Source: Halorubrum depositum (lineage in GTDB: Archaea > Halobacteriota > Halobacteria > Halobacteriales > Haloferacaceae). Taken from it: a stretch of 64,000 nt of DNA. A program made the translations under genes and the position numbers. The stretch spans positions 992,001-1,056,000 of the forward strand of contig NZ_VCNM01000002.1 in NCBI RefSeq assembly GCF_007671725.1. Reading direction: 5' to 3'. Of the stretch, positions 1-64,000 are shown in pieces (the first letter of the stretch is position 1; the number at the start of each line of letters is the position of its first letter). The notes below the pieces were generated by a model. It was given only the letters and a program-made list of their open reading frames with translations, did no database searches and was not told where the DNA came from.

Positions 1-78
1 ACGGCGAGGGGCGGGCCGTTCCGCCCCGGGACTGAGCGTCGGCGCCGACCGACCGCGTCCTCGGTGAGCGGGAGCGGA

Positions 79-303
79 TTACCCGCGCTCCTCGTGGAGG
101 TTGTGGACGAAGTAGGCGATGCCGATCGCCGCGAGCAGCTCCACGGCCGAGACGGTCCAGAACGCGGCGGTGAACCCGAGCCCGTACCGCCGGAGCGTCG
201 GCAGCGCGAACATCCCGACGGCCGCCAGAACGGCGCAGACCCCGATCCCGACGACCGACCCGATGTTCAGTACGGCGACGGGGTCGTACGAGTCGTCAGA
301 CAT
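79..303 (-). CDS. Small two-TM membrane protein downstream of archaerhodopsin
   Basis: A 74-residue protein with two hydrophobic helices (about residues 14-35 and 42-67) and a charged C-terminus ending HNLHEERG. I do not recognise the family. An in-frame ATG lies 18 nt further upstream, but the start MSDDSYD fits better with a TATA-like AT-rich stretch around 316-325. It lies 65 nt downstream of the rhodopsin gene on the same strand, so it may be co-transcribed or have its own promoter. A role in light energy metabolism is only suggested by position. Confidence 0.65.
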   Translation of the reverse strand: MSDDSYDPVAVLNIGSVVGIGVCAVLAAVGMFALPTLRRYGLGFTAAFWTVSAVELLAAIGIAYFVHNLHEERG

Positions 304-368
304 ACCCGTTGAGTCGTACAAAAAGGTGCTACAACGATTCTTCGGTCGGTTCGAAGGGGCGAGAGCCC

Positions 369-1145
369 TCAGTCGGCGGCCGACGCCTCGCCGGCGGACG
401 GCTCCGGCGCCTCGGTGTCACCGAGGATGGCGCGGCTGCGCAGCAGGACGAACCCGAACCCGACCTTCGCGGTCACGTCGAGCACCATGAACGCGAGCGT
501 CTCGACGCCGAGGCCGACGACGGCCGCGCCCTCGGTCCCGAGGATCCACAGGATCGGGTAGGCCGTCCAGAGGACCGCCACCAGCGCGGTCAGGGTGTTG
601 AACGTGCTCTGTACCTCTTCCGAGCGCTGCTTCGCCGCGCTGCGGAGGCTCGTCAGGAGGTAGTACAGCACGAAGACGAACGCGATCGTGCTGAACAGCC
701 ACCAGGAGTACCGCGCGAGCATCGTCTCCGAGAGGGCGCCGATGAGGCCGGTGACGATCATCAGCGCGTCGACGCCGATGAGCGTCCCGGTGGTGACCCG
801 GTCGACCTTGGCGAGGAGACACAGGTCGAGCAGCAGCAGCGGCGTGGTGAACAGCCAGTCGGCGTACCGCGCGTAGTAGATTTCGAGCGTCCCGCGCCCG
901 ACGACTTCGACCTCCGACAACCCGATGCCGAAGAACATCGACAGGTACGCGGCCGACGCGATGCCCGGCACGAGGATCGTGATCGCGTAGTACTCACGGG
1001 CCTCCTTGTCCGTGACCCCCCAGCCCTTGGCGATGAAGTAGAAGGTCCCGACGAGCATGAATAGCGTCCCGATACCTAGCCACAGCGTTTCGGGCCGGCC
1101 GTCCCCGAGGACGTCGAACCCTGCCTGTAGTACTGTCGGATCCAT
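369..1145 (-). CDS. bop: Archaerhodopsin, light-driven proton pump (bacteriorhodopsin family)
   Basis: A 258-residue seven-helix retinal protein of the plasma membrane that pumps protons outward on illumination. Key residues seen, with bacteriorhodopsin numbering in brackets: Asp96 (D85, Schiff-base counterion) in [10 protein letters not shown], Asp107 (D96, proton donor), Asp223 (D212), Lys227 (K216, retinal Schiff base) in VLDVTAKVG, and the proton-release pair Glu205 and Glu215 (E194, E204). Leu104 (L93) suggests green absorption. The C-terminus ([12 protein letters not shown]) is typical of Halorubrum archaerhodopsins. All pump residues are intact, so this is a proton pump rather than halorhodopsin or a sensory rhodopsin. 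No bat, brp or blh gene is in the window; retinal supply must be encoded elsewhere. Confidence 0.97.
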
Positions 1146-1165
1146 ACGCAGTTACGGATACCGCC

Positions 1166-1173
1166 CATAAAAC
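1166..1173 (-). promoter_or_regulatory. TATA-like box of the archaerhodopsin gene
   Basis: On the minus strand the sequence reads GTTTTATG, 21-28 nt before the rhodopsin ATG. That is the expected distance for an almost leaderless haloarchaeal transcript, as known for bop of Halobacterium. I could not find a clear Bat upstream activating sequence further upstream. Confidence 0.5.
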
Positions 1174-1392
1174 AATCAACTTCGACACAGCATAGTAAGG
1201 TACGCGTTCTCGCCGGATCGGAACGAGATTTTATATTAATAGTGAAGCCTAGAAAGAAACACCGGTTCCGCGGGTCTGAGCGCGCTCGGCGCCGCGAACG
1301 ACCGCGGTCTCCGTCCGGTGTCGACCGTCGCCGACGGCGCGGACCTTACCAGTGACCCGAAACGAAACCGCTCTGGCGTCCGTAGTACCCGC

Positions 1393-1737
1393 ATGGCGAA
1401 CGACGAGACCGAGACGGCGACCCGAACGGCGGACGACACGGAAGAGGGGACGGAGCGGACGACGGAGACGGAACCCGCGGGGACGACGGCCATCGACGTG
1501 GAGGCGCTCGACACGTACGAGGACCGCGTCGAGGCGCTCGAGTCCGTGGTCGAAGAGCAGTCCGAGCGGATCGAGACGCTGGAGAACCGGTTCCTCGACC
1601 TCTCCGCGCGCGTCGCGGACGGGCGGAATCTCGGTGTCTGCCCCGAGTGTAACGGGCCGACGGAGAAGAAGGAGCGGCTGTTCCGGAGCGACACGATCGA
1701 GTGTCTCCGGTGCGGCGAGGTCGTCCACACGTACTGA
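1393..1737 (+). CDS. Coiled-coil protein with C-terminal zinc ribbon
   Basis: A 114-residue acidic protein. The Thr/Glu-rich N-terminus (about 1-35) looks disordered, residues about 40-80 form a probable coiled coil (EDRVEALESVVEEQSERIE), and the C-terminus holds a CPEC...CLRC zinc ribbon. An upstream GTG at 1318 would add 25 basic residues of poor quality, so the ATG at 1393 is preferred. It is divergent from the rhodopsin gene and shares the intergenic region, which contains an AT-rich TATA-like run at 1228-1240. No specific function can be assigned; short haloarchaeal proteins with this layout are common. Confidence 0.75.
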   Translation: MANDETETATRTADDTEEGTERTTETEPAGTTAIDVEALDTYEDRVEALESVVEEQSERIETLENRFLDLSARVADGRNLGVCPECNGPTEKKERLFRSDTIECLRCGEVVHTY

Positions 1738-1886
1738 GTCGCGCGGGACGCGGTCGCGCGGGGGCGTTCGGCGGGACGCGGTCGCGCTGGGGCGTTGGGC
1801 GGGACGCGGTCGCGCGGGACGGGAGGCTGTCGGGCGGCGGTGACGTCGAGGGGAAGGGAGTCGGTCGTCGCCGTCGGCGGGGCAGA

Positions 1887-2612
1887 TCAGTCGTCGCCGT
1901 CGGCGGAGACGCGGGCGTCCCAGTAGGAGACCGACGCCACGTAGTCGCCCGGAATCGTGTCGCCGACGAACTCGTCGAGGACGCGGAAGGGCTTCGCGAC
2001 GGGACCGGGGAGCTCGCGGTAGAAGCCGTACGGCAGCACGAAGTCGTGCTCCTCGCCGGCGAGCGTGAGGTCCGCAGCGCGGAGCATGTCGACGACCTGT
2101 CGCTCGGAGTAGAGCCGAGAGCCCATCGGGAGCAGCCAGGTGTACAGCGTCCGGAGGCTGCGGCGGTTGAACGTGTCGAAGAACACCTGATCCGCGCTGA
2201 CGCGGCACAGCTCCCGGGCGAACGGCACCGGGTCGTCCATCAGGTGGAAGAAGCGCATCGCGACCACCGTATCGAAGTGGTCGTCCGGGAACGGGAGCCG
2301 CGAGGCGTCGCCGCGAACGAACTCCACGTGGTCCGACAACCCCCCTTCGACCGCCTTCGCGCGGCCCTGTTCGAGCATCTCCCGGGAGATGTCGATGCCG
2401 ACGATGTCGGCGCCCCGGTCCGCGAGCATGGTCGTGAACCGGCCGGTTCCGCAGGCGACCTCCAGCACGCGGTGACCCTCCTCGATCGGTCCGAGCGCGG
2501 AGAGCACCGCCTCCTTCTCGCGTCGATCGATGAGCTCGCCGCCGCCCGAGAATCGGACGTCCTCGTACTCCTCCGCGACCTCGTCGGCCTGGTACCAGTC
2601 CTGTCCCTTCAC
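1887..2612 (-). CDS. Class I SAM-dependent methyltransferase
   Basis: A 241-residue UbiE/Methyltransf_11-type enzyme. Motif I is VLEVACGTGRF (about residues 49-59), followed by an acidic loop VGIDIS and motif IV region FDTVVAMRFFHLMDDP. The C-terminal part (RRSLRTLYTWLLPMGSRLYS) resembles haloarchaeal methyltransferases near glycosylation genes. The substrate is unknown. It is monocistronic, with a glycosyltransferase transcribed in the opposite direction about 650 nt beyond its start. Confidence 0.85.
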   Translation of the reverse strand: MKGQDWYQADEVAEEYEDVRFSGGGELIDRREKEAVLSALGPIEEGHRVLEVACGTGRFTTMLADRGADIVGIDISREMLEQGRAKAVEGGLSDHVEFVRGDASRLPFPDDHFDTVVAMRFFHLMDDPVPFARELCRVSADQVFFDTFNRRSLRTLYTWLLPMGSRLYSERQVVDMLRAADLTLAGEEHDFVLPYGFYRELPGPVAKPFRVLDEFVGDTIPGDYVASVSYWDARVSADGDD

Positions 2613-2902
2613 GTTGTCCGTACTGCAAGCCCGACCGACAAAACCGTACTGGATGCGGTCGGGGACGGCGCCGACGTCGCCCGGGGGCGACGCGGGGGTA
2701 GGGACGTGGACGGCGGCCGTCAGCGGGCGAACGCGGGGGTTGGGGGTCGCAGAGACGCGTACGGCGGAAACCGGGAGAATTCTACCTGATCGATCGGCAT
2801 AATTTCCACACCCAAACGTGATATTAACACATTATATTATCCCAATCGGATTCCCCAATATGTAGCTAACCTTTACCAATAGGCAAAGAGTTCAGAAGTA
2901 AC
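2613..2902. other. AT-rich intergenic region with divergent promoters
   Basis: This 290-nt gap separates the divergent methyltransferase and winged-helix genes. The right half is strikingly AT-rich against the genome, with a TATA-like ATTATATTAT at 2831-2840. I see no ORF or RNA gene in it. Confidence 0.6.
2871..2888. promoter_or_regulatory. Inverted repeat before the winged-helix regulator gene
   Basis: CTTTACC-AATA-GGCAAAG is an inverted repeat with one mismatch, 14 nt before the regulator's ATG and downstream of the AT-rich TATA region. Its position suits an autoregulatory operator for the adjacent winged-helix protein. This is inference only. Confidence 0.35.
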
Positions 2903-3175
2903 ATGAGTACCAGTCCAGCGGAGACCGCCGACCAGGACCGCCTCTCGGAGAGCGAATATCGCGATCGTCTGCGCGAGCTACCGCCAAGCGCCAAGCTCGT
3001 CGCCAAAGTGCTCGAGGGCGACTCGCCGCTCTCGCAGGGCGGACTCGCGGAGGAGTCGCTCCTGCCCGACCGGACCGTTCGCTACGCGCTCAACCGCCTG
3101 GAGGAGGAGGGGCTCGTCGACTCCCGCTACAGCTTCAAGGACGCGCGCAAACAGGTGTACTACCTGACTATCTGA
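2903..3175 (+). CDS. Small winged-helix (MarR-like) transcriptional regulator
   Basis: A 90-residue protein consisting almost entirely of a winged-helix DNA-binding domain. A short polar N-terminus is followed by the HTH (LAEESLLPDRTVRYALNRLEEEGLV) and the wing (YSFKDARKQVYYLTI). Haloarchaea carry many such single-domain MarR-like regulators. It is followed 83 nt later by a glycosyltransferase that has its own TATA-like box, so co-regulation is possible but unproven. The upstream inverted repeat at 2871-2888 may be its own operator. Confidence 0.85.
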   Translation: MSTSPAETADQDRLSESEYRDRLRELPPSAKLVAKVLEGDSPLSQGGLAEESLLPDRTVRYALNRLEEEGLVDSRYSFKDARKQVYYLTI

Positions 3176-3258
3176 GCCGGTCGCTCGACCGTCGGAGCGA
3201 ACCGACCGTCGACGCCGCACGGAGCCCTTTTTAATCCCTCGTCCCGATACCCGAGCGT

Positions 3259-4287
3259 ATGGAGCTCTCGGTCGTCGTACCGACCCTCAACGGGCGGGAC
3301 CGGCTGGCCGCCTGTCTCGACGCGCTGGCGACGCACGCCCCAGCCGCCGAGGTGATCGTCGCCAACGGCCCCTCCGCGGACGGGACGACCGGGATGGTCC
3401 GCGACCGCGACGACGTCGACGTGCTCGTGGAGATCTCGGACCGCACGGTCAACGTCGCCCGCAACGCCGGCATCGAGGTCGCGACCGGCGACGCAGTCGC
3501 GCTGGTCGACTACGACAACCGGATCGGCGAGGGATGGCTCGACGCCCTCCGAACCGGCCTCGCCGACGCCGACGCGGTGACGGGACCGGTGACGCCGGCC
3601 GAACCCTCCCGTCGGACCGAGGCGGGTGCTGACGGTGAGGGGGACAGCGCCGGCGCCGAGGACGACGCGGACGCGAACGGCGCGAACGACGCGAACGAAG
3701 CGGACAACGTGGACGAGCCGAACACCGGCCCCGAACGCCGGACGATCGCGGGCCGCGACGTGACCTACTTCGCGGGCGGGAACGTCGCCTTCCGGCGAGA
3801 GACGCTCCGGGACCTCGACGGCTTCGACGAGTACCTCCGGACCGGCGGCGCGCGTGACGCGGCCCACCGGCTCGCGCGGATGGGCCGCGAGGTCGCGTGG
3901 CGAGACGACCTCGCCGCGACGAAGGAGCTGCCGAGCCCGACCGCGGCCGACGGCGGGCGCAGCGCCCGCGAGTGGGGCTGGAAGTACCGGGCGCTCGCCT
4001 ACCGACTCTTAAAGAACTACGGCGTCAGGCCGACGGTGGTGGCACGGGTCGGGTCGCACGCCGCGACAGACGCGATCGGCGCGGCCGTCGACGTGGTCCG
4101 CGGCGAGTCGACGCCCTCCCGGTGGGCCGCGACCGGCCGCGACGTGCTCGTCGGGCTCGCGGGCGGTGGCTCGGACGGGCTCGTCGCCCGCGGTCGCGAC
4201 CGGAGCCCGGCCCGAAACCCGAACGGGATCACCGACCGGGCCGACCGCGCCGTGGCGAAGTACGACCGGCGGGAGCGGGAGGAGTGA
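3259..4287 (+). CDS. Family 2 glycosyltransferase
   Basis: A 342-residue GT-A-fold transferase. It begins LSVVVPTLNGRDRL, typical of GT2, has a nucleotide-binding loop at EVIVANGPSADG and a DxD-like VDYDNR at about residue 91. An acidic low-complexity insert (about 115-155, rich in Asp, Asn and Ala) splits the catalytic domain, and the C-terminal part carries WKYRALAYRLLKNYG. It probably transfers a nucleotide sugar to a lipid or protein acceptor at the membrane face, as in archaeal N-glycosylation or polysaccharide synthesis. CCCTTTTTAA at 3225-3234 gives a TATA box 25-30 nt before the ATG. Confidence 0.85.
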   Translation: MELSVVVPTLNGRDRLAACLDALATHAPAAEVIVANGPSADGTTGMVRDRDDVDVLVEISDRTVNVARNAGIEVATGDAVALVDYDNRIGEGWLDALRTGLADADAVTGPVTPAEPSRRTEAGADGEGDSAGAEDDADANGANDANEADNVDEPNTGPERRTIAGRDVTYFAGGNVAFRRETLRDLDGFDEYLRTGGARDAAHRLARMGREVAWRDDLAATKELPSPTAADGGRSAREWGWKYRALAYRLLKNYGVRPTVVARVGSHAATDAIGAAVDVVRGESTPSRWAATGRDVLVGLAGGGSDGLVARGRDRSPARNPNGITDRADRAVAKYDRREREE

Positions 4288-4405
4288 CGGGCCGCCCACG
4301 AAGGGACCGACGGACGATCGGTCGACCGCTGACCGACCGCCGGCGCGGAGCGCTCGTCCGTCCCCGCGCCTTTTAACCTCCGTCGTCGTCTACCGCCGGT
4401 AACGA

Positions 4406-5224
4406 ATGGGACTCACGAAGCGGATCATCCCCTGTATCGACGTCGACCTCGACGACGACGGGGACGCGGCGGTGTACACGGGCGTCAACTTCGAGAACTT
4501 GGAGTACACCGGCGACCCCGTCGAGCTGGCGAAGAAGTACAACGCCGCGGGCGCCGACGAGTTCGTCTTCCTCGACATCACCGCGAGCGCCGAGGGGCGC
4601 GAGACGATGCTCGACGTGGTGAACGCGGTCGCAGACGAGTGTTTCATCCCCCTCACGGTCGGCGGCGGAATTCGCACGAAGGCCGACATCAAGGAGACGC
4701 TCCGCGCGGGCGCCGACAAGGTCTCGATCACGACCGGCGCCCTGGAGCGCCCCGAGCTCATCGAGGAGGGCGCCGCGGCGTTCGGCAGCCAGTGTATCGT
4801 CATCTCCGTCGACGCGCGCCGCCGACACGACGACGCGGGCGAGCACTTCTACGAGGACGACGACGGCGAGACGGTGTGGTTCGAATGCACGAAGAAGGGC
4901 GGCCGCGAGGGAACCGGGATCGACACCGTCTCGTGGGCGAAGGAGGCCGAGGAGCGCGGCGCCGGCGAGCTGTTCGTCAACTCCATCGACATGGACGGGA
5001 CGAAGGACGGCTACGACATCCCGCTGATGACGGCCGTCTGCGACGCCGTCTCGACCCCCGTCATCGCCTCCTCCGGCTGCGGCGGCCCCGAGGACATGTA
5101 CGAGGTGTTCACCGAGGCGAACGCCGACGCGGGGCTCGCGGCCTCCATCTTCCACTTCGGCGACTACACCATCGAGGAGACGAAGCGGTACCTCGACGAG
5201 CGCGGCGTTCCCGTCCGGTTGTAG
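4406..5224 (+). CDS. hisF: Imidazole glycerol phosphate synthase cyclase subunit HisF
   Basis: A 272-residue (beta/alpha)8 barrel that converts PRFAR plus ammonia from HisH into imidazole glycerol phosphate and AICAR in histidine synthesis. Catalytic Asp residues are in IIPCIDVD (near residue 11) and [10 protein letters not shown] (near 135). Phosphate-binding loops are seen at TVGGGIRT and IASSGCGG. The barrel is full length, with an acidic insert ([14 protein letters not shown]) typical of haloarchaeal homologues. It stands alone, with no other his gene in the window. TTTTAA at 4372-4377 is a suitable TATA box. Confidence 0.97.
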
Positions 5225-5342
5225 CCGAGCCGTCGTCCGTCCTTACTCGGAAGAGAATAATTACCATTCACAACTGTTGTAGTTTTCAATAGTATCGATC
5301 GAAATCAACAGTTATTATGTGATGCCGAGCGAATCGCGACGT

Positions 5343-5525
5343 ATGTCCACGTCATCGACGCGTGTCCGTGCCGAGCGCCCGGAGCTCGTCTGCAGGCGGA
5401 CCGACGACGGCTCTGGAGACGGGGAGGTGACGTTCTTCGAACGGGACCGCGATCCCGACGAGCGGACGACGCGGTGGATCACGGTCCGGGAGGCCGACTG
5501 CGTGCCGCGCGCCGAGTGGCGGTAG
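5343..5525 (+). CDS. Small haloarchaeal protein, DUF7511-like
   Basis: A 60-residue protein with the pattern RxxELVCRRTDDGSGDGEVTFFER followed by TTRWITVREADCVPRAEWR. The closing W-I-T-x-R-E motif matches small haloarchaeal proteins that I know as DUF7511, from memory only. The start MSTSSTRV was chosen over an ATG 24 nt upstream because it gives the usual length. Function is unknown. Confidence 0.6.
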   Translation: MSTSSTRVRAERPELVCRRTDDGSGDGEVTFFERDRDPDERTTRWITVREADCVPRAEWR

Positions 5526-5720
5526 GGGGGACCGGACCGGTGCCGACGGGGCCTCCCGGCACGGTCGGCGTCGGACTCGAAACGGAGCATCGAAGGCGAG
5601 TCGCGAGCGTCGCTGACCGCCGCCGCCGGCGGAGCGAGGCGCGCGGTGAGGACCCGTGACCGTAACCATCGGGTTATTAACCGACCGCCGGCGACATCTC
5701 ATTCCACGTCGATTTCACAG

Positions 5721-6608
5721 ATGATCCGGGGTCCAGTCTCGCGGTTCTCGAACGTTCTCCTCGTGCTCGGGGCCGCCGCCGTCGGCGTTCTCGTTCCGCA
5801 GCTGTCGCCGTACCTCGATCCGCTGATCACGCCGCTCGTCGTCTTCCTCGTGTTCACGTCGCTCCGGGGGGTCCGGTTCGCGTCGATCGACTACTCGTCG
5901 TACGTCGCGGTCGTGGCCCTCTCGCTCTGTCTCTCGTACGTCGTGTTGCCGCTCGCGGGAATGCGTCTCGTCGCGGTCGCGCTCGGGGACGCGCCCGCCC
6001 TCGGGTTCGCGATCGCGCTCTCTGTGCCGACGACCGCGGGGAGCGCGATAATCTGGACGCGGCTCGCGCGCGGCGACGTACAGCTGGCGACGCTCACCTC
6101 GATCGCGTCGCTGCTCCTCGCGCCGGTGGCGACTCCTCTCGTGCTCACCCGGCTCGTCGGCTCGCGTATCGCCGTGCCGACCGCGTCGATCCTCACGGAC
6201 CTGGCCGTGATCGTCGGCGGCGGGGTGCTGCTCGCGGCGGCCGTCCCGACCGACGCGCTGTCGACCGAGGCGATCGAGCGAAGTTCGACGCTCGCGATAC
6301 TCCTCCTGATCTACACGGCCGTGGCCGGCGCCGGCGTCGGCGGGGTCGACGCCGCGGCGCTGCTCGCCGTCGTCGGCGTCTCAGGCCTCCTGTTCGGCGT
6401 CGGCGCGGCGCTCACCGCGGGCTGTCAGCGCGCGTTCGGCATCGACCGGGACCGGGCGTTCTCCCTGTTTTTCACCACGAACCTGAAGAACCTCGGGATC
6501 GCGCTGCTGGTCTCGCTGCCGTTCGCCGACCCGCTGGTCACCGTCTCGATCATCGTCTACTACGTCGTCCAGCAGATCGGCGGCGCCGCGCTCGCGGACG
6601 CGACGTGA
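5721..6608 (+). CDS. SBF-type (bile acid:sodium symporter / arsenite efflux fold) transporter
   Basis: A 295-residue membrane protein with about nine to ten helices. It starts MIRGPVSRFSNVLLVLG and runs through PLITPLVVFLVFTSLRGVRF, ALSVPTTAGSAIIWTRLARGD and FFTTNLKNLGIALLVSLPF. The TTAGSA and TTNLKNLG half-helix segments match the broken-helix cores of the BASS/SBF family. The ATG at 5721 was chosen over one 75 nt upstream because that extension is polar and carries no helix. The substrate is unknown; an organic anion or Na+-coupled solute is plausible. Confidence 0.8.
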   Translation: MIRGPVSRFSNVLLVLGAAAVGVLVPQLSPYLDPLITPLVVFLVFTSLRGVRFASIDYSSYVAVVALSLCLSYVVLPLAGMRLVAVALGDAPALGFAIALSVPTTAGSAIIWTRLARGDVQLATLTSIASLLLAPVATPLVLTRLVGSRIAVPTASILTDLAVIVGGGVLLAAAVPTDALSTEAIERSSTLAILLLIYTAVAGAGVGGVDAAALLAVVGVSGLLFGVGAALTAGCQRAFGIDRDRAFSLFFTTNLKNLGIALLVSLPFADPLVTVSIIVYYVVQQIGGAALADAT

Positions 6609-6681
6609 GACCGCGGTCGTCCCGTCTCCGACGACGACCCCGACACCGCGTCGGTCGAATCGCGTCGCCGATCGCTCCGGG

Positions 6682-8856
6682 TCAGTCGTCGGCCGGGACG
6701 GGGTCGGCCGTCAGCAGGTCGCGGTCGTCGAGCAGCGCGACCGTCGCCAGCCGGATGGCGTGCGGCCAGCCGAGCGGGGTCGCGCTGTCGGGCGTCCCGT
6801 CGTCGAAGAACTGCTCCGGGAGGTAGCTCGTCGACTCGCACAGCGTTCCGCCCGGCGAGACGTGCGCGAGGAGCTCGCGGGCGCGCTCGGCCATCCGGTC
6901 GGCGCGCGGATCGTCGTGAGCCGCGAGCAGGGCCGCGAGCTCCGCGCAGGCGTTCGCGCCCCACGCCGTCGAGACGGTCCACACCTTCTCCGAGAGCTGC
7001 CCGGCCCGCCGCCACCCGTCGCCCTCGTACCGGATTAGTCCCGATATCTCGTCGCTCTCGTGGGCGAGCCCGTCGACGACCGTCTCCACGTGCGAGACGA
7101 GCCGGTCGAGGCGCTCGTCGTCGACGGCCCCGCTCGCCCCGCCGCTCCCGTCGCTCTCGCCGAGCGCGTCGTACGACCGGTGCGCGCTCGCCAGCGACAG
7201 CGTCGAGGAGTCGAGCCTGTCGTCGATCGCTCCCTCGGGCGTCTCGCGGAGCGCGTAACAGCCGCGCTCGGGGACCCAGAGGTCGTCGAGCGCGTCGTAC
7301 ACCCGCGTCGCCTGGTCGCGGGCGTGGCCGGCGAGGTCGTCCGGAAGAGCGTCCGCGTCGAAGTCGGCACCGGGGGCGGCCGCGTCGCCGTCGGGGGAAT
7401 CGGCGGCGTCCGTCCCGGCTTCGAGCGCGCCGGCGTCGAGCCCGTCGCCGGGGAGCGCGAGCTCGCTGTACGCCTCGAGGAACGTCGCCGCGGTGTGGGC
7501 GAAGCGTCCGGCGCTGTCCTCCCACGCGTTCTGACAGACGACGGGGCGGCCGTCGTCCTCCAGCGTCTCGTCGAGCCCGGCGAGCGCGGCGACGAGGGTC
7601 GCGTCGAGGTCGGGGACGTCGACACCGGTCGCCCGCGCCTGCGCGAGGTAGGCGATGACGCTCCCGGTCTGGTCGGCCTGGTAGTCGACGTCGGGACCGT
7701 CCTCGATGCGGGCGTTCGCCCAGCCGGGCGCGAGCGCGCCGTTCCGCGGCCACACGCGGTGAGGCCACGAGCCGTCCGGGCGCTGGGTTGCGACGTACAT
7801 CTCGGCCGAGCGGGCGTGCCAGTCGTCGAGCCCGAGCCCGAGCCGGTCGTCGGCGCCGAGCAGGAACGTCGAGATTTCCGCGTCGTCACGAAACCACGTG
7901 TAGCCGTAGCCGCCGGAGGTCGCGTAGAACGGGTCGAAGTCGGGGCCGGCGATCCGGAGACCCGACTCGGCCGAGAGCAGCGAGAGCACGCGGAGGTCGG
8001 CGATCAGCGACTCGCGGGCCGGCGCCGACGCGGGGACCGAGGGCGTCGTTTCGTCCGCCGCCGCGGCGAGCGCGTCGACGGAGTCGAGCTCCGAGAACAG
8101 CTCGTCGAGCCGGGCGCGGGCCGCCTCGCGCGGAGTCTCGTCGCGGTCGGTCAGCAGCGACGCGACCGTCGCGACGCCGCCATCGAAGGGGACGTCGGCG
8201 ATCACCTCGCCGGAGAGGCGCTCCTCCTCGTAGCGGTCGCTGTCGCGATCGCGGGGGAGGTCGGTGGGGGCGTCGTCGACGAGCTCGTGGAACGTCGCCG
8301 GGAGCTGACCGCGGAGGTCCGAGAAGCCGGTGGCGCTCGCGAGGAAGTCGCGCTCGTCGGCGTGGTACACCTCAACCGCGTCGTCGTACCGGAGCTGGCC
8401 GATCCGGTCATCGCGGCCGTCCGGGGCGAATCGGGCGTAGACGACGAGCGAGAGGGCGTCGGGATCGACGTTCGCGTGCCCGTCCTCGCCGACGTCGACC
8501 GTCGCGCGCGTGACGTGCGCGTCCCCGAGCGTGACGTCGTGGCGGGTCACGGTGGCGGCGTCCGCCTCGTGGACGGTCTCGATCAGCGTCGCGTCGCCGA
8601 CGTACCGCTGTTCGGTTGAAGTCTCGTCGAGCCAGGTGATCTCGTCGCCGACCGCGAGCCCGATCCGCGAGCGGACCAGCCCCGTCTGCCCGGTCAGCGG
8701 GTAGCCGAAGTCGCGGAGCTCGCCGTCGCCGTCGACGTGGACGAGCCGCCCCTCGCCCCCGGAGAACCGCCCCGTGACGGTCCGCCGTTCACCGGGGAAC
8801 CGGGTGGCGTGTCCGGCGTTGCGCTTGTAGTCGTCGAGCGCGTCGCGGAGTTGCAT
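6682..8856 (-). CDS. GH15-family glucoamylase-like glucosidase
   Basis: A 724-residue enzyme with an N-terminal beta-sandwich domain (about 1-260) and a C-terminal (alpha/alpha)6 barrel starting around ADLRVLSLLSAESGLRIAGPD. GH15 features include GGYGYTWFRDDAEIS and, later, QNAWEDSAGRFAHTAATFLEAY (general acid region) and STAWGANACAELAALLA. It should release glucose from the ends of alpha-1,4-glucans. I see no signal peptide, so it is probably cytoplasmic. It is divergent from a GH13 gene across a 103-nt promoter region, and a TrmB regulator follows that gene, which defines an alpha-glucan module. Confidence 0.88.
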   Translation of the reverse strand: MQLRDALDDYKRNAGHATRFPGERRTVTGRFSGGEGRLVHVDGDGELRDFGYPLTGQTGLVRSRIGLAVGDEITWLDETSTEQRYVGDATLIETVHEADAATVTRHDVTLGDAHVTRATVDVGEDGHANVDPDALSLVVYARFAPDGRDDRIGQLRYDDAVEVYHADERDFLASATGFSDLRGQLPATFHELVDDAPTDLPRDRDSDRYEEERLSGEVIADVPFDGGVATVASLLTDRDETPREAARARLDELFSELDSVDALAAAADETTPSVPASAPARESLIADLRVLSLLSAESGLRIAGPDFDPFYATSGGYGYTWFRDDAEISTFLLGADDRLGLGLDDWHARSAEMYVATQRPDGSWPHRVWPRNGALAPGWANARIEDGPDVDYQADQTGSVIAYLAQARATGVDVPDLDATLVAALAGLDETLEDDGRPVVCQNAWEDSAGRFAHTAATFLEAYSELALPGDGLDAGALEAGTDAADSPDGDAAAPGADFDADALPDDLAGHARDQATRVYDALDDLWVPERGCYALRETPEGAIDDRLDSSTLSLASAHRSYDALGESDGSGGASGAVDDERLDRLVSHVETVVDGLAHESDEISGLIRYEGDGWRRAGQLSEKVWTVSTAWGANACAELAALLAAHDDPRADRMAERARELLAHVSPGGTLCESTSYLPEQFFDDGTPDSATPLGWPHAIRLATVALLDDRDLLTADPVPADD

Positions 8857-8959
8857 TACGCGGACGAACGGCCCCTCAGCGTATGAAGTTTTGGTGTAAT
8901 TATTGTTCGTGAGTTTCAGAGACGGAAACCCTCAAGCCGGGGGGCGCCCGGGTACCCCC

Positions 8960-11266
8960 ATGCACGAGCCCGGACCCCCGCGGACGACGAGCGTCGGCGA
9001 GTCGGTCGAGCTGGCGCCGCGGTCCCCGGACCCGGACGGGACGTACGAGTGGGCGGTCCGCGACGCGCCGGCCGCGAGCGCCGTCGACGCCGGCGACGGG
9101 CCACGAGCCGAGAGCGAGGGCGGACGAACGGGAAGCCCGCCGGTCCTCGCCCGCGGCGCGACGAGTCGGTCCGACTCCCCGGTCGTCCACCTCCGGCCGG
9201 ACGCGCCGGGGACCTACGTCCTGACGCTCCATGCGCCCGACGGGACGCACCGCCAGCGCGTGCGCGCCTTCCCGGACGAGCGCCGGGAGGTCGAACTCCG
9301 CGTCCCGGCCGCGGACCTCCCGGTCGCCGACGCCGACGTCGACCGCGTCTCGCTAATGTGGGCGCACAACGAGCGCCTCCTCGCCCGCGACCGCCCCGAG
9401 CGCGACGGCGACGACTGGGTCCTCGAGACCCGCGTGCCCCCGGGCCGCCACCGGTTCGGATTCGTCGCCAACGACGACCTCGGCGACGAGCGCGGCGACG
9501 TCGTCGAGGTCCCGGGCCCCGGACGCCCCCGGCTGTCGCTCGACGCGCGCGTCGAGGGCGGCGGGGACGGCAAAGGCGGGACGGACACCGGAAGCGGCGA
9601 GCCTGCAGTCGTCCTGACGGCCGACGTCGACGCGCCGCCCGCGCTGGGCGACCGCGACGAGCCGAGCGCGTCCGCCGTCGGCGTCGAGTTCCTCGTCGAC
9701 GACCGCGACGCGACCCCCGAGGCGGTCGCGCGGATCGAGTCGCTCGCAGACGGAACCACGCTCGCCGTCCCGCTCGGGGAGATCCCGGACGACGCGCTCG
9801 ACGGCGACGGACTCAGGGTCCACGCGGTCCCGCACGCGGAGCGGTACGGGGCGGCTGAGACGGTGCGGATCGGGCGTGACGGCGACGACGGACGGACAGC
9901 CGAAGGCGACGGCGCGCCGGTCGCGGTCACCGACCCCCACGCGCCGCCGGCGTGGGCCGACGCGCCGACGATCTACGAGGTCTTCGTCCGGTCGTTCGCG
10001 GGCGACACCCTGCCGACCACGTTCCGCGAGATCGAGCGCCGCGTACCGTACTTAGAGAGCCTGCACGTGGACGCGCTCTGGCTGACGCCCGTGCTCGCCT
10101 CGCCGACGGAGCACGGCTACCACGTCACCGACTACTACGAGACGGCGAGCGACCTCGGCTCCCGGGCGGCGTTCGAGTCGCTCGTCGAGACCTGTCACGA
10201 CGCCGGGATCCGGGTGATCTTCGACCTCGTTATCAACCACACCTCCCGGGACCACCCCGCGTTCCAGATGCACGCCGCTGGCGTCGAGGAGTACGCCGAC
10301 CACTACCGGCGGGCCGACGGCGACTTCGACGTGACCGGAACGGACTGGGCGGAGCTTGCGCCCGGCGACATGCCGGAGTACTACTTCGACTGGCGGCGGA
10401 TCCCCAACCTCAACTTCGACAGTCCGACCGTCCGTGAGTGGCTGCTGGACGTGGTCGACGAGTGGGCCGCCGTGGTCGACGGCTTCCGCGCCGACGTGGC
10501 GTGGGGCGTCCCGCACGGCTTCTGGAAGGAGGTCGCCGACCGCGTCCCCGACGACGTCCTCCTGCTCGACGAGACGCTCCCGCACGACCCCTTCTACGGC
10601 GAGGGGGAGTTCGACCTCCACTACGACAGCTCGCTGTACGGGGCCCTCGGCGAGGTCGGCGCCGGCAGGGCGCCCGCGGACGCGGTCGCCGAGGCGTTCG
10701 ACCGCGCCGCGTGGCTCGGCTTCGACGACCCGGGCGCGCAGCTCCGCTACGTCGAGAACCACGACGAAGAGCGGTACCTCGCCGAGCACGGCCGCGACGC
10801 CCTGAAGGCCGCCGCCGCGACCGTCTTCGCGCTCCCCGGCGCGCCGATGATATACGCCGGCCAGGAGCGCGGCAACGAGACGTACCGGGGCCCGATCCGC
10901 TGGCACGACGGCGACAACGACCTCACCGACTTCCACCGCGAGCTCGCCGCGCTCCGCGAGCGCGAGCCGCTCCTGCGGGAAGGCGCCGTCGCGTTCGACG
11001 ACTCCGCCGCTGACGTACGCGTCGTCGACGGCGACCCCGATCGGGTGACCGCGTGGGCCCGGACGGCGGAGGGGGGCGACGAGGCGGACGGCGACGCGGC
11101 AGACGGCGACGCGGCGGGCGGAGAGGATATCCACCTCATCGTCGTCGTCAACTTCGGGAGCGAGCCGGCGATCGTTCGGGTTCCGGACGGGATCGAGACC
11201 GACCTGTTCGGCGACCGCGCGGTCGGACCCGAGGTCGCCGTCGACGCCGTCGCCGTCCTCAGATAG
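8960..11266 (+). CDS. GH13-family alpha-amylase-like enzyme
   Basis: A 768-residue protein. The first 330 residues are beta-sandwich, carbohydrate-binding-like domains with no signal peptide. The GH13 barrel begins at APTIYEVFVRSFAGD. Conserved regions are seen: I (DLVINH), II (GFRADVAWG, nucleophile Asp), III (LLDETL, general acid Glu) and IV (VENHDEERY, transition-state Asp). A C-terminal beta domain carries a Gly/Asp-rich insert. It hydrolyses or rearranges alpha-1,4-glucans, but exact specificity (amylase, neopullulanase or cyclomaltodextrinase) cannot be read from the sequence. The ATG at 8960 is preferred to one 57 nt upstream, which overlaps the promoter region. Confidence 0.88.
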   Translation: MHEPGPPRTTSVGESVELAPRSPDPDGTYEWAVRDAPAASAVDAGDGPRAESEGGRTGSPPVLARGATSRSDSPVVHLRPDAPGTYVLTLHAPDGTHRQRVRAFPDERREVELRVPAADLPVADADVDRVSLMWAHNERLLARDRPERDGDDWVLETRVPPGRHRFGFVANDDLGDERGDVVEVPGPGRPRLSLDARVEGGGDGKGGTDTGSGEPAVVLTADVDAPPALGDRDEPSASAVGVEFLVDDRDATPEAVARIESLADGTTLAVPLGEIPDDALDGDGLRVHAVPHAERYGAAETVRIGRDGDDGRTAEGDGAPVAVTDPHAPPAWADAPTIYEVFVRSFAGDTLPTTFREIERRVPYLESLHVDALWLTPVLASPTEHGYHVTDYYETASDLGSRAAFESLVETCHDAGIRVIFDLVINHTSRDHPAFQMHAAGVEEYADHYRRADGDFDVTGTDWAELAPGDMPEYYFDWRRIPNLNFDSPTVREWLLDVVDEWAAVVDGFRADVAWGVPHGFWKEVADRVPDDVLLLDETLPHDPFYGEGEFDLHYDSSLYGALGEVGAGRAPADAVAEAFDRAAWLGFDDPGAQLRYVENHDEERYLAEHGRDALKAAAATVFALPGAPMIYAGQERGNETYRGPIRWHDGDNDLTDFHRELAALREREPLLREGAVAFDDSAADVRVVDGDPDRVTAWARTAEGGDEADGDAADGDAAGGEDIHLIVVVNFGSEPAIVRVPDGIETDLFGDRAVGPEVAVDAVAVLR

Positions 11267-11322
11267 GGCCCTCTCCGTCGCGACTCCCGCTCCCGCGACC
11301 GCCGCGTCGTCCGGCCCTTATA

Positions 11323-11341
11323 AGAGGACGCCCCGTCCTCT
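11323..11341. promoter_or_regulatory. Perfect inverted repeat between TATA box and TrmB start
   Basis: AGAGGACG-CCC-CGTCCTCT is a perfect 8-bp inverted repeat. It lies just downstream of a TATA-like CTTATAAG (11317-11324) and 7 nt before the trmB ATG. The placement suggests a site where a repressor would block transcription initiation, possibly TrmB itself. It does not match TrmB motifs I remember, so the link is inferred. Confidence 0.4.
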
Positions 11342-11347
11342 GTCCGT

Positions 11348-12475
11348 ATGGACGACCGGACGCTGAACGACCTCCTCCGCCGATTCGGGCTCTCGGACAA
11401 GGAGATCGACACGTATCTCAGTCTCTTGGCGCACGGCGAGGCGAAGGCGAGCACGATCGCTGACGCCGCCGGCGTGTCGAAGCGCTACGTCTACAGCGTG
11501 AGCGAGTCGCTCGCGGACCGCGGATTCGTCGAGGTGAACGACCACGTCGTGCCGACGACGATCCGCGCGAACCCGCCCGACGAGGTCATCGACCGCCTCC
11601 GCTCGGACGTCGACGCGATCCGGCCCGGCCTGGAGGAGCGCTTCTCGCGGGTGGAGCGGCGGGCCGAACAGTTCGAGGTGATCAAGTCCCGCGTCACCGT
11701 CGTCAAGCGGATCCGGTCGCTGCTCGACGACGCGGAGTCGGAGGTGACGCTGTCGATCGCGGCCGACCACCTCCCGGAGGTCCGAGAGTCGCTCGCGGAC
11801 GCGGTCGACCGGGGCGTGCTCGTGCTCCTCGTCGTCTCCGACGTCGAGAGGACGTCGGTCGGAGGCGCCGACGGGGAGGCGGTCGACTCCGACGGCGACG
11901 CGGTCGACCTCGAGGGCGTCGCCAGCGTCGTCCGGACGTGGGGCGAGGCGATGCCCACGCTGCTCACCGTCGACTCCGCGGCCGGCGTCGTCGCGCCGCC
12001 CGAGCTGCTCCGCCGGTCCGACACCGACCGGCAGGCGATCCGCTTCTCGCAGGAGCAGCTCGCGCCCGTCATCGTCGGCTCCTTCCTCGGGAACTACTGG
12101 CCGGCCGCGAGCGAGGTCGCGACCGCGCCGCCGGCGCCGCTTCCCGTCGAGTACGAGAACTTTCGGCACGCCGTCCTGCAGGCGACGCTCCGCCTCCGCG
12201 CCGGCGAGACGCCGCGCGTGACCGTCGGCGGACGGTGGACCGAGAGCGGCGAGGCCGCCGAGGTCGTCGGGCGCGTCGTCGCGGCGAAACAGGGGACGGT
12301 CGAGCCGACGAACAACGAGTTCCCGGTCCAGCACTCGCTCGTCGTGGAGACCGACGAGGGGACCGTCACCGTCGGCGGGAAGGGCGCCTTCGTCGAGGAC
12401 GTGGAGGCCGACCTCGTTCGGATCGAGGCCGGCGAGCCGACCGAAGCGGGCGGGACTGAGGCTGACGGGAGATAA
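11348..12475 (+). CDS. TrmB-family sugar-responsive transcriptional regulator
   Basis: A 375-residue regulator. The N-terminal winged helix (about 1-75) contains FGLSDKEIDTYLSLLAHGEAKAS and VSKRYVYSVSESLADRGFV. A short coiled coil follows (EERFSRVERRAEQFE), and the C-terminal sugar-binding domain includes TRMB_C-like beta segments (FRHAVLQATLRLRAGETPRVTVGG). Members sense maltose, trehalose or glucose and control sugar uptake and metabolism. It lies 81 nt after the GH13 gene and near the GH15 gene, so it probably controls this glucan module. It has its own TATA box. Confidence 0.9.
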   Translation: MDDRTLNDLLRRFGLSDKEIDTYLSLLAHGEAKASTIADAAGVSKRYVYSVSESLADRGFVEVNDHVVPTTIRANPPDEVIDRLRSDVDAIRPGLEERFSRVERRAEQFEVIKSRVTVVKRIRSLLDDAESEVTLSIAADHLPEVRESLADAVDRGVLVLLVVSDVERTSVGGADGEAVDSDGDAVDLEGVASVVRTWGEAMPTLLTVDSAAGVVAPPELLRRSDTDRQAIRFSQEQLAPVIVGSFLGNYWPAASEVATAPPAPLPVEYENFRHAVLQATLRLRAGETPRVTVGGRWTESGEAAEVVGRVVAAKQGTVEPTNNEFPVQHSLVVETDEGTVTVGGKGAFVEDVEADLVRIEAGEPTEAGGTEADGR

Positions 12476-12502
12476 CGCGGGAGAGCCGCACCGAACGTCG
12501 CG

Positions 12503-13297
12503 CTACTCCTCCAGGCTCGGGTGGGTCTCCTGCGGGTCGGGGTGCGGCTCCGCGAACCGCTCGCGGGTCGCGTCCAGCGAGGCGGCCTCGCGCTCGCGGC
12601 GCTCGTCGGCGCCGATCTCCTCGCAGCCCGGCGGCAGGTCGCGGCCGCGGTCGGTGAAGTACCCCTCCGGCGCCACCCAGTCGTGGTAGAAGGGCGCGTC
12701 GTCGTCCTCCAACAGCGTGACCGCGACCTCGGCGCCGTGGCCGGCGCACACCGCGGCCTGGTGGGGTTTCTCCGCGAGCCGCCCCGCCGCGTACAGCCCG
12801 TCGACGCCGGTCCGGCCGCGCTCGTCGACGTCGATGTACGCCTTCCCGCGGTCGAGGATCCCGACGCCGTCGACGCCGTCGAGGTAGCCGACCTCGTTCT
12901 TCGTCGCCGCGACGACGTACCGCGTCCGGATCCGGTCGTCGCCGTCGGTGGTGACGGCGAACCGGGCGTCGTCGTTCGGATCGGTCTCGTCCGTGTCGTC
13001 GGCGTTGCCGGAGTCGACCGCGTCGATGATCTCGACCCGCGTCACTCGGGCGTCGAGCCGGTCCGCGCCGGCGGTCTCGGCCTGCTCGCCGAGGAGGTCG
13101 AGCAGCTGGCGGGCGTTGACGCCGAGCGGGAACCCGGGGAAGTTCTCCAAGTGAGCGTTCCGTCGGAGGAGCGACTCGCCCGGGTCGACGACGAGCGTGT
13201 CGAGCCCCTGGCGCGCCGTGAAGACGGCCGCCGAGAGCCCGGCGACGCCGCCGCCGACGACGACCACGTCGCGCTCGGTGGTCCGTGTCTCGGTCAT
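12503..13297 (-). CDS. Small FAD-binding flavoprotein (TrxR-like fold, no NADPH domain), iron operon
   Basis: A 264-residue flavoprotein. It starts with the FAD dinucleotide motif DVVVVGGGVAGLSAAVFTARQ and has RYVVAAT and GVDGLYAAGRLAEKPHQA, typical of the thioredoxin-reductase superfamily. There is only one Rossmann motif: the NADPH domain and the redox CxxC of true thioredoxin reductases are absent (the corresponding area reads RRNAHLENFPGFP). A charged helical tail follows. Its ATG overlaps (ATGA) the stop of a 54-aa micro-ORF, and it ends the operon begun by the binding protein at 14858. Reductive release of imported iron is the natural guess, but the electron donor is unknown. Confidence 0.85.
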   Translation of the reverse strand: MTETRTTERDVVVVGGGVAGLSAAVFTARQGLDTLVVDPGESLLRRNAHLENFPGFPLGVNARQLLDLLGEQAETAGADRLDARVTRVEIIDAVDSGNADDTDETDPNDDARFAVTTDGDDRIRTRYVVAATKNEVGYLDGVDGVGILDRGKAYIDVDERGRTGVDGLYAAGRLAEKPHQAAVCAGHGAEVAVTLLEDDDAPFYHDWVAPEGYFTDRGRDLPPGCEEIGADERREREAASLDATRERFAEPHPDPQETHPSLEE

Positions 13298-13458
13298 CGG
13301 TCGAACACCCGTCCGCTTCGTCGGAGACGGTCTCGGTGCTGGGCCGCCGACGCGTGGTTCGAATCCATACCCGTCGACACGAGCGGAACGAGGAAGTGGC
13401 TTCGGTCGCGCGTCGCGACCGGCCCCGGGAGCCGAGAGAGCGAGGACGGACCGGTCAT
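13294..13458 (-). CDS. Putative 54-aa micro-ORF in the iron operon
   Basis: The frame encodes MTGPSSLSRLPGPV... (54 residues, basic, ending GRVFDR). Its ATG overlaps the TGA of the 58-aa ORF upstream, and its own TGA overlaps the ATG of the flavoprotein downstream, both as ATGA. These two junctions are the main evidence that it is translated; composition alone would not support it. It could instead be a spacer read by a ribosome passing to the next gene. No known domain. Confidence 0.4.
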   Translation of the reverse strand: MTGPSSLSRLPGPVATRDRSHFLVPLVSTGMDSNHASAAQHRDRLRRSGRVFDR

Positions 13459-13631
13459 CGCCGCACCCGAACCGGGTTGGCGGCGGCGATGAACGGCTCC
13501 TCGCCGTCGGTCGCCGCGAACGCGAGGTCTCCGCACGCGCCGCGTTCGACCCGCCACGCGGGCAGCGCCGGGACGTCGTAGTCGGTCGGGTCGCCGTAGG
13601 TCGCCGCGACGGCCCACTCGCGGGCGCGCAT
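13455..13631 (-). CDS. 58-aa small protein translationally coupled to the iron-binding protein gene
   Basis: The sequence begins MRAREWAVAATYGDPTDYD and ends IAAANPVRVRR, 58 residues with a mixed, protein-like composition (several Trp and Tyr and one Cys). Its ATG follows the binding protein's stop codon with no gap, and its TGA overlaps the next ATG, so translational coupling is likely. I do not recognise the family. A role in siderophore or iron handling is inferred only from the operon. Confidence 0.6.
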   Translation of the reverse strand: MRAREWAVAATYGDPTDYDVPALPAWRVERGACGDLAFAATDGEEPFIAAANPVRVRR

Positions 13632-14858
13632 CTACAGGTCCCCGTTGACGATGTCCGCGACGCGCTGCCGGTCGAACAGCTCCGCGTCGTCGGTGACGGG
13701 GCCGAACTCGTCCGGATACATCTGCTTCGCGGCCCGTTCGGTCAGGAAGAGGTTGTGGATCGGCCCCTGGTAGAGGTAGCCGCCGCGGTAGACGCGGCCG
13801 TTCTGGACCGCCGTGAGCTCGCTTCCGACGGGGTGGTCCTCCATGTACGCGAGGACGGTGTCGCGGAACTCCGTCGGGGATTTGCGCTCGTGCCCGCGGA
13901 CGAGGATCACGTCGGGGTCCACTTCGAGCAGGTTCTCGTAGTCGAGTTCGCCGCGGTTCGTGGTGCTGAGGTTCTCGACGTCCGTCCCCGCGAGCGCGTC
14001 GGTCACGCCCAGATCGAGCCACTGCTTCTTGCTCGTCCCCTTGTCGACCAGTCGGTACGGAGAGAACGTCTCCGGCTCGTCGGTTCCCTCGAACGTCAGG
14101 AACACCCTCGGCCGGTCGTCCGCTGGCGGAAGGCGCGATTGCACGTCCGCGATGAACGACTCGTGGAGCTCGGCGAACGCCTCGTAGCGCTCGCGCTCGT
14201 CGAACGCCGCCGCGACCCGCTCGAACGCCTCGTACAGCGTGTAGTACCGGTAGTCGTGCCACCCGTCCGACCGCCGGAAGATCAGGTTGCCGAAGAACGG
14301 GGCGACGTTGTCGCGGATCTCCTCGACGTCGCCTTCCCCCCAGTCGAACCAGTTGACGAGCATCTGGGGGTCGTACAGATGGAGGTCAGCGTCGAGCTCG
14401 TAGAACTCCTCTTTCGTCCTGACCTCAGGGTACGCCTCGATCGGGCTCCGGTCGACCTCGACGCCCGGGAGCTCGTCGTAGACGTACGTGTAGTACCGGT
14501 CGGCGTTGCCGATGCCGGCCAGCCCGTCGCCTTTCCCCAGCGCGACGGCCATGTCCGCGAAGCCGCCGTCGTACGCGATCCACCGCTCCGGGACCGCCTC
14601 GAAGGTCACCTCGCCGACGGGTTCCATGGAGGCGGTGTACGGGAGCCCGGCGGACGCGTCGTCGTCGGGTTCCGATTCGGTCGAGGCCGTCGAGTTGCTC
14701 TCCGCGTCGCCGTCGCCGCTCTCCGCGCCGCCACCGCCGTCGGCGCCGTCGCCGCCGCCGGTGCAGCCGGCGAGGAGGCCGCCGAGGGCGACCGCGCCGC
14801 CGTACTTCGCGAACGCTCTGCGAGTCGGTGCTCCGCGTGCCGCGTCGTCTCTGGGCAT
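13632..14858 (-). CDS. Ferric-siderophore-type ABC substrate-binding lipoprotein (copy 1)
   Basis: A 408-residue secreted binding protein. The N-terminus has a Tat-like motif (TRRAFAKYGG), a hydrophobic stretch and a lipobox LLAGC, followed by a Gly/Asp/Ser linker. The mature part is a BtuF/FepB-like two-lobed fold (VDPDVILVRGHERKSPTEF). It shares long stretches with the protein at 18023-19249 (EIRDNVAPFFGN, WHDYRYYTLYE), so the two are paralogues. Two iron-box palindromes stand at 14861-14913, directly before the ATG. It should deliver ferric chelates to the permease and ATPase encoded next door. Confidence 0.93.
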   Translation of the reverse strand: MPRDDAARGAPTRRAFAKYGGAVALGGLLAGCTGGGDGADGGGGAESGDGDAESNSTASTESEPDDDASAGLPYTASMEPVGEVTFEAVPERWIAYDGGFADMAVALGKGDGLAGIGNADRYYTYVYDELPGVEVDRSPIEAYPEVRTKEEFYELDADLHLYDPQMLVNWFDWGEGDVEEIRDNVAPFFGNLIFRRSDGWHDYRYYTLYEAFERVAAAFDERERYEAFAELHESFIADVQSRLPPADDRPRVFLTFEGTDEPETFSPYRLVDKGTSKKQWLDLGVTDALAGTDVENLSTTNRGELDYENLLEVDPDVILVRGHERKSPTEFRDTVLAYMEDHPVGSELTAVQNGRVYRGGYLYQGPIHNLFLTERAAKQMYPDEFGPVTDDAELFDRQRVADIVNGDL

Positions 14859-14860
14859 AC

Positions 14861-14878
14861 TTTTAGGCTAGCCTAAAA
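14861..14878. promoter_or_regulatory. Perfect iron box (DtxR-type operator) at binding protein 1 start
   Basis: TTTTAGGCTAGCCTAAAA is a perfect 18-bp palindrome, 2 bp upstream of the ATG, just downstream of a TATA-like TTAAAT (14881-14886 read on the minus strand). It matches the TTAGG-N4-CCTAA core of DtxR/IdeR/SirR operators. Binding here would cover the transcription start. Confidence 0.85.
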
Positions 14879-14897
14879 AGATTTAACCGCTTCGGTT

Positions 14898-14913
14898 TTT
14901 AGGCCAACCTAAA
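14898..14913. promoter_or_regulatory. Second iron box upstream of binding protein 1
   Basis: TTTAGGCCAACCTAAA, same half-sites as the neighbouring perfect box, 37 bp further along centre to centre, on the far side of the TATA element. Two operators flanking one promoter suggest tight or cooperative repression. Confidence 0.8.
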
Positions 14914-14940
14914 CCAACCGATGCCGCTCGGACCCGGCCC

Positions 14941-15840
14941 CTACTCCGGATCCTCGTGCCGCGCGCGCAGGGGCGTGACGCGGGGGCCGTTTTCGGTGGC
15001 GACGACCTCGGCGTCGACGCGGAACACGTCCGCGAGCAGGTCTTCGGTGACGACCTCCTCCGGGGGACCGCGGGCTCGGATCTCGCCGTCCTTGAGCGCG
15101 ACCATCCGGTCGGCGAGCCGCGCGGCCTGTTCGATGTCGTGGAGCACGACGACGACCGTGACGTCGCTCTCGTCGCGCAGCGTCTCGACGATCTCCATCA
15201 CCTCCATCTGGTGGTGTAAGTCGAGGAACGTCGTCGGCTCGTCTAAGAGGAGCACGTCGGTGTCCTGCGCGAGGACCATCGCGATCCACGCGAGCTGCTT
15301 CTGTCCGCCGCTGAGGCTCCCGACCTCGCGGTCCCTGAGGTGGCCACAGCCCGCCAGCTCGATAGCGCGGTCGACCGCGCGGGCGTCCTCGGCGGTCGTC
15401 CGCTCGAAGAAGCCGCGGTGCGGATAGCGACCGTGATGGACCAGGTCCTCGACGGTGATGCCGTCCGGCGACGTGCTCTCCTGTGACAGCAGGCCGAGCT
15501 TCCGGGCGAGCGCCTTCGTGTCCATCGAGTGGACGTCGCGCCCGTCGAGGAGCACGGAGCCGTCCTCGGGCGAGATCTGGTTCGCCAACCCCTTCAGCAG
15601 GGTGCTCTTGCCCGAGCCGTTCGGGCCGACGAGGGCGGTGACCGCCCCCGGTTCGGCCGCGAGCGAGGCGCCGTCGACGACCGGCTCAGGGGCGGTCGGA
15701 TACCCCAACACGAGCCCCTCGGCGTCGAGGTCGCTCGCGTCGGCGGCGTCCGCCGCCGCGCGCTCCCCGTCCGTTTCGCTCGGTGTGTTCGCGCCGCTCA
15801 GTTCGTCCGGATCCGTCGCGTTCGCGCGTTCGATGGACAT
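14941..15840 (-). CDS. ABC transporter ATPase, FecE/FepC type
   Basis: A 299-residue ATP-binding subunit. Walker A is GPNGSGKSTLL, the Q-loop is at LSQESTSPDGITVEDLVHHGRYPH, the signature is LSGGQKQ, Walker B is VLLLDEP and the switch His is in VVVLHDIEQ. The YPHRG segment after the Q-loop is typical of iron-chelate and B12 importers. The N-terminal 40 residues are acidic and poorly conserved. Its ATG follows the permease stop immediately (TGA then ATG), so it closes the operon that starts at 19249. Confidence 0.95.
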   Translation of the reverse strand: MSIERANATDPDELSGANTPSETDGERAAADAADASDLDAEGLVLGYPTAPEPVVDGASLAAEPGAVTALVGPNGSGKSTLLKGLANQISPEDGSVLLDGRDVHSMDTKALARKLGLLSQESTSPDGITVEDLVHHGRYPHRGFFERTTAEDARAVDRAIELAGCGHLRDREVGSLSGGQKQLAWIAMVLAQDTDVLLLDEPTTFLDLHHQMEVMEIVETLRDESDVTVVVVLHDIEQAARLADRMVALKDGEIRARGPPEEVVTEDLLADVFRVDAEVVATENGPRVTPLRARHEDPE

Positions 15841-17019
15841 TCAGAGTTCACCCATGTTCTGCTGTCTCCGCATCAGGTACAGGAAGTACGGCCCGCCGAC
15901 GAGCCCGGTGACGATCCCCACCGGGATCTGCGCGTCCGCGCCCGTCACCACGCTCATCCCGAGCCGGGCGCCCACGTCGGCGGCGACCATCAGCGCGGGG
16001 CCGACGAACAGACACCCGACGATCACCCGCTTGTAGTCGCTCCCGACGAGGTTCCGCACCACGTGCGGGACGATCAGCCCGACGAAGCTGACGATGCCGG
16101 CCACCGCGATGCTCGCGGCCGCCGCGAGCACGGCGACGCCCGACAGCGCGAACCGCACCTTCTCGATCGACATCCCGAGCGACTTGGCGGTCTGCTCGCC
16201 CAAGAGCAGGAGGTTCAGCTGCCGCGAGCCGGCGATCGAGAGGAGCACCGCGACGACCGTCCACGGCAGCGCCAGCCGCACCTGTTCCCAGTCCGTTCCG
16301 GTCAGCGAGCCGGTCGTCCACTGGATCGCCGACTGGACGACGCCGATGTCGTCGGCGAAGAAGAACAGCGCCGTCTGGAGGCTCCCGAAGACGGTCCCGA
16401 CGATCACGCCCGCGAGCACGAGCCGGACGGGGCTCGTCCCGTTCTTCCACGCGATGGCGTACACGATCAGGAACGCGGCCGCGCCGCCGAGCGCCGCGAT
16501 CAGCGGAAGGAACGCCGAGAGGCTCCCGAACACGACCAACGTCAGCAGGATCATCAGCCCGGCGCCGGAGGAGACGCCGAGGATGAACGGGCTCGCGAGC
16601 TCGTTCCTCGTGACCGCCTGGAAGATCGCCCCCGAGACGCCGAGGTTCATCCCGACGATCGCCCCGACGATCACCCGCGGCAGGCGGATGTTCCAGACGA
16701 TCAGCGTGCCGTGCGACAGCTCCGGGAGCTCGCCCCGAAACCCCGTGACCGCCCGCATCAGCTCCTCGCCGACGAGGAAGTTGAGCAGCCACCGCGAGTC
16801 GAGCAGGACGGCCGGGTCGAGGACGGCCCGCCACGCCTCGCCGACCGTCATCGAGTACGCGCCGAAGCTCACCTGCACGAGCCCCGCGGCGACGACCACC
16901 GCGAGGCTGGCGAGCGCGACCGTGACCAGCTTGGGGTCGAACAGCCAGCCGAATCGGCTCGCCCCCTGCGAGCGGCGGGTCGAGGCCCCGCCGCCCACCG
17001 CGGAGCCTTCCCGGCTCAT
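15841..17019 (-). CDS. ABC transporter permease, FecCD/BtuC type
   Basis: A 392-residue permease with about ten helices. FecCD features include RLPRVIVGAIVGMNLGVSGAIFQ, the GVSSGAGL loop, LAGVIVGTVFG and the ATPase-contact segment FVGLIVPHVVRNLVGSDYKR. The open frame runs much further upstream, but the ATG at 17019 overlaps the flavoprotein stop (ATGA) and gives the usual length. It is the only permease for two binding proteins in the region, so it may serve both. Confidence 0.95.
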   Translation of the reverse strand: MSREGSAVGGGASTRRSQGASRFGWLFDPKLVTVALASLAVVVAAGLVQVSFGAYSMTVGEAWRAVLDPAVLLDSRWLLNFLVGEELMRAVTGFRGELPELSHGTLIVWNIRLPRVIVGAIVGMNLGVSGAIFQAVTRNELASPFILGVSSGAGLMILLTLVVFGSLSAFLPLIAALGGAAAFLIVYAIAWKNGTSPVRLVLAGVIVGTVFGSLQTALFFFADDIGVVQSAIQWTTGSLTGTDWEQVRLALPWTVVAVLLSIAGSRQLNLLLLGEQTAKSLGMSIEKVRFALSGVAVLAAAASIAVAGIVSFVGLIVPHVVRNLVGSDYKRVIVGCLFVGPALMVAADVGARLGMSVVTGADAQIPVGIVTGLVGGPYFLYLMRRQQNMGEL

Positions 17020-18026
17020 CGCGTCCCTCCGGCGGCGGTCCCGGCGTCGGCCGGTTCCTCGGCGTCCGCGGAGCCGCCGTCGGCCGCGTACGACGCGATC
17101 GCCCCGTCGTCGATCGCGTCGAGCAGCGCCTCGGCCCCGTGGGCGTCGACGACCGCGGTCGGATCGAGGTGCGCCGCGAGCGCGCGCCGCCCCGTCGCCG
17201 CCCGCGACTCGGCCTCGTCGGCGTCGACGTACGACGAGAGCGACGCGTCGATCGCGGCCTCGCGGACGCGCGCGAACCGCTCCGAGTCCGGGTCGACCGG
17301 GCCGTCGGCGTGGCGCTCGTCGAACCGCTCGGCCCGTCGGTCGCGGTCGGCCCGCTCGTCGTCCATCTCCGCCTCGCGACGCAGCCAGTCGACGCCCTCG
17401 GCGGCCGCGGGCCACCAGCCGTCGTCGATCCGCGCGTCGGCGACGACCCGCTTCCCGACACGGGCGCCGCGCCCGGACGCCGTGACGACCTGACGGTCGG
17501 CGTCGGACGGCGAGGCGACGTAGAGCCCCTCGACCGGCGTCGTCCCGTCGCGGTCGGCGTACCCCCGGTCGAAGTGCTCGCGTCGCTCGCCGTCGTACTC
17601 GTGGGTCTCGAACATCGCCTCGTCGTTGTCGAGCCCACGGAGGTAGCCGCCGCCGTACCGCGTCGCCGCGACGACGCGGCGGGCGGTGACCGGATCGCCC
17701 GCCTGCGGCGTGACGCGGAAGCCGGCGGGGACCCCGTCGGGCTCGCCCGCCTCGGGGTCCAGCCGGTCGACGGACTCGACGAGGTCCGCGACGACCGAAC
17801 ACCCCGCGCGCTCCGCGTGGGCGTGCGCGAGGTCGGCGAAGGTCTCGACGTCGACGCCCGCGGGGAAGCCGAGGTAGTTCTCCAGATGCGCGCAGCGGGC
17901 GAGCGACGACCGACCGCGGTCGAAGACGGCGACGTCGAGTCCCTCGCGCGCGGCGAAGATCGCGGCCGAACAGCCCGCCGGACCGCCGCCGACCACGACG
18001 ACGTCGCGATCGACGGGGGGGCTCAT
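17016..18026 (-). CDS. FAD-binding flavoprotein (TrxR-like fold, no NADPH domain), iron operon copy 2
   Basis: A 336-residue relative of the flavoprotein at 12503-13297. It has the FAD motif DVVVVGGGPAGCSAAIFAARE, the RCAHLENYLGFP segment, RRVVAATRYGGGYLRG and PVEGLYVASPSD. Like its relative it has one Rossmann motif, no NADPH domain and no CxxC; a single Cys remains in RCAHLEN. An acidic C-terminal extension of about 120 residues is helical and unassigned. It sits between binding protein 2 and the permease with ATGA overlaps on both sides, so its production is tied to transport. A ferric-chelate reductase role is inferred. Confidence 0.87.
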   Translation of the reverse strand: MSPPVDRDVVVVGGGPAGCSAAIFAAREGLDVAVFDRGRSSLARCAHLENYLGFPAGVDVETFADLAHAHAERAGCSVVADLVESVDRLDPEAGEPDGVPAGFRVTPQAGDPVTARRVVAATRYGGGYLRGLDNDEAMFETHEYDGERREHFDRGYADRDGTTPVEGLYVASPSDADRQVVTASGRGARVGKRVVADARIDDGWWPAAAEGVDWLRREAEMDDERADRDRRAERFDERHADGPVDPDSERFARVREAAIDASLSSYVDADEAESRAATGRRALAAHLDPTAVVDAHGAEALLDAIDDGAIASYAADGGSADAEEPADAGTAAGGTR

Positions 18027-19249
18027 TCCGCGCCTCCGGAGACGATCGCGGCGACCTCCTCGCGGTCGAACAGCTCCTCGTCGGCGCCGAACTCGTCGGG
18101 ATACAGCCCCTGCGCGCCGGCCTCCAGCGTGAACAGGTGGATGAGTGGACCCTGATAGATCGGCCCGCCGCGGATCACCCGGCCCTCCTGGACCGCCGTG
18201 AGCTCGCTCGCCACGTCGTGGTCGCGCATGTACGCGAGGACGGTGTCCTCGAACTCGCCGGCGGTCCGAATCGTGTCGCTGCGGACGAGGATCGCGTCGG
18301 GGTCGACCTCCAGCATCGTCTCGTAGTCGATGGTCCCGCGGTCGGAGGTGCTCAGACCGCTGACGCCGGTGCCGGCGAGCGCGTCCTCGACGCCGAGGTC
18401 GTGCCACTGCTTGTTGTTCGTCCCCCGATCGGAGACGCGGTACGGATAGAACTGGTCGGGCTCGTCGCCGGCGCCGTACGTCAGGAGGGCGGTCGGTCGG
18501 TCGTCGACCGGCGGCAGCCGCGACTGGACCTCGGCGACGTACTCGTCGTGGAACGATTCGAGCGCCTCGTACCGGTCCTCGCGACCGTACACCCGCGAGA
18601 CCTTCTCGAACGTCTCGTACAGCGTGTAGTACCGGTAGTCGTGCCACGGGTCCGTCCGGCGGAAGACGGTGTTCCCGAAGAACGGGGCGACGTTGTCGCG
18701 GATCTCCTCGACGTCGGTGCGGTCGAGGCCGAAGAACGAGTTGTTCACCAGCCACTCCGGGTCGATGAGGTGGAGGTCGCTGTCGAGCTCGTAGAAGACC
18801 TCCTTGTCGATGCCCGTGTCCAGCACGATGTCGTCGAGCCCCTCGACGTCGACGTCGACCCCGTCGAGCTCGTCGTAGTGGTGGTCGTGATACCGGGAGT
18901 TCTCACCCATCGCGACGAGCGAATCCTCGACGCCGAGCGCGACGCACATGTCGGCGTACCCCGGGAAGTACGTCGTGACGCGTTCCGGCGGCGCCTCGAA
19001 GCGGAGCTCGCCGACCGGCGCCATCTCGACCGCGTACGAGTCGCTCGACGCCGACTCATCGGACGCACCGTCGTCGGACTCGTTCGCGGAGTCGTCGCCC
19101 CCGTCGCCCGCCTCGCCGTCGGTCGTCCCCGGAGAGCCGGCGGGGCCGTCACCGGTACAGCCCGCCAGTACGCCCGCGCCGATCACCGCGCCGCCGTACC
19201 TGATCGCGTCACGTCGCGTCGGCCCGTCTCCGTCCGCGTCGTTCGACAT
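18023..19249 (-). CDS. Ferric-siderophore-type ABC substrate-binding lipoprotein (copy 2)
   Basis: A 408-residue binding protein that opens the main transport operon. The N-terminus shows a Tat-like TRRDAIRYGG, hydrophobic VIGAGVLAGC with lipobox Cys, and an acidic Ser/Asp-rich linker. The mature domain is paralogous to copy 1. Sequence differences are concentrated in the ligand-binding lobes (for example KEVFYELDSDLHLIDPEWLVN), so the two may prefer different chelates. Two iron boxes and a TATA element (ATATAT, 19273-19278) precede the ATG. The stop overlaps the flavoprotein start. Confidence 0.93.
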   Translation of the reverse strand: MSNDADGDGPTRRDAIRYGGAVIGAGVLAGCTGDGPAGSPGTTDGEAGDGGDDSANESDDGASDESASSDSYAVEMAPVGELRFEAPPERVTTYFPGYADMCVALGVEDSLVAMGENSRYHDHHYDELDGVDVDVEGLDDIVLDTGIDKEVFYELDSDLHLIDPEWLVNNSFFGLDRTDVEEIRDNVAPFFGNTVFRRTDPWHDYRYYTLYETFEKVSRVYGREDRYEALESFHDEYVAEVQSRLPPVDDRPTALLTYGAGDEPDQFYPYRVSDRGTNNKQWHDLGVEDALAGTGVSGLSTSDRGTIDYETMLEVDPDAILVRSDTIRTAGEFEDTVLAYMRDHDVASELTAVQEGRVIRGGPIYQGPLIHLFTLEAGAQGLYPDEFGADEELFDREEVAAIVSGGAE

Positions 19250-19253
19250 ATGA

Positions 19254-19269
19254 TTTAGGCCACCCTAAA
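19254..19269. promoter_or_regulatory. Iron box at binding protein 2 start
   Basis: TTTAGGCCACCCTAAA, 4 bp upstream of the ATG of the main iron transport operon, between the TATA box and the start codon. Same position as the perfect box of copy 1. Confidence 0.8.
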
Positions 19270-19288
19270 GGAATATATCGCTTTCGAA

Positions 19289-19306
19289 TTTTAGGAGAGC
19301 CTAAAA
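19289..19306. promoter_or_regulatory. Second iron box upstream of binding protein 2
   Basis: TTTTAGGAGAGCCTAAAA, perfect in both half-sites, 36 bp centre to centre from the first box and on the other side of the TATA element. The two-box layout repeats that of copy 1. Confidence 0.8.
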
Positions 19307-19431
19307 CGAGAGTGACACGTAATCGGTCGGGTCGCTCTCGGCTGATTGATCCGGGAGAAAATACAGATATTATATCTAATATGTTCTGAGGTATCTGCTC
19401 GTTTGAATCCGCTGTAGCCCGCTTTCTCGTG

Positions 19432-19449
19432 TTTTAGGTGGTGCGAAAA
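19432..19449. promoter_or_regulatory. Degenerate iron box upstream of dps
   Basis: TTTTAGGTGGTGCGAAAA has an intact left half-site and a right half-site changed to GCGAAAA. It lies 55 nt before the dps ATG, upstream of a TATA-like GATATAAG near 19466. A weak or different mode of control is possible, since Dps is often not repressed by iron. Confidence 0.35.
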
Positions 19450-19503
19450 AGTGTTTTTACGTTGATAAGATATAAGTGGAGCGGGGGCGTACGCCTAACC
19501 GTC

Positions 19504-20049
19504 ATGAGCACGCAGAAAGAGACGCGACAGCGCGCCGGCACCGTCGAGGAGAACGCGCTGCGAGTCGAACCGGAGAAGGCCGAGCAGATCGTCGAGGCGC
19601 TGAACACCGACCTCGCCGACGCCTACGTCCTCTACCACCAGCTTCACAAGCACCACTGGAACGTCGAGGGGGCCGAGTTCCTCGACGTCCACGTGTTCCT
19701 CCAAGAGGTGTACGAGGACGTCGAGGCGGCCGCCGACGAACTCGCCGAACGGCTGCAGGCGCTCGGTGGCGTGCCGCACGCCAGCATGACGACGCTCGCG
19801 GAGAACGCCACCGTCGAGCCGGAGGACGAGGACGTGTACGACATCCGCACGTCGCTCGCGAACGACCTCGAGATGATGGGCGACATCATCGAGAGCTACC
19901 GGCAGCACATCGAACTGGCGGAGGGGCTCGGCGACTACGCGACCGGCGAGATGCTCCGCGAACAGCTGGAGGACATCGAGGAACACGCCCACCACATCGA
20001 ACACTACCTCGAAGACGACACGCTCGTCACGGAGTCCGCGACGGAGTAG
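19504..20049 (+). CDS. dpsA: DNA-protecting ferritin-like protein Dps
   Basis: A 181-residue ferritin-like four-helix protein that forms a dodecamer storing iron and detoxifying peroxide. The inter-subunit ferroxidase ligands are seen in LYHQLHKHHWNVEG and DVEAAADELAERLQALGG. A His-rich C-terminus (EEHAHHIEHYL) is typical of haloarchaeal DpsA. The ATG at 19504 was preferred to a GTG 66 nt upstream, which lies before the likely TATA box. It adjoins the iron-uptake operon divergently and so links uptake with storage. Confidence 0.95.
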   Translation: MSTQKETRQRAGTVEENALRVEPEKAEQIVEALNTDLADAYVLYHQLHKHHWNVEGAEFLDVHVFLQEVYEDVEAAADELAERLQALGGVPHASMTTLAENATVEPEDEDVYDIRTSLANDLEMMGDIIESYRQHIELAEGLGDYATGEMLREQLEDIEEHAHHIEHYLEDDTLVTESATE

Positions 20050-20086
20050 TCGGGGAACGCACGCCGATCGAGACGCCCGAGACCCT

Positions 20087-20422
20087 TCAGCGGACGTCCG
20101 GCGCCGTCTGGTCGGTCCGACCCGGGAGCGTCGCTTCGATCTCCAGCTCCGGTTCGCCGACGCCCTCGAAGTCGATCTCGAGCTCCACGGGCTCGCCGAA
20201 CGCGAAGGGGAGCTCCCACTCCTCGGTCTCGATCCTGAGTTCGTCGCCGTCGCGGAGCTGTTCGCCGAGCGCGATCAGGAACTCGCCGGCCTCGCTCGCG
20301 TCGAGCCGGTACTCCTGCTCGAAGTTCCGACCCGCGATCACCGTCCGATCGCCGTCCGGCTCGGACGACCGTTCCGGGTCCGAGTCGGAATCGGGATCGG
20401 TGGCGGACGGTTCGTTGGACAT
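20087..20422 (-). CDS. Amphi-Trp domain protein
   Basis: A 111-residue acidic protein. The N-terminal 25 residues are Asp/Ser-rich and probably disordered. The rest fits the amphi-Trp domain (EAGEFLIALGEQLRDGDELRIETEEWELPFAFGEPVELEIDFEG, described by its Trp-containing amphipathic strands). Its function is unknown. Its ATG is 2 nt from the stop of a 55-aa peptide whose promoter carries an iron box, so it is probably part of the iron regulon. Confidence 0.85.
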   Translation of the reverse strand: MSNEPSATDPDSDSDPERSSEPDGDRTVIAGRNFEQEYRLDASEAGEFLIALGEQLRDGDELRIETEEWELPFAFGEPVELEIDFEGVGEPELEIEATLPGRTDQTAPDVR

Positions 20423-20423
20423 G

Positions 20424-20591
20424 TTATCGACTCACGTCGACGACGAGGTCGCTCGCGATCCACCCGTCCGTGTTGTCGACCTCCATGAACACGGACCGAC
20501 CGGGACGCCCCTCACAGACGTTGATAGCCGGAGTTCGAGTCGTTTCCGATTCGGATCGAGCCTCGATGCTGGACCGCGCGGCCGTTGACAT
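20424..20591 (-). CDS. 55-aa small protein, DUF7331-like, first gene of an iron-box operon
   Basis: Read directly on the minus strand: MSTAARSSIEARSES..., ending VFMEVDNTDGWIASDLVVDVSR, 55 residues. The DNxDxWIxSD segment resembles small haloarchaeal proteins that I know as DUF7331, from memory. A near-perfect iron box lies 8 bp before the ATG, and the amphi-Trp gene follows after a 1-nt gap. The protein may be a small regulator or adaptor made under iron starvation, which is inference. Confidence 0.7.
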   Translation of the reverse strand: MSTAARSSIEARSESETTRTPAINVCEGRPGRSVFMEVDNTDGWIASDLVVDVSR

Positions 20592-20599
20592 TGCGCCTC

Positions 20600-20615
20600 T
20601 TTAGGCAAACCTAAA
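20600..20615. promoter_or_regulatory. Iron box before the DUF7331-like/amphi-Trp operon
   Basis: TTTAGGCAAACCTAAA: both half-sites perfect, 8 bp upstream of the 55-aa ORF's ATG. Same half-sites and similar distance as at the transport operons. Confidence 0.8.
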
Positions 20616-20708
20616 ACAAAAAGGATGCGGTTGCGGTCAACGGTCGGGAGGGCTCTCGGGGCCGCGAGACGCGCGACCGGGCGCGGGGTCGGTCGTCCGA
20701 GGCGCCGT

Positions 20709-21137
20709 TCACTCGGTCTCGGGCGACGAGACCACCAATTCGTCGGGAGAGAGGTCGGCACCTTCGGACAGGAGCCCGACGAGGCGGTCCGCGACGTCGG
20801 GGCTTATCAGCCCCGCCATCTCCATCGCCTCGCGCTCGTGGGCGTCGAGGCCGAGCACCTCGCGGAAGAACCACGAGAGCAGGACGTACGACTCGTGGAG
20901 TTTCGCCGCGCGCTCTCGGCCGCCGTCCGTGAGCGTCGCCCCCGCGTACGGCTCCCGGACGACGAGGCCGTCGGCCTCGAGCCGCTGGAGCATCTCGGTC
21001 GCCGCGGCCGGAGAGCGGTCGAGCAGGTCGGCGACGCGCCCGGACGGAATCGGAGGCTTCCCCCGATGTTCCGCGATGTACAGGGCGAGAAGGTACTGCG
21101 GTACCCGCCCGCCCCCTCGATCGCCTGCTGCGGCCAT
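20709..21137 (-). CDS. DtxR-family metalloregulator with altered metal site
   Basis: A 142-residue DtxR/Idr-like repressor. The winged helix is at PQYLLALYIAEHRGKPPIPSG to EMLQRLEADGLV, followed by a dimerisation domain starting AAKLHESYVLLSWFFREVLGLD. In DtxR and MntR relatives the next helix carries metal ligands (Cys or Glu, then Glu-His before the conserved LSPE). Here it reads EAMEMAGLISPD, so the Glu-His pair is Ala-Gly. There is no SH3 domain. The ATG at 21137 was chosen because an iron box and TATA element lie immediately upstream. It is the probable regulator of the boxes in this island, with autoregulation. Confidence 0.88.
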   Translation of the reverse strand: MAAAGDRGGGRVPQYLLALYIAEHRGKPPIPSGRVADLLDRSPAAATEMLQRLEADGLVVREPYAGATLTDGGRERAAKLHESYVLLSWFFREVLGLDAHEREAMEMAGLISPDVADRLVGLLSEGADLSPDELVVSSPETE

Positions 21138-21140
21138 ATT

Positions 21141-21156
21141 TTTAGGCCAGCCTAAC
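21141..21156. promoter_or_regulatory. Iron box at the DtxR-family gene (autoregulation)
   Basis: TTTAGGCCAGCCTAAC, 3 bp upstream of the ATG, followed by a TATA-like AATATAAA (21157-21164). It implies feedback control of the regulator gene. Confidence 0.75.
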
Positions 21157-21275
21157 AATATAAACCAGTTGCGGAAGGAAGCCGCTCGATCACTGACGCG
21201 ACCGAAAGTGGGGCCGTCGGCAGAGCGGACGGAACCCGAGCGACGAGAAGCGTATTCGATATAGCGACAGATGAT

Positions 21276-22190
21276 TTATTCGGCCGCGAACGCCCGAACG
21301 CTCTCGAACGAGCCGTCGGCGATAGCGCCGGCGATTCCCTCGATATCGGCGTCTCGGGGGACCTCGTGGGGATACTTCCGACTGAAGTACCGCATGAGGT
21401 TCGCGACGTCGCGCTCGAGGAACTCGCGGGCGTTCTCGTGGTCGACGGGGACCGCTTGCGGCCAGTCGAAGATCGTGACGCCGCTCTCCGCGACCGCGAC
21501 GTTGTGTTCGGACATGTCGGCGTGGACCCAGCCGAGGTCGTAGGCGGTGACCAGTTCGCGGAGGACCAGATCGAGGACCGCGGAGGCCTGTTCGGGCTCG
21601 AGTTTCGCGCGCGCGAGCTCCGCGCCGTCGAACTTGTCCATCACGATGGCGTGCCGGTTGTGGTCGACCGGCCGCGGCACGCTCACGTCGGGGTACATCG
21701 CCTCCATCGCCTCGTACTCGCGCTCGGCCGCCTTGCGCGCGGTGTACATCCAGGAGACGTGGTCGCGGTCGGCGGTGTACTCGCGCTCGCGGCGCACCTC
21801 GCGGAAGTTGGTGTACCCCTCGCGGTGGTACTTCAATGCGAGCGGCTTGAACGACTGCGCCTCGTACACGTCTCCCTCCTTGCCGAACCCCAGGGGCGAG
21901 CCCACGCCGTCGATGGTCTCGCGCTCGGCGAACGTGCGGAGCGCCAGGGCGTCGTACCCCTCGAAGGTGAGCTGGTACCCCTCGTACTGGATCGTCTTCC
22001 GTTCGATCAGCTCGCGGTCGAGACACCGGTCGATCCGGTAGTCGACCTCCTCGCGCGTCAGGTCGGCGTAGTCGGGGAGCTTGTCCCGGCGGACCCACTC
22101 GGAGAACCGCATCCCCTGCTCGACGCCCGAGAGGAGGTAGAAGTCCTCGGGATCGAGCTCCGCCATGTCGCCGGCGACGTTTCGAACCAT
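21276..22190 (-). CDS. rio2: RIO-type protein kinase Rio2
   Basis: A 304-residue atypical Ser/Thr kinase involved, by family knowledge, in small-subunit ribosome maturation. The N-terminal winged helix (about 1-90) includes KTIQYEGYQLTFEGYDALALR. The kinase part has a glycine loop FGKEGDVYEA, the ATP Lys in ALKYHREG, the catalytic HADMSEHN and the metal-binding FDWPQ in place of DFG. The open frame extends upstream, but the ATG at 22190 (MVRNVAGDM) fits the family N-terminus. Confidence 0.95.
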   Translation of the reverse strand: MVRNVAGDMAELDPEDFYLLSGVEQGMRFSEWVRRDKLPDYADLTREEVDYRIDRCLDRELIERKTIQYEGYQLTFEGYDALALRTFAERETIDGVGSPLGFGKEGDVYEAQSFKPLALKYHREGYTNFREVRREREYTADRDHVSWMYTARKAAEREYEAMEAMYPDVSVPRPVDHNRHAIVMDKFDGAELARAKLEPEQASAVLDLVLRELVTAYDLGWVHADMSEHNVAVAESGVTIFDWPQAVPVDHENAREFLERDVANLMRYFSRKYPHEVPRDADIEGIAGAIADGSFESVRAFAAE

Positions 22191-22332
22191 ACGGCCCCTA
22201 CTCCGGCGATTCCTAAAAGAGGCGCGCGTTCCGCGAGCGGTGTCAATAAATGGTATTCCGCGATAGAAAATGCGGATTTGCCGCCGCCGCGCGAGCGCAA
22301 CCGCTTTCGGGGCGGCGGGCGGAGAGGCGCGC

Positions 22333-23241
22333 ATGACCGCGCCGACGGGGAATTGGCGGCTGATCCGGGAGGAGGCCCGCCCGGGGCCGATGCAGATGGC
22401 GCTCGACGAGGTGGCGGCGGAGACGGCCGCCGCGGGCGGACCGGCGACGCTCCGGACGTACCGGTGGGACCCGAGCTGTCTCACGCTCGGCTACCGACAG
22501 GACCCGGAGACGGTCGACTGGGCGTTCTGCGAGCGCGAGGGGATCGACGTGACTCGCCGCCAGACCGGCGGCGGCGGGATCTACCACGACGCGCACGGAG
22601 ACGTCGCCTACTCGATCGCGGTGCCCGCCGCCGACGTGCCCGGCGAGCTACTCGACTGTTACCACCTGCTCTGCGAACCGGTCCTCGACGCCTTCGACCG
22701 CCTCGGGATCGACGCGGGCTACGTCGAGGAGTCGATGCCGGAGCTGTACCACCCCGCCTGCTACCTCCGGGAGCTCCACCCCGCGCACGACGTGGTGGCG
22801 GGGTCGAACGGAGCGGACGGCTCGGAGGGATCGAGCGACGACGGCGCGACGGACCGCCGGAAGATCGCCGGCAACGCGCAGTACCGCAAGCGCGACGCCG
22901 TGATCCAGCACGGCTCGCTGACGTTCGCCGTCGACGCGGAACGCCACCTCGGCGTCTTCTCCGACCCGCCGGTGTCCCCCGAGGAGTTCCGCGAGCGCGT
23001 CGTCGGCATGGACGAGCTGGTCGAGGTCGATCGGGCGGACGCCGTGGCGGCAGTCGAGGGCGCGCTCGTCGCGTGGGTAGTCGGAGCGGACGACAGCGAC
23101 GACGCCGAGGGCGACGCGGTCGCGCTCGACCGTGACGGATCGTGGTCGAGCGCCGAGCTCGCCCGGGCCGAGGAGCTCGTCGAGGAGAAGTACCGCGACG
23201 ACGGGTGGGTCCGGACGCGACCGGGAAACGACGGCGCGTAG
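22333..23241 (+). CDS. Lipoate/biotin-protein ligase-like (LplA/LipB superfamily) protein
   Basis: A 302-residue protein with the ligase core: [12 protein letters not shown] (substrate loop) and [22 protein letters not shown], containing the catalytic Lys and the GNAQ motif. A Gly/Ser/Asp insert (about 165-180) interrupts the domain. It should attach lipoate, or octanoate, to E2 or GcvH proteins. Start [14 protein letters not shown] is chosen over an ATG 63 nt upstream that adds only basic residues. A separate C-terminal LplB-like domain is not obvious, although the last 60 residues could form a small one. Confidence 0.88.
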
Positions 23242-23312
23242 TCGCCGGAGACGGGGAAGGCGGGACCGCCCGGTTCCGAAGGGGCTTTTTCAGTCGCCCC
23301 CGTTGTGGCGGT

Positions 23313-24188
23313 ATGAGCCTCAAGGTCGGCGCGCACGTCTCGATCTCCGGGTCGCGCGCGTCCAACGATCCCGAAACCCCGCCGTACGGAAACATCGCGA
23401 ACGCGGTGTTCAGACAGAAGCAGTTCGGCGGCAACTGCGGGCAGATATTCACGCACTCCCCGCAGGTGTGGCAGGACCCGGACATCGGCGACGAGGAGGC
23501 CGAGCAGTTCCGCGAGGGGACCGAACGCGACCTGGTGGGACCGTGGGTGATCCACACCTCCTACCTCGTCAACCTTTGTACGCCGAAGGAAGGGCTCCGC
23601 GAGAAGTCGCTCGACTCGATGCAGAAGGAGGTCGACGCGGCCGCGAAGCTGGATATTCCGTACGTCAACGTTCACCTCGGCGCGCACACGGGCGCGGGGG
23701 TCGAGGGCGGTCTCGACAACGCCGCGAGCGTTATCGACGACATCGACGTTCCCGACGGCGTCACGATCCTCATCGAGAGCGACGCGGGCGCCGGGACGAA
23801 GCTCGGCGACGAGTTCGAGCACCTCGCGGGGATCATCGACCGCACCGACACCGACATCGACGTCTGCGTCGACACGGCCCACGCGTTCGCGGCGGGATAC
23901 GACCTCTCGACGTCCGAGGCGGTCGACGAGACGGTCGCCGAGTTCGACGACGTCGTCGGCTTAGAGCACCTCGAGTACATCCACCTCAACGACTCGAAAC
24001 ACGCCTGCGGCACCAACAAGGACGAGCACGCGCACATCGGCGAGGGGCACATCGGCGAGGCCGGGATGGAGCGGATCGTCAACCACCCGGACCTGGCGGA
24101 CGTGCCGCTGGCGCTGGAGACGCCGACCGAGAACGGGAAGAGCTTCGCGTGGAACATCGAGCGCGTCCGCGAGCTGCGCGCGGAGTGA
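23313..24188 (+). CDS. nfo: Endonuclease IV (AP endonuclease)
   Basis: A 291-residue xylose-isomerase-like TIM barrel that cuts DNA 5' of abasic sites in base excision repair. Zinc-site motifs are seen: [31 protein letters not shown] and [25 protein letters not shown]. The frame opens 171 nt earlier, but the ATG at 23313 begins the conserved protein ([10 protein letters not shown]) and stands 25-30 nt after a CTTTTT promoter-like run. Confidence 0.95.
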
Positions 24189-24294
24189 GTTCGGGGCGCC
24201 CGAGCCGTCACGGGAGCGATGCGACGGGGATCCTCGAAATTTATTTAAAATTGTCCGACGCGGATTTATATACTCGGGGCCGTGATCCACGGAT

Positions 24295-24753
24295 ATGACC
24301 ACCACTGAGGCGCTCCTCATCGGTCGCCGGCGCCGCCTGGCCCTCACGATGGTCGGCGGGTTCGCCGGTCTGGTGGCGCTCTCGCTAGCGGTCGCGGTCG
24401 TCGCCGAGCGCGCGGGCATCCCGACCGCGGCGGCGCTGACCGACCGGCTCGTGCCGCTCTTGGCCTTCTACGCACCGGCGCCGATCGCGGCCGTCGGCGG
24501 GTACGCGCGCTGCGGCGGCCCGGCGTGTCTCGCGGTGGGAGCGGTGCCCGCGGTCGTCTTCGCCGCGCTCGTCGTCGTCGGGACCGTCTTCGGCGTGCCG
24601 GGGGTCGGCCCCGGCGACTCCCCGATCGGCGGGGTGACGATGGCGTTCGCCGCGGTCGGGCTGACCGGCGCGTTCGTCGGCTACTGCGCCGGCGTCACCG
24701 CCGCGCTGCTCTCGGACCTCGCCGGGTTCGGGAGCGACGGCGACGAGGAGTGA
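24295..24753 (+). CDS. Hypothetical four-helix membrane protein
   Basis: A 152-residue protein with about four hydrophobic helices (about 17-38, 48-66, 76-100 and 112-140) and a short acidic C-terminus. I do not recognise the family. A clear TATA-like ATTTATATAC lies near 24263-24272, about 25-30 nt before the ATG, so it is probably made from a leaderless mRNA. Confidence 0.7.
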   Translation: MTTTEALLIGRRRRLALTMVGGFAGLVALSLAVAVVAERAGIPTAAALTDRLVPLLAFYAPAPIAAVGGYARCGGPACLAVGAVPAVVFAALVVVGTVFGVPGVGPGDSPIGGVTMAFAAVGLTGAFVGYCAGVTAALLSDLAGFGSDGDEE

Positions 24754-24819
24754 GAGCCGAATCTCGCCCGGACGGTCGAGTTCCCCACGTTTAATTCGCC
24801 CCGCGCCGAACGCGGGGCC

Positions 24820-25626
<807 letters not shown>

Positions 25627-25677
25627 GCGACCCCCACGGCCGGAAGGTCGAAGTCGGCGGGGAGCGATCCGTGCGAC

Positions 25678-26406
25678 ATGCCGGCCGCACTCGTGACGGG
25701 GTCTTCGAGGGGTATCGGACGGGCGATCGCGCTCCGGTTCGCAGACGACGGCTACGACGTCGCCGTCAACTACCGCGCCAGCGACGACGCCGCCGAGGCC
25801 GTCGCCGACGCGGTCCGCGACCGAGGGCGCGAGGCGGTCGCCGTCGGCGCGGACGTCTCGGACCCCGACGCCGCCGCGCGCCTCGTGGAGACCGCCGCCG
25901 ACGCGTTCGGCGGGGTGGACCACGTCGTCAACAACGCCGGGATCGACCAGCACGTGTACACCGAAGACCTGAGTCCCGACGACTTCGACCGGGTCATGGA
26001 CGTCAACGTCAACTCCGCGTTCACCGTCACGAAGGCGGCGCTCCCGCACCTCCGGGCGTCCGAGGACGACCCCTCGGTGACGAACGTCTCGTCGATCCTC
26101 GCGCACACCGGGGCGCCGATCGAGTGTCACTACGCCGCCTCGAAGGGCGCGCTCCTCTCGCTCACCCGGAGCCACGCCGGCGACTTCGCGCCCGAGATAC
26201 GGGTGAACGCGATCGCGCCCGGCCACGTCGAGACGGACATGACCGACGACCGGACCCCGGAAGAGAAGCGCGAAGAACTGGCCGAGATCCCCGTCGACCG
26301 ATACGGCCAGCCCGAGGACATCGCCGACGCGGCCGCCTACCTCCGGGACGCGACGTTCGTCACGGGAGAGACGCTGAACGTGAACGGCGGGGAGCTGATG
26401 CGGTAG
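25678..26406 (+). CDS. Short-chain dehydrogenase/reductase, FabG-like
   Basis: A 242-residue Rossmann-fold oxidoreductase. The cofactor motif TGSSRGIGRA, NNAG, catalytic Ser (VSSILAH) and YAASK (Tyr-x3-Lys) are present, as is the C-terminal TGETLNVNGG typical of 3-oxoacyl reductase-like SDRs. NADPH preference is suggested by the basic residue after the glycine loop. In archaea such enzymes act on varied ketones rather than a fatty acid cycle, so the physiological substrate is open. Confidence 0.88.
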   Translation: MPAALVTGSSRGIGRAIALRFADDGYDVAVNYRASDDAAEAVADAVRDRGREAVAVGADVSDPDAAARLVETAADAFGGVDHVVNNAGIDQHVYTEDLSPDDFDRVMDVNVNSAFTVTKAALPHLRASEDDPSVTNVSSILAHTGAPIECHYAASKGALLSLTRSHAGDFAPEIRVNAIAPGHVETDMTDDRTPEEKREELAEIPVDRYGQPEDIADAAAYLRDATFVTGETLNVNGGELMR

Positions 26407-26409
26407 GGG

Positions 26410-27564
26410 CTAGTACTCCGCCAGCCCGGCCTCGATCCGGTCGAACCCCTCCTCCAGCCGGTCGACGGAGTTGGCGAAGGAGAGCCGGAGCCGCCCGGGC
26501 GCCGTGTCGCCGAAGCCGTCGCCGGGCGCGAGCACGACGCCGTGCTCCCGGAGCAGGTACTTCGCGACATCGATGGCGGGCGCGTCGATACCGGGGTCGA
26601 GGAAGGCGTAGAACGCGCCCTCGGGGCGGGGAGCCGAGAGCCCGTCGATGGCGTCGATCCGGTCGACGACCAGGTCGCGTCGCTCCTCGAACGCGCGGTA
26701 CATCTCCTCGAACGGCCCCTGCGGGCCGGTGAGGGCGGCGATCGCGGCGTGCTGGGCGACGCTCGACGCGCAGGCCGTGGTCGACTCCCGGACCGTCACC
26801 ACCTCGTCGATCACCTCCCGGTCGCCCGCGAGCCAGCCGAGGCGCCAGCCGGTCATCGCGTACCGCTTCGAGCAGGAGCCGACCGTTAGCACGTGGTCGG
26901 GGTGGCCGGTGACGGCGGCGATCCCCCGGGCCGGTCCGTCGTACGTGAGCCCGAGGTACACCTCGTCGGCGATCACGTACGCGTCGTGCTCGGCCGCGGC
27001 CTCGACGACCGCCCGGCACTCGTCGGGGTCGAAGACGCGCCCGGTCGGGTTCGACGGCGTCGTGAGCACGACCGCCGCGGTGTCGTCGCTCATCGCGTCG
27101 ATCACGCGGTCGGCGTCGAGGGCGAACCCCGTCTCGGCCGGCATGGGCACCTCGCGGAACGTCCCGTCCGCGAGCGTCGCCTGCGTCTCGTAGTTCGGCC
27201 ACGTCGGCCCCGGAACGAGCAGCTCCTCGCCCGGGGACACCGTCGCGAGGACGGCGAGGTGGAGCGCCTCCATCCCGCCGACGGTGACGACGATCTCGTC
27301 CGGGTCGTGCTCGACGCCGTATTCGGTCGCGAGCGTGTCGGTGATGGCCCGCCGGCACTCGGGGAGCCCCGCGTTCGAGGTGTAGTGGGTCGCGCCGCCG
27401 CGAGCGGCGCTCGCGGCCGCGTCGATCACGTGCTCGGGCGTGTCGAAGTCCGGTTCGCCGACTTCCAGCCGGACGAGGTCGCCGTCGTGACGCTGTGCGA
27501 GGTCGAACATCACGCGGATCCGCGAGCGCTCCGCGCGTCGGACGCGGTCGGTGGGAGTCGGCAT
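26410..27564 (-). CDS. PLP-dependent class I/II aminotransferase
   Basis: A 384-residue fold-type I aminotransferase of the AspC family. The PLP Lys is in VGSCSKRYAMTGWRLGW, the Asp that binds the pyridine nitrogen is in DAYVIADEVYLGL, and the substrate-carboxylate Arg is in GRLRLSFANS. It probably transfers amino groups between an amino acid such as aspartate and 2-oxoglutarate. The start MPTPTDRV was chosen over an ATG 9 nt upstream. It converges on the SDR gene with only 3 nt between stops. Confidence 0.9.
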   Translation of the reverse strand: MPTPTDRVRRAERSRIRVMFDLAQRHDGDLVRLEVGEPDFDTPEHVIDAAASAARGGATHYTSNAGLPECRRAITDTLATEYGVEHDPDEIVVTVGGMEALHLAVLATVSPGEELLVPGPTWPNYETQATLADGTFREVPMPAETGFALDADRVIDAMSDDTAAVVLTTPSNPTGRVFDPDECRAVVEAAAEHDAYVIADEVYLGLTYDGPARGIAAVTGHPDHVLTVGSCSKRYAMTGWRLGWLAGDREVIDEVVTVRESTTACASSVAQHAAIAALTGPQGPFEEMYRAFEERRDLVVDRIDAIDGLSAPRPEGAFYAFLDPGIDAPAIDVAKYLLREHGVVLAPGDGFGDTAPGRLRLSFANSVDRLEEGFDRIEAGLAEY

Positions 27565-27655
27565 ACCGTCCACACGGCGAACCGCGCAAAAAGCCGTCGG
27601 GTGGCGGCCAAACGCGGCCGGCGGGGGAGGGGACGCGTCGATCGCCGTCCGCCGG

Positions 27656-28300
27656 CTACACCATGTCGCCGCGCACCGACGCGCCCTCCTGTTCGGCGCG
27701 CTCCCGTTTGAGCACGTCCGCGGCCTCGCGCGCCACCTCCTCGTCGGCGCCGAGCATCCCGAGCGCGGCGGGGAGCGTCGGCATCGCGAGGGAGGCCTCG
27801 CGGAGCCGGTCGAACGCCTCCGCGTCGCGGGTGCCGTCGACCCACAGGCAGACCCCGCGCGGGTCGAGCACCTCCTCGTAGGCGTCGCGGGCGAGCGCCC
27901 CCTTCAGGCGCTGGCGCACGTTGTCCTCGAAGCTCGCGTTACACACCTCCAGGTGGATCGGTTCGTCCCCCTGAACGAGCTCGGCTGCGAGGCACTTCTC
28001 GGGCGCGGCGTACCCGTTGTCGCTCGCGCGCACGCGGTCCGGGTGCGCCTCGGCCCACTCGGCGCGCACGGAGGTGCCGACCCCCTTCACGCCGTACTCG
28101 GCCTCGAACGCGGCGGCCGCCTCGCTATCGCCGCCCATGATCACGTCCTTGGTGAGGTAGACGTCGAGGCGCTCGACGGGGTCGAGCCCGAGCGCGACGT
28201 CGCCGAACGCCCACACCTCGCGGACGGGGACCGGCATCGTCTCCGTCTCGACCCGGTCGACGAGGGTCTCCAGCCGGTCGACCGCCTGCTCGCGGTTCAT
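27656..28300 (-). CDS. Conserved haloarchaeal protein, DUF7095-like
   Basis: A 214-residue protein with a recognisable conserved core: VREVWAFGDVALGLDPVERLDVYLTKD, GVGTSVRAEWAEAHPD and HLEVCNASFEDNVRQRL. I know such proteins as DUF7095 from memory; no function has been assigned. The first segment (GDVxLGxDPVERLDVYL) is reminiscent of nucleotidyltransferase-like folds, but I do not see the catalytic Asp pattern clearly. Soluble, no signal peptide. Confidence 0.75.
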   Translation of the reverse strand: MNREQAVDRLETLVDRVETETMPVPVREVWAFGDVALGLDPVERLDVYLTKDVIMGGDSEAAAAFEAEYGVKGVGTSVRAEWAEAHPDRVRASDNGYAAPEKCLAAELVQGDEPIHLEVCNASFEDNVRQRLKGALARDAYEEVLDPRGVCLWVDGTRDAEAFDRLREASLAMPTLPAALGMLGADEEVAREAADVLKRERAEQEGASVRGDMV

Positions 28301-28381
28301 TGGAGGGTCGTAGGCGGGTCGCGGGCAAACCGGTTTCGCTCGGGCGGGGACGCGGCGGCCTCGTCGGCGTCGGCCGCGGCG

Positions 28382-28585
28382 TCAGATCCCGTCGATCCGC
28401 TCGGCGACCGACGCCCAGTGGCTCCCCTTCCAGAACCACTGGTCGCAGTCGCGACAGCGCCACGCGGGGCGGAGGTCGGCCTCAGGGGCGGAATCGGACC
28501 CGGCCGCCGGCGACGCTCCCACGTCGTCTGGGACGTACTCGGGGCGGTCGTCGGGGTCGGCGGCGCCGCCGTCGCCGGCCGACAT
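28382..28585 (-). CDS. Small CxxC zinc-binding protein coupled to polX
   Basis: A 67-residue protein. The first 40 residues are low-complexity and acidic, and the C-terminus reads WRCRDCDQWFWKGSHWASVAERIDGI. The CxxC...WFWKGSH pattern resembles the C-terminal zinc motif of Mut7-C RNase-type proteins, as a detached fragment. Its ATG overlaps the polX stop (ATGA), so the two are translationally coupled and may act together on DNA or RNA. This is inference. Confidence 0.7.
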   Translation of the reverse strand: MSAGDGGAADPDDRPEYVPDDVGASPAAGSDSAPEADLRPAWRCRDCDQWFWKGSHWASVAERIDGI

Positions 28586-30432
28586 CAGTCGTCGAGGAAC
28601 TCGCGCAGGCCGGCGGTCGAGCGCGCGTTGATCACGTCGGCGGTCTCGGCCCAGCCGCGCCTGGCGGTGTGGACGCCGTACCGGGCGTTGTCGAGCTCGC
28701 GGGGCGAGTGGGCGTCGGTGTTCACGGCGATCGCGGCGCCCGCGTCGATCGCGGCCCGTACCGCGTCGCCGTCGGCGTCGAGGCGGGCGGGGTTCGCGTT
28801 CACCTCGATCGCGGTGCCGGCGTCGGCCGCGGCCGCGACGACGGCTTCGATGTCGGGCGAGATCCCCGGCCGGCTGTTGATGATCCGGCCGGTCGGGTGG
28901 CCGAGGACGTCGACGTGAGGGTGTTCGACCGCCCGGATCAGCCGCTCCGTGGCGGCGTCGTCGTCCTGCCCGAGCGCGGAGTGCGGCGAGGCGACGACGA
29001 GGTCGAGGTCGGCGAGCGTCGCGTCGTCGGTGGTGATCGCTCCCTCCGCGTCGATGTTCGCCTCGATACCGTGGAACACCGCGATCCGGGCGTCGGCGTC
29101 ATCGCCGGCGCCCGCGCCGTCGCTCTCGCGCCCCATCACGGCGCCGTCGACCTCGCTCACCGCGTCTTCGACCGCCGCGGCCTGCTCGGCGATGTCGGCC
29201 TCGTCGAGGCCGGTGTTGCCGAAGATCCCCGGGCCGGCGGCGTGGTCGGAGACGACGTGGTAGTCGTAGCCGCGCTCCGCGGCGGCCTCGATCATCTCCG
29301 CGATCGAGAAGCCGCCGTCCGACCAGTCGGTGTGGGTGTGGAGGTCGCCGCGCAGGTCGCCCGTCTCGACGAGCTCCGGGAGCTCGCCCGCCGCGGCCGC
29401 CTCCACCTCCCCGTTGTCCTCCCGGAGCTCCGGCGGGACGAACGCCATGTCGAGCGCCTCGTAGACGCCGGCCTCGGTCTCACCGGCGACGCGCTCGCCG
29501 ACGCGCCGGGAATCGGCGTCGGCTCCGTCGTCTCCGGCGTTCGCGTCGCCGTCCGCGTCGTCGACGCCGCTCACGTCGAACAGCCCGTACTCGTTGAGCT
29601 TCAGGTCGCGGTCGATGGCGCGGTTGCGCACCGCGACGTTGTGGGCGCGCGAACCGGTGAAGTACTGGAGCGCGGCGCCGAACTCCGCGGCGTCGACGAC
29701 CCGGAGGTCGACCCGAGTCCCGTCCGCGCGGACGCTCGCCTTCCCGGTGCCCGCCTCGATCGTCGCGTCCGCCTCTGGCCAGCCGGTGAACGCCTCGACG
29801 ACCGACTCGTGCGCGTCGCTGGCGACGAGGAGGTCGATGTCGCCGATCGTCGCCCTCCAGCGCCGGATCGAGCCGCACACCTCGGCCGACGCGACCGCGT
29901 CGAGGTCGGTCAGGTACGCGAGCGCCGCGTCGGCGACGGGCCGGGCGTCGCCGAGCCGGGTCCGCTTCCGCGCCTCGCGGGCGAACGGAATGTTCTCGAG
30001 GATGTTCTCCTCGGTCTTCGCGCCGAAGCCGGAGACCGTCTGAATCTCGCCCGCCTCCGCGGCCGCCTCCAGCTCGTCGAGCGTGGTGACGCCGAGCGCC
30101 TCGTAGAGGCTCCCGACCGTCTTCGGGCCGACGCCCTCCACGGCGGTGAGCCCCGCCATGTCGACCGGGAGCTCCTCGCGGAGGTCCTCCAGCTCCTCGA
30201 TCTCGCCGGTCTGGAAGTACTCGACGATCTTCGACGCGATCGCGTCGCCGACCCGGTCGATCTCGGCGACCGCGTCCTCCCCCTCTCCCGCGAGGTTCTC
30301 GATCGGCGCGGTGTGCTCGCGGACGTTCTCGGCGGCGCGGCGGTACGCGGTCGGCTTGTACTCGACGCCCGTCGCCTCGAGCAGGTCGGCGAACTCCTCC
30401 AAGAGGGCGGCGACCTCGTCGTTCCGGCTCAT
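28585..30432 (-). CDS. polX: Family X DNA polymerase with PHP domain
   Basis: A 615-residue repair polymerase. The N-terminal 8-kDa/HhH region (TAYRRAAENVREH, VEGVGPKTVGSLYEALG) is followed by the nucleotidyltransferase palm with catalytic Asp pair in IGDIDLLVAS and the third in RVDLRVVD. An acidic linker precedes the C-terminal PHP phosphoesterase (DLHTHTDWSDG, VSDHAAG, EVNANPARLD, NTDAHSPREL). It should perform gap-filling repair with 3'-exonuclease or AP-processing activity. It lies 42 nt after an MFS gene and overlaps the next small gene. Confidence 0.93.
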   Translation of the reverse strand: MSRNDEVAALLEEFADLLEATGVEYKPTAYRRAAENVREHTAPIENLAGEGEDAVAEIDRVGDAIASKIVEYFQTGEIEELEDLREELPVDMAGLTAVEGVGPKTVGSLYEALGVTTLDELEAAAEAGEIQTVSGFGAKTEENILENIPFAREARKRTRLGDARPVADAALAYLTDLDAVASAEVCGSIRRWRATIGDIDLLVASDAHESVVEAFTGWPEADATIEAGTGKASVRADGTRVDLRVVDAAEFGAALQYFTGSRAHNVAVRNRAIDRDLKLNEYGLFDVSGVDDADGDANAGDDGADADSRRVGERVAGETEAGVYEALDMAFVPPELREDNGEVEAAAAGELPELVETGDLRGDLHTHTDWSDGGFSIAEMIEAAAERGYDYHVVSDHAAGPGIFGNTGLDEADIAEQAAAVEDAVSEVDGAVMGRESDGAGAGDDADARIAVFHGIEANIDAEGAITTDDATLADLDLVVASPHSALGQDDDAATERLIRAVEHPHVDVLGHPTGRIINSRPGISPDIEAVVAAAADAGTAIEVNANPARLDADGDAVRAAIDAGAAIAVNTDAHSPRELDNARYGVHTARRGWAETADVINARSTAGLREFLDD

Positions 30433-30474
30433 TTGCTCGGGCTTCGGCCGGGCGCTCCTTATACTGTCGGCCGA

Positions 30475-31788
30475 TCACCGGGCGGCGCCGTCGATCGGCG
30501 GCGCCGCGGCGGTGTACCGCCTGACGAGGAGAACGAGCACCGCGCCGAGGAGAACCAGTCCGCCGGCGGCGCCGAACGCGACGGCGTAGCTCAGGGCGGC
30601 GAGCCAGCCGCCGACGACGCTCCCGACTCCGCCCGCGAGGGCGCCGAGGGCGGCGTAGGTGCCGAGCGCCTCGCCCCGGATCGACAGCGGCGAGAGCCGG
30701 GTGACGAGCGTCCCCGCGGTCACCGCGATCACCGCCCACGTCACCCCGATCACGGCGAAGACGGCCGCGATGGCGCCGAACCCGAACGCGGCCGCGCCCC
30801 ACGTCGCGCCGACGAGCGCGACCGCGGGGAGCGCGACCGCGCGCGTCGAGAGCGAAGCGATCTGTAAGAGCGCGGCGTCGCGGTCGGCGGTCAACCGCCC
30901 CGCGGCGCCGAAGAAGGCCGCGGCGGCGAGACCGTTTATCAGGTACAGCGCGAACACGCCGTCGGAGCCGAAACCGACGGCGGTGAGGAACGCCGGCAGC
31001 GGCGCGAAGAAGACGGCGAAGCCGGCGAAGAAACAGAAGACGGCGGCGAAGTACAGCGCGAGCGCCGGGGTGAACCGCTCGACGAACCGCCGGGGGTGGA
31101 GCCCGCGGAAGTCGGCCCGCCCGACCGTGAAGGGGAACGCGGCGGTCCGGACGCTGAAGCGGTCGGCCGCGCGGATGGCGCGCCGGAGGCGCGTCCCCGA
31201 CGCGCGCCGGTCGCCGCCGGGGCCCGGGTCCGCGGGCAGCGTCCGGACTCCGAGGACGAGTCCGAACACCGCACAGACCGCGAACGGGACGAACAGCCAC
31301 CGGATCACGGCCTCGGCGGGGAGGAACCGGTCGCCGATCCCCGTCCAGACCGCCCCGAGCAGCAGCCCGAGCGCCCAGCCGACGCCCTGGTACTGGTTCA
31401 GCAGGGCGATCCGCTCGCTCCAGGCGCTCTCCGGGACGTCGGCGACCGCGAGCAGCGTCAGGACGGGCGTCGCCGCCGCGAACGCGAACCAGATCGCGCC
31501 GTTCGCGACGATCACCGGCGTCACCCGATCGGTGAGCGGGATCACGGCGATGCCGGCCGCGACGAGCGCCAGCATCGCGAGCACGATCGGGCGCCGCTTT
31601 CCGGTCCGGTCGGCGATCCGACCGGCGCCGAGCGCGGCGGGAACCCCGACGACGGCGGCGACCGCGGCGAGCACGCCGAGCACGAACGGCCCGCCGCCGA
31701 GTTCGACGACGTACAGCGGGACGACGAGCGAGGCGCCCCCGAGCGCGACGGACCCGAGCCCCCACCCGTACAGCCAGCGTTCGGCCAT
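30475..31788 (-). CDS. Major facilitator superfamily transporter
   Basis: A 437-residue protein with about twelve helices. The MFS signature between helices 2 and 3 is GAGRIADRTGKRRPIVLAM. A central cytoplasmic loop is Arg-rich (DPGPGGDRRASGTRLRRAIRA), and the second half has FAALSYAVAFG-like helices. The ATG at 31788 (MAERWLYGWGLG) was chosen because the upstream extension is Arg-rich and not membrane-like. Substrate unknown. Confidence 0.85.
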   Translation of the reverse strand: MAERWLYGWGLGSVALGGASLVVPLYVVELGGGPFVLGVLAAVAAVVGVPAALGAGRIADRTGKRRPIVLAMLALVAAGIAVIPLTDRVTPVIVANGAIWFAFAAATPVLTLLAVADVPESAWSERIALLNQYQGVGWALGLLLGAVWTGIGDRFLPAEAVIRWLFVPFAVCAVFGLVLGVRTLPADPGPGGDRRASGTRLRRAIRAADRFSVRTAAFPFTVGRADFRGLHPRRFVERFTPALALYFAAVFCFFAGFAVFFAPLPAFLTAVGFGSDGVFALYLINGLAAAAFFGAAGRLTADRDAALLQIASLSTRAVALPAVALVGATWGAAAFGFGAIAAVFAVIGVTWAVIAVTAGTLVTRLSPLSIRGEALGTYAALGALAGGVGSVVGGWLAALSYAVAFGAAGGLVLLGAVLVLLVRRYTAAAPPIDGAAR

Positions 31789-31911
31789 GCCACCGATTGA
31801 AGCGGGCCGTCGGATAGACGCACCGATCCGACGGCGCGCTCGGCGGCGCGGAACGGGATCGAGGCGTGCTCCGGCACCACCGATAAGTCGCGCGGTCACC
31901 GAACGGGGGAC

Positions 31912-32301
31912 GTGTCCACCGACGAGACCGACGGCGACCGCAACGTGTTCGGCGGCGAGCTAGCGCCCTGCGGGCGCGAGCCGACGACGGGGTACCTCCG
32001 CGACGTCGACGGCGACGTCGGCGAGCACACCCTCTGTGCGGTCGTGACGGCGGAGTTCCTGGCGTACGGCCGGGAGCGGGGGAACGACCTCGTCACGCCG
32101 CGGTCGGAGTTCGACTTCCCCGGGCTGGAGCCCGGCGACCGCTGGTGTCTCTGCGTCGGCCGGTGGGTCGAGGCGGCCGACGCCGGGGTCGCGCCGCCGG
32201 TCGTGCTGGAGGCGACGAACGAGTCCGTGCTCCGCGCCGTCGACCCCGACCGGCTCCGAGAGCACGAGTTCGACCCGGAAACGTTCGATCCGGAGGGGTA
32301 G
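31912..32301 (+). CDS. DUF2237 family protein
   Basis: A 129-residue soluble protein starting with GTG. It contains NVFGGELAPCG, TGYLRDVDGDVGEHTLCAVVTAEFLAYGRERGNDL, PRSEFDFPGLEPGDRWCLCVGRW and PPVVLEATNE, which match DUF2237 (COG3651) over its full length, from memory. Three Cys residues at conserved positions suggest a metal site or disulfide. Biochemical role unknown. Confidence 0.9.
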   Translation: MSTDETDGDRNVFGGELAPCGREPTTGYLRDVDGDVGEHTLCAVVTAEFLAYGRERGNDLVTPRSEFDFPGLEPGDRWCLCVGRWVEAADAGVAPPVVLEATNESVLRAVDPDRLREHEFDPETFDPEG

Positions 32302-32337
32302 CTCGGAGAATAAACGCGAGCCGCGCGGGACAGTCGA

Positions 32338-32775
32338 CTACTCGGCGTCTTCGGCGGCCGCGTCCAGCAACATCACCGCGCCGCCGAGGAGCGCGACGTT
32401 CTTCAGGAAGTTGATCTTGTTGCCGTGGCGCTCTTTCCCCTCCATCGTCCAGAAGTCGTGGATCGCGGGGGTCGTCCCGAGGAAGAAGACGATCAGCGCT
32501 CCGGCGGACGCGCGCGGGAACTTCCAGAAGACGACGCCGAGGTTGGCGACGAACAGCATCCCGGTGACGAACGGGACGAGCACGTCGGGCATCGGGACGC
32601 CCTTCTCCTCGGCGACCGAGACCCGCTTCTCGTTGTTCTGGAACCCGTCGACGGCCATGTACGCGAGGATGCCGCCGTAGAGGGCGCGTCCGATCGCCGA
32701 CGGGGGGGTCGCGGACGAAGCGGACTCGGCGGTCGGCGCCGCGTCGTCGGTCGAGGCCGCGTCGTCGTCGCTCAC
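32338..32775 (-). CDS. DoxX-family four-helix membrane protein
   Basis: A 145-residue protein starting with GTG, which overlaps (GTGA) the stop of the propeller protein upstream. After a 35-residue acidic tail come about four helices: IGRALYGGILAYMAVDGF, VLVPFVTGMLFVANLGVVFW, AGALIVFFLGTTPAIHDFW and NVALLGGAVMLL. The layout is that of DoxX/DoxD-like proteins, which in other organisms are quinone-linked redox partners. Likely translated together with the Asp-box protein. Confidence 0.82.
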   Translation of the reverse strand: MSDDDAASTDDAAPTAESASSATPPSAIGRALYGGILAYMAVDGFQNNEKRVSVAEEKGVPMPDVLVPFVTGMLFVANLGVVFWKFPRASAGALIVFFLGTTPAIHDFWTMEGKERHGNKINFLKNVALLGGAVMLLDAAAEDAE

Positions 32776-33824
32776 GCCGACACCACCTCGATGCGGCTGA
32801 CGTTCGCGTCGACGCGTCCGACCGTCTCGTAGGCGCCGTCGTCGCCCCGGCGCATGATCCGGCCCTCGACGTCGTCGCGCTGGTCCGGCACGTCGAACAG
32901 CCCGGAGCCGCAGATCACGTCGCCGTCGTAGACGGCCCACGTCTCGACGACCTCGTGGGGCTCGCCCGGGAAGGGGACGCGCTCGAAGTCGCGGCCGAAG
33001 TTCGTCGATTCGAACAGCGCGACCCCGTGGTCGTCGTTCACCCACGCCGGCGGCGCCTCCTCGCCGCCGCAGAAGAAGACGGTGCCGTCGTGGACGAACA
33101 CCCGCCGGACGTACGAGAAGTCGTTCCCGACGTCGACCCGGCTCCACGACTCGCCCGCGTCGGTCGTCCGCCAGAGGCCGCCCTCGCCGACCGCGTGACC
33201 GAGCCCGAGGTTCTCCAGGTTATGGTCGAGATACCCGGTCGCCGCGAGCCAGACGTCCTCCGAGATCGGGAGGATCTGGTGGACGTCGTCGACGATCGTG
33301 TCGCGCCGGTCCGTCCACGTCTGCCCGGCGTCGTCGCTGAGGTGGATCCCGCCGGCCTCGACGCCCGCGATCAGCCGCTCCGGTCGGCCCGGGACGACCT
33401 CGAGCGCCCGGAGCCTGGCGTAGTGGGGGTCGATCGGCGACTCCCAGTGGCCGCGCGAGGGCAGGTCACGGAACCCCTTCAGCTCCGTCCACGTCTCCCC
33501 GTCGTCGACCGAGCGGAAGATGTACGGGTCGTTCGTCCCGGCGTACAGCGCGCCGTCGGCGGTCGCGAGGATCGACCAGACCTCGCTCTGGCCGGCGTGC
33601 CAGAAGCGGTCGCCGAGGGGGACCTCGAGGTCCTCCCACGTCCGGCCCCCGTCGCGGGAGCGGTACGCGCCCGTCGAGGAGGCGACGAAGACGCCCTCCG
33701 CGTGGTCCCACGACTTCACCGCGGTGACGACCTCGCAGTCGAGGACCCGCTCCGCGTCCGCCCGGTCGAACGGCACGTCGTCGACCCGGTACAGTCCGTC
33801 GTCCGTCCCGATCAAAAGCGTCAT
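32772..33824 (-). CDS. Asp-box (BNR/sialidase-type) beta-propeller protein
   Basis: A 350-residue soluble propeller with at least four Asp-box hairpins: SRDGGRTW, SVDDGETW, SDDAGQTW and TTDAGESW. It starts MTLLIGTDDGLYRV without a signal peptide, so it is predicted cytoplasmic, unlike most sialidases. No sialidase Arg triad can be seen. It may bind a ligand, cofactor or partner protein. An operator-like palindrome lies 34 nt before the ATG, and a TatD-like hydrolase is divergent. GTGA overlap with the DoxX gene. Confidence 0.85.
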   Translation of the reverse strand: MTLLIGTDDGLYRVDDVPFDRADAERVLDCEVVTAVKSWDHAEGVFVASSTGAYRSRDGGRTWEDLEVPLGDRFWHAGQSEVWSILATADGALYAGTNDPYIFRSVDDGETWTELKGFRDLPSRGHWESPIDPHYARLRALEVVPGRPERLIAGVEAGGIHLSDDAGQTWTDRRDTIVDDVHQILPISEDVWLAATGYLDHNLENLGLGHAVGEGGLWRTTDAGESWSRVDVGNDFSYVRRVFVHDGTVFFCGGEEAPPAWVNDDHGVALFESTNFGRDFERVPFPGEPHEVVETWAVYDGDVICGSGLFDVPDQRDDVEGRIMRRGDDGAYETVGRVDANVSRIEVVSA

Positions 33825-33857
33825 ACACGAACACGTGCGTCGGACGCGTACTAAAGT

Positions 33858-33875
33858 TTTTACCAAGCTGTAAAA
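33858..33875. promoter_or_regulatory. Palindrome TTTTAC-N6-GTAAAA between propeller and TatD-like genes
   Basis: TTTTACCAAGCTGTAAAA is an 18-bp inverted repeat between the divergent propeller/DoxX and TatD-like genes. The same half-sites and spacing recur at 37792-37828 before the TetR gene, and CCAAG is shared with one of those sites. It is a candidate operator of the TetR protein at 37879. Confidence 0.65.
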
Positions 33876-33977
33876 CGCTAAGTGGCCGGGGGTGCAAGCG
33901 GAGAGCGACGAGGGGCCGCCGGCGGCGCGACCGTGCCGGAACGGCGCGGCGCCGGCGGCTCTAACACGCTCCCACCC

Positions 33978-34985
33978 ATGACCACATCCTATCCGACGAA
34001 GCGACCGACCGACGCGGCGCACCTCGACGACGACATCGACCTCCCGCGGGAGCTGCTCAACCTCCCGTGGATCGACATCCACAACCACGCGCACACGCTC
34101 TCGTGGGACGACCGCGAGCGCTACGCGCTCGCCGGCTGTCGCTCCATGCTCATGGTCGCGTCCGGCTACCACTGGACCCCGTACAAACCGGTCGAGGCAG
34201 ACGATATCCGGTTCCTCTGGGACGACGCGATCAACCGCCGCGCGGCCATCGAGCGGAACCACTTCTTCGAGGCGAAGCTCGGGCTCGGCGTCCACACCGG
34301 CGTCCGCATCGAGAACCCCGACGAGCTGCTGACGGCGATGGACGCGTACTGCGCGCTCGACGAGGTCGTCGCGGTCGGCGAGACCGGCGTCGTCCCCGCC
34401 GGCCACGTCGAGGGGTGGGCCCTCGACGAGCAGCAGGCGGTCGTCGGGGCGCAGATGGAACTCGCGCGCGACCACGGGCTCCCCGTGATCCTCCACACGC
34501 CGAACACGTCGGCGGAGTCGAAGCGACCGTACCGCGACGGGCTCGGCGTGACCCCCGGCTACGAGAAGAACGCGGGGCTCGGCACCGACCCGGTCCTCGA
34601 CGGCGAGAATCCCGCGCTCGACGCGGTGCGACTCGACGTGGAGGCGATGCGCGACGCCGGACTCGACGACGAGCGCGTCGTCGCCTCCCACGCCGACCGC
34701 AACAACACGGCGTACCTGATGGAGCAGACCGACTGCTACCTGAGCTACACGATCGGGCACTCGTGGCTCGTCGGCGTCGACGCCGCCGACGTCGCCGACG
34801 CCATCGACGAGTACGGCCCCGACCGGATCATGGTCGACACCGACTGCGCGAACGTCCTCCGGACCGACCCGTACGCCCTGAAGCGCGCGATCTTCGAGCT
34901 GTACCGGTACGGGATCGACGTCGACGACATCCGGAAAGTGGTGTTAGAGAACCCGCGAGAGGTCTTCGACTTCGAGCAGGAGTAG
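33978..34985 (+). CDS. TatD-like metal-dependent hydrolase
   Basis: A 335-residue amidohydrolase-superfamily barrel. Metal-site motifs are IDIHNHAHTLSW (HxH), GETGVVPAG (Glu), PVILHTPN (His), VASHADRN (His) and MVDTDCAN (Asp). TatD enzymes act as DNases or hydrolases; this one carries a distinctive N-terminus and cannot be assigned a substrate. The ATG at 33978 was chosen because the upstream extension is Ala/Gly/Arg-rich. It lies divergent from the propeller gene across the palindrome at 33858. Confidence 0.85.
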   Translation: MTTSYPTKRPTDAAHLDDDIDLPRELLNLPWIDIHNHAHTLSWDDRERYALAGCRSMLMVASGYHWTPYKPVEADDIRFLWDDAINRRAAIERNHFFEAKLGLGVHTGVRIENPDELLTAMDAYCALDEVVAVGETGVVPAGHVEGWALDEQQAVVGAQMELARDHGLPVILHTPNTSAESKRPYRDGLGVTPGYEKNAGLGTDPVLDGENPALDAVRLDVEAMRDAGLDDERVVASHADRNNTAYLMEQTDCYLSYTIGHSWLVGVDAADVADAIDEYGPDRIMVDTDCANVLRTDPYALKRAIFELYRYGIDVDDIRKVVLENPREVFDFEQE

Positions 34986-35490
34986 GCACGATTCCGCCGG
35001 AACGATCCGTCGAAACCACGTCCTTCAGGCAGATCCCTGAGCGACGGCGACGATCGTTTATAAACCGGCACCGTGCGGTGGCGCGCGCCTCCGAGTGGCC
35101 GACAGGCCACGAGGAGCACGCGCGAGGGAGTCGCTGGCGCCGGCGGCGCCAGCGACGAGGCTGGGGAGGTGTGAGGTGCGGTGCTGTGCGGGTGGGACTC
35201 AAAGGGGCAGTCGCGAGGACGACTTAGGCGACGAAAGCACCGCAAGGAGCGAGTGAAACGAGCGACTGAGGAGCGCAGCGAGCGTACGTCGTCCTCGCGA
35301 CTGGGGCTTTGGAGGTGTTCCCCGCCGATCCGTAGTCAGCGATTTATAAGCGAGCGGCTGGGGCGTTGGAGGTGTTCACCGCAGCGTCAGCGACCACCGA
35401 TAAACAGCCGACGGCAACACCACTCGACCACTTATAAAAGTCGCGAGCCGACTCGGCTCACGTACTCCCGGGAGAGTCGTCGCGTCGCTA
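34986..35490. other. 505-nt intergenic region between convergent genes, mostly repeat element A
   Basis: Apart from the structured repeat at 35075-35381, this gap holds TATA-like sequences at 35056-35065 (GTTTATAAAC, palindromic), 35343-35349 and 35431-35439. Reading frames across it have no credible protein character. Confidence 0.7.
35075..35381. repeat. Structured repeat element, copy A
   Basis: About 307 bp, matching 60317-60637 in order and motif. Three hairpins are seen. H1 is at 35081-35123, with inner stem GTGGCC/GGCCAC. H2 at 35130-35156 has a perfect 12-bp stem GTCGCTGGCGCC with a 3-nt loop. H3 has a perfect 16-bp stem at 35208-35223 paired with 35288-35303, and can extend outward through ACTCAAAG and CTTTGGAG. 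Conserved unpaired blocks include GACGAGGCTGGGGAGG and GGGACTCAAAGGGGCAG. Stems differ from copy B by paired changes. It may be a non-coding RNA or a hairpin-bearing mobile repeat; the transcribed strand is not settled. Confidence 0.8.
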
Positions 35491-36384
35491 TTATTTGTCG
35501 TACGCGAACTCGCTCGTCAGCTCGCCGACGCCCTCGACGCCGATTGTGACGCTGTCACCGTCCTCAAGAAGCACCGGCGGCTCGCGGTAGACGCCGACGC
35601 CCGGCGGCGTGCCGGTAAAGAGCAGGTCGCCGGGCTTCAGCGTGAACGCCCGACTGCAGAAGGAGACGAGGTCGTCGATCCCGAAGATCAGGTTCGCCGT
35701 CGTCGACTCCTGGAGCCGCTCGCCGTTCACGTCCGCCCAGATCGCGAGGTCGTGGGGGTCGTCCACCTCGTCGGTGGTCACGATCTCCGGGCCGATCGGG
35801 GCGAACGAGTCGAGGCTCTTGCCCCGGACCCACTGGCCGTCGCCGTGCTGGAGGTCGCGCGCCGACACGTCGTTGCCGACGGTGAAGCCGGCGACGTGGT
35901 CCATCGCCTCGTCTGGGTCGACGCGGCGCGCCTCCTCGCCGATGACGGCGACGAGCTCCGCCTCGTAGTCGACCTTCTGCGTCAGCTCCGGGTCCCACGA
36001 AACCGTGTCCTCCGGCCCCGTCACCGAGGTGGGGAACTTCGAGAAGAGGACGGGCTCGTCCGGGATCGGGTTGTCGCCCTCCTCCGCGTGGTCGCGGTAG
36101 TTGAGGCCGACGCAGACGACCTTCTGCGGGTCGGAGACGGGCGCCGCCCGCGAGACGGCGTCGGCGTCGTAGCGCCCGACGCCGGTCTCCGTCGCGTACT
36201 CGACCGCCAGCTCGGCCTTCCGGCGCCACTCCCAGTCGGCGAGTAGGCCAGTCGTTCCGCCGTCGATGTGGACCCCGGTGGCCGCGCCCGCCTCGGGGAG
36301 GTTGACGACGGCGTCGCCGTCGTCGATCAGCGCGCCGCACCAGGGGTCTTCCGCGTCCGCCGTTCGGTATTGTCCGAGTCGCAT
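35491..36384 (-). CDS. Fumarylacetoacetate hydrolase (FAH) family protein
   Basis: A 297-residue protein with the FAH C-terminal fold. Features seen are KVVCVGLNYRDHAEE, the metal ligands in VDYEAELVAVIG and GFTVGNDVSARDLQ, KSLDSFAPIGP, LIFGIDDLVSFCS and LLFTGTPPGVG. Family members hydrolyse, hydrate or decarboxylate acylpyruvates and related ring-cleavage products. It is encoded 37 nt after an amidohydrolase gene on the same strand, suggesting consecutive steps in the degradation of a cyclic or amide-containing compound, with the substrate unknown. Confidence 0.9.
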   Translation of the reverse strand: MRLGQYRTADAEDPWCGALIDDGDAVVNLPEAGAATGVHIDGGTTGLLADWEWRRKAELAVEYATETGVGRYDADAVSRAAPVSDPQKVVCVGLNYRDHAEEGDNPIPDEPVLFSKFPTSVTGPEDTVSWDPELTQKVDYEAELVAVIGEEARRVDPDEAMDHVAGFTVGNDVSARDLQHGDGQWVRGKSLDSFAPIGPEIVTTDEVDDPHDLAIWADVNGERLQESTTANLIFGIDDLVSFCSRAFTLKPGDLLFTGTPPGVGVYREPPVLLEDGDSVTIGVEGVGELTSEFAYDK

Positions 36385-36421
36385 TGAGATGTGTTGGGGT
36401 AGTGAATTCGGTCCGTGCGGT

Positions 36422-37777
36422 TTACAGGTCGATGCCGGCCTCGTCGAGCAGGCGCTCGCCGGAGGCGACGAACCGGTCGAACTCCTCGTCGACCTTCGGG
36501 TTCGTCAGTTCGCCGTCGCGTTTGACGACCTCGCCGTCGACGAGCACCGTGTCGATGTGCGAGGGGTCGGCCTGGAAGACGACGGTCTGGACCGGCGAGT
36601 GCGAGGGCGCCGTCATGAAGTCCGAGGCGTCGAACAAGACGAGGTCGGCGCGCTTGCCGGGCGTGATCGTCCCGATCTCGTCGTCCAGCCCGAGCGCCTT
36701 CGCGCCCTCGATCGTCGCCATCTCGAGGGTGTCGCGCGCCGAAATGCTCACCTCGGTGACCTCCTCGTCGCCCTCGAGGACGGCCTGGTTGTCGAACATC
36801 CGCTGGAGCTGCATCCCGATCCGCATCTGGCTGCCCATGTCGCCGCTGACGTTCGAACAGACGTCGACGCCCCACGTCGGGCGCCCGCCGGCCTCGAGCA
36901 CCTTCCCGGTGACGGGGATGCCGTGGCCCATCTGCATCTCGACCTCCGGCGTCGAGGAGAAGGAGACGCCCTGCTCGACGGCGTGGTCGACGTCCTCCTG
37001 CGAGAAGTGGTTCCCGTGGGCGACGTTGACGTCGGGACCGAGCATGTCCTCGATGCAGCCGAACCCCTGGTAGTCCTCGCCGTACTCCGAGGACGGCCAC
37101 AGCGCGGCGCCCATGTGGATCGTCGAGAGCACGTCCAGGTCCCGCGCCAGTTCCAGGTCGCCCCGGGCGGTCTCGTCGGTACAGAAGTCCGGCCCGCGGA
37201 GCCCGAGGGCGAGACTGAGCAGGTCGTCGTCGCGGATCTTCTCCTCGTAGAGGCTCCGGATCTTCTCCTCGGGGAGGCCGACGTCGCTCTCGTACCACCA
37301 CTTCGCCGCGTCGTCGCCCGGCGGGCCGTAGGTGTACACCGCGCGCAGGCCGGTGTCCTGCAGCGCGTCGACGGCGCGTTCGCCGTGTTCGAGCGTGTTG
37401 GGGTACGACCAGTCCAGCGCGGTGGTCGTTCCCGTGTGGAGCTTCTCGAACGCGCCGTAGAGCCCGCCGAGATACATATCCTCAGGCTGATACAGCCCGG
37501 TGATGTTGCCGAGCATGTGGTCGAAGTACTCACCCATGAGCGACCAGTCCCCGGCGATCCCCCGCACCTGCGTCTGCGCGAGGTGGATGTGCGAGTCGAC
37601 GAAGCCGGGGACGACGATCTGACCGGTGGCGTCGATGACCTCGGCGTTCTCGGTCGAGAGCCCGCGGCCGACGTCGACGATCTCGCCGTCCTCGATCAGC
37701 ACGTCCGCCTCCTCGAAATCTCCGACGTCGGGATCGAGAGAGACGACCGTCCCGTTCCGGATGATCTTTCGTGTCAT
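36422..37777 (-). CDS. Amidohydrolase-family deaminase/hydrolase
   Basis: A 451-residue metal-dependent hydrolase of the ATZ/TRZ/SsnA-type amidohydrolases. Metal and catalytic motifs are PGFVDSHIHLAQTQ (HxH), LSTIHMGA (His), NVAHGNHFS (His) and WGVDVCSN (Asp). The composite beta domain is formed by the N- and C-termini (IIRNGTVVSLDPD, DTVLVDGEVVKRDGE). Relatives deaminate or dechlorinate purines, pyrimidines and triazines. Two operator-like palindromes lie between its ATG and the divergent TetR gene, which points to substrate induction. Confidence 0.9.
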   Translation of the reverse strand: MTRKIIRNGTVVSLDPDVGDFEEADVLIEDGEIVDVGRGLSTENAEVIDATGQIVVPGFVDSHIHLAQTQVRGIAGDWSLMGEYFDHMLGNITGLYQPEDMYLGGLYGAFEKLHTGTTTALDWSYPNTLEHGERAVDALQDTGLRAVYTYGPPGDDAAKWWYESDVGLPEEKIRSLYEEKIRDDDLLSLALGLRGPDFCTDETARGDLELARDLDVLSTIHMGAALWPSSEYGEDYQGFGCIEDMLGPDVNVAHGNHFSQEDVDHAVEQGVSFSSTPEVEMQMGHGIPVTGKVLEAGGRPTWGVDVCSNVSGDMGSQMRIGMQLQRMFDNQAVLEGDEEVTEVSISARDTLEMATIEGAKALGLDDEIGTITPGKRADLVLFDASDFMTAPSHSPVQTVVFQADPSHIDTVLVDGEVVKRDGELTNPKVDEEFDRFVASGERLLDEAGIDL

Positions 37778-37791
37778 GTCCGACTGTACCG

Positions 37792-37809
37792 TTTGACCAA
37801 GAGGTTAAA
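37792..37809. promoter_or_regulatory. Palindrome TTTGAC-N6-GTTAAA upstream of the amidohydrolase gene
   Basis: TTTGACCAAGAGGTTAAA: an imperfect member of the TTTAC-N6-GTAAA set, sharing CCAAG with the site at 33858. It is 15 nt from the amidohydrolase ATG and 1 nt from the next palindrome. Confidence 0.5.
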
Positions 37810-37810
37810 A

Positions 37811-37828
37811 ATTTACTGTATGGTAAAT
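37811..37828. promoter_or_regulatory. Perfect palindrome ATTTAC-N6-GTAAAT between TetR and amidohydrolase
   Basis: ATTTACTGTATGGTAAAT has perfect 6-bp half-sites and lies in the divergent promoter region of the TetR and amidohydrolase genes. Its size and location are typical of a TetR-family operator. Confidence 0.65.
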
Positions 37829-37878
37829 CCGGCCGATCGGTGGGATCGCTTATGTGTCTCACCGTCGGAGAGGGTCGT

Positions 37879-38490
37879 ATGAGCGACTCCCGCGAGACCG
37901 TCTCCTCCAAGGACACCGAGGAGGTGATCATGGAGGCCACGTTCCGTGCGCTGAGCAAGCACGGGTACACGGACCTCCGGATGCGCGACATCGGCGAGGA
38001 GATGGACCTCACCCGACAGGTGATCCACTACCACTTCGACGGCAAGTACGACCTGCTGTCGTCGTTCCTCGAGTACGTCATCGACCAGTACGAGGGGAGC
38101 GTCGAGGTCCACGAGGACGACCCCCGCACGGAGCTCGACGCGCGGATCGACCAGTGCCTGTTCGGGCCGGAGTTCGAGGAGTTCTCGCACTGGGAGCGCA
38201 TGAAGGTGTACCACGAGCTGTACACCCACGCACAGAACGACGGCGACCACCGGGAGATATTCAACGAGCACTACGACCGCATCCGCGGGAGCATCGTCGA
38301 GGTCGTCGAAGAGGGGATCGAACGGGGCGAGTTCGAGCCCGTCGACGCCAAGCGGATGGGTCAGCTCATCACCGACGTCATCCACGCCGCGCGCGGCCGC
38401 CGGATGGCGCTCGGCCACGAGGACGCGCCGGCCGAGGCGCGGAAGGCCATCGACCAGTTCATCCTCGACTCGCTGTACGCCGACGACTGA
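37879..38490 (+). CDS. TetR/AcrR-family transcriptional regulator
   Basis: A 203-residue repressor. The N-terminal HTH is ATFRALSKHGYTDLRMRDIGEEMDLTRQVIHYHFDGKYDLLSSFL (about residues 17-61), and the C-terminal helical domain should bind a small-molecule inducer. The ATG at 37879 was taken rather than an upstream one because the latter falls within the promoter and operator region. It is divergent from the amidohydrolase/FAH operon and probably controls it, itself, and the propeller/DoxX/TatD set that has the same palindrome. Confidence 0.92.
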   Translation: MSDSRETVSSKDTEEVIMEATFRALSKHGYTDLRMRDIGEEMDLTRQVIHYHFDGKYDLLSSFLEYVIDQYEGSVEVHEDDPRTELDARIDQCLFGPEFEEFSHWERMKVYHELYTHAQNDGDHREIFNEHYDRIRGSIVEVVEEGIERGEFEPVDAKRMGQLITDVIHAARGRRMALGHEDAPAEARKAIDQFILDSLYADD

Positions 38491-38584
38491 CGGACGCGGC
38501 GCCGAGGGCCGACGACCGGGATGTTGGTCGAACGGTCGCCGGACCGCTCCCCGCCGGGGCCGGAACGGCAGACGGTTCGCCGAT

Positions 38585-39817
38585 TCACTCGGTGAGCCAC
38601 AGCGCGACGGTGCCGGCCGCGGACACCGCGAGGACCACCGCGAGCAGGCCGAACGCGGGCCGAAACCCGGCCGTGTCAGCGACGACGCCGACGATTCCCG
38701 GCGCGAGCGCGCCGGCCCCCATCAGTAGCGTCCGGACGACGCCGAGCCCGCCGCCGGCGAGCCGCTCCGGAAGCAGCTCCATCAGGTACGCGCTTCGGAC
38801 CGGCTGAAACCCGTGTGACCCGACGCCGAAACCGGCGACGGCGACGGCGGCCGCGACGACGCCGACGTCGAGGGGAGGGAGCAGTACGAGCGCCGCCAGC
38901 CCGGCCGCCGCCAGCCCGCTCGTCGCGACGATCACCGGGAACCGGCCCACCCGATCGGAGAGGTCACCGCTGAGGAGCTGGACGAGCGCGACCGCGAAGA
39001 GGACCGAATACAGCAGGCCCGCGGTCGAGGTCGCGAGCCCGAGTTCCTCGGAGAGGTACAGCGGGAGAAACGCGACGAGACCGTTGTGAGCGAACGAGAC
39101 GCCGACGGTCACCGAGACGAACGCCGAGAAGCGTCGGTCGCCGAACTGACGCAGGTATTCGCGTGCATCCGTCGACTCGGATTCGCCCGAGTCGGTCGCG
39201 AGGCTCTCCTCCGCGAAGCGCCCGCCGAGCCGGAGGGCGGAGACGAGGGCGAGCGCGAGGAAGCCGATCCCGGTCAGGAGGAAGAGCGCGCGCCAGTCGG
39301 CGCCGGGCAACCAGTCGAGGGCGAGCGCGAGCGCCGCCGGCGGCGAGAGGAACGCCACGACGACCGCGGGCGCGACGACCCCGCTCAGCGCGCCGAGCGT
39401 GTCGTGAATGCCGAGCATCCGCCCCATTCGAGCCGGGTAGACGCGAGCGAGCAGGCGCACGGCGACCGTCTTGTGGACGCCCGTCCCGACGCCGATGACG
39501 ACCATCGCCGCGACGAGCGCCGCGAACGGCGAGTCGACGACGAGCGCGAGGGCGCCGACCCCCGCGACCGACGCGCCGGCGACGACCACGGGGACCGGAC
39601 CGATCCGGTCGGCGACCGCGCCGCTGGGGAACTGCATCAGCGCGTACGCGACCATGAACCCCGAGAAGGCGGCCCCGATCGTGGCGTTGCTGAGGCCGTA
39701 CGTCGACTGGAGCGGACCGAAGAGCGGCGGGAAGAGGTAGCGAGCGAACTTCCCGAGGAACCAGATGACCGAGACGAGGATCAGTGCGTCGTAGCCGCCG
39801 GTCCGCCTGAGCTCCAT
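38585..39817 (-). CDS. MFS transporter
   Basis: A 410-residue, roughly twelve-helix transporter. The N-terminus is LRRTGGYDALILVSVIWFLGKFARY, the signature loop is GAVADRIGPVPVVVAG, and helix 4 region GVGTGVHKTVAVRLLARVYPARMGR is well conserved among MFS exporters and sugar/organic-acid carriers. It converges on the TetR gene. It may carry the substrate of the neighbouring catabolic genes, but no operator is shared. Confidence 0.88.
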   Translation of the reverse strand: MELRRTGGYDALILVSVIWFLGKFARYLFPPLFGPLQSTYGLSNATIGAAFSGFMVAYALMQFPSGAVADRIGPVPVVVAGASVAGVGALALVVDSPFAALVAAMVVIGVGTGVHKTVAVRLLARVYPARMGRMLGIHDTLGALSGVVAPAVVVAFLSPPAALALALDWLPGADWRALFLLTGIGFLALALVSALRLGGRFAEESLATDSGESESTDAREYLRQFGDRRFSAFVSVTVGVSFAHNGLVAFLPLYLSEELGLATSTAGLLYSVLFAVALVQLLSGDLSDRVGRFPVIVATSGLAAAGLAALVLLPPLDVGVVAAAVAVAGFGVGSHGFQPVRSAYLMELLPERLAGGGLGVVRTLLMGAGALAPGIVGVVADTAGFRPAFGLLAVVLAVSAAGTVALWLTE

Positions 39818-39972
39818 CTATCGACCGTAGCCGGGTGGGACTGATAAGCGGTGTGAAGACGGGTCGACGGCTCGGCGGGTCGGCGGGTCGCGTCGACGGC
39901 TCGGCGGGGCGCGTCGACGTCGGCCACCGAGGCGGCCTGCAGCGCGGGGGTACCGTCACCGCGACGCGGCGA

Positions 39973-41367
39973 TCAGAACGGGCCCTTGCCGCCGCCCATC
40001 ATGTCGCCGAGGCCGCCGCCCTCGCCGCCGCCCATCTTCTTCATCATGCGCTGCATGTCGCCCTCGCCCATCCCCTGGAACTGGCTGATCGTCTGTTCCA
40101 TCATCGAGTGCTGTTCGAGCAGTTGCCGGACCGTCTCCTCGTCGGTGCCGGAGCCGCGGGCGATCCGCTCGGTGCGCGACTGGCCGACGACGCGGGGGTT
40201 CGTCAGCTCCTCCTCGGTCATCGAGTCCATGATGCGCTCGAACCGGCGCATCCGGTCCTGGGTGACGTCCATCGCGTCGTCCGGGAGCTGGTCCATCATC
40301 CCGCCGCCCATGCCGGGGATCATGTCCATCACCTGGTCTAAGGGCCCCATTCGGTTCATCGCGTCCATCTGCTTTTTCATGTCCTTCAGGGTGAACTCCC
40401 CCTGCAGCATGTCCTCGGGGTCCCAGTCCTCGTCCTCCTCCTGGGCCTCCTGCATGGCGCGCTCGACGCGCTCGGAGAGCTGCTTGAGGTCGCCCATCCC
40501 GAGCAGCCGGGAGATGAAGCCGGAGGGCTCGAACCGCTCGATGTCCTGGACCGTCTCGCCGGTCCCGAGGAAGGCGATCGAGGAGTCGGTCTCGTTGACC
40601 GCCGTCAGCGCCCCGCCCCCTTTCGCGGTCCCGTCGAGCTTGGTGATCATCACGCCCTCGATGCCGATCGACTCCTCGAACTGGCGGGCCTGCTCCTTCG
40701 CGCCCTGCCCGATCGCGGCGTCGAGCACGAGGAGCGAGCGGTCGGGGTCGACGGCCCGCTCGATCTCCTCGATCTCCGCGATGAGGTCGTCTTCGAGCGC
40801 GTGTCGGCCCGCGGTGTCGACGATGTGGACGTCGGCGTCGGCGGTCTCCTCGAGGCCGGTCCGCGCGATGTCGACGGGGTCGTCGTTGTCGGGGTTCCCG
40901 TAGAAGTCGACCTCCGCGCGCTCGCACATCTGTTTGGCCTGGTCGTACGCGCCCGGTCGGAAGGTGTCGGTCTGGATCACCGCGGGGCGGAGCCCCTTCT
41001 TCGAGAACCACCACGCCATCTTCGCGGCGGAGGTCGTCTTCCCCGACCCCTGGAGGCCGGCGAGGAGGATCGTCTGGTTCTCCAAGGGGAGCTCCGTGGA
41101 GTCCCCCACCAGCTCGACCATCTCCTCGTAAACGATCTTGAGGACGTGGTCCTTCGCCGTGGTGCCGCCCGGAGGCTCCTCCTCGAGCGCGCGGGTCTTG
41201 ATCGAGTCCGACAGCTCCATCACGAGGGAGACGTCGACGTCGGCCGAGAGGAGCGAGCGCTGGATCTCCTTGACGATCTCCTCGACGTCGCTCTCGGAGA
41301 GGCGGGTCTTCCCCTGGAGCTTGTCGAGGCTGCTCCGCAGGGACGAACCGAGGTCGTCGAGTACCAT
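39973..41367 (-). CDS. srp54: Signal recognition particle protein SRP54
   Basis: A 464-residue GTPase that binds signal peptides and 7S RNA and docks with FtsY. The N domain is at [19 protein letters not shown]. The G domain includes [34 protein letters not shown] and [14 protein letters not shown]. The methionine-rich M domain ([28 protein letters not shown]) ends in a Gly/Met-rich tail. The ATG at 41367 marks the family N-terminus, although the frame opens further upstream. Confidence 0.97.
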
Positions 41368-41471
41368 TTGCCGGAGATAGGCGGGCGACGCGGTAAAGCT
41401 TTGTTCGTCGGCGCCGCCGCTCGTTCGTCGGCGCCGCCGAGGGCGACGCGAGAGCGAGCGGTCCGCCCGGC

Positions 41472-42239
41472 TCAGATATGCTCGGCGATGTGCCGCTCGA
41501 TCCGGGTCACGAGCTCCGGACGGAACGTCCAGAAGCCGTCCCAGACGTTGGGCTCGTCCTCGATCGCGAGCAGCGCGACGTGGTCGCCCGCGGCGCCGTC
41601 CGGCGGCGAGAACACGACGAACCACGACCGTCGGTACGGGTAGGAGGTCCCGGTGTGGACCGTCAGCGGGATCCCGTCGAGCTCCGCCGCGTCGCCGACG
41701 CCGTAGACGTGGACGTCGACGCCGGCGGCGGCGACCCGCTCGTACACCGCGTTCGTCCCGCGCTCGTCGTTGATCCGTGAGAGCCGCTGGAACGAGGCCC
41801 GGAGCGTCCCGCCGCCGCGCTCGGCGGCGATCCGCTCTATCACCCGGGAGACGACGATCAACAGGAGCTTCTCTTTGCTCGACGCCGGGTATCCCCGGAC
41901 CCGAAACGGGACCTCGTCGAGCCCCCGAAGCACGTCGGGAAGAGCGACCTCGTCGAGCTCGACCGCCCCGGTCTTGTACAGGTCGGAGTTGATGAGCAGC
42001 ACCGACTCGAGGAGCTCGTCGAGCGTCGACCGCGCGATCACGTCGCCGTCCTCGACCAGCGCGACGACGTCGTCGTCGCCCGCGTCCCCGGTCTGGGTCT
42101 CCGCGATCCCCACCGGCTGGCCGTCGAGCAGCGAGTCGAGCAGGTTCCGAACCGGGTCCGGCGACGACCGGTTCAACACGACCAGGTGCCGGTCCGGCGC
42201 CTCGATATCGTCGAAAAAGGAGCGGAGCGACTCAGCCAT
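41472..42239 (-). CDS. DICT sensory domain protein
   Basis: A 255-residue protein with a DICT-like sensory domain: [72 protein letters not shown] and [17 protein letters not shown] domains occur in haloarchaeal and cyanobacterial light- and redox-linked signalling proteins; no output domain is attached here. The start at 42239 was preferred over one 27 nt upstream. Its ATG is 32 nt from the stop of the pantoate kinase gene, so the two may be co-transcribed. Confidence 0.85.
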
Positions 42240-42271
42240 GTGCGCCACTCCGGCCGAACGCGACAAAGTCC

Positions 42272-43258
42272 TTACTCACGGCCGCGGTCGTCGACGAGCC
42301 GCGCGCCCGCGGCGTCGATCCGACACACCTCGGGGTCGTATCCCGCGTCGGAGAGCCCGGTGCCGAGCGCGAAGACGGTGCGACCGAGCATCGCCATGGC
42401 CGCCCCGCGGTCGTCGGGGTCACCGTCGGCGTCGCCGCCAGCGGCGTCGACCGCCGCGATCGCCTCCGCGACCTCGGGGACGAGGAGGTCCGCCTCGCGG
42501 GCGAACGCGCGGGCGGCCTCCATCAGCGTCGGGAGCCGCGGGTCGGCGCGGAGCCGGTCGAGCGCGTCCTCGCCGGCCGCGGAGAGGGCGGTGGTGTCGC
42601 CGCCGAGGACCCCCTCCGTCGACAGCTCGCCGAAGGTGACGTACTCCACGCGGGCGGGCGCGGGGACCCCGTCGAGCTCCCCGACGCCCGGCGCGCCCGG
42701 CTGTACACGTATCGGGACCCCGCCGCGCGCCTGCGCGACCACGTCCCCGAGGCCGGTGCCGCGGTTCACCTCCGCCTCGTGAGCGATCCGGACCAGTTCG
42801 TTCTCGGAGCGTCCGCGGTCGAGGGCGCCGTTGGCCGCGAGCGCCGCGCCGAGCGCCGCGGCGCCGGAGACGCCGAAGCCGGCGCCGATCGGGAGATCGG
42901 TCTCTATCGCGACGTCGACGGGGACGCCGTCGGCGTCGCTCGCGTCGCCGTCACCCGCACCGCCCGCGTCGCCGTCGCTCGCGCCGCCCCCGGCCCCCAG
43001 CGCCGCGAGCACGTCCTCGACCGCGCCGATCGTTCCCGGCTCGCCGTCGATCGTGCGGGACCCGGCGTCGCCGTCGGTCGCGGGGTCGTCTCGTCCCGAA
43101 CCGTCGATCCCCGCGATCGACACCTCGACCGTCACCCCGTCGGTGAGGGCGAGGCCGGCCCCGCGCGAGCCGGCGGCCGCGGGACGCTCGGCCGGGTGTG
43201 CGCTGAAGAAGGCGGTGACGTGCCCGGGGACGAACGCGGTCGCCCGCTGCCTGCTCAT
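42272..43258 (-). CDS. Pantoate kinase (GHMP kinase superfamily), archaeal CoA pathway
   Basis: A 328-residue GHMP kinase that, by family knowledge, phosphorylates pantoate in the archaeal coenzyme A route. Features seen are ATAFVPGHVTAFFSAHP at the N-terminus, the ATP-binding DLPIGAGFGVSGAAALGAALA, NRGTGLGDVVAQARGGVPIRV and VEYVTFGELSTEGVLG. A Gly/Ala/Asp-rich insert (about 85-110) is non-conserved. The ATG at 43258 matches the family start. Phosphopantothenate synthetase is not in the window. Confidence 0.9.
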   Translation of the reverse strand: MSRQRATAFVPGHVTAFFSAHPAERPAAAGSRGAGLALTDGVTVEVSIAGIDGSGRDDPATDGDAGSRTIDGEPGTIGAVEDVLAALGAGGGASDGDAGGAGDGDASDADGVPVDVAIETDLPIGAGFGVSGAAALGAALAANGALDRGRSENELVRIAHEAEVNRGTGLGDVVAQARGGVPIRVQPGAPGVGELDGVPAPARVEYVTFGELSTEGVLGGDTTALSAAGEDALDRLRADPRLPTLMEAARAFAREADLLVPEVAEAIAAVDAAGGDADGDPDDRGAAMAMLGRTVFALGTGLSDAGYDPEVCRIDAAGARLVDDRGRE

Positions 43259-43359
43259 GCCGGACCGGAGGACCGCGCGTCGATTAACGGTTGTTATCCG
43301 CGACGGGGCGACCGCCGACACCGCAGGCGGTAAATAGCCCCCACCCAAACCCGCGTCGT

Positions 43360-43878
43360 ATGCGAGACCAGTTGCGTCCCGTCCTCGCCGCCGTCCTCGC
43401 GCTGGCGTTCCCGGGGCTCGGCCACCTCCTCCTGCGCCGATGGGGGCGGGCGCTGCTGTGGCACGTCACGATCGTCGGCGGCAGCGTGGCGCTGCTCACG
43501 CTCTACGATATCGACGCCGGCGGATCGACCGCGTCGCCGTTCGAGGCCGCCGCCGCGCTGCCGTCAGAGGTCACGCTCCCAATCGCCCTCCTCACCGTGC
43601 TGTCGTCGATCGACGCCTACGTCGTCGGGCGGGCGGACGTCGCCGAGCGGAAGCGCGCCGACGCGACCGCGGAGGCGGTGCGACGCCGCGCCGCGAGCGC
43701 TGACGACGAGGGGAGCGCCGCCGGGTCGCCCGTCGCCGAACTCACCGGGGAGGACGGTGAGACCGTGCGGGTCGAGTGCCCGAACTGCGGGAAGGAGACC
43801 GACGCCGAGCTCGACTTCTGTCACTGGTGTACGGAGCCGCTCCCGTGGAGCGAGAGCGAAGCGAACGGGAGCGCGTAG
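43360..43878 (+). CDS. Membrane protein with C-terminal zinc ribbon
   Basis: A 172-residue protein with two to three hydrophobic segments (LAAVLALAFPGLGHLLL, ALLWHVTIVGGSVALLTLY, VTLPIALLTVLSSIDAYVVG), a charged cytoplasmic linker and a C-terminal zinc ribbon (CPNCGKETDAELDFCHWC). This arrangement is common in haloarchaea and unassigned. A TATA-like TAAATAG at 43331-43337 lies 23-29 nt before the ATG. Confidence 0.8.
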   Translation: MRDQLRPVLAAVLALAFPGLGHLLLRRWGRALLWHVTIVGGSVALLTLYDIDAGGSTASPFEAAAALPSEVTLPIALLTVLSSIDAYVVGRADVAERKRADATAEAVRRRAASADDEGSAAGSPVAELTGEDGETVRVECPNCGKETDAELDFCHWCTEPLPWSESEANGSA

Positions 43879-43970
43879 CGCGGCGGCCCACCGCCGATCA
43901 CGGGCGTTCGAACGTGGTCGTCCGCTGACAGCCGAGGTGCCTATTTGTCCCTCCGCCGCGTGGCGTTCGT

Positions 43971-44402
43971 ATGGAACACGCAGAGTACGTGTACACGAGC
44001 GGCATGTCCGAGTCCGACGTCGACGGCCGCCTCCGGGCGGGCGAGCACGGCGTCCTCGGACTCGCAGACGGCGACGACGCGTACGCCGTCCCGCTGAGCT
44101 ACCACTACGACGGCGACCGGCTCCTCCTCCGCGTGAGCGAGCACGACGGCGACGGCGAGAAGGGGAAGTTCATCGAGACGACCGAGACCGCCACGTTCGT
44201 GTGCTACGAGGGCTCGGCGACGGAGTCGTGGAGCGTTCAGGTCCGCGGCCCGCTCCGGGAGTGGCAAGAGGATGTCGACGAGAACACGCTCAACGAGTGG
44301 TTTCCGCCGTTTCGGCTGTTCGACGAAGCGGTCGAGCGCGTCGGGTTCTCGCTGTACGAACTGGGGATGGAGACGGTCGTCGGCCGAGAGACGGTCGAGT
44401 AG
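43971..44402 (+). CDS. Pyridoxamine 5'-phosphate oxidase-like FMN-binding protein
   Basis: A 143-residue split-barrel protein: GEHGVLGLADGDDAYAVPLSYHYDGDRLLLRVSEHDGDGEKGKFIE, CYEGSATESWSVQVRGPLREW. These match the Nim/PPOX-type flavin reductases and related haem or F420-binding proteins. The cofactor (FMN, F420 or haem) cannot be chosen from the sequence. It is monocistronic with a CCTATTTGTCC promoter-like element near 43939. Confidence 0.85.
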   Translation: MEHAEYVYTSGMSESDVDGRLRAGEHGVLGLADGDDAYAVPLSYHYDGDRLLLRVSEHDGDGEKGKFIETTETATFVCYEGSATESWSVQVRGPLREWQEDVDENTLNEWFPPFRLFDEAVERVGFSLYELGMETVVGRETVE

Positions 44403-44486
44403 TTTCTCACCGTTGATAACTGCGGAGGAACTATCATATATTCCGACGGCGACCGTGACGGTACGGACGCGAACGACGGACGGAAC

Positions 44487-44987
44487 ATGAGTCTGAATCC
44501 ACGGCAATACGACGTACGGGAGCTGCGCCGGATCGCGGACGCACCGCGGGACGGCGCGGACGGAGCGCCTCGGGAGCGGTCGCTTCGTCAGCCGAACCGG
44601 AGCCGAGCGGAGCGGGCGGCCCGCTCGGCCGCGTTCACCGAGCTGCTCCAGCGTCAGCGAGGGCTGCGGCTGTCCGGCGACGGGGACCGCCCCGCCGACG
44701 CCGGCGACCGCCCGTACCTGCGGGCGGTCCCGGCATCGCCGGACGCGGAGCGCGAGGTCGGCGAGTGGCTCGGCTACCTCGTCGACGTCGGCGGTCGCCT
44801 GCGGAGCCGCGACGCGCTGTCGTACTACGCCGAGCTCGGCTGGCTCGCCCCCGACGCGGCCGACGCGCTGGCGCGTCGGCTGGAGGGGTTCGACGCCCCG
44901 CGGCACGACCGGCCGTTCACCCCCGCGGACCACCGGATCAGCCTCGTCTCCATCGTCCGGATCGCTTCGTGTGCGAGTGAATCATGA
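44487..44987 (+). CDS. FlaD/E-domain (archaellum accessory) protein coupled to salactin-like gene
   Basis: A 166-residue protein. The N-terminal 70 residues are Arg/Asp-rich and likely disordered. The C-terminal domain (YLRAVPASPDAEREVGEWLGYLVDVGGRLRSRDALSYYAELGWLAPDAADALARRL) fits the archaellum FlaD/FlaE family, whose members link the motor to the chemotaxis platform. No archaellum genes are nearby. The stop overlaps the ATG of the actin-like gene (ATGA). TATA-like CATATATT at 44435-44442. Confidence 0.8.
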   Translation: MSLNPRQYDVRELRRIADAPRDGADGAPRERSLRQPNRSRAERAARSAAFTELLQRQRGLRLSGDGDRPADAGDRPYLRAVPASPDAEREVGEWLGYLVDVGGRLRSRDALSYYAELGWLAPDAADALARRLEGFDAPRHDRPFTPADHRISLVSIVRIASCASES

Positions 44988-46039
44988 GCGACGACGACGA
45001 ATCCACGGAGATCGACGGTACAGACGGCCCGGAAGCGGTGGGCGTGAAGCTCGGCAGCACACGGACGGTGCTCGACCTCCCCGACGGGCGGGGCGGCCGC
45101 GAGCGCCACGCGACGCTGACGTGTCTGGCGACGTACGAGGACGCCATCACGGGCGAGGAGCGGGTCCTGTTCGGCGAGGAGGCCGCGATCGAGTACCCCG
45201 ACACGGTGCGCTTCATGCTCCGGTCGGGGTTACCGGAGGACGAGGGGAGCGTCGCCGACGCGGAGCGGTTCTTCGAGGCCGTCGTGGACGCTCACGAGGT
45301 CCCCGAGGACAGCGCCGTCGTCTACGCGGTCCCGACCATCGACAACGAGGCGGGCGTGAAGAACCTCAAGTCGGTGATCGAGGGCTCGTCGATCGGCGGG
45401 GTAGAGACGCGGAGCTACCCCGAGTCGCTGTGCGGGGCGATCCCCGCCTACGGCGACGACCTGGCCGCCGTCGACGAGGTGTTCGTCTCGATCAACATGG
45501 GGTCGACGACGCTGGAGGCGTGCGCCTACCGGCGCGGCGAGCAGCTCTCGCCGTTCTCGACCGGCTCGGTGACGGGCAACGAGGTCGACCGCCGGATCGT
45601 CGCCGCCGTCGAGGAGGAGAGCCAGGGCCGCGTCCACATCGACCGGACGACCGCCCGGGAGTACAAGGAGGAGCACGCCGACGTGTACGACTTCGAGCCG
45701 TTCACCGACGTGATCCAACAGCCCGGCGGCGGGAGCCACGAGTTCACCGTCGACCGCGGCGTGCGCGAGCCGGTCGACCGCTACATCGACGAGGCGGTCG
45801 ACGCCGTCGCCAACGAGTTCCTCCCGGAGCTCGCGAACGACCACATGAAGCCGTACCAGCTCGCGCTGGGCCGGCCCGTCGCCGCGACCGGCGGCATGGC
45901 CTGTATCCCCGGGCTCGTCGAGGAGTTCGAGAAGCGGCTCTCGGCCGAGCTCGACCGCGACGTCGAGGTCGTCTCGCCCGACGACCCCGCGACCGCCGCC
46001 GCGGAGGGCGCCGGTCGGATCGCGGAACGGCTGATCTGA
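44984..46039 (+). CDS. Actin-superfamily ATPase, salactin-like
   Basis: A 351-residue actin/Hsp70-fold protein. Phosphate loop 1 is VGVKLGSTRTVLDLPDG, loop 2 is VFVSINMGSTTLEACAYRRG, and the adenosine motif is AATGGMACIPGLVEEF. The connecting segment GNEVDRRIVAAVEEES is present. It resembles the haloarchaeal actin homologue salactin, a dynamically unstable polar filament at Halobacterium cell poles, as I remember it. There is no MreB-type membrane helix. Translation is coupled to the upstream FlaD/E-domain protein. Confidence 0.85.
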   Translation: MSDDDESTEIDGTDGPEAVGVKLGSTRTVLDLPDGRGGRERHATLTCLATYEDAITGEERVLFGEEAAIEYPDTVRFMLRSGLPEDEGSVADAERFFEAVVDAHEVPEDSAVVYAVPTIDNEAGVKNLKSVIEGSSIGGVETRSYPESLCGAIPAYGDDLAAVDEVFVSINMGSTTLEACAYRRGEQLSPFSTGSVTGNEVDRRIVAAVEEESQGRVHIDRTTAREYKEEHADVYDFEPFTDVIQQPGGGSHEFTVDRGVREPVDRYIDEAVDAVANEFLPELANDHMKPYQLALGRPVAATGGMACIPGLVEEFEKRLSAELDRDVEVVSPDDPATAAAEGAGRIAERLI

Positions 46040-46066
46040 GCGGTCGCCGTCGCTTTTCGCCGCGCG

Positions 46067-46540
46067 TCACACGTCGAACAGCCGGTCGGCGTCCTCCGCC
46101 TGTCGGCGGTAGATCCCCCGCCCCTTCAGCCGCGGCACCTCGTGCCGGTGGAGCGTCTCCGCCTCGCAGTCGTACACGATGGGGAAGACGTTGGTCCGGC
46201 GTCGGGCGACCGTGTACGAGCGCGCCGCGTCGACGAGCGGCGGGTCCGGATCGGGGACCGGGAAGACGACGTAGCCGAGGGGGGTCGTCGCGCCGTGCCG
46301 GTCGTCGACGCGGTCGACGAGCACGTCGCGGAACGAGTCCGCGACCGCGACGAGGTCCTCCGGGCTGGGGTCCGACTCGTCGTCGACGAGCGTTGCGACG
46401 ACGGCGACCTCCCCGACCGAGGCGTCGTCGTCGCGGGTCTCCCACACCGGGTCGAACCCGTTCGTGTACTCGTCGACCGGCTCGAAGTCGTGTTTCCGGC
46501 GGTTCTCGACGACGGCGTCGCGGTACTGCGTGTGATCCAT
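46067..46540 (-). CDS. Conserved haloarchaeal protein of unknown function
   Basis: A 157-residue soluble protein. Segments that look conserved are MDHTQYRDAVVENRRKHDFEPVDEYTNGFDPVWE, GYVVFPVPDPDPPLVDAARSYTVARRRTNVFPIVYD and ETLHRHEVPRLKGRGIYRRQ. I do not recognise a named domain. It converges on the actin-like gene with 27 nt between stops. Confidence 0.75.
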   Translation of the reverse strand: MDHTQYRDAVVENRRKHDFEPVDEYTNGFDPVWETRDDDASVGEVAVVATLVDDESDPSPEDLVAVADSFRDVLVDRVDDRHGATTPLGYVVFPVPDPDPPLVDAARSYTVARRRTNVFPIVYDCEAETLHRHEVPRLKGRGIYRRQAEDADRLFDV

Positions 46541-46628
46541 ACGGGATCACACGAATCGCATGATAAAAAATGACACACATGCCGGCGACCGGTGCGAGTT
46601 CCCGGCGAAGGCGAGGCCGGCGACCGCG

Positions 46629-46955
46629 TCACCGGAGCCGGTCGAGCTCGTCCGCCGCCGCGAGCTCCGCGACCACGTACCGGTGTTGCACCGCCCAACA
46701 CCGCTTCGCGACCGCGTACGCGACGGCGACGGCGGCGACAGAGAGGAGTCCGACGGTCGGGCCCGCCGTGACGGTCACGACGTACGACTGATAGCCGAGC
46801 ACGCAGACGACGACCGCCGCGACGAGGGTGGCGAGGGGCCGACGCGAGGGGTTCCGGGCGACGTCCGTGAGACACCGCAGGTCGCGCTCGAACGCCGGCC
46901 GCGCCTCGTCGTCGGGGTCTCGCACCGAAGGCGGCGATCGGGCGGATCCGGACAT
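46629..46955 (-). CDS. Small two-TM membrane protein
   Basis: A 108-residue protein with a polar N-terminal half and two adjacent helices (PLATLVAAVVVCVLGYQSYVV and VGLLSVAAVAVAYAVAKRCW). The start MSGSARSPP was chosen over an ATG 18 nt upstream. Function unknown. Confidence 0.65.
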   Translation of the reverse strand: MSGSARSPPSVRDPDDEARPAFERDLRCLTDVARNPSRRPLATLVAAVVVCVLGYQSYVVTVTAGPTVGLLSVAAVAVAYAVAKRCWAVQHRYVVAELAAADELDRLR

Positions 46956-47329
46956 ACGGATCCCTGGGGACACTCAGATGACATATGCTTTGCGGGGAGT
47001 TCACACTCGACGAGGATACCGCCGCACGCGACGGGATCGACCGGAGGCGGGGAGCGTATGGTGACGAGAGCCGACCGGACGAAGAACGAAGTAGTCCCGG
47101 GCGGGGCTGGCATTCCGAGTTTCGCATCGGAAGTCGCGATTGACCGACACCGCGGGACAACTCAACAACATAGCTCTGTGTTCCGGATACGACCGAATGT
47201 GACCTCGGCTCGACTCACGATTCCCACGTCTCATGCTGCGTGATGAGTCGGCTGTCCGTAGCCAACCGACACATGTCACGGACTGGCCGAATCAGAAAGC
47301 ATATTATGTGTATCTAATTACTGTTTTCG
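46956..47329. other. Intergenic region of lower GC
   Basis: This 374-nt gap holds no ORF of protein character and no RNA gene that I can fold. GC falls towards its right end, where a TATA-like CATATTATG at about 47300-47308 serves the GNAT gene. Confidence 0.5.
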
Positions 47330-47902
47330 GTGACACTCCCGATATGGAGGCTTACTCGGACTTCATTTGGCCACTGGGTGTTTGATACGCTCGCGAATGC
47401 GGGGGTGATGTTTTCACGACTTGAGCAGTTCGAACACGCACTCAACGGACCGGTCCCAGACACATCCGTTCCCGACGAGATCTCACTTCGCGTTGATGCT
47501 CCAGAAACGTTCGCTCTTACAGGTCGAATGGACCGTCCGGAACTGTCCGATCGGGACCGAATCGCCGTCGCGGTCGCCGACGACGCAATCGTCGGCGTCC
47601 AGCCCGTGACCGTAGATCGCCCCTTCTACGTCGAGCCACTCGAGCAAGCGATCGAGTTTAATGGTGCCTACTTTTGGGGACTGTACGTCACTCCCGAGTG
47701 GCGTCGTCGGGGCGTTGCGACGGCGCTCGTCGCCCGAGCGCTCTCGTTCGTCGCGAACGAGACGTCGCAAACGCGCGTCCAGACGCTGGTTGGCATCGAC
47801 AACACCCCGTCGAAGCGCGTTCTGACGGGTGTGGGCTTCGAACGAAAGCGCACTCGATCGTACTATCAGGTGTTCGGATTTCAACGCAGAGGGCAATCGT
47901 AG
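47330..47902 (+). CDS. GNAT-family N-acetyltransferase
   Basis: A 190-residue acetyltransferase starting with GTG. The acetyl-CoA-binding segment is WGLYVTPEWRRRGVATALVARAL (R/Q-x-x-G-x-A variant), followed by VQTLVGIDNTPSKRVLTGVGFERKRTRSYY. The gene uses more A/T-ending codons than its neighbours (for example GTTTGATACGCTCGCG near 47380), suggesting transfer. Its stop is 1 nt before the GTG of the PssA-like gene, so the pair form an operon. Confidence 0.82.
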   Translation: MTLPIWRLTRTSFGHWVFDTLANAGVMFSRLEQFEHALNGPVPDTSVPDEISLRVDAPETFALTGRMDRPELSDRDRIAVAVADDAIVGVQPVTVDRPFYVEPLEQAIEFNGAYFWGLYVTPEWRRRGVATALVARALSFVANETSQTRVQTLVGIDNTPSKRVLTGVGFERKRTRSYYQVFGFQRRGQS

Positions 47903-47903
47903 G

Positions 47904-48485
47904 GTGTTCCGCCGACTCGCTCTCGCGGACTACGCCACGCTCATCGGATTGGGGCTGGGATGGACGGCTGTCAGCCTGTTCCTGCAGGGCGACCCCGACG
48001 CGGCAACGCTGACGCTGCTTCTCGCGTTCCTGTGTGACAAGGCCGACGGTTGTCTGGCACGACGCGGATACGGTTCGTCGCTCGGAGCCCACCTCGACGC
48101 GTTGGCGGACGTGGTGATCTATCTCGTTCCGGCCGCGGTCGTCGTGTCCGACCTCCTCACCGGGGGAGCTGTGTTCGAGAGCCTCGCCGGGGCAGTCATC
48201 CTCGGGTTCGGCGTCTTGCGATTGGCCCGCTACTCCGACGACGACACGGCCGCCGGCGACGAGACGCCGTACTACCGGGGTATTACTGCTTTCCACGTCG
48301 CCGCTTGGGCGCTCGTCGTCCGGTTAGCCGTCGTATCGACCGCCCTCCCGTCGCTGATCGGAGCGGTTTCGATCGTCGTCGTCACACCGCTGATGGTCGC
48401 TCCGTTTCGTATCTACGCTACCAGGAAACAGTTGGTCGGTGCCGTCATTACCGGCTCCGTGATCGCTGTAGGGGTGCTCGTGTGA
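47904..48485 (+). CDS. CDP-alcohol phosphatidyltransferase (PssA-like)
   Basis: A 193-residue integral membrane enzyme. The catalytic motif is DKADGCLARRGYGSSLGAHLDALAD (residues about 47-71), spread over the first helices, with FRRLALADYATLIGLGLGWTA before it. It transfers a head group, such as serine or inositol phosphate, to a CDP-archaeol lipid. The GTG start at 47904 was chosen because it follows the GNAT stop closely; longer versions overlap that gene. About five to six helices are seen. Archaetidylserine synthase is the likely role. Confidence 0.82.
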   Translation: MFRRLALADYATLIGLGLGWTAVSLFLQGDPDAATLTLLLAFLCDKADGCLARRGYGSSLGAHLDALADVVIYLVPAAVVVSDLLTGGAVFESLAGAVILGFGVLRLARYSDDDTAAGDETPYYRGITAFHVAAWALVVRLAVVSTALPSLIGAVSIVVVTPLMVAPFRIYATRKQLVGAVITGSVIAVGVLV

Positions 48486-48538
48486 GGTGGAGCGACCGGG
48501 AGTCATCGATATCCTCTGCTCCGTTACCCGCGTCAAAA

Positions 48539-48611
48539 TAGTCCCGGGCGGATTCGAACCGCCGTCAATGGCTCCAAAGGCCATTATGATTGGCCACTAC
48601 ACCACGGGACT
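48539..48611 (-). tRNA. tRNA-Gln (TTG)
   Basis: The minus strand folds into a full cloverleaf. The acceptor AGTCCCG pairs with CGGGACT, the anticodon arm is ATGGC-CTTTGGA-GCCAT with anticodon TTG, and the T arm is GGCGG-TTCGAAT-CCGCC. The discriminator base is A, CCA is not encoded, and there is no intron. It decodes CAA and CAG, by wobble, as glutamine. Confidence 0.93.
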
Positions 48612-48724
48612 GCGATCGGTGATTGCCCGCGCGCACTCAAGTAGGTTACTTTCCCTGACGGGTCGGCGGCCCCGCGTTCGTCCGACCGACCGGCGCGCGA
48701 AGCGCCGCGGTACCGACGAGCGCG

Positions 48725-50011
48725 TCACTCCCGGCGGGCGTCGTCGCTCCCGGGTCCGTCTCCCGTTGCCGCATCCGCGGACTCGTCGGCGGCGTCCTCG
48801 GCGCCGATTCCGTCTTCGGCTCCGATTCCGCCCTCAACGCCGGTACCGTCCTCGATACTCCCCGCCTCGTCGACGGACGCGAGGTCGTCGACGTCGGGGG
48901 CGTCGCCGTCTTCGCCTTCCTCCAGATCGCCGACCGCCGGGGGCGACGGCGGTCGGTAGGTGTAGACGAAGTCGCCGGCCACGGCGTGGTACGCGCCCGT
49001 CTCGGGGTCGTCCACGACGCCGGTGTCGTTGTCGATGGCGAAGTCCACGAGGTCGCGGAGGCTCTCCGCCTCCGCCTCGGGGCGCTCGTGGACGGACGCC
49101 GGGAGCCGGAACGTCGTGATCCACTCCGCGAACTCGGAGCGGTCGTCGCTGTACGCGAGGTAGTCGCGCTCGGCGGGCGTGAGCGCGAGGTCGCGCTCCC
49201 GACGGGCGTACGCCAGCCCGCCGGCCCCGACGAGGCCGACGAGGAGCAGGATCGGCCCGCCGATCGACCGGAGGGGGCCGTAGCTCCGCTCGACGGTCAC
49301 CGGCTCCGTGCGCTCCGAGGTGTCCGACTGAACGCCGGGGTCCGAGACGGAGTAGGTGTCGCCGCCGTGGTCGAGCCCCAGCTCGATCGTCCGGGCGTAC
49401 GAGGTCTGCTCGCCGTTGATCGCGCCCTCGAGCGCCACGTCGGTGACGACGAACGTCTCCGTCTCGCCCGGCGACGCGCCGAGCTCCTCTTCGATCTCGG
49501 CCGCGGTCGCGTCCACCTCGCTGCTGTTGAGCGCGAACGACGCCGTCGCGGTCTCCCCGGGCTCGACGTCCGAGACCGTCTCCGACGCCAGCGTCCGCCG
49601 GTCGCTCCAGTAGACGACGTTCCCGTCCTCGCCGACGCTGCGGACGACGAGGACGGAGTCGAGCCGGACGTCGACGTTCGACGCGGACGCGGCCGCGTAC
49701 GTCGTCTCGACGTCGACGTCGAGCACGGGAGCGACCCGCGTGAAGTACGTGTCGCGATCGTCGAGGGCGGTCCCGACCTCGAACACCGAGTTCGGCTCGG
49801 TCACCTCGGCGGAGTGGTTGTACGCCGTCTCGACGGTGAACGAGGAGACGGTCCGCTCGCGGGTCTCGGTGCCGGGGTCGACGTGGGTCGCGTAGACGAG
49901 CCCGCCGCCTACGGCGGCCGCGATCAGCAGGACGGCGACGATCACGGCGAACTGTGCGTCCAGTACCGCGCGGAGCCGGAGTCGGGTCTCGTCTGGGGAT
50001 GAGGGGCTCAT
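48725..50011 (-). CDS. DUF5305 membrane protein, partner of signal peptidase
   Basis: A 428-residue protein with an N-terminal helix (FAVIVAVLLIAAAVGGGLVYA), an extracellular beta-rich domain (VSSFTVETAYNHSAEV, EPGETATASFALNSSEVDATAAEIEEELG) and a second helix (GGPILLLVGLVGAGGLAYA). The C-terminal region is cytoplasmic and acidic. This is the DUF5305 layout, from memory. It is encoded 4 nt after a signal peptidase gene, an arrangement I associate with SipW/TasA-like secretion loci. It may be a chaperone or anchor for the secreted proteins. Confidence 0.85.
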   Translation of the reverse strand: MSPSSPDETRLRLRAVLDAQFAVIVAVLLIAAAVGGGLVYATHVDPGTETRERTVSSFTVETAYNHSAEVTEPNSVFEVGTALDDRDTYFTRVAPVLDVDVETTYAAASASNVDVRLDSVLVVRSVGEDGNVVYWSDRRTLASETVSDVEPGETATASFALNSSEVDATAAEIEEELGASPGETETFVVTDVALEGAINGEQTSYARTIELGLDHGGDTYSVSDPGVQSDTSERTEPVTVERSYGPLRSIGGPILLLVGLVGAGGLAYARRERDLALTPAERDYLAYSDDRSEFAEWITTFRLPASVHERPEAEAESLRDLVDFAIDNDTGVVDDPETGAYHAVAGDFVYTYRPPSPPAVGDLEEGEDGDAPDVDDLASVDEAGSIEDGTGVEGGIGAEDGIGAEDAADESADAATGDGPGSDDARRE

Positions 50012-50015
50012 TCGG

Positions 50016-51179
50016 TCACCTGTATATCTGGCGGAGGAGCCGGCGATACAGCGGGGGTCTCTCGCGCGATTCTCGGGAGCGTATCCGCGCGGGCTCGCCG
50101 CGCAGCAGGACGAGCCCGAGGCCGACGACGACGCCGCCGAGCAGCCCGTCGATCGCGACGATCGGCGCCCACGGGTGGACGCCGTACAGCTCGTCGACCA
50201 CGCCGTGCGGGAGCACCGCGAGGTATCGGTGTTCGGCGACGAGCAGCCGGTAGTAGCCGGTCTCGGGCGGCGCGGTGAGCGTCACCGTGGTCGACGCCTC
50301 GCCGCGGCTTCCGACCGTGAGCCGCTGGGGGTCGACGTCGACACCGGGGCTCGCCGGAGTGACGTACGCGTACACCGGGACCAGTCCGGCGTTGGGGACG
50401 ACGTACTCCAGCTCCTGGCTCGTGCCGCGCTCGATGACGGTGGGGTTCTCCGACTCGAACTCGGCGCTCACGACGCCGTACTCCTGCGTGCCGGCCGGGA
50501 CGACCATCGCCGCGGTCGCGGTCGCCATCAGCACGATCGCGAGCACGGCGACGATCGCGAACACCGAGGTGCCGTCGTCGCGGGAGCGGTCCCGTTCGCG
50601 GGTCTCGCGAGAGTTCCGGTTCGCGTACCAGTCGGCAGCGTACGCGACCGCCGAGAGCGCGAAGAGGATGTACGCCAGTCCCTGCGTTCCCTGGAACGAC
50701 CGGACCCCGAAGGTGACCGCCAGCCACGTCTGGAACGAGGCGAGCCCCGACTGGATCCCCATCGCGACGGTGCCCAGGTGCGGGATGACGACCACGCTCC
50801 CGCCGACCTGGAGCGCCACCGCGACGACGTCGGCGTCCTGCACCACGGGCTCGCCCCCGTCCTGATCGGTGAAGGGGTTGTTGTCGCCCTGCGTGACGTA
50901 CCCGCGTTCCGTCTCCTCGACGACGCGGTGGGTGGTTAATCCGCCGCCCTCGATCTCCTGCGCGTCGAACGTCACCACGTCGCCGACGCCGACGTCGCCG
51001 GCGAGCGGCGCGGGGATCGCGACGAACCCGTCGCCGGGGTCGAGGGTGGGCTGCATGCTGCCGGTCTCGACGAAGCTGAGCAGCACGGGCTGCCCGAGCA
51101 GCTGGCCGACGACCAGCGAGAGGACGACGAGGACGACCGCGACCTGCAGCGTTATCGAGAGGATGCGTTTCGGTGACAT
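50016..51179 (-). CDS. Signal peptidase I, SipW/archaeal type
   Basis: A 387-residue membrane peptidase. After the first helix (SITLQVAVVLVVLSLVVG) comes the catalytic Ser in FVETGSMQPTLDPGDGF. LTTHRVVEE carries the His that replaces Lys in archaeal and ER-type enzymes, and GYVTQGDNNPFTD follows. A C-terminal extension unusual for housekeeping signal peptidases holds further helices and a beta domain (VSAEFESENPTVIERGTSQELEY). The location among SipW-substrate-like proteins suggests a dedicated peptidase. Confidence 0.92.
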   Translation of the reverse strand: MSPKRILSITLQVAVVLVVLSLVVGQLLGQPVLLSFVETGSMQPTLDPGDGFVAIPAPLAGDVGVGDVVTFDAQEIEGGGLTTHRVVEETERGYVTQGDNNPFTDQDGGEPVVQDADVVAVALQVGGSVVVIPHLGTVAMGIQSGLASFQTWLAVTFGVRSFQGTQGLAYILFALSAVAYAADWYANRNSRETRERDRSRDDGTSVFAIVAVLAIVLMATATAAMVVPAGTQEYGVVSAEFESENPTVIERGTSQELEYVVPNAGLVPVYAYVTPASPGVDVDPQRLTVGSRGEASTTVTLTAPPETGYYRLLVAEHRYLAVLPHGVVDELYGVHPWAPIVAIDGLLGGVVVGLGLVLLRGEPARIRSRESRERPPLYRRLLRQIYR

Positions 51180-51345
51180 ATGGCGTGGGCTGGCGCGGAC
51201 GTTGCGATCCGGGCGTCGGTTCCTCTTCGGTTCGCCACGGGTCTCCGATCATGGAATGTAATCGACACGTTATAAATTCGGGGTTCGGAGCAGGACGTGG
51301 CGGGAGTTCGGCGGTCCGGGGCCCTTTCGGCGGTCCCGCTCGGTC

Positions 51346-52245
51346 TCACTCGCCGAACGCCCCGATCGCGAGCAGCGCGAAGGAGCCGATGAAGGCCAGA
51401 CAGAAGCCGAGCAGGTGGACGTAGAGGTTCACGACGCTCCCCGCGCCGGTCGGGTCGCCCGGGAATCCGACGACGGGATAGCCGAGGACGAGGACCGCGC
51501 CGACGGCGAACAGGTCGCCCTCGCCCGGCCGCGAGGCGACCGCGCGGACGCCCTCGCGGACGGTCTCGCGGACCGACGTCCCGGCGCTCGACGCGTAGAG
51601 GACCGCGAGGAGCGCGCCAGCGACGCCCGTGGCAAGTCCGGCGAGCCCGAGGCCGGTCGTCGACACCGGGAGCGCGAGCAGCGCGATCCAGCCGACGAGC
51701 GCGAAGAAGACCGCGGGCAGCGCGCGGAGCGACGCTCCCGGAGCGAACCGCTCGCGGGCGTACGTCCCGAGCAGCAGCGGGAGCAGTCCCGCGAGCGCCA
51801 TGTTGATCCCGGAGAAGCCGAAGCCGATCGCGTCCCGCGGGACGGCGAGGTTCAGCGCCGAGAGGACGAACGGGAACGCCGAGAGGAACGTCGCCAGCGC
51901 GGTCAGGAAGAAGCGGCGCGACCCGCCCAGCACCGCGAGCGCGTAGCCGACGCCCGCGAGCAGGCAGTAGCCCGCCACGTTGCCGGCGAGGTGCCCCGCG
52001 TCGAGGTGGACGTAGTGCGAGGCGAAGGCGCTCCGGAGCGTCGGGTCGGCGTACGCGAACGCGAGCGACCGGCGGGTCGCCTCCGGGAGCGAGAAGGCCG
52101 CGAGCAGGACCGCCGGCACCGCGAGCAGGACGAACAGGTCGACCGCCCTGACGCTCGCGAGCAGTTCCCGCCGGAAGTCGCGGTCCGCGTCCCGACCCGT
52201 CTCGGCGGCGCCGCGGTCGCGCTCGTCGATCGGAGACGCCGTCAC
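51346..52245 (-). CDS. Rhomboid-family intramembrane serine protease
   Basis: A 299-residue protein with about seven helices. Rhomboid marks are the HYVHLDAGHLAGNVAGY helix (H-x-H/HLxxN motif), the catalytic Ser in FGFSGINMA (GxSG) and the partner His in NLYVHLLGFCLAFIG. The N-terminal 35 residues are charged and cytoplasmic. It would cut substrate membrane helices. It lies between the signal peptidase and the PGF-pre-PGF gene on the same strand, so processing of their products is plausible but inferred. Confidence 0.85.
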   Translation of the reverse strand: MTASPIDERDRGAAETGRDADRDFRRELLASVRAVDLFVLLAVPAVLLAAFSLPEATRRSLAFAYADPTLRSAFASHYVHLDAGHLAGNVAGYCLLAGVGYALAVLGGSRRFFLTALATFLSAFPFVLSALNLAVPRDAIGFGFSGINMALAGLLPLLLGTYARERFAPGASLRALPAVFFALVGWIALLALPVSTTGLGLAGLATGVAGALLAVLYASSAGTSVRETVREGVRAVASRPGEGDLFAVGAVLVLGYPVVGFPGDPTGAGSVVNLYVHLLGFCLAFIGSFALLAIGAFGE

Positions 52246-52362
52246 GGCCGAGACCTCGGCGACCGGCGGGTAATACCTGTCGGCGCGCGTCTCGCTCGCG
52301 ATAACTGACGCCTCCCGGCCGCGGGCACGAGTTCGCGGTCGCCTCCCGAGCGCTCGCGCGCC

Positions 52363-53898
52363 TCACGACCGGGGCACCCGGCGGAACAGCGCGAGCCCGG
52401 TCACCGCGACGACGAGGGCGACGAGCAGCCCGCCGAGGTCGACGAAGTCGACGGCGCCGGGCTCCTCCGTGGGACCGTCGCCCGGCTCACCGGCGTCACC
52501 GAACCCGCCCGCCGCCGCGGACCCTCCCGCCTCGTCGCCAGCGCCGTTCCCCCTCGGGTCGCCGACGATCAGGGTGCCGACCGGCGTCCCGTCGACCGCG
52601 AGCTCGTACGCGCCGGCGGTCTCGAAGGTCCCGCCGAGCGCGACCGTCGCCGTCTCGTTCGGCGCGAGCGCGGCGGTCTCGTTCGCGACCGGGTCGCCGT
52701 CGGCGGTCAGCGTCACCACCTGCTCACCCGCCGCGCCGCCGCCGTTCTCGATCGTCGCTCGCACCGTCGCCTCGTCGCCGGGATCGATCGCCTCGGGCAC
52801 GACCGTCGCCTCGGTGACGTCGAACCGAGGCTCGCGCGCCGCGACCGCGAACGTCGAGAACTCCGTCGTCGTCGCGCGGAAGTGAACGCGGTCCTCGGGG
52901 AGTCCCGAGAGATCGACGACCTCCCCGTCGACGACCTCGACCGGCTTCTCCTCCCACTCGCCCGCGTCCGTCTGCCGGTAGAGCGTCACGTCCTCGGGAG
53001 CGGTCCCGGTCGCATTCAGGTGGTCCGGGTCCGCGCTGAACCGGATCGTCATCTCGTCGACCGCGCCGGGCGCGAAGTCGTGGTCGAGCGCGAGGTAGGC
53101 CATCGAGCGCGGCGTCGTCGACGTCCTCAACGCGCTCCCGCCCTCGAAGGTTTCCGGGCTCCCCGCCGCGTCGAGCTCGACGCGTTCGTTCCGGACGCCC
53201 GCCAGGTCGATCCCCTCCAGGGTGACGTCGTCGCCGGCGAGCGCCATCCCGTCGGCCCGGAACCGCACTGAGTCCCCGTGGTCGATCTCGCTCGCGGTGA
53301 ACTCGCGGCTGTCTGCGCTCGGGGCCGTGGTCGTCACGGTCGGGCCGTCGGCGCTGGTCTGCTGGTCCGCCGTATCCATCTCCGTCGCATCGTCGGGCTC
53401 CGCGAGCTTCGCCTCGATCGAGAACTCGTCGGCGCCCAGCCGCGTCCCGACGGTCGCGTCTCGGGTGTCGAACGCGAGGCCAACCGTGACGGTCTCGTTC
53501 GGCGCGAGCGTGACGCTGCTCTCGTTGCCCTCTATCGACTCGCCGTCGGCGACGAAGCTGACGTTCTCGCTGTCGTACTCGATCCACACGTGCGCGTACT
53601 GCTCGCCCGTGTACGTGATCTGGAATATTCCGGCGATCTGCCCGGTCGATCCGACGTTCAGCCCCTCGAAGTCGGTCGGAAGATCCGGATTCGCCGCCGA
53701 GACGTCGATCGCGATCTCGTGGTCGTCATTTAGATAGGCGTACTGCCCGTTCGGTCCGTCAACCGACTGGACCGCGAGGTCGCCGTCGGCGACGGTGTCG
53801 GCGTTGCTGTAGATGACCGCCGCCCCCGTGGTGAATATCAACGTGGTCGCCGCTACGAGAAGCAGGGCGAGGGTCAGGGTACGGTGGGCTGTCGACAT
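52363..53898 (-). CDS. Secreted/anchored protein with PGF-pre-PGF and CARDB-like domains
   Basis: A 511-residue surface protein. It has a signal or anchor helix near the N-terminus (LTLALLLVAATTLIFTTGAAV) and an N-terminal SipW-substrate-like domain (VADGDLAVQSVDGPNGQYAYL). A PGF-pre-PGF-like domain follows (VTLYRQTDAGEWEEKPVEVVDG...FRATTTEFSTFAVAA), then a CARDB-like beta repeat (PGDEATVRATIENGGGAAGE). A Gly-rich linker and C-terminal helix (VDLGGLLVALVVAVTGLALF) close the protein. The ATG at 53898 was chosen over one 24 nt upstream. It starts 44 nt after the secreted-protein gene at 53942. Confidence 0.8.
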   Translation of the reverse strand: MSTAHRTLTLALLLVAATTLIFTTGAAVIYSNADTVADGDLAVQSVDGPNGQYAYLNDDHEIAIDVSAANPDLPTDFEGLNVGSTGQIAGIFQITYTGEQYAHVWIEYDSENVSFVADGESIEGNESSVTLAPNETVTVGLAFDTRDATVGTRLGADEFSIEAKLAEPDDATEMDTADQQTSADGPTVTTTAPSADSREFTASEIDHGDSVRFRADGMALAGDDVTLEGIDLAGVRNERVELDAAGSPETFEGGSALRTSTTPRSMAYLALDHDFAPGAVDEMTIRFSADPDHLNATGTAPEDVTLYRQTDAGEWEEKPVEVVDGEVVDLSGLPEDRVHFRATTTEFSTFAVAAREPRFDVTEATVVPEAIDPGDEATVRATIENGGGAAGEQVVTLTADGDPVANETAALAPNETATVALGGTFETAGAYELAVDGTPVGTLIVGDPRGNGAGDEAGGSAAAGGFGDAGEPGDGPTEEPGAVDFVDLGGLLVALVVAVTGLALFRRVPRS

Positions 53899-53941
53899 AT
53901 TCTTCAAAATACTGTTCGGCAATTACAGACAGTTGTTACAA

Positions 53942-54568
53942 TTACAGGCCGTCAGTGTCCGGAAGCGCACTTGCGTATATACCGACGTCGCTGGGAATGG
54001 CACTCTTATCTGTTGTCACATCGTCGGTTGCGTCTCCCTCATCCCGGAGGTAAAAGCTCACGTGTACGTACGCATCGTTACCAGGGTCCAATTCAAGATA
54101 GCCAGAGTTAGTACTCCCACTAGGACCATAGCTCGTATCGGCAAGTGGCTGTGGCGAATTAGGGAAGTACGTTTGGTCCGTTAGAGTAGTGCTATCGTCC
54201 GCGTCACTGGTGTATTTAAACACCATTGGGGAGTCACTCGGCACGTCTTGGAGTTGTGCACGAATCGTATTCGTGCCGTTATTCACGATGCGGAAGACAT
54301 TATGAAAACCCGTATCTGAATCAGGATTCAAACCATCACCATTCTGGCCATTCGACCCATCGAAAACGAGCTGCATTTTCTTATTCTGCTGAACCGCGTA
54401 TTCACTTATTGATGGATCCAGCCCGAGGTATGCCGCATTGTCGCCAGCGACATCCACGCTGATAGAACGGTCTACACGTGCAGTCGTGAACGCCCCCGTA
54501 CCCACTGCAGCTGCACTACCCGTAGCCAATGCGCCCAGACCGGCGATGAACTTGCGTCGGTTTGCCAT
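53942..54568 (-). CDS. DUF1102-like secreted protein, TasA/SipW-substrate type
   Basis: A 208-residue protein with a signal peptide (NRRKFIAGLGALATGSAAAV, Tat-like RR), then GTGAFTTARVDRSISVDVAGDNAAYLGLD, typical of DUF1102 and SipW-cognate proteins, and an all-beta mature part (FRIVNNGTNTIRAQLQ, VHVSFYLRDEG). The start MANRRKF was chosen over an ATG 54 nt upstream. The gene has visibly lower GC and more A/T-ending codons than its neighbours, pointing to horizontal transfer or diversifying selection. A fibre subunit is a reasonable hypothesis. Confidence 0.82.
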   Translation of the reverse strand: MANRRKFIAGLGALATGSAAAVGTGAFTTARVDRSISVDVAGDNAAYLGLDPSISEYAVQQNKKMQLVFDGSNGQNGDGLNPDSDTGFHNVFRIVNNGTNTIRAQLQDVPSDSPMVFKYTSDADDSTTLTDQTYFPNSPQPLADTSYGPSGSTNSGYLELDPGNDAYVHVSFYLRDEGDATDDVTTDKSAIPSDVGIYASALPDTDGL

Positions 54569-55035
54569 TTTGTTGACCTCGTGTTGTCCGCACACGACCC
54601 GCAGGCCGCCGACGCGAGACATCCTGCGTCACCCGGGGTCGCTCTACGACACCCATGGGCCCTATCCCATATCGTTATGAATTTCCAGAAACATTTCCGG
54701 AGGAGGCTGAACATCCGGCCGATCAGTTCCGCCCCCGCCTGAACCCAGATCCGATCGCTTCAGGCCGACCCTGGGATCCGTTCACGAGTCGTTCAGGACA
54801 CGCCGGAACCGGCAATCGTTGCTTCTGAGACGCGTCTGAATTTGACAGAAAGTGATAACTTGTCGGCGAACGAACCGCGATCTCGATTCACAAAAGACTG
54901 CATTTCCCGGATTACAGGCGACAATACGCGCAGATAGCGTGTTTTGACTGATGACTGTATAAACGTAGAGAAAGTTTGGCTGATTATCATAACCACGGGA
55001 TTTATGTTGACTTGTGAATATGTGTCTGACAGACA
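54569..55035. other. AT-richer divergent promoter region, 467 nt
   Basis: The gap lies between the secreted-protein gene and the divergent DUF7344 gene. It is AT-richer than the genome, with a TATA-like TTTATG at 55001-55006, 30-35 nt before the DUF7344 ATG. I see no ORF, tRNA or repeat in it. An unusually long upstream region may carry several regulator sites. Confidence 0.55.
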
Positions 55036-55617
55036 ATGGCGTCGGCACAGCAGATCGACGGGGGAGGGGCCGAACCGACGACGGAGGTGTCCGAGGACGA
55101 GCTGTTCGACGTCCTGGCGAATCAGCGTCGGTGGTTCGCGGTACACCTGCTGAAACGAGAGGAGGAGGACCGGGTCGCGATCGGCGAGATGGCCGAGCAG
55201 ATAGCGGCCTGGGAGAACGGGATCGAGACGACGGAGATCACGGGCAACGAGCGCAAGCGCGTCTACACCGCGCTCCAGCAGTCGCACCTGCCGAAGATGG
55301 ACGACGCGGGCGTCGTCGACTTCAACAAGGCCCGCGGCGTCATCGAGCCGACGCCCGCGCTGCAGAACGTCGACCTCTACATGGACGTCGTCGAAGGGAA
55401 GGAGATCCCCTGGAGCACCTACTATCTGGGGCTGTCGGGCGTCGCCGTCGCGCTCACCGGCGCGGTGTGGCTCGACGCGTGGCCGTTCGTCCTCCTGCCC
55501 GACATGGCGTGGATGATCGCCATCGTCGTGGCGTTCGCGTTCTCCGCCATCACGCACAAGTACTACACCGCGGAGATGAAAGTCGGCGAACCTGACGAAC
55601 CCCCCGAACTGACGTAG
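55036..55617 (+). CDS. DUF7344 winged-helix membrane protein
   Basis: A 193-residue protein. The N-terminal HTH-like part (SEDELFDVLANQRRWFAVHLLKREEEDRVAIGEMAEQIAAWEN, NERKRVYTALQQSHLPKMDDAGVVDFNKARG) is the DUF7344 domain, as I know it, followed by two helices (YYLGLSGVAVALTGAVWL, AWMIAIVVAFAFSAITHKYY). A membrane-bound DNA-binding regulator is plausible. It is divergent from the secreted-protein operon and sits beside another TasA-like gene, so it is the candidate local regulator. Confidence 0.85.
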   Translation: MASAQQIDGGGAEPTTEVSEDELFDVLANQRRWFAVHLLKREEEDRVAIGEMAEQIAAWENGIETTEITGNERKRVYTALQQSHLPKMDDAGVVDFNKARGVIEPTPALQNVDLYMDVVEGKEIPWSTYYLGLSGVAVALTGAVWLDAWPFVLLPDMAWMIAIVVAFAFSAITHKYYTAEMKVGEPDEPPELT

Positions 55618-55719
55618 GGCGTGGGGTTTCAGGCGGTGCCTTCTGCGGTTCCGGCGCCGTATAACCATGGGAACGGAACGCGTTGTGTCGATTGGACGAA
55701 GCGCGAATCGACGTTGGAC

Positions 55720-56436
55720 ATGAAACGCCGAAACCTCATCCTGCTGCTCGGCGGAGCGAGCTCCGGTGCGATGAGCGTCGGCACCGGCGCGTTCAGCAGC
55801 GTCGAGGCCGAGCGCGGCGTGGCGGTGAACGTCGTCGAGGACGAGAACGCGTATCTCGGCCTCGACGTTGAAACCAGAACCGCGACCGTCGGGCGACCGG
55901 CCGAGGTCGTGGAGATAACGAACAGCTTCGCTGACGGTCTCTCCCTCGACGTGTCCGTCGAGGAGATGAACGAGGTGGTGGGCGATGTCACCGTGGGCGA
56001 CGAGAACTTCGACGAGCCATTCTCGCTGGAACTGGCTCCGGGAGAGAGCGAGTCGGTGTCGATCACCTGCGGGCAGGTAGGAGACGCGTCGTTCACGCTG
56101 GGTTTCAGCGGGGAGACCGACGGGGCGTCGGTCGAAAAGACGCGGACGTTCGACGAGATTGACTGTCCGGTGAGCGAAGTGGATTTTAGAGGCAACGGGG
56201 CGGTTCACGTGGCTGGCGACTTCACCGGTCTCTCGGTAACCGTGGTGTTCGAAGGTGGCGGCGAAGAGGTCCGTTCGATCGCGTCGGACGACGGCGGCAA
56301 AGCCGTGCTTCACCCCCGAGGCGACGGCGGCGGTGGCGATCCCATCGACCGGGTCGCGATTGGGGCGGCCGTCTTCGAGCGTTCGGAGCCCGCGTCCGAC
56401 GACGGGGAGAGCGCCTCCTCGAACGGAGACAGCTGA
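55720..56436 (+). CDS. SipW-cognate/DUF1102-type secreted protein
   Basis: A 238-residue protein. The signal segment is MKRRNLILLLGGASSGAMSVGTGAFSSVEAERG, followed by VAVNVVEDENAYLGLDVETR, matching the N-terminal pattern of the protein at 53942. The mature part is beta-rich with paired Cys (SITCGQVGD, FDEIDCPVSE) and ends in a Ser/Asp-rich tail. The ATG at 55720 was chosen over an earlier one because it begins the signal peptide. It follows the DUF7344 gene and belongs to the same putative fibre locus. Confidence 0.8.
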   Translation: MKRRNLILLLGGASSGAMSVGTGAFSSVEAERGVAVNVVEDENAYLGLDVETRTATVGRPAEVVEITNSFADGLSLDVSVEEMNEVVGDVTVGDENFDEPFSLELAPGESESVSITCGQVGDASFTLGFSGETDGASVEKTRTFDEIDCPVSEVDFRGNGAVHVAGDFTGLSVTVVFEGGGEEVRSIASDDGGKAVLHPRGDGGGGDPIDRVAIGAAVFERSEPASDDGESASSNGDS

Positions 56437-56498
56437 GATCGACGCCACCGCGACGGCGTTCAGATGCCCTTATGTGTCCCCCGTACCCAACCTCGAAC

Positions 56499-56648
56499 AT
56501 GGACGACCACTCTCACGAACCCGATCCGGACGAACGCGTGACTTCCCCGATGCAGGAGTTCGGCAGCCGCGAGGTCGGCATCGGCGCAGCCATCACTCTC
56601 GTCGGCCTGCTGATCGCGTACGTCATCCCCTTCCTGTTCAGCTTCTGA
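56499..56648 (+). CDS. Small single-TM membrane protein, DUF7550-like
   Basis: Translated by eye as a 49-residue protein: MDDHSHEPDPDERVTSPMQEF..., then one helix VGIGAAITLVGLLIAYVIPFLF. The short acidic, His-containing N-terminus and VTSPMQEF are typical of small haloarchaeal membrane proteins that I know as DUF7550. Function unknown. A TTATGTG element at 56470-56476 could be its TATA box. Confidence 0.75.
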   Translation: MDDHSHEPDPDERVTSPMQEFGSREVGIGAAITLVGLLIAYVIPFLFSF

Positions 56649-56708
56649 GCGGCGACACCGTTCGCTCCCGGTTTTAAAAGACACGACGAACCGCCGACAG
56701 CGACGCGC

Positions 56709-57839
56709 CTACCGCGGGTACCACGCCAGCGGGTGGTCGGCGGTGAGTTCTAAGCTGACCGGCTCGTCGAGGTCGAACTCCTCGACGTGGTTGTGGAGGC
56801 AGTGGACCACGTCACCGGACTCCAGCTCGACCCGGTAGACGAAGGAGGGGCCGACGTACTGCCGCGAGACGATGACCCCGTCGGCCAGCTCGGGGCTCGC
56901 GGGCGTCGCCCGGAGGTCGTCCGGGCGCACGAGCACGTCGACCGGCGCGCCGTCGTAGACGGTGTCGTACCCCTCCAGCGTGACGGCGTCGAACCGGCCG
57001 ATCCCGGTCTCGACCTTCCCGTCGCGGAGCTCCCCCTCCAGGAACGACGCCCGTCCGAGGAAGGAGGCGACGAACTTCGACTCGGGGCGCTCGAACACCT
57101 GCTCGGGGCGGCCCACCTGCTCGATACGGCCGTCGTTCATCACGGCGACGCGGTCGGAGATGGAGAGCGCCTCCTCCTGATCGTGGGTGACGGAGACGGC
57201 GGTGACGCCGGCCTCCTTCAGGATGCGGCGGACCTCCTCGCGCATCTCGACGCGGAGCCGGACGTCGAGGTTCGAGAACGGCTCGTCGAGGAGGAGCACC
57301 TCGGGCTCCGGGGCGAGCGACCGGGCGAGCGCGACGCGCTGCTTCTGCCCGCCGGAGAGCTGGTCGGGCGTCTTCGCGCCGTGCTCCGGCATGTCGACGA
57401 GGTCGAGCAGCTCGTCGACGCGCGTCTCGGTCGCCGCCGCGTCGGCGTCGGAGAGCCCGAACGCGATGTTCTCGCGGACGGTGAGGTGCGGGAACAGCGC
57501 GAAGTTCTGGAAGACGATTCCGACGTCGCGCCCCTCGGGCGGGACGAGCGCCCCGTCGCCGGCGACGACCTCGTCGCCGAGGCGGATACGTCCCTCCGTC
57601 GGCTCCTCTAACCCCGCGATGGTGCGGAGCGTCGTCGTCTTCCCGCAGCCCGAGGGACCGAGGAAGGTGAGCAGCTCACCGGGCTCGACGTCGAGCGAGA
57701 CGCCGTCGACGGCCGTCTCGGGGCCGAACTCCTTGGTCACGTCCGACAGCGACAACACCGGGTCGGGCGACGGGTCCGCGGGGGACTCGCTCTCTGTCGC
57801 GCTCGACCGCTTCGTTCCGACTGATTGTGTCTGAGCCAT
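56709..57839 (-). CDS. fbpC: Ferric iron ABC transporter ATPase, FbpC/PotA type
   Basis: A 376-residue ATP-binding protein. Walker A is GPSGCGKTTTL, the Q-loop IVFQNFALFPHLTV, the signature LSGGQKQ, Walker B VLLLDEPFSNLD and the switch His VTHDQEEAL. A C-terminal TOBE-like beta domain (VDVLVRPDDLR, YVGPSFVYRVEL) is present. Substrate could be ferric iron, polyamine, thiamine or another small solute, but an iron box at 57890 favours ferric iron. No permease or binding protein gene adjoins it. Confidence 0.9.
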   Translation of the reverse strand: MAQTQSVGTKRSSATESESPADPSPDPVLSLSDVTKEFGPETAVDGVSLDVEPGELLTFLGPSGCGKTTTLRTIAGLEEPTEGRIRLGDEVVAGDGALVPPEGRDVGIVFQNFALFPHLTVRENIAFGLSDADAAATETRVDELLDLVDMPEHGAKTPDQLSGGQKQRVALARSLAPEPEVLLLDEPFSNLDVRLRVEMREEVRRILKEAGVTAVSVTHDQEEALSISDRVAVMNDGRIEQVGRPEQVFERPESKFVASFLGRASFLEGELRDGKVETGIGRFDAVTLEGYDTVYDGAPVDVLVRPDDLRATPASPELADGVIVSRQYVGPSFVYRVELESGDVVHCLHNHVEEFDLDEPVSLELTADHPLAWYPR

Positions 57840-57889
57840 CGGTGAGTCGGGTGCCGGGACCGCCGGCGTCCCGTGGTTGCCCCTACGTA

Positions 57890-57907
57890 TTTTAGGAAAG
57901 CCTAAAA
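57890..57907. promoter_or_regulatory. Iron box upstream of the FbpC-type gene
   Basis: TTTTAGGAAAGCCTAAAA, both half-sites perfect, 51 bp before the ATG. This is further upstream than in the iron island, so the gene may have a short leader. The box is over 36 kb from the DtxR-type gene. Confidence 0.75.
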
Positions 57908-57965
57908 GCGTGTCGCTCGCTTTCAGGCGCCGGAAATCGGAGGTGGAGGGGTTCGCCGCAGGTCG

Positions 57966-60218
57966 TCAGGCCAGTTCGCGCTCGATCACGCCGCGGAGCT
58001 CCCGGACCGCGTCGGCGTCGAGCGACGTCGACTCGTCGCCGACCGACAGCGAGAGCGTCCCGTCCGTCGTCACGTCACCGAGCCGGAGCACGGGGAGGTC
58101 GTCAGCGAGATCGGCGACCGCCTCGGGGTCGGTCGTCTGCACGACGAGGCGGCCGGGCGTCTCGTCGAACGCCGCGACGCGGTCTGGGAGCGTCACGTCG
58201 GCGCCGGCCGCGTCGGTCACGAGCTCGGCGAGCGCGACCGCGAGCCCGCCGTCGCTCACGTCGTGGGTCGCCAGCGTCGACTCGTGACGGGCGACCGCCG
58301 CGAGCGACGCGACGAGGTCGGCGAGCGCGGGAGAGTCGGGGCCCGAGTCGGCGTCCGGCAGCTCCGGGAACCGGTCCGTCCCGCCCGCCTGCGCGAGGTA
58401 CTCGGAGCCGCCGAGCGCGTCGCCGCCGGCGCCGACTAAGAGGAGCTCGGAGTCGCCTGCGCGCTCCGCGTCGAGCGCGGCCGGCGGCGCGTCGTAGCCG
58501 CGCTTCGTCCCGATCAGCGCGAGCGTGGGTGTCAGCGGGATCGGCCCCTCGACGCTGTCGTTGTACAGCGAGACGTTGCCGCCGACCACGGGCGTGTCGA
58601 GGGCGGCGCAGGCGTCGGCGAGCCCGTCGACGATCCCCTTGAACCCGCCGTACACGTCGGACTTCTCCGGGTTGCCGCCGTTGAGGCAGTCGACCGCCGC
58701 GAGCGGCACCGCGCCCTTCGCGGCGAGGTTGGTCGCGTTCTCTAAAGCGACGGCGCGGGCGCCCTCGTACGGGGCCGCCTCGGTCCAGTTCGGGTTCGCG
58801 CCGGATGAGAGCGCGAGGCCGACGCCCTGTTCGGCGGGCGGGAGTGCGGCGTCGTCGCCGTCGACCGCGGTCTCCCGGATCGCCATGATCGCCGCGTCGT
58901 CGCCGGGTTTCACGGCGGTCCGGGCGCCGACCTCGTGGTCGTACTGCCGGTACACCCAGCGCTTGCTCGCGGTGGACGGCGCGGAGACGACCGACTCGAC
59001 CGCGTCGGCGAGGGCGGGCTCGGGGTCGGGCAGGTCGCGGGTCGGCTGCGCCGGCGCCTCGCTCGGGAGGTCGTTCATCGGCGCGCCGTCGGCGAGGTAC
59101 TCGGCGTCGACGTCGACGACGGTCTCGCTATCGCCGTCGCCCGCGAACTCGCAGACGTAGTTCCCGTCGGTCACCTCGCCGATGACCGAGCAGCCGAGGT
59201 CGAACCGGTCGGCGAGCTCGCGCACGCGGTCGACGTCGCCGGGGGCGACCTCGTAACACATCCGCTCCTGGCTCTCGGCGAGCAGGATCTCGGTCGCGTT
59301 CATGTTCGGCTCGCGCTGGTGGACGCTGTCGAGGTCGATGCGGGCGCCGAGCCCGCCCTTCGCGACGAGCTCGGAGGAGGCGCCGCCGAGACCGGCCGCG
59401 CCGAGGTCGCGGGCGGAGAGGACGAGATCCTCGTCGACCAGGGCCTCGTTGCACTCGATCAGCCGCTTCTCGGCGTAGGGGTCGCCGACCTGCACCGCGG
59501 GGCGGTCCTCCGTCTCGGCGTCCTCCGCGAGGTCCTCCGAGGCGAACGACGCGCCGCCGAGCCCGTCGCGGCCGGTGCCGTTGCCGACGAGGACCAGCTT
59601 GTTGCCGGGTTCCTGAGCCGTCGCGGTCACGAGCCGGTCTTCGTTCGTGAGCCCGACGCAGGCGACGTTGACGAGCGGGTTCCCCTCGTAGCCGCCGTGG
59701 AAGGCGACGCTGCCGCCGACGGTGGGGACGCCGATGCAGTTGCCGTAGTGGGAGATCCCCTCCACGACGCCCTCGAAGAGGTACCGGGAGCGCTCGCGGT
59801 CGAAGCCGCCGAAGTACAGCGAGTCGAGTAAGGCGATCGGGTACGCGCCCATCGACATGGTGTCGCGGACGATGCCGCCGACCCCCGTGGCGGCCCCGTC
59901 GAACGGGTCGACGAAGGAGGGGTGGTTGTGGCTCTCGACGCCGAAGGTGACGTACTGGTCGCCGTAGTCGTCGGCGGCGCGCTCGGCCGCCGGGGCGTCC
60001 GCGGCGTCCGGCTCGGGCAGCGCGAGGACGGCCGCGTCGTCGCCGGGCCCGACGACGACCTGGTCGCCCTCGCTCTCGAACGCCGACAGCAGGGGCCGCG
60101 AGGAGCGGTACGCGCAGTGCTCGCTCCAGAGGTTCTCGAACAGCGCGGCCTCGGCCGTCGTCGGCTCCCGACCGAGCTCGGCCACCACGAGCTCGCGGTC
60201 CGGTTCGGAGAGACTCAT
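57966..60218 (-). CDS. purL: Phosphoribosylformylglycinamidine synthase subunit PurL
   Basis: A 750-residue large subunit of the purine pathway FGAM synthase. It starts [20 protein letters not shown] and contains the catalytic His in [24 protein letters not shown], metal-binding and ATP loops such as [10 protein letters not shown], and the paired repeat with GDDAAIMAI and NVSLYNDS. PurS and PurQ are not adjacent. The region upstream of its ATG holds repeat element B and no obvious riboswitch. Confidence 0.96.
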
Positions 60219-60713
60219 TCACTTATGTGGTTACCGAGGCCGTTCTAATGCTTTTCTATGTGCACGTTCGTGCAGTCCCGATCGGCTTCTGTGACGACGC
60301 GGTTCGCTGATGATGCGCGGTGGCGCGTGCCGCCGAGCGTTCGCAGGACGCGAGGCGCACGCGTGAGGGAGTCGGTCACTCGGAGCGAAGCGGAGAGTGA
60401 CCGACGAGGCTGGGGAGGCGTGAGGCCGCGGTGCGGTTGCGGGCGGACGGGACTCAAAGGGGCAGCCGCGAGGCGGGAGCAGACGACGCAAGCACCGAAC
60501 GAGGGAGCGTAAGCGACCGAGTGAGGAGCGCAGCGAGCTGTGCTCCCGCCTCGCGGCTGGGGCTTTGGAGGTGTAGACCGACGGTCCGGAATCAACCGCG
60601 TCTAGCCGAGCGGCTGGGACTTTAGAGGCGTTCACCGACGACCCGGTCTCGACATTTTATAAACGAGCGCGCGAGACTTCGGTGAGAATTACCTCCGCTC
60701 CGACGGTGTCCAC
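60219..60713. other. 495-nt intergenic region, mostly repeat element B
   Basis: Apart from the element at 60317-60637 the gap contains AT-rich TATA-like sequences at 60655-60662 and 60713-60718. No credible protein or known RNA family was found. Confidence 0.7.
60317..60637. repeat. Structured repeat element, copy B
   Basis: About 321 bp, same order of blocks as 35075-35381. H1 pairs CGCGTGC (60324-60330) with GCACGCG (60357-60363), with an inner stem GCGT/ACGC. H2 pairs GTCGGTCACTC (60371-60381) with GAGTGACCGAC (60395-60405). H3 pairs a perfect 19-bp arm at 60463-60481 with 60541-60559. The inner part of H2 differs in sequence from copy A but is perfectly complementary in both. Conserved blocks are GACGAGGCTGGGGAGG, GGGACTCAAAGGGGCAG and CTGGGGCTTTGGAGGTGT. 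Confidence 0.8.
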
Positions 60714-61091
60714 TTATAACCCGACGACCGCGACGCCGTAGATCAGTACCGCGCCGACGACGCCGACCGCCAGCGACTTCGCGTTCAGCCGGACCGCGCG
60801 CTTCCGGTCGGCCGCCAGCGCCGCCTCGTCGAGGACCTGGTTGGTGCCGTCGCCGACGTCGAAGACGCCGATGCCGGCGAAGCCGACGCAGAACCGCTCG
60901 CTGTACTGGAAGTAGCCCATCGCGGCGCCGTACAGCGGGAACACCGCGGCGAGCAGCGCCCAGCGCGGCCAGCCGACCGCGACGACGGCGGCGACGAGGG
61001 CGACCGCGAGGAGGAACGAGGCGACCCCGAGGGCGAGCCGCCGTCGCTGTTGGGCCGGTCCGATGTTACAGACGCCGGGTTGATACTCCAT
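60714..61091 (-). CDS. Hypothetical membrane protein
   Basis: A 125-residue protein starting MEYQPGVCNIGPAQQRRRLA, with helices LALGVASFLLAVALVAAVVA, WALLAAVFPLYGAAMGYFQY and SLAVGVVGAVLIYGVAVVGL. The segment FCVGFAGIGVFDVGDGTNQVLDEAALAADRKRAVR between helices 2 and 3 looks conserved and carries a Cys. The N-terminal CNIGP is reminiscent of a small haloarchaeal family that I cannot name. The ATG at 61091 was chosen over one 120 nt upstream that adds only Arg-rich residues. Confidence 0.75.
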   Translation of the reverse strand: MEYQPGVCNIGPAQQRRRLALGVASFLLAVALVAAVVAVGWPRWALLAAVFPLYGAAMGYFQYSERFCVGFAGIGVFDVGDGTNQVLDEAALAADRKRAVRLNAKSLAVGVVGAVLIYGVAVVGL

Positions 61092-61250
61092 GCGATCGGA
61101 TGGGCGCGCGGCGAGGAAAACGCACCGGAACCGGACCGCGTCGACACCGGAACCGGACCGCGTCGACGCCGGAACCGCACCGAGACCGAGCGGCCGACCG
61201 CGACGACCCATTTATTACCGAACGGCTGAAATGAGTTTGCGAGTGAAGTC

Positions 61251-62276
61251 ATGACGGAACGGGCACCCCGCGACAGGGAGATACGGCGGTACGAGACGAT
61301 GCTCGACTCGCTGGACGACGCCGTGTACGCCGTGCGTCCCGACGGGACTATCGCGTACGTCAACGAGCGCTACGCGGAGATGAAGGGGGTGAGCCGCGAG
61401 GAGCTGCTCGGGACGGAAATCTACGATTGGGTCACCGAGGAGACGGCGGAGAAGGCCACACGGGTACGGCGCGAGATGGAGGCGGGCGACCGCGACGCCG
61501 GCGCCGTCGAGTACGAGTTCCTCACGGCGGACGGGGAGCGGTTCCCGGTGGAGATGCGGTTCAACCGAGTGACGAGCGAGGGGGGCGACGAGCTGGACCG
61601 CGTCGGCGTCATCCGGGACGTCCGCGAGCGGAAGGAGCGGGAAGAGTCGCTCCGGGAGAAGAACGAGCGGCTGGAGGAGTTCGCCAGTATCGTGAGCCAC
61701 GACCTCCGGAACCCGCTCTCCGTCGCGCGCGGCCGACTGGATCTCGCCCGCGAGGAGTGCGACTCCGAGCACCTCGACCACGTCGCCCGGGCCCACGAGC
61801 GCATGGACTCCCTCATCGACGACCTCCTGACGCTCGCCCGCGACGGCGAGGGCGTCGAGGGGACGGAGCGGGTCCCCCTCCGCGAGCTCGCCGAGGCGTG
61901 CTGGGAGGGGGTCGAGACCGCCGACGCGACGCTCCGCGTCGAGACCGACAGCGCGGTGCGCGCCGACCGGAGCCGGCTCAGACAGGTGTTCGAGAACCTC
62001 GTCCGAAACGCGGTCGAGCACGCGGGCGACGACGCCACCGTCACGGTCGGCGACCTCGACGGCGGCTTCTACGTGTCCGACGACGGCCCGGGGATCCCCG
62101 AGGCCGACCGCGAGGCGGTGTTCGAGGCGGGGTTCACCACGAACGACGGCGGGACCGGCTTCGGGCTGGAGATCGTCGAGGCCGTCGCGGCGGCCCACGG
62201 CTGGGACGTGCGCGTCACCGACGGCGCCGACGGCGGCGCGCGCTTCGAGTTCACCGGCGTCGACGTGCTCGACTGA
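61251..62276 (+). CDS. PAS-domain sensor histidine kinase
   Basis: A 341-residue soluble kinase. The PAS domain (about 12-125) starts YETMLDSLDDAVYAVRPDGTIAYVNERYAEM and is followed by a PAC-like VIRDVRERKEREESLREKNERL linker. H-box: FASIVSHDLRNPLSVARGRL; N-box: FENLVRNAVEHAG; G1: DDGPGIPE; G2: GTGFGLEIVEAV. No membrane helix, so it senses an intracellular ligand or redox or light signal. No response regulator is adjacent. Confidence 0.92.
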   Translation: MTERAPRDREIRRYETMLDSLDDAVYAVRPDGTIAYVNERYAEMKGVSREELLGTEIYDWVTEETAEKATRVRREMEAGDRDAGAVEYEFLTADGERFPVEMRFNRVTSEGGDELDRVGVIRDVRERKEREESLREKNERLEEFASIVSHDLRNPLSVARGRLDLAREECDSEHLDHVARAHERMDSLIDDLLTLARDGEGVEGTERVPLRELAEACWEGVETADATLRVETDSAVRADRSRLRQVFENLVRNAVEHAGDDATVTVGDLDGGFYVSDDGPGIPEADREAVFEAGFTTNDGGTGFGLEIVEAVAAAHGWDVRVTDGADGGARFEFTGVDVLD

Positions 62277-62333
62277 GCGGGCCCCGAGGCGGGAGAATCC
62301 GACCCCCGAGGGTTCCGCGGTGGCAACCCTCAA

Positions 62334-63437
62334 ATGGGCGCCCGACGACGGGAGGGTGTGAAGCGGATCCAGCTCGGCAACACCGTGTTCGAGGGCGAGA
62401 ACGACGTCTACCTGCTCGACGGCGAGACGACCGCGCTGGTCGACACCGGCGTCGCGCTACCGGACGTCCGCGCCGACCTGGAGGCGGGCCTCGCCGACCA
62501 CGGCGTCGCCTTCGCCGACGTCGACGCGGTCGCCCTGACCCACTGGCACCCCGACCACGCGGGGCTGGCCGGCGAGATACAGGCCGAGAGCGGCGCCGAC
62601 GTGTACGTCCACGAGGCGGACGCGCCCCTCGTCGACGGGACCGAGACGCCGCTCGCGGCCGACCCCGACCTCCAGCGCGAGACGTTCGACCGATGGGGGC
62701 TCCCCGACGAGGACCAGGACCGACTGCGAGACTTCTTCGACGCGGTGGGGACCGGGCTCAGCGGTCGCCCCGCCGAGGTGACGACGGTCGCCGACGGCGA
62801 CGTGATCGAGGTCGGCGGCGTCGCCCTGGAGGCCGTCCACCTGCCGGGCCACACCGCCGGGCTCACCGGGTTCGCGTTCGACCCGCGCGAGGTCCCGGAC
62901 CACGAGCCGGTCGGGCGGGCGGGGGGCCGAGCGCCGCGAGACGCGTCGACCGCCCCCGAGGAGCTGTTCGCCGGCGACGCCCTCCTCCCGCGGTACACCC
63001 CCAACGTTGGCGGCGCCGACGTCCGGGTCGACGCGCCGCTCGCGGCGTACGCCCGGAGCCTCGCGCGAATCGTCGAGCGCGACTTCGACGCGGCGCACCC
63101 GGGTCACCGCGAGCGGATCGACGACCCGAGCCGGCGGGCCGCGACGATCCTCGACCACCACCGCCACCGGACGCGCCGCGTGCTCGACGTCCTCGCCGAC
63201 CGCGGCCCCGCGACGGCGTGGGAGGTGTCGGCGGAGCTGTTCGGCGACCTCGTCGACATCCACGTGCTCCACGGGCCGGGCGAGGCGTTCGCGCACCTCG
63301 ACCACCTCGCGGACGCGGGGGTCGTCGAGCGCGACGGCGCCCGCTACCGCCTCGTCGACGCGGACCCCGACGTCGACGCGCTGTTCCCGACGACGCCGCT
63401 CGACGATTCCGTGGACGGGAGCGAGACGTCGGGGTGA
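62334..63437 (+). CDS. Metallo-beta-lactamase-fold hydrolase with C-terminal winged helix
   Basis: A 367-residue MBL-fold protein. The metal motif is ALTHWHPDHAG, with further ligands in VHLPGHTAG, LFAGDALLPRYTP and AAHPGHRE, giving a glyoxalase II/LACTB2-like pattern. The C-terminal 90 residues (RRVLDVLADRGPATAWEVSAELF) form the BLACT-WH-like winged helix. Substrates could be thioesters or RNA. A GTG at 62358 (VKRIQLGN) is an equally good start and would drop eight Arg-rich residues. Confidence 0.87.
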   Translation: MGARRREGVKRIQLGNTVFEGENDVYLLDGETTALVDTGVALPDVRADLEAGLADHGVAFADVDAVALTHWHPDHAGLAGEIQAESGADVYVHEADAPLVDGTETPLAADPDLQRETFDRWGLPDEDQDRLRDFFDAVGTGLSGRPAEVTTVADGDVIEVGGVALEAVHLPGHTAGLTGFAFDPREVPDHEPVGRAGGRAPRDASTAPEELFAGDALLPRYTPNVGGADVRVDAPLAAYARSLARIVERDFDAAHPGHRERIDDPSRRAATILDHHRHRTRRVLDVLADRGPATAWEVSAELFGDLVDIHVLHGPGEAFAHLDHLADAGVVERDGARYRLVDADPDVDALFPTTPLDDSVDGSETSG

Positions 63438-63477
63438 CCGTCGAAAGCTATTCGTTCGGCACGGCGTATCCACGGAC

Positions 63478-64000
63478 GTGAAGCGGGACACCCTCGCTGC
63501 GGTCCTCCTCGCCCTCCTCGCGGTCGTCGCCCTCGGCGTCGCGGCGGCGACGCTCGACTCCGCCGTGAGCCTCGGCGGCGGCGGGCTCGGCGGCACCGGT
63601 GACGGCGGTGGCCCGAGCGGGGAGAGCGGCGACGTCGGCGCGTCGCCCGCCCCGAGCGGCGGGGGCGCGCTCTCCGTCCCGCCCGCGTGCTTCGAGTTCC
63701 TCCGGGAACCGCCGGCGCTGCTGGCGTTCGCCGCCGTCCTCACCGGGGTCGCGGCGTTCGTCTACCGGGACACCGGCTCGCGGCTCGCCGCGGGCGCCGT
63801 CGCCGGATCGATGGGGGTCCCGGTCGCCGCGCTGGGCTGGCTGCTCTCGGCCTGCCGCCCGGTCGACGGGGAGATCGAGTTCGCGCTCGGCGCCGCGGTC
63901 GGCGAGGGCGGCTTCCTCCCGCAGGGCGGCGGGGGAGCCGGCGCGGGCGGCGGCGAGGGGACCGCCTCGGCGCCGGAGCTGCTGTTCGCGCTGGTCGTGG
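63478..64000 (+). CDS. Membrane protein cut by the window edge, possibly DUF4129
   Basis: A frame opening with GTG (VKRDTLAAVLLALLAVVALGV) and remaining open to the end of the window, so the protein is partial (about 174 residues seen). It has an N-terminal signal helix, a Gly/Ser-rich segment, then helices (PALLAFAAVLTGVAAFVY and AGSMGVPVAALGWLLSA). The arrangement resembles haloarchaeal DUF4129 proteins, but the diagnostic C-terminal part is outside the window. Confidence 0.6.
   Translation, partial: MKRDTLAAVLLALLAVVALGVAAATLDSAVSLGGGGLGGTGDGGGPSGESGDVGASPAPSGGGALSVPPACFEFLREPPALLAFAAVLTGVAAFVYRDTGSRLAAGAVAGSMGVPVAALGWLLSACRPVDGEIEFALGAAVGEGGFLPQGGGGAGAGGGEGTASAPELLFALVV

Follow-up and report, generated by a model that had tools for sequence, protein, structure and literature searches.

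The window, a 64,000-nucleotide stretch of the Halorubrum depositum genome, carries seven neighbouring genes at positions 48725–56436, where an earlier note had placed them. Genes for a DUF5305 protein, a signal peptidase, a rhomboid, a membrane-anchored protein and a secreted protein, termed TafX1, are divergent from two further genes, one for a DUF7344 regulator and one for another secreted protein, termed TafX2. The regulator, anchor, rhomboid, peptidase and DUF5305 genes recurred together in 29 of the 50 fetched loci, and a full-length peptidase with at least 72% identity was present in 38 of the 52 genomes of the genus; therefore, the grouping is not due to chance. The H. depositum genome itself contains only this one such locus. 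Identity within the genus was mostly 80–94% for the peptidase, in contrast to about 40–55% for the subunits. The machinery is thus conserved and the subunits are very variable, a contrast that makes the locus well suited to studying the diversification of archaeal surface structures.

The signal peptidase gene (50016–51179, minus strand) encodes an archaeal/SipW-type enzyme, which scored 57.4 bits against TIGR02228 (cut-off 51.85). Among 60 relatives, its residues Ser41, His84 and Asp99 were conserved in 95% or more, and no second match of the enzyme was found in its own genome. These results agreed with the proposal of a dedicated signal peptidase, which presumably cuts the fibre precursors. 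The equivalog model of Bacillus SipW gave 31.2 bits, below its cut-off of 190; the enzyme is an archaeal-type relative. In a peptidase tree of 60 rows, it was located outside the TafA-linked clade, in another clade with support of 100/99. Sequence searches for solved relatives of the peptidase, the rhomboid and the anchor found none. The DUF5305 membrane protein (48725–50011, minus strand; PF17231, 185.9 bits) is encoded after the peptidase in most loci of both clades and probably works with it.

TafX1 (53942–54568, minus strand, with its start at about 54568) was identified as a secreted fibre subunit homologous to the Tafi pilin. It matched 9p0a, the PDB structure of the Tafi pilus of Natrinema sp. 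J7-2, over its length (phmmer 1.1e-13; profile 9.1e-20, mature sequence), and 9p0a was also the first-ranked fold for its model (Foldseek 3.4e-7, Z 10.6), whose N-terminal part was predicted with middling confidence (pLDDT 72–81). The Pyrobaculum bundling pilus and the Sulfolobus thread occupied ranks 2 and 3 (7ueg, E 2.7e-4, Z 7.8; 7pnb, E 1.3e-3, Z 7.5) without a sequence match, and the TasA fibre 8aur followed at rank 29 (E 0.11). The Pyrobaculum pilus, to which the earlier note pointed, is thus a next structural neighbour, but the closest known system is the Tat-fimbria (tafi), which has already been described.

TafX1 is presumed to be the shaft subunit. However, among 44 mature TafX1-type proteins, 36 matched the NCBIfam model of TafE and three that of TafA; since NCBIfam calls TafE an adapter and TafA the core, TafX1 may not be the shaft. 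The locus could then produce a short surface adhesin complex lacking a true shaft, in which a small number of TafX1 molecules, as TafE-like adapters, would join TafX2 and the anchor. The window has a single TafX1 and no separate TafA over the cut-off, as this explanation would have it, while other loci hold two or three TafX1-type copies. We nevertheless regard it as unlikely, as TafX1 is closest to a pilin that polymerises and its N-terminus bears the full donor motif described below.

TafX2 (55720–56436, plus strand, starting at about 55720) is a two-domain secreted protein in the position of TafC and matched the TafC, TafE and TafA models at 1e-9 to 8e-10, below their cut-offs. The assignment of both secreted proteins to DUF1102 needs correction: one scored a sub-threshold 15.5 bits with that model and the other had no match to it, and both matched the TafA, TafC and TafE fimbrial models instead, again below the cut-offs. 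The two were the only proteins of the genome matched by the TafA model. The TafX2 model (pLDDT 85) contains an Ig-like domain at residues 21–130, and TafX2 is presumed to be the tip or the initiator. Its likeness to 9p0a rests on the first 31 mature residues; 9p0a and TasA were absent from its top 50 fold matches, which is no evidence against kinship. As its match to the fibre models is mainly N-terminal and similarity to its Ig-like domain is widespread among unrelated domains, the secreted proteins could be soluble or singly anchored enzymes, inhibitors or S-layer associates that have only a signal-processing module in common with fibre subunits. This appears very improbable, because TafX1 is homologous to a pilin over its full length, no enzyme family was matched in Pfam or NCBIfam, and a donor-like segment is conserved behind the cut site. 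The soluble-enzyme reading was set aside on fold and homology.

TafX1 begins with a twin-arginine signal peptide (54491–54568, minus strand) that ends in GTGA, with Phe behind the presumed cut site; this assignment relies on the RR pattern in relatives and on the 9p0a chain, which begins at the equivalent Phe. An RR-x-hydrophobic pattern was found in 86 of the 89 precursors of relatives, and the window has NRRKF and KRRNL. The signals being of the twin-arginine kind, Tat export of the precursors is likely. The same fibre might instead be exported unfolded through Sec like TasA, which is served by a SipW-type peptidase in Bacillus. This route is quite unlikely in view of the frequency of the RR pattern, the weakly hydrophobic, Gly/Ala-rich h-regions, weak matches to Tat-signal models, and the Tat dependence reported for tafi (Galeva et al., iScience 2025, as cited in PMC12687288).

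The mature N-termini, with the motif R-x-phi-x-phi-x-phi, were the most conserved part of both TafX1 and TafX2. Residues 1–22 of mature TafX1 (54428–54493, minus strand) and of mature TafX2 (55789–55854, plus strand) are presumed donor strands: both are conserved with alternating hydrophobic residues and unpaired in the monomer models, the latter with a pLDDT of about 50. Both thus look like free donor strands, which may be inserted into a neighbouring subunit. The suggestion that the N-termini and all-beta mature parts fit a fibre gained support here, as the N-termini are conserved and unpaired. A type IV pilus or archaellum was rejected, for the mature proteins begin with an extended segment, are nearly all beta and have no long hydrophobic N-terminal helix.

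The membrane-anchored Taf/DUF1102-domain protein (52363–53898, minus strand) has a hydrophobic C-terminus as well as PGF-pre-PGF-like and CARDB parts. Its likely start is at 53898 rather than at the listed 53922, because relatives use this ATG. It had been called a PGF-pre-PGF protein, whose model scored 24.6 bits, under its cut-off of 28; DUF1102 (23.0, cut-off 22.2) and CARDB (30.6, cut-off 22.7) were over theirs. The donor motif was found in none of the 31 anchor relatives searched, which suggests TafX2 as the tip, TafX1 as the shaft and the anchor as the base; as such, the anchor is presumed to be the counterpart of TafF. The neighbouring gene (51346–52245, minus strand) encodes a divergent rhomboid protease. 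The window protein itself had no match in a Pfam search, but the naming is backed by a relative that matched PF01694 over the cut-off with 30.5 bits, and by the GxSG, HxxxN and His motifs, which its relatives have kept. It possibly serves in the release or processing of the anchor.

The locus was compared with known systems. The tafi of haloarchaea comprise TafA, TafC, TafE and TafF (Galeva et al., iScience 2025, as cited in PMC12687288), and a bona fide tafi locus, with all four over the cut-offs, has the same accessory genes as the window. Both share the peptidase, DUF5305 and DUF7344 families, homologous subunits with RR signals, a two-domain protein behind the regulator and a membrane-anchored Taf protein; a rhomboid is found in some tafi loci. 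In contrast, the window peptidase belongs to the separate clade, the rhomboid lies within the main operon, the anchor has PGF/CARDB parts in place of TafF, and TafX2 is without the LamG domain of TafC. The window has no separate TafA and reached no cut-off of the Taf equivalogs (best bits 40 against 190 for TafA, 38 against 410 for TafC and 48 against 155 for TafE), and the TafF model had no match in it. The locus is therefore most likely a sister variant of the recently described Tat-fimbriae, a kind already known, and a literature search found no primary paper on the window-type clade. Archaeal bundling pili and threads have a beta-sandwich subunit fold and an N-terminal donor strand, as predicted for the subunits here, and the thread system has a donor-only cap; however, no sequence match was found, the genetic setting is different and the thread subunit is predicted to be Sec-exported. 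The TasA/TapA/SipW system of Bacillus subtilis biofilms resembles the locus in its dedicated SipW-type peptidase and Phe second behind the cut, and has a donor-strand fibre and a donor-only starter, TapA, as proposed here, but differs in Sec export, in the SipW score given above and in the low fold rank of TasA.

Considering the homology of TafX1 to the Tafi pilin, the donor-like N-termini, the RR signals and the conserved synteny, we concluded that the most probable product of the locus is a fibre on the cell surface, of the Tat-fimbria, TasA or bundling-pilus type, in line with the TasA-like fibre first proposed for it. The TafX1 and TafX2 precursors would be exported folded by Tat and tethered by their signal peptides. 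The SipW-type peptidase, with which DUF5305 would act, would cut at or next to the GTGA-Phe junction, and the residues directly behind the cut would be freed as a donor strand that slots into the open groove of the adjoining subunit. TafX2, with its closed Ig-like domain, would only donate and form one end, TafX1 would donate and accept along the shaft, and the anchor would accept the last strand at the base. The rhomboid may cut the anchor stem and release the fibres. Such a system would add to the Tat-fimbriae a compact clade that is widespread in Halorubrum and related genera. In it, the release of a donor strand from a Tat-exported and probably folded subunit would be linked to a dedicated peptidase, and tip, shaft and base could be assigned from sequence alone in a form that can be tested. 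More tentatively, this may be a second, unstudied haloarchaeal clade of Tat-exported donor-strand fibres with the dedicated peptidase as the assembly switch; since the subunits would leave folded and cleavage alone would free the donor strand, neither chaperone nor usher would be needed. The rhomboid would then detach the fibre from the anchor, and the shaft and tip subunits would change rapidly, with the machinery and its site in the chromosome staying conserved.

The DUF7344 HTH regulator (55036–55617, plus strand; PF24035, 99.1 bits), which has a C-terminal hydrophobic hairpin, is encoded in almost every locus of either clade and may govern the divergent units. An invertible or repeat-driven promoter was sought between the divergent genes, where only short repeats of chance size were found. 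The palindrome TGTCTGACA (55023–55031, plus strand) lies between the ATG of the regulator and a TATA-like box (TTTATG, 55001–55006); the window contains one copy of it, where 0.14 would be expected. It is a possible operator and is kept at the same place in about 16 Halorubrum and Halobellus loci.

In this Halorubrum genome, five genes of the locus lie in a row on the minus strand and encode, in transcription order, a secreted Taf-like protein, termed TafX1 (53942-54568), a membrane-anchored protein (52363-53898, hereafter the anchor), a rhomboid-like protein (51346-52245), a signal peptidase (50016-51179), and a DUF5305 protein (48725-50011). A DUF7344 regulator (55036-55617) and a second secreted Taf-like protein, termed TafX2 (55720-56436), are encoded divergently on the plus strand, and a tRNA-Gln gene lies directly outside. 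At the peptidase, the nearest named relatives are Halorubrum sp. Hd13 (94%) and Hrr. yunnanense (91%). A nearby CDP-alcohol phosphatidyltransferase (47829-48485) is akin to archaetidylserine synthases (approximately 53 bits, far short of the cut-offs of 200-240). The G+C content, approximately 0.70 for the window, was 0.586 at 54001-56000 and 0.53 in the intergenic region 54569-55035; this dip falls on the genes of the variable subunits and on the region that holds their promoters, and may reflect exchanged DNA or just the promoter region.

TafX1 and TafX2 both matched the NCBIfam models of TafA, TafC, and TafE (best E-values 1.1e-12 and 8.3e-10), well under the equivalog cut-offs, and were the only TafA-model matches in the whole genome. 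TafA is described as the core subunit of Tafi, thin Tat-exported surface filaments of haloarchaea (Galeva et al. 2025, cited in PMC12687288). The single solved chain matched by TafX1, nearly end to end, was that of the Natrinema sp. J7-2 Tafi pilus (PDB 9p0a; E = 1.1e-13). A profile of 44 mature TafX1 relatives without signal peptides gave 9.1e-20, indicating that the match extends beyond the signal. In the Foldseek search with the TafX1 model, 9p0a ranked first (3.4e-7, probability 1.00), and the bundling pilus of Pyrobaculum came next, ahead of the Sulfolobus 0406 filament; VIA-align gave these three Z-scores of 10.6 (146 aligned residues, rmsd 3.9), 7.8, and 7.5, respectively. The fibre proposed in the earlier note is supported by the homology of TafX1 to the 9p0a pilin and by donor-like N-termini; the closest group shifts from Pyrobaculum-type pili to Tafi. 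We consider the locus a variant of the already known Tafi, with fibre, Tat export, and strand insertion all predicted.

Among 89 related Taf-like precursors, RR-x-hydrophobic preceded the h-region in 86, and Phe followed G(T/S)G-x in all 89, using a search pattern that permitted Phe, Tyr, or Trp. Bacterial LepB copes badly with an aromatic residue at this position, and TasA, which also has Phe there, has a dedicated peptidase, SipW (PMC10269814). The 9p0a alignment begins at residue 28, a Phe aligned to that of TafX1, which fits cleavage at GTGA|F; 188 of the 215 residues of the chain are resolved, the rest being presumably the signal peptide.

Mature residues 1-25 were the best-conserved stretch of both otherwise highly variable subunits (mean majority fraction 0.61 vs 0.30 in TafX1 and 0.76 vs 0.35 in TafX2). 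Positions 11, 13, and 15 were hydrophobic in 98, 95, and 82% of TafX1 and in 100% each of TafX2, and positions 10, 12, and 14 in 0-2%. Both predicted monomers lacked a strand in residues 1-22 (pLDDT approximately 72-81 in TafX1 and 50 in TafX2), and the beta-sandwich began at residue 23. A conserved, alternating N-terminus left unpaired in the modelled monomer looks like a donor strand, as known for TasA and the thread (PMC9674648, PMC9715654). The donor motif was found in 45 of 52 TafX1-type and 24 of 25 TafX2-type proteins and in none of 31 anchors; as a cut-site pattern served to collect the subunits, and the anchors were chosen for their resemblance to that of the window, these figures characterise the two sets and offer no independent test.

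The window anchor combines a DUF1102/Taf domain, CARDB, and a hydrophobic C-terminus without the donor motif, features matching a base that would take up the last strand. A second DUF1102 protein of this genome (G000:C1:966564-966944; 29.8 bits, 217-aa frame) is distant from any peptidase match of the fibre-locus kind. The TafX2 model comprises an Ig-like domain (21-130), which aligned to many closed Ig-like domains (Z 8-10), and a small second beta domain. This is reminiscent of TapA and Saci_0405, which are thought to give a strand without taking one. In a related locus, L039 of genome G309, which exceeded the cut-offs for TafA (246 bits), TafE (223), TafC (552), and TafF (562), the gene after the DUF7344 regulator, equal in position to TafX2, is TafC, carrying a LamG lectin domain. 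TafX1 could be an adapter instead of the shaft. The rhomboid retains its catalytic motifs, and our guess is that it could cleave the anchor stem.

Directly ahead of the regulator ATG, at 55001-55035, a TATA-like TTTATG is followed by the palindrome TGTCTGACA, which is kept at this place in approximately 16 Halorubrum and Halobellus loci and is rare elsewhere in them; it is a possible autoregulatory operator. The C-terminal end of the regulator consists of two hydrophobic stretches, so this HTH protein may be membrane-bound and, if so, could monitor the state of the envelope or of the fibre.

In a tree of 60 peptidases, TafA-linked loci were separated from compact loci (support 100/99), and some genomes (G309, G094) had both kinds; the window genome had one peptidase match and one DUF5305. 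Gene order was kept across Halorubrum, Halobellus, Haloarcula, and Halomicroarcula: TafX2 next to the regulator on one side and, on the other, one to three copies of TafX1, then the anchor, rhomboid, peptidase, and DUF5305. DUF5305 came after the peptidase in most loci; in some, TafX1 lay on the opposite side or was undetected. Several Halorubrum loci were flanked at their TafX2 end by an ABC ATPase gene and purL, indicating a conserved chromosomal place with varying subunit number and sequence. In related loci, the C-terminal domain of Taf-like secreted proteins was swapped for bactofilin repeats (L047:14162-15826) or LamG lectin domains (L051:882-2072 and L039:10426-11565), which hints at an exchange of adhesive ends.
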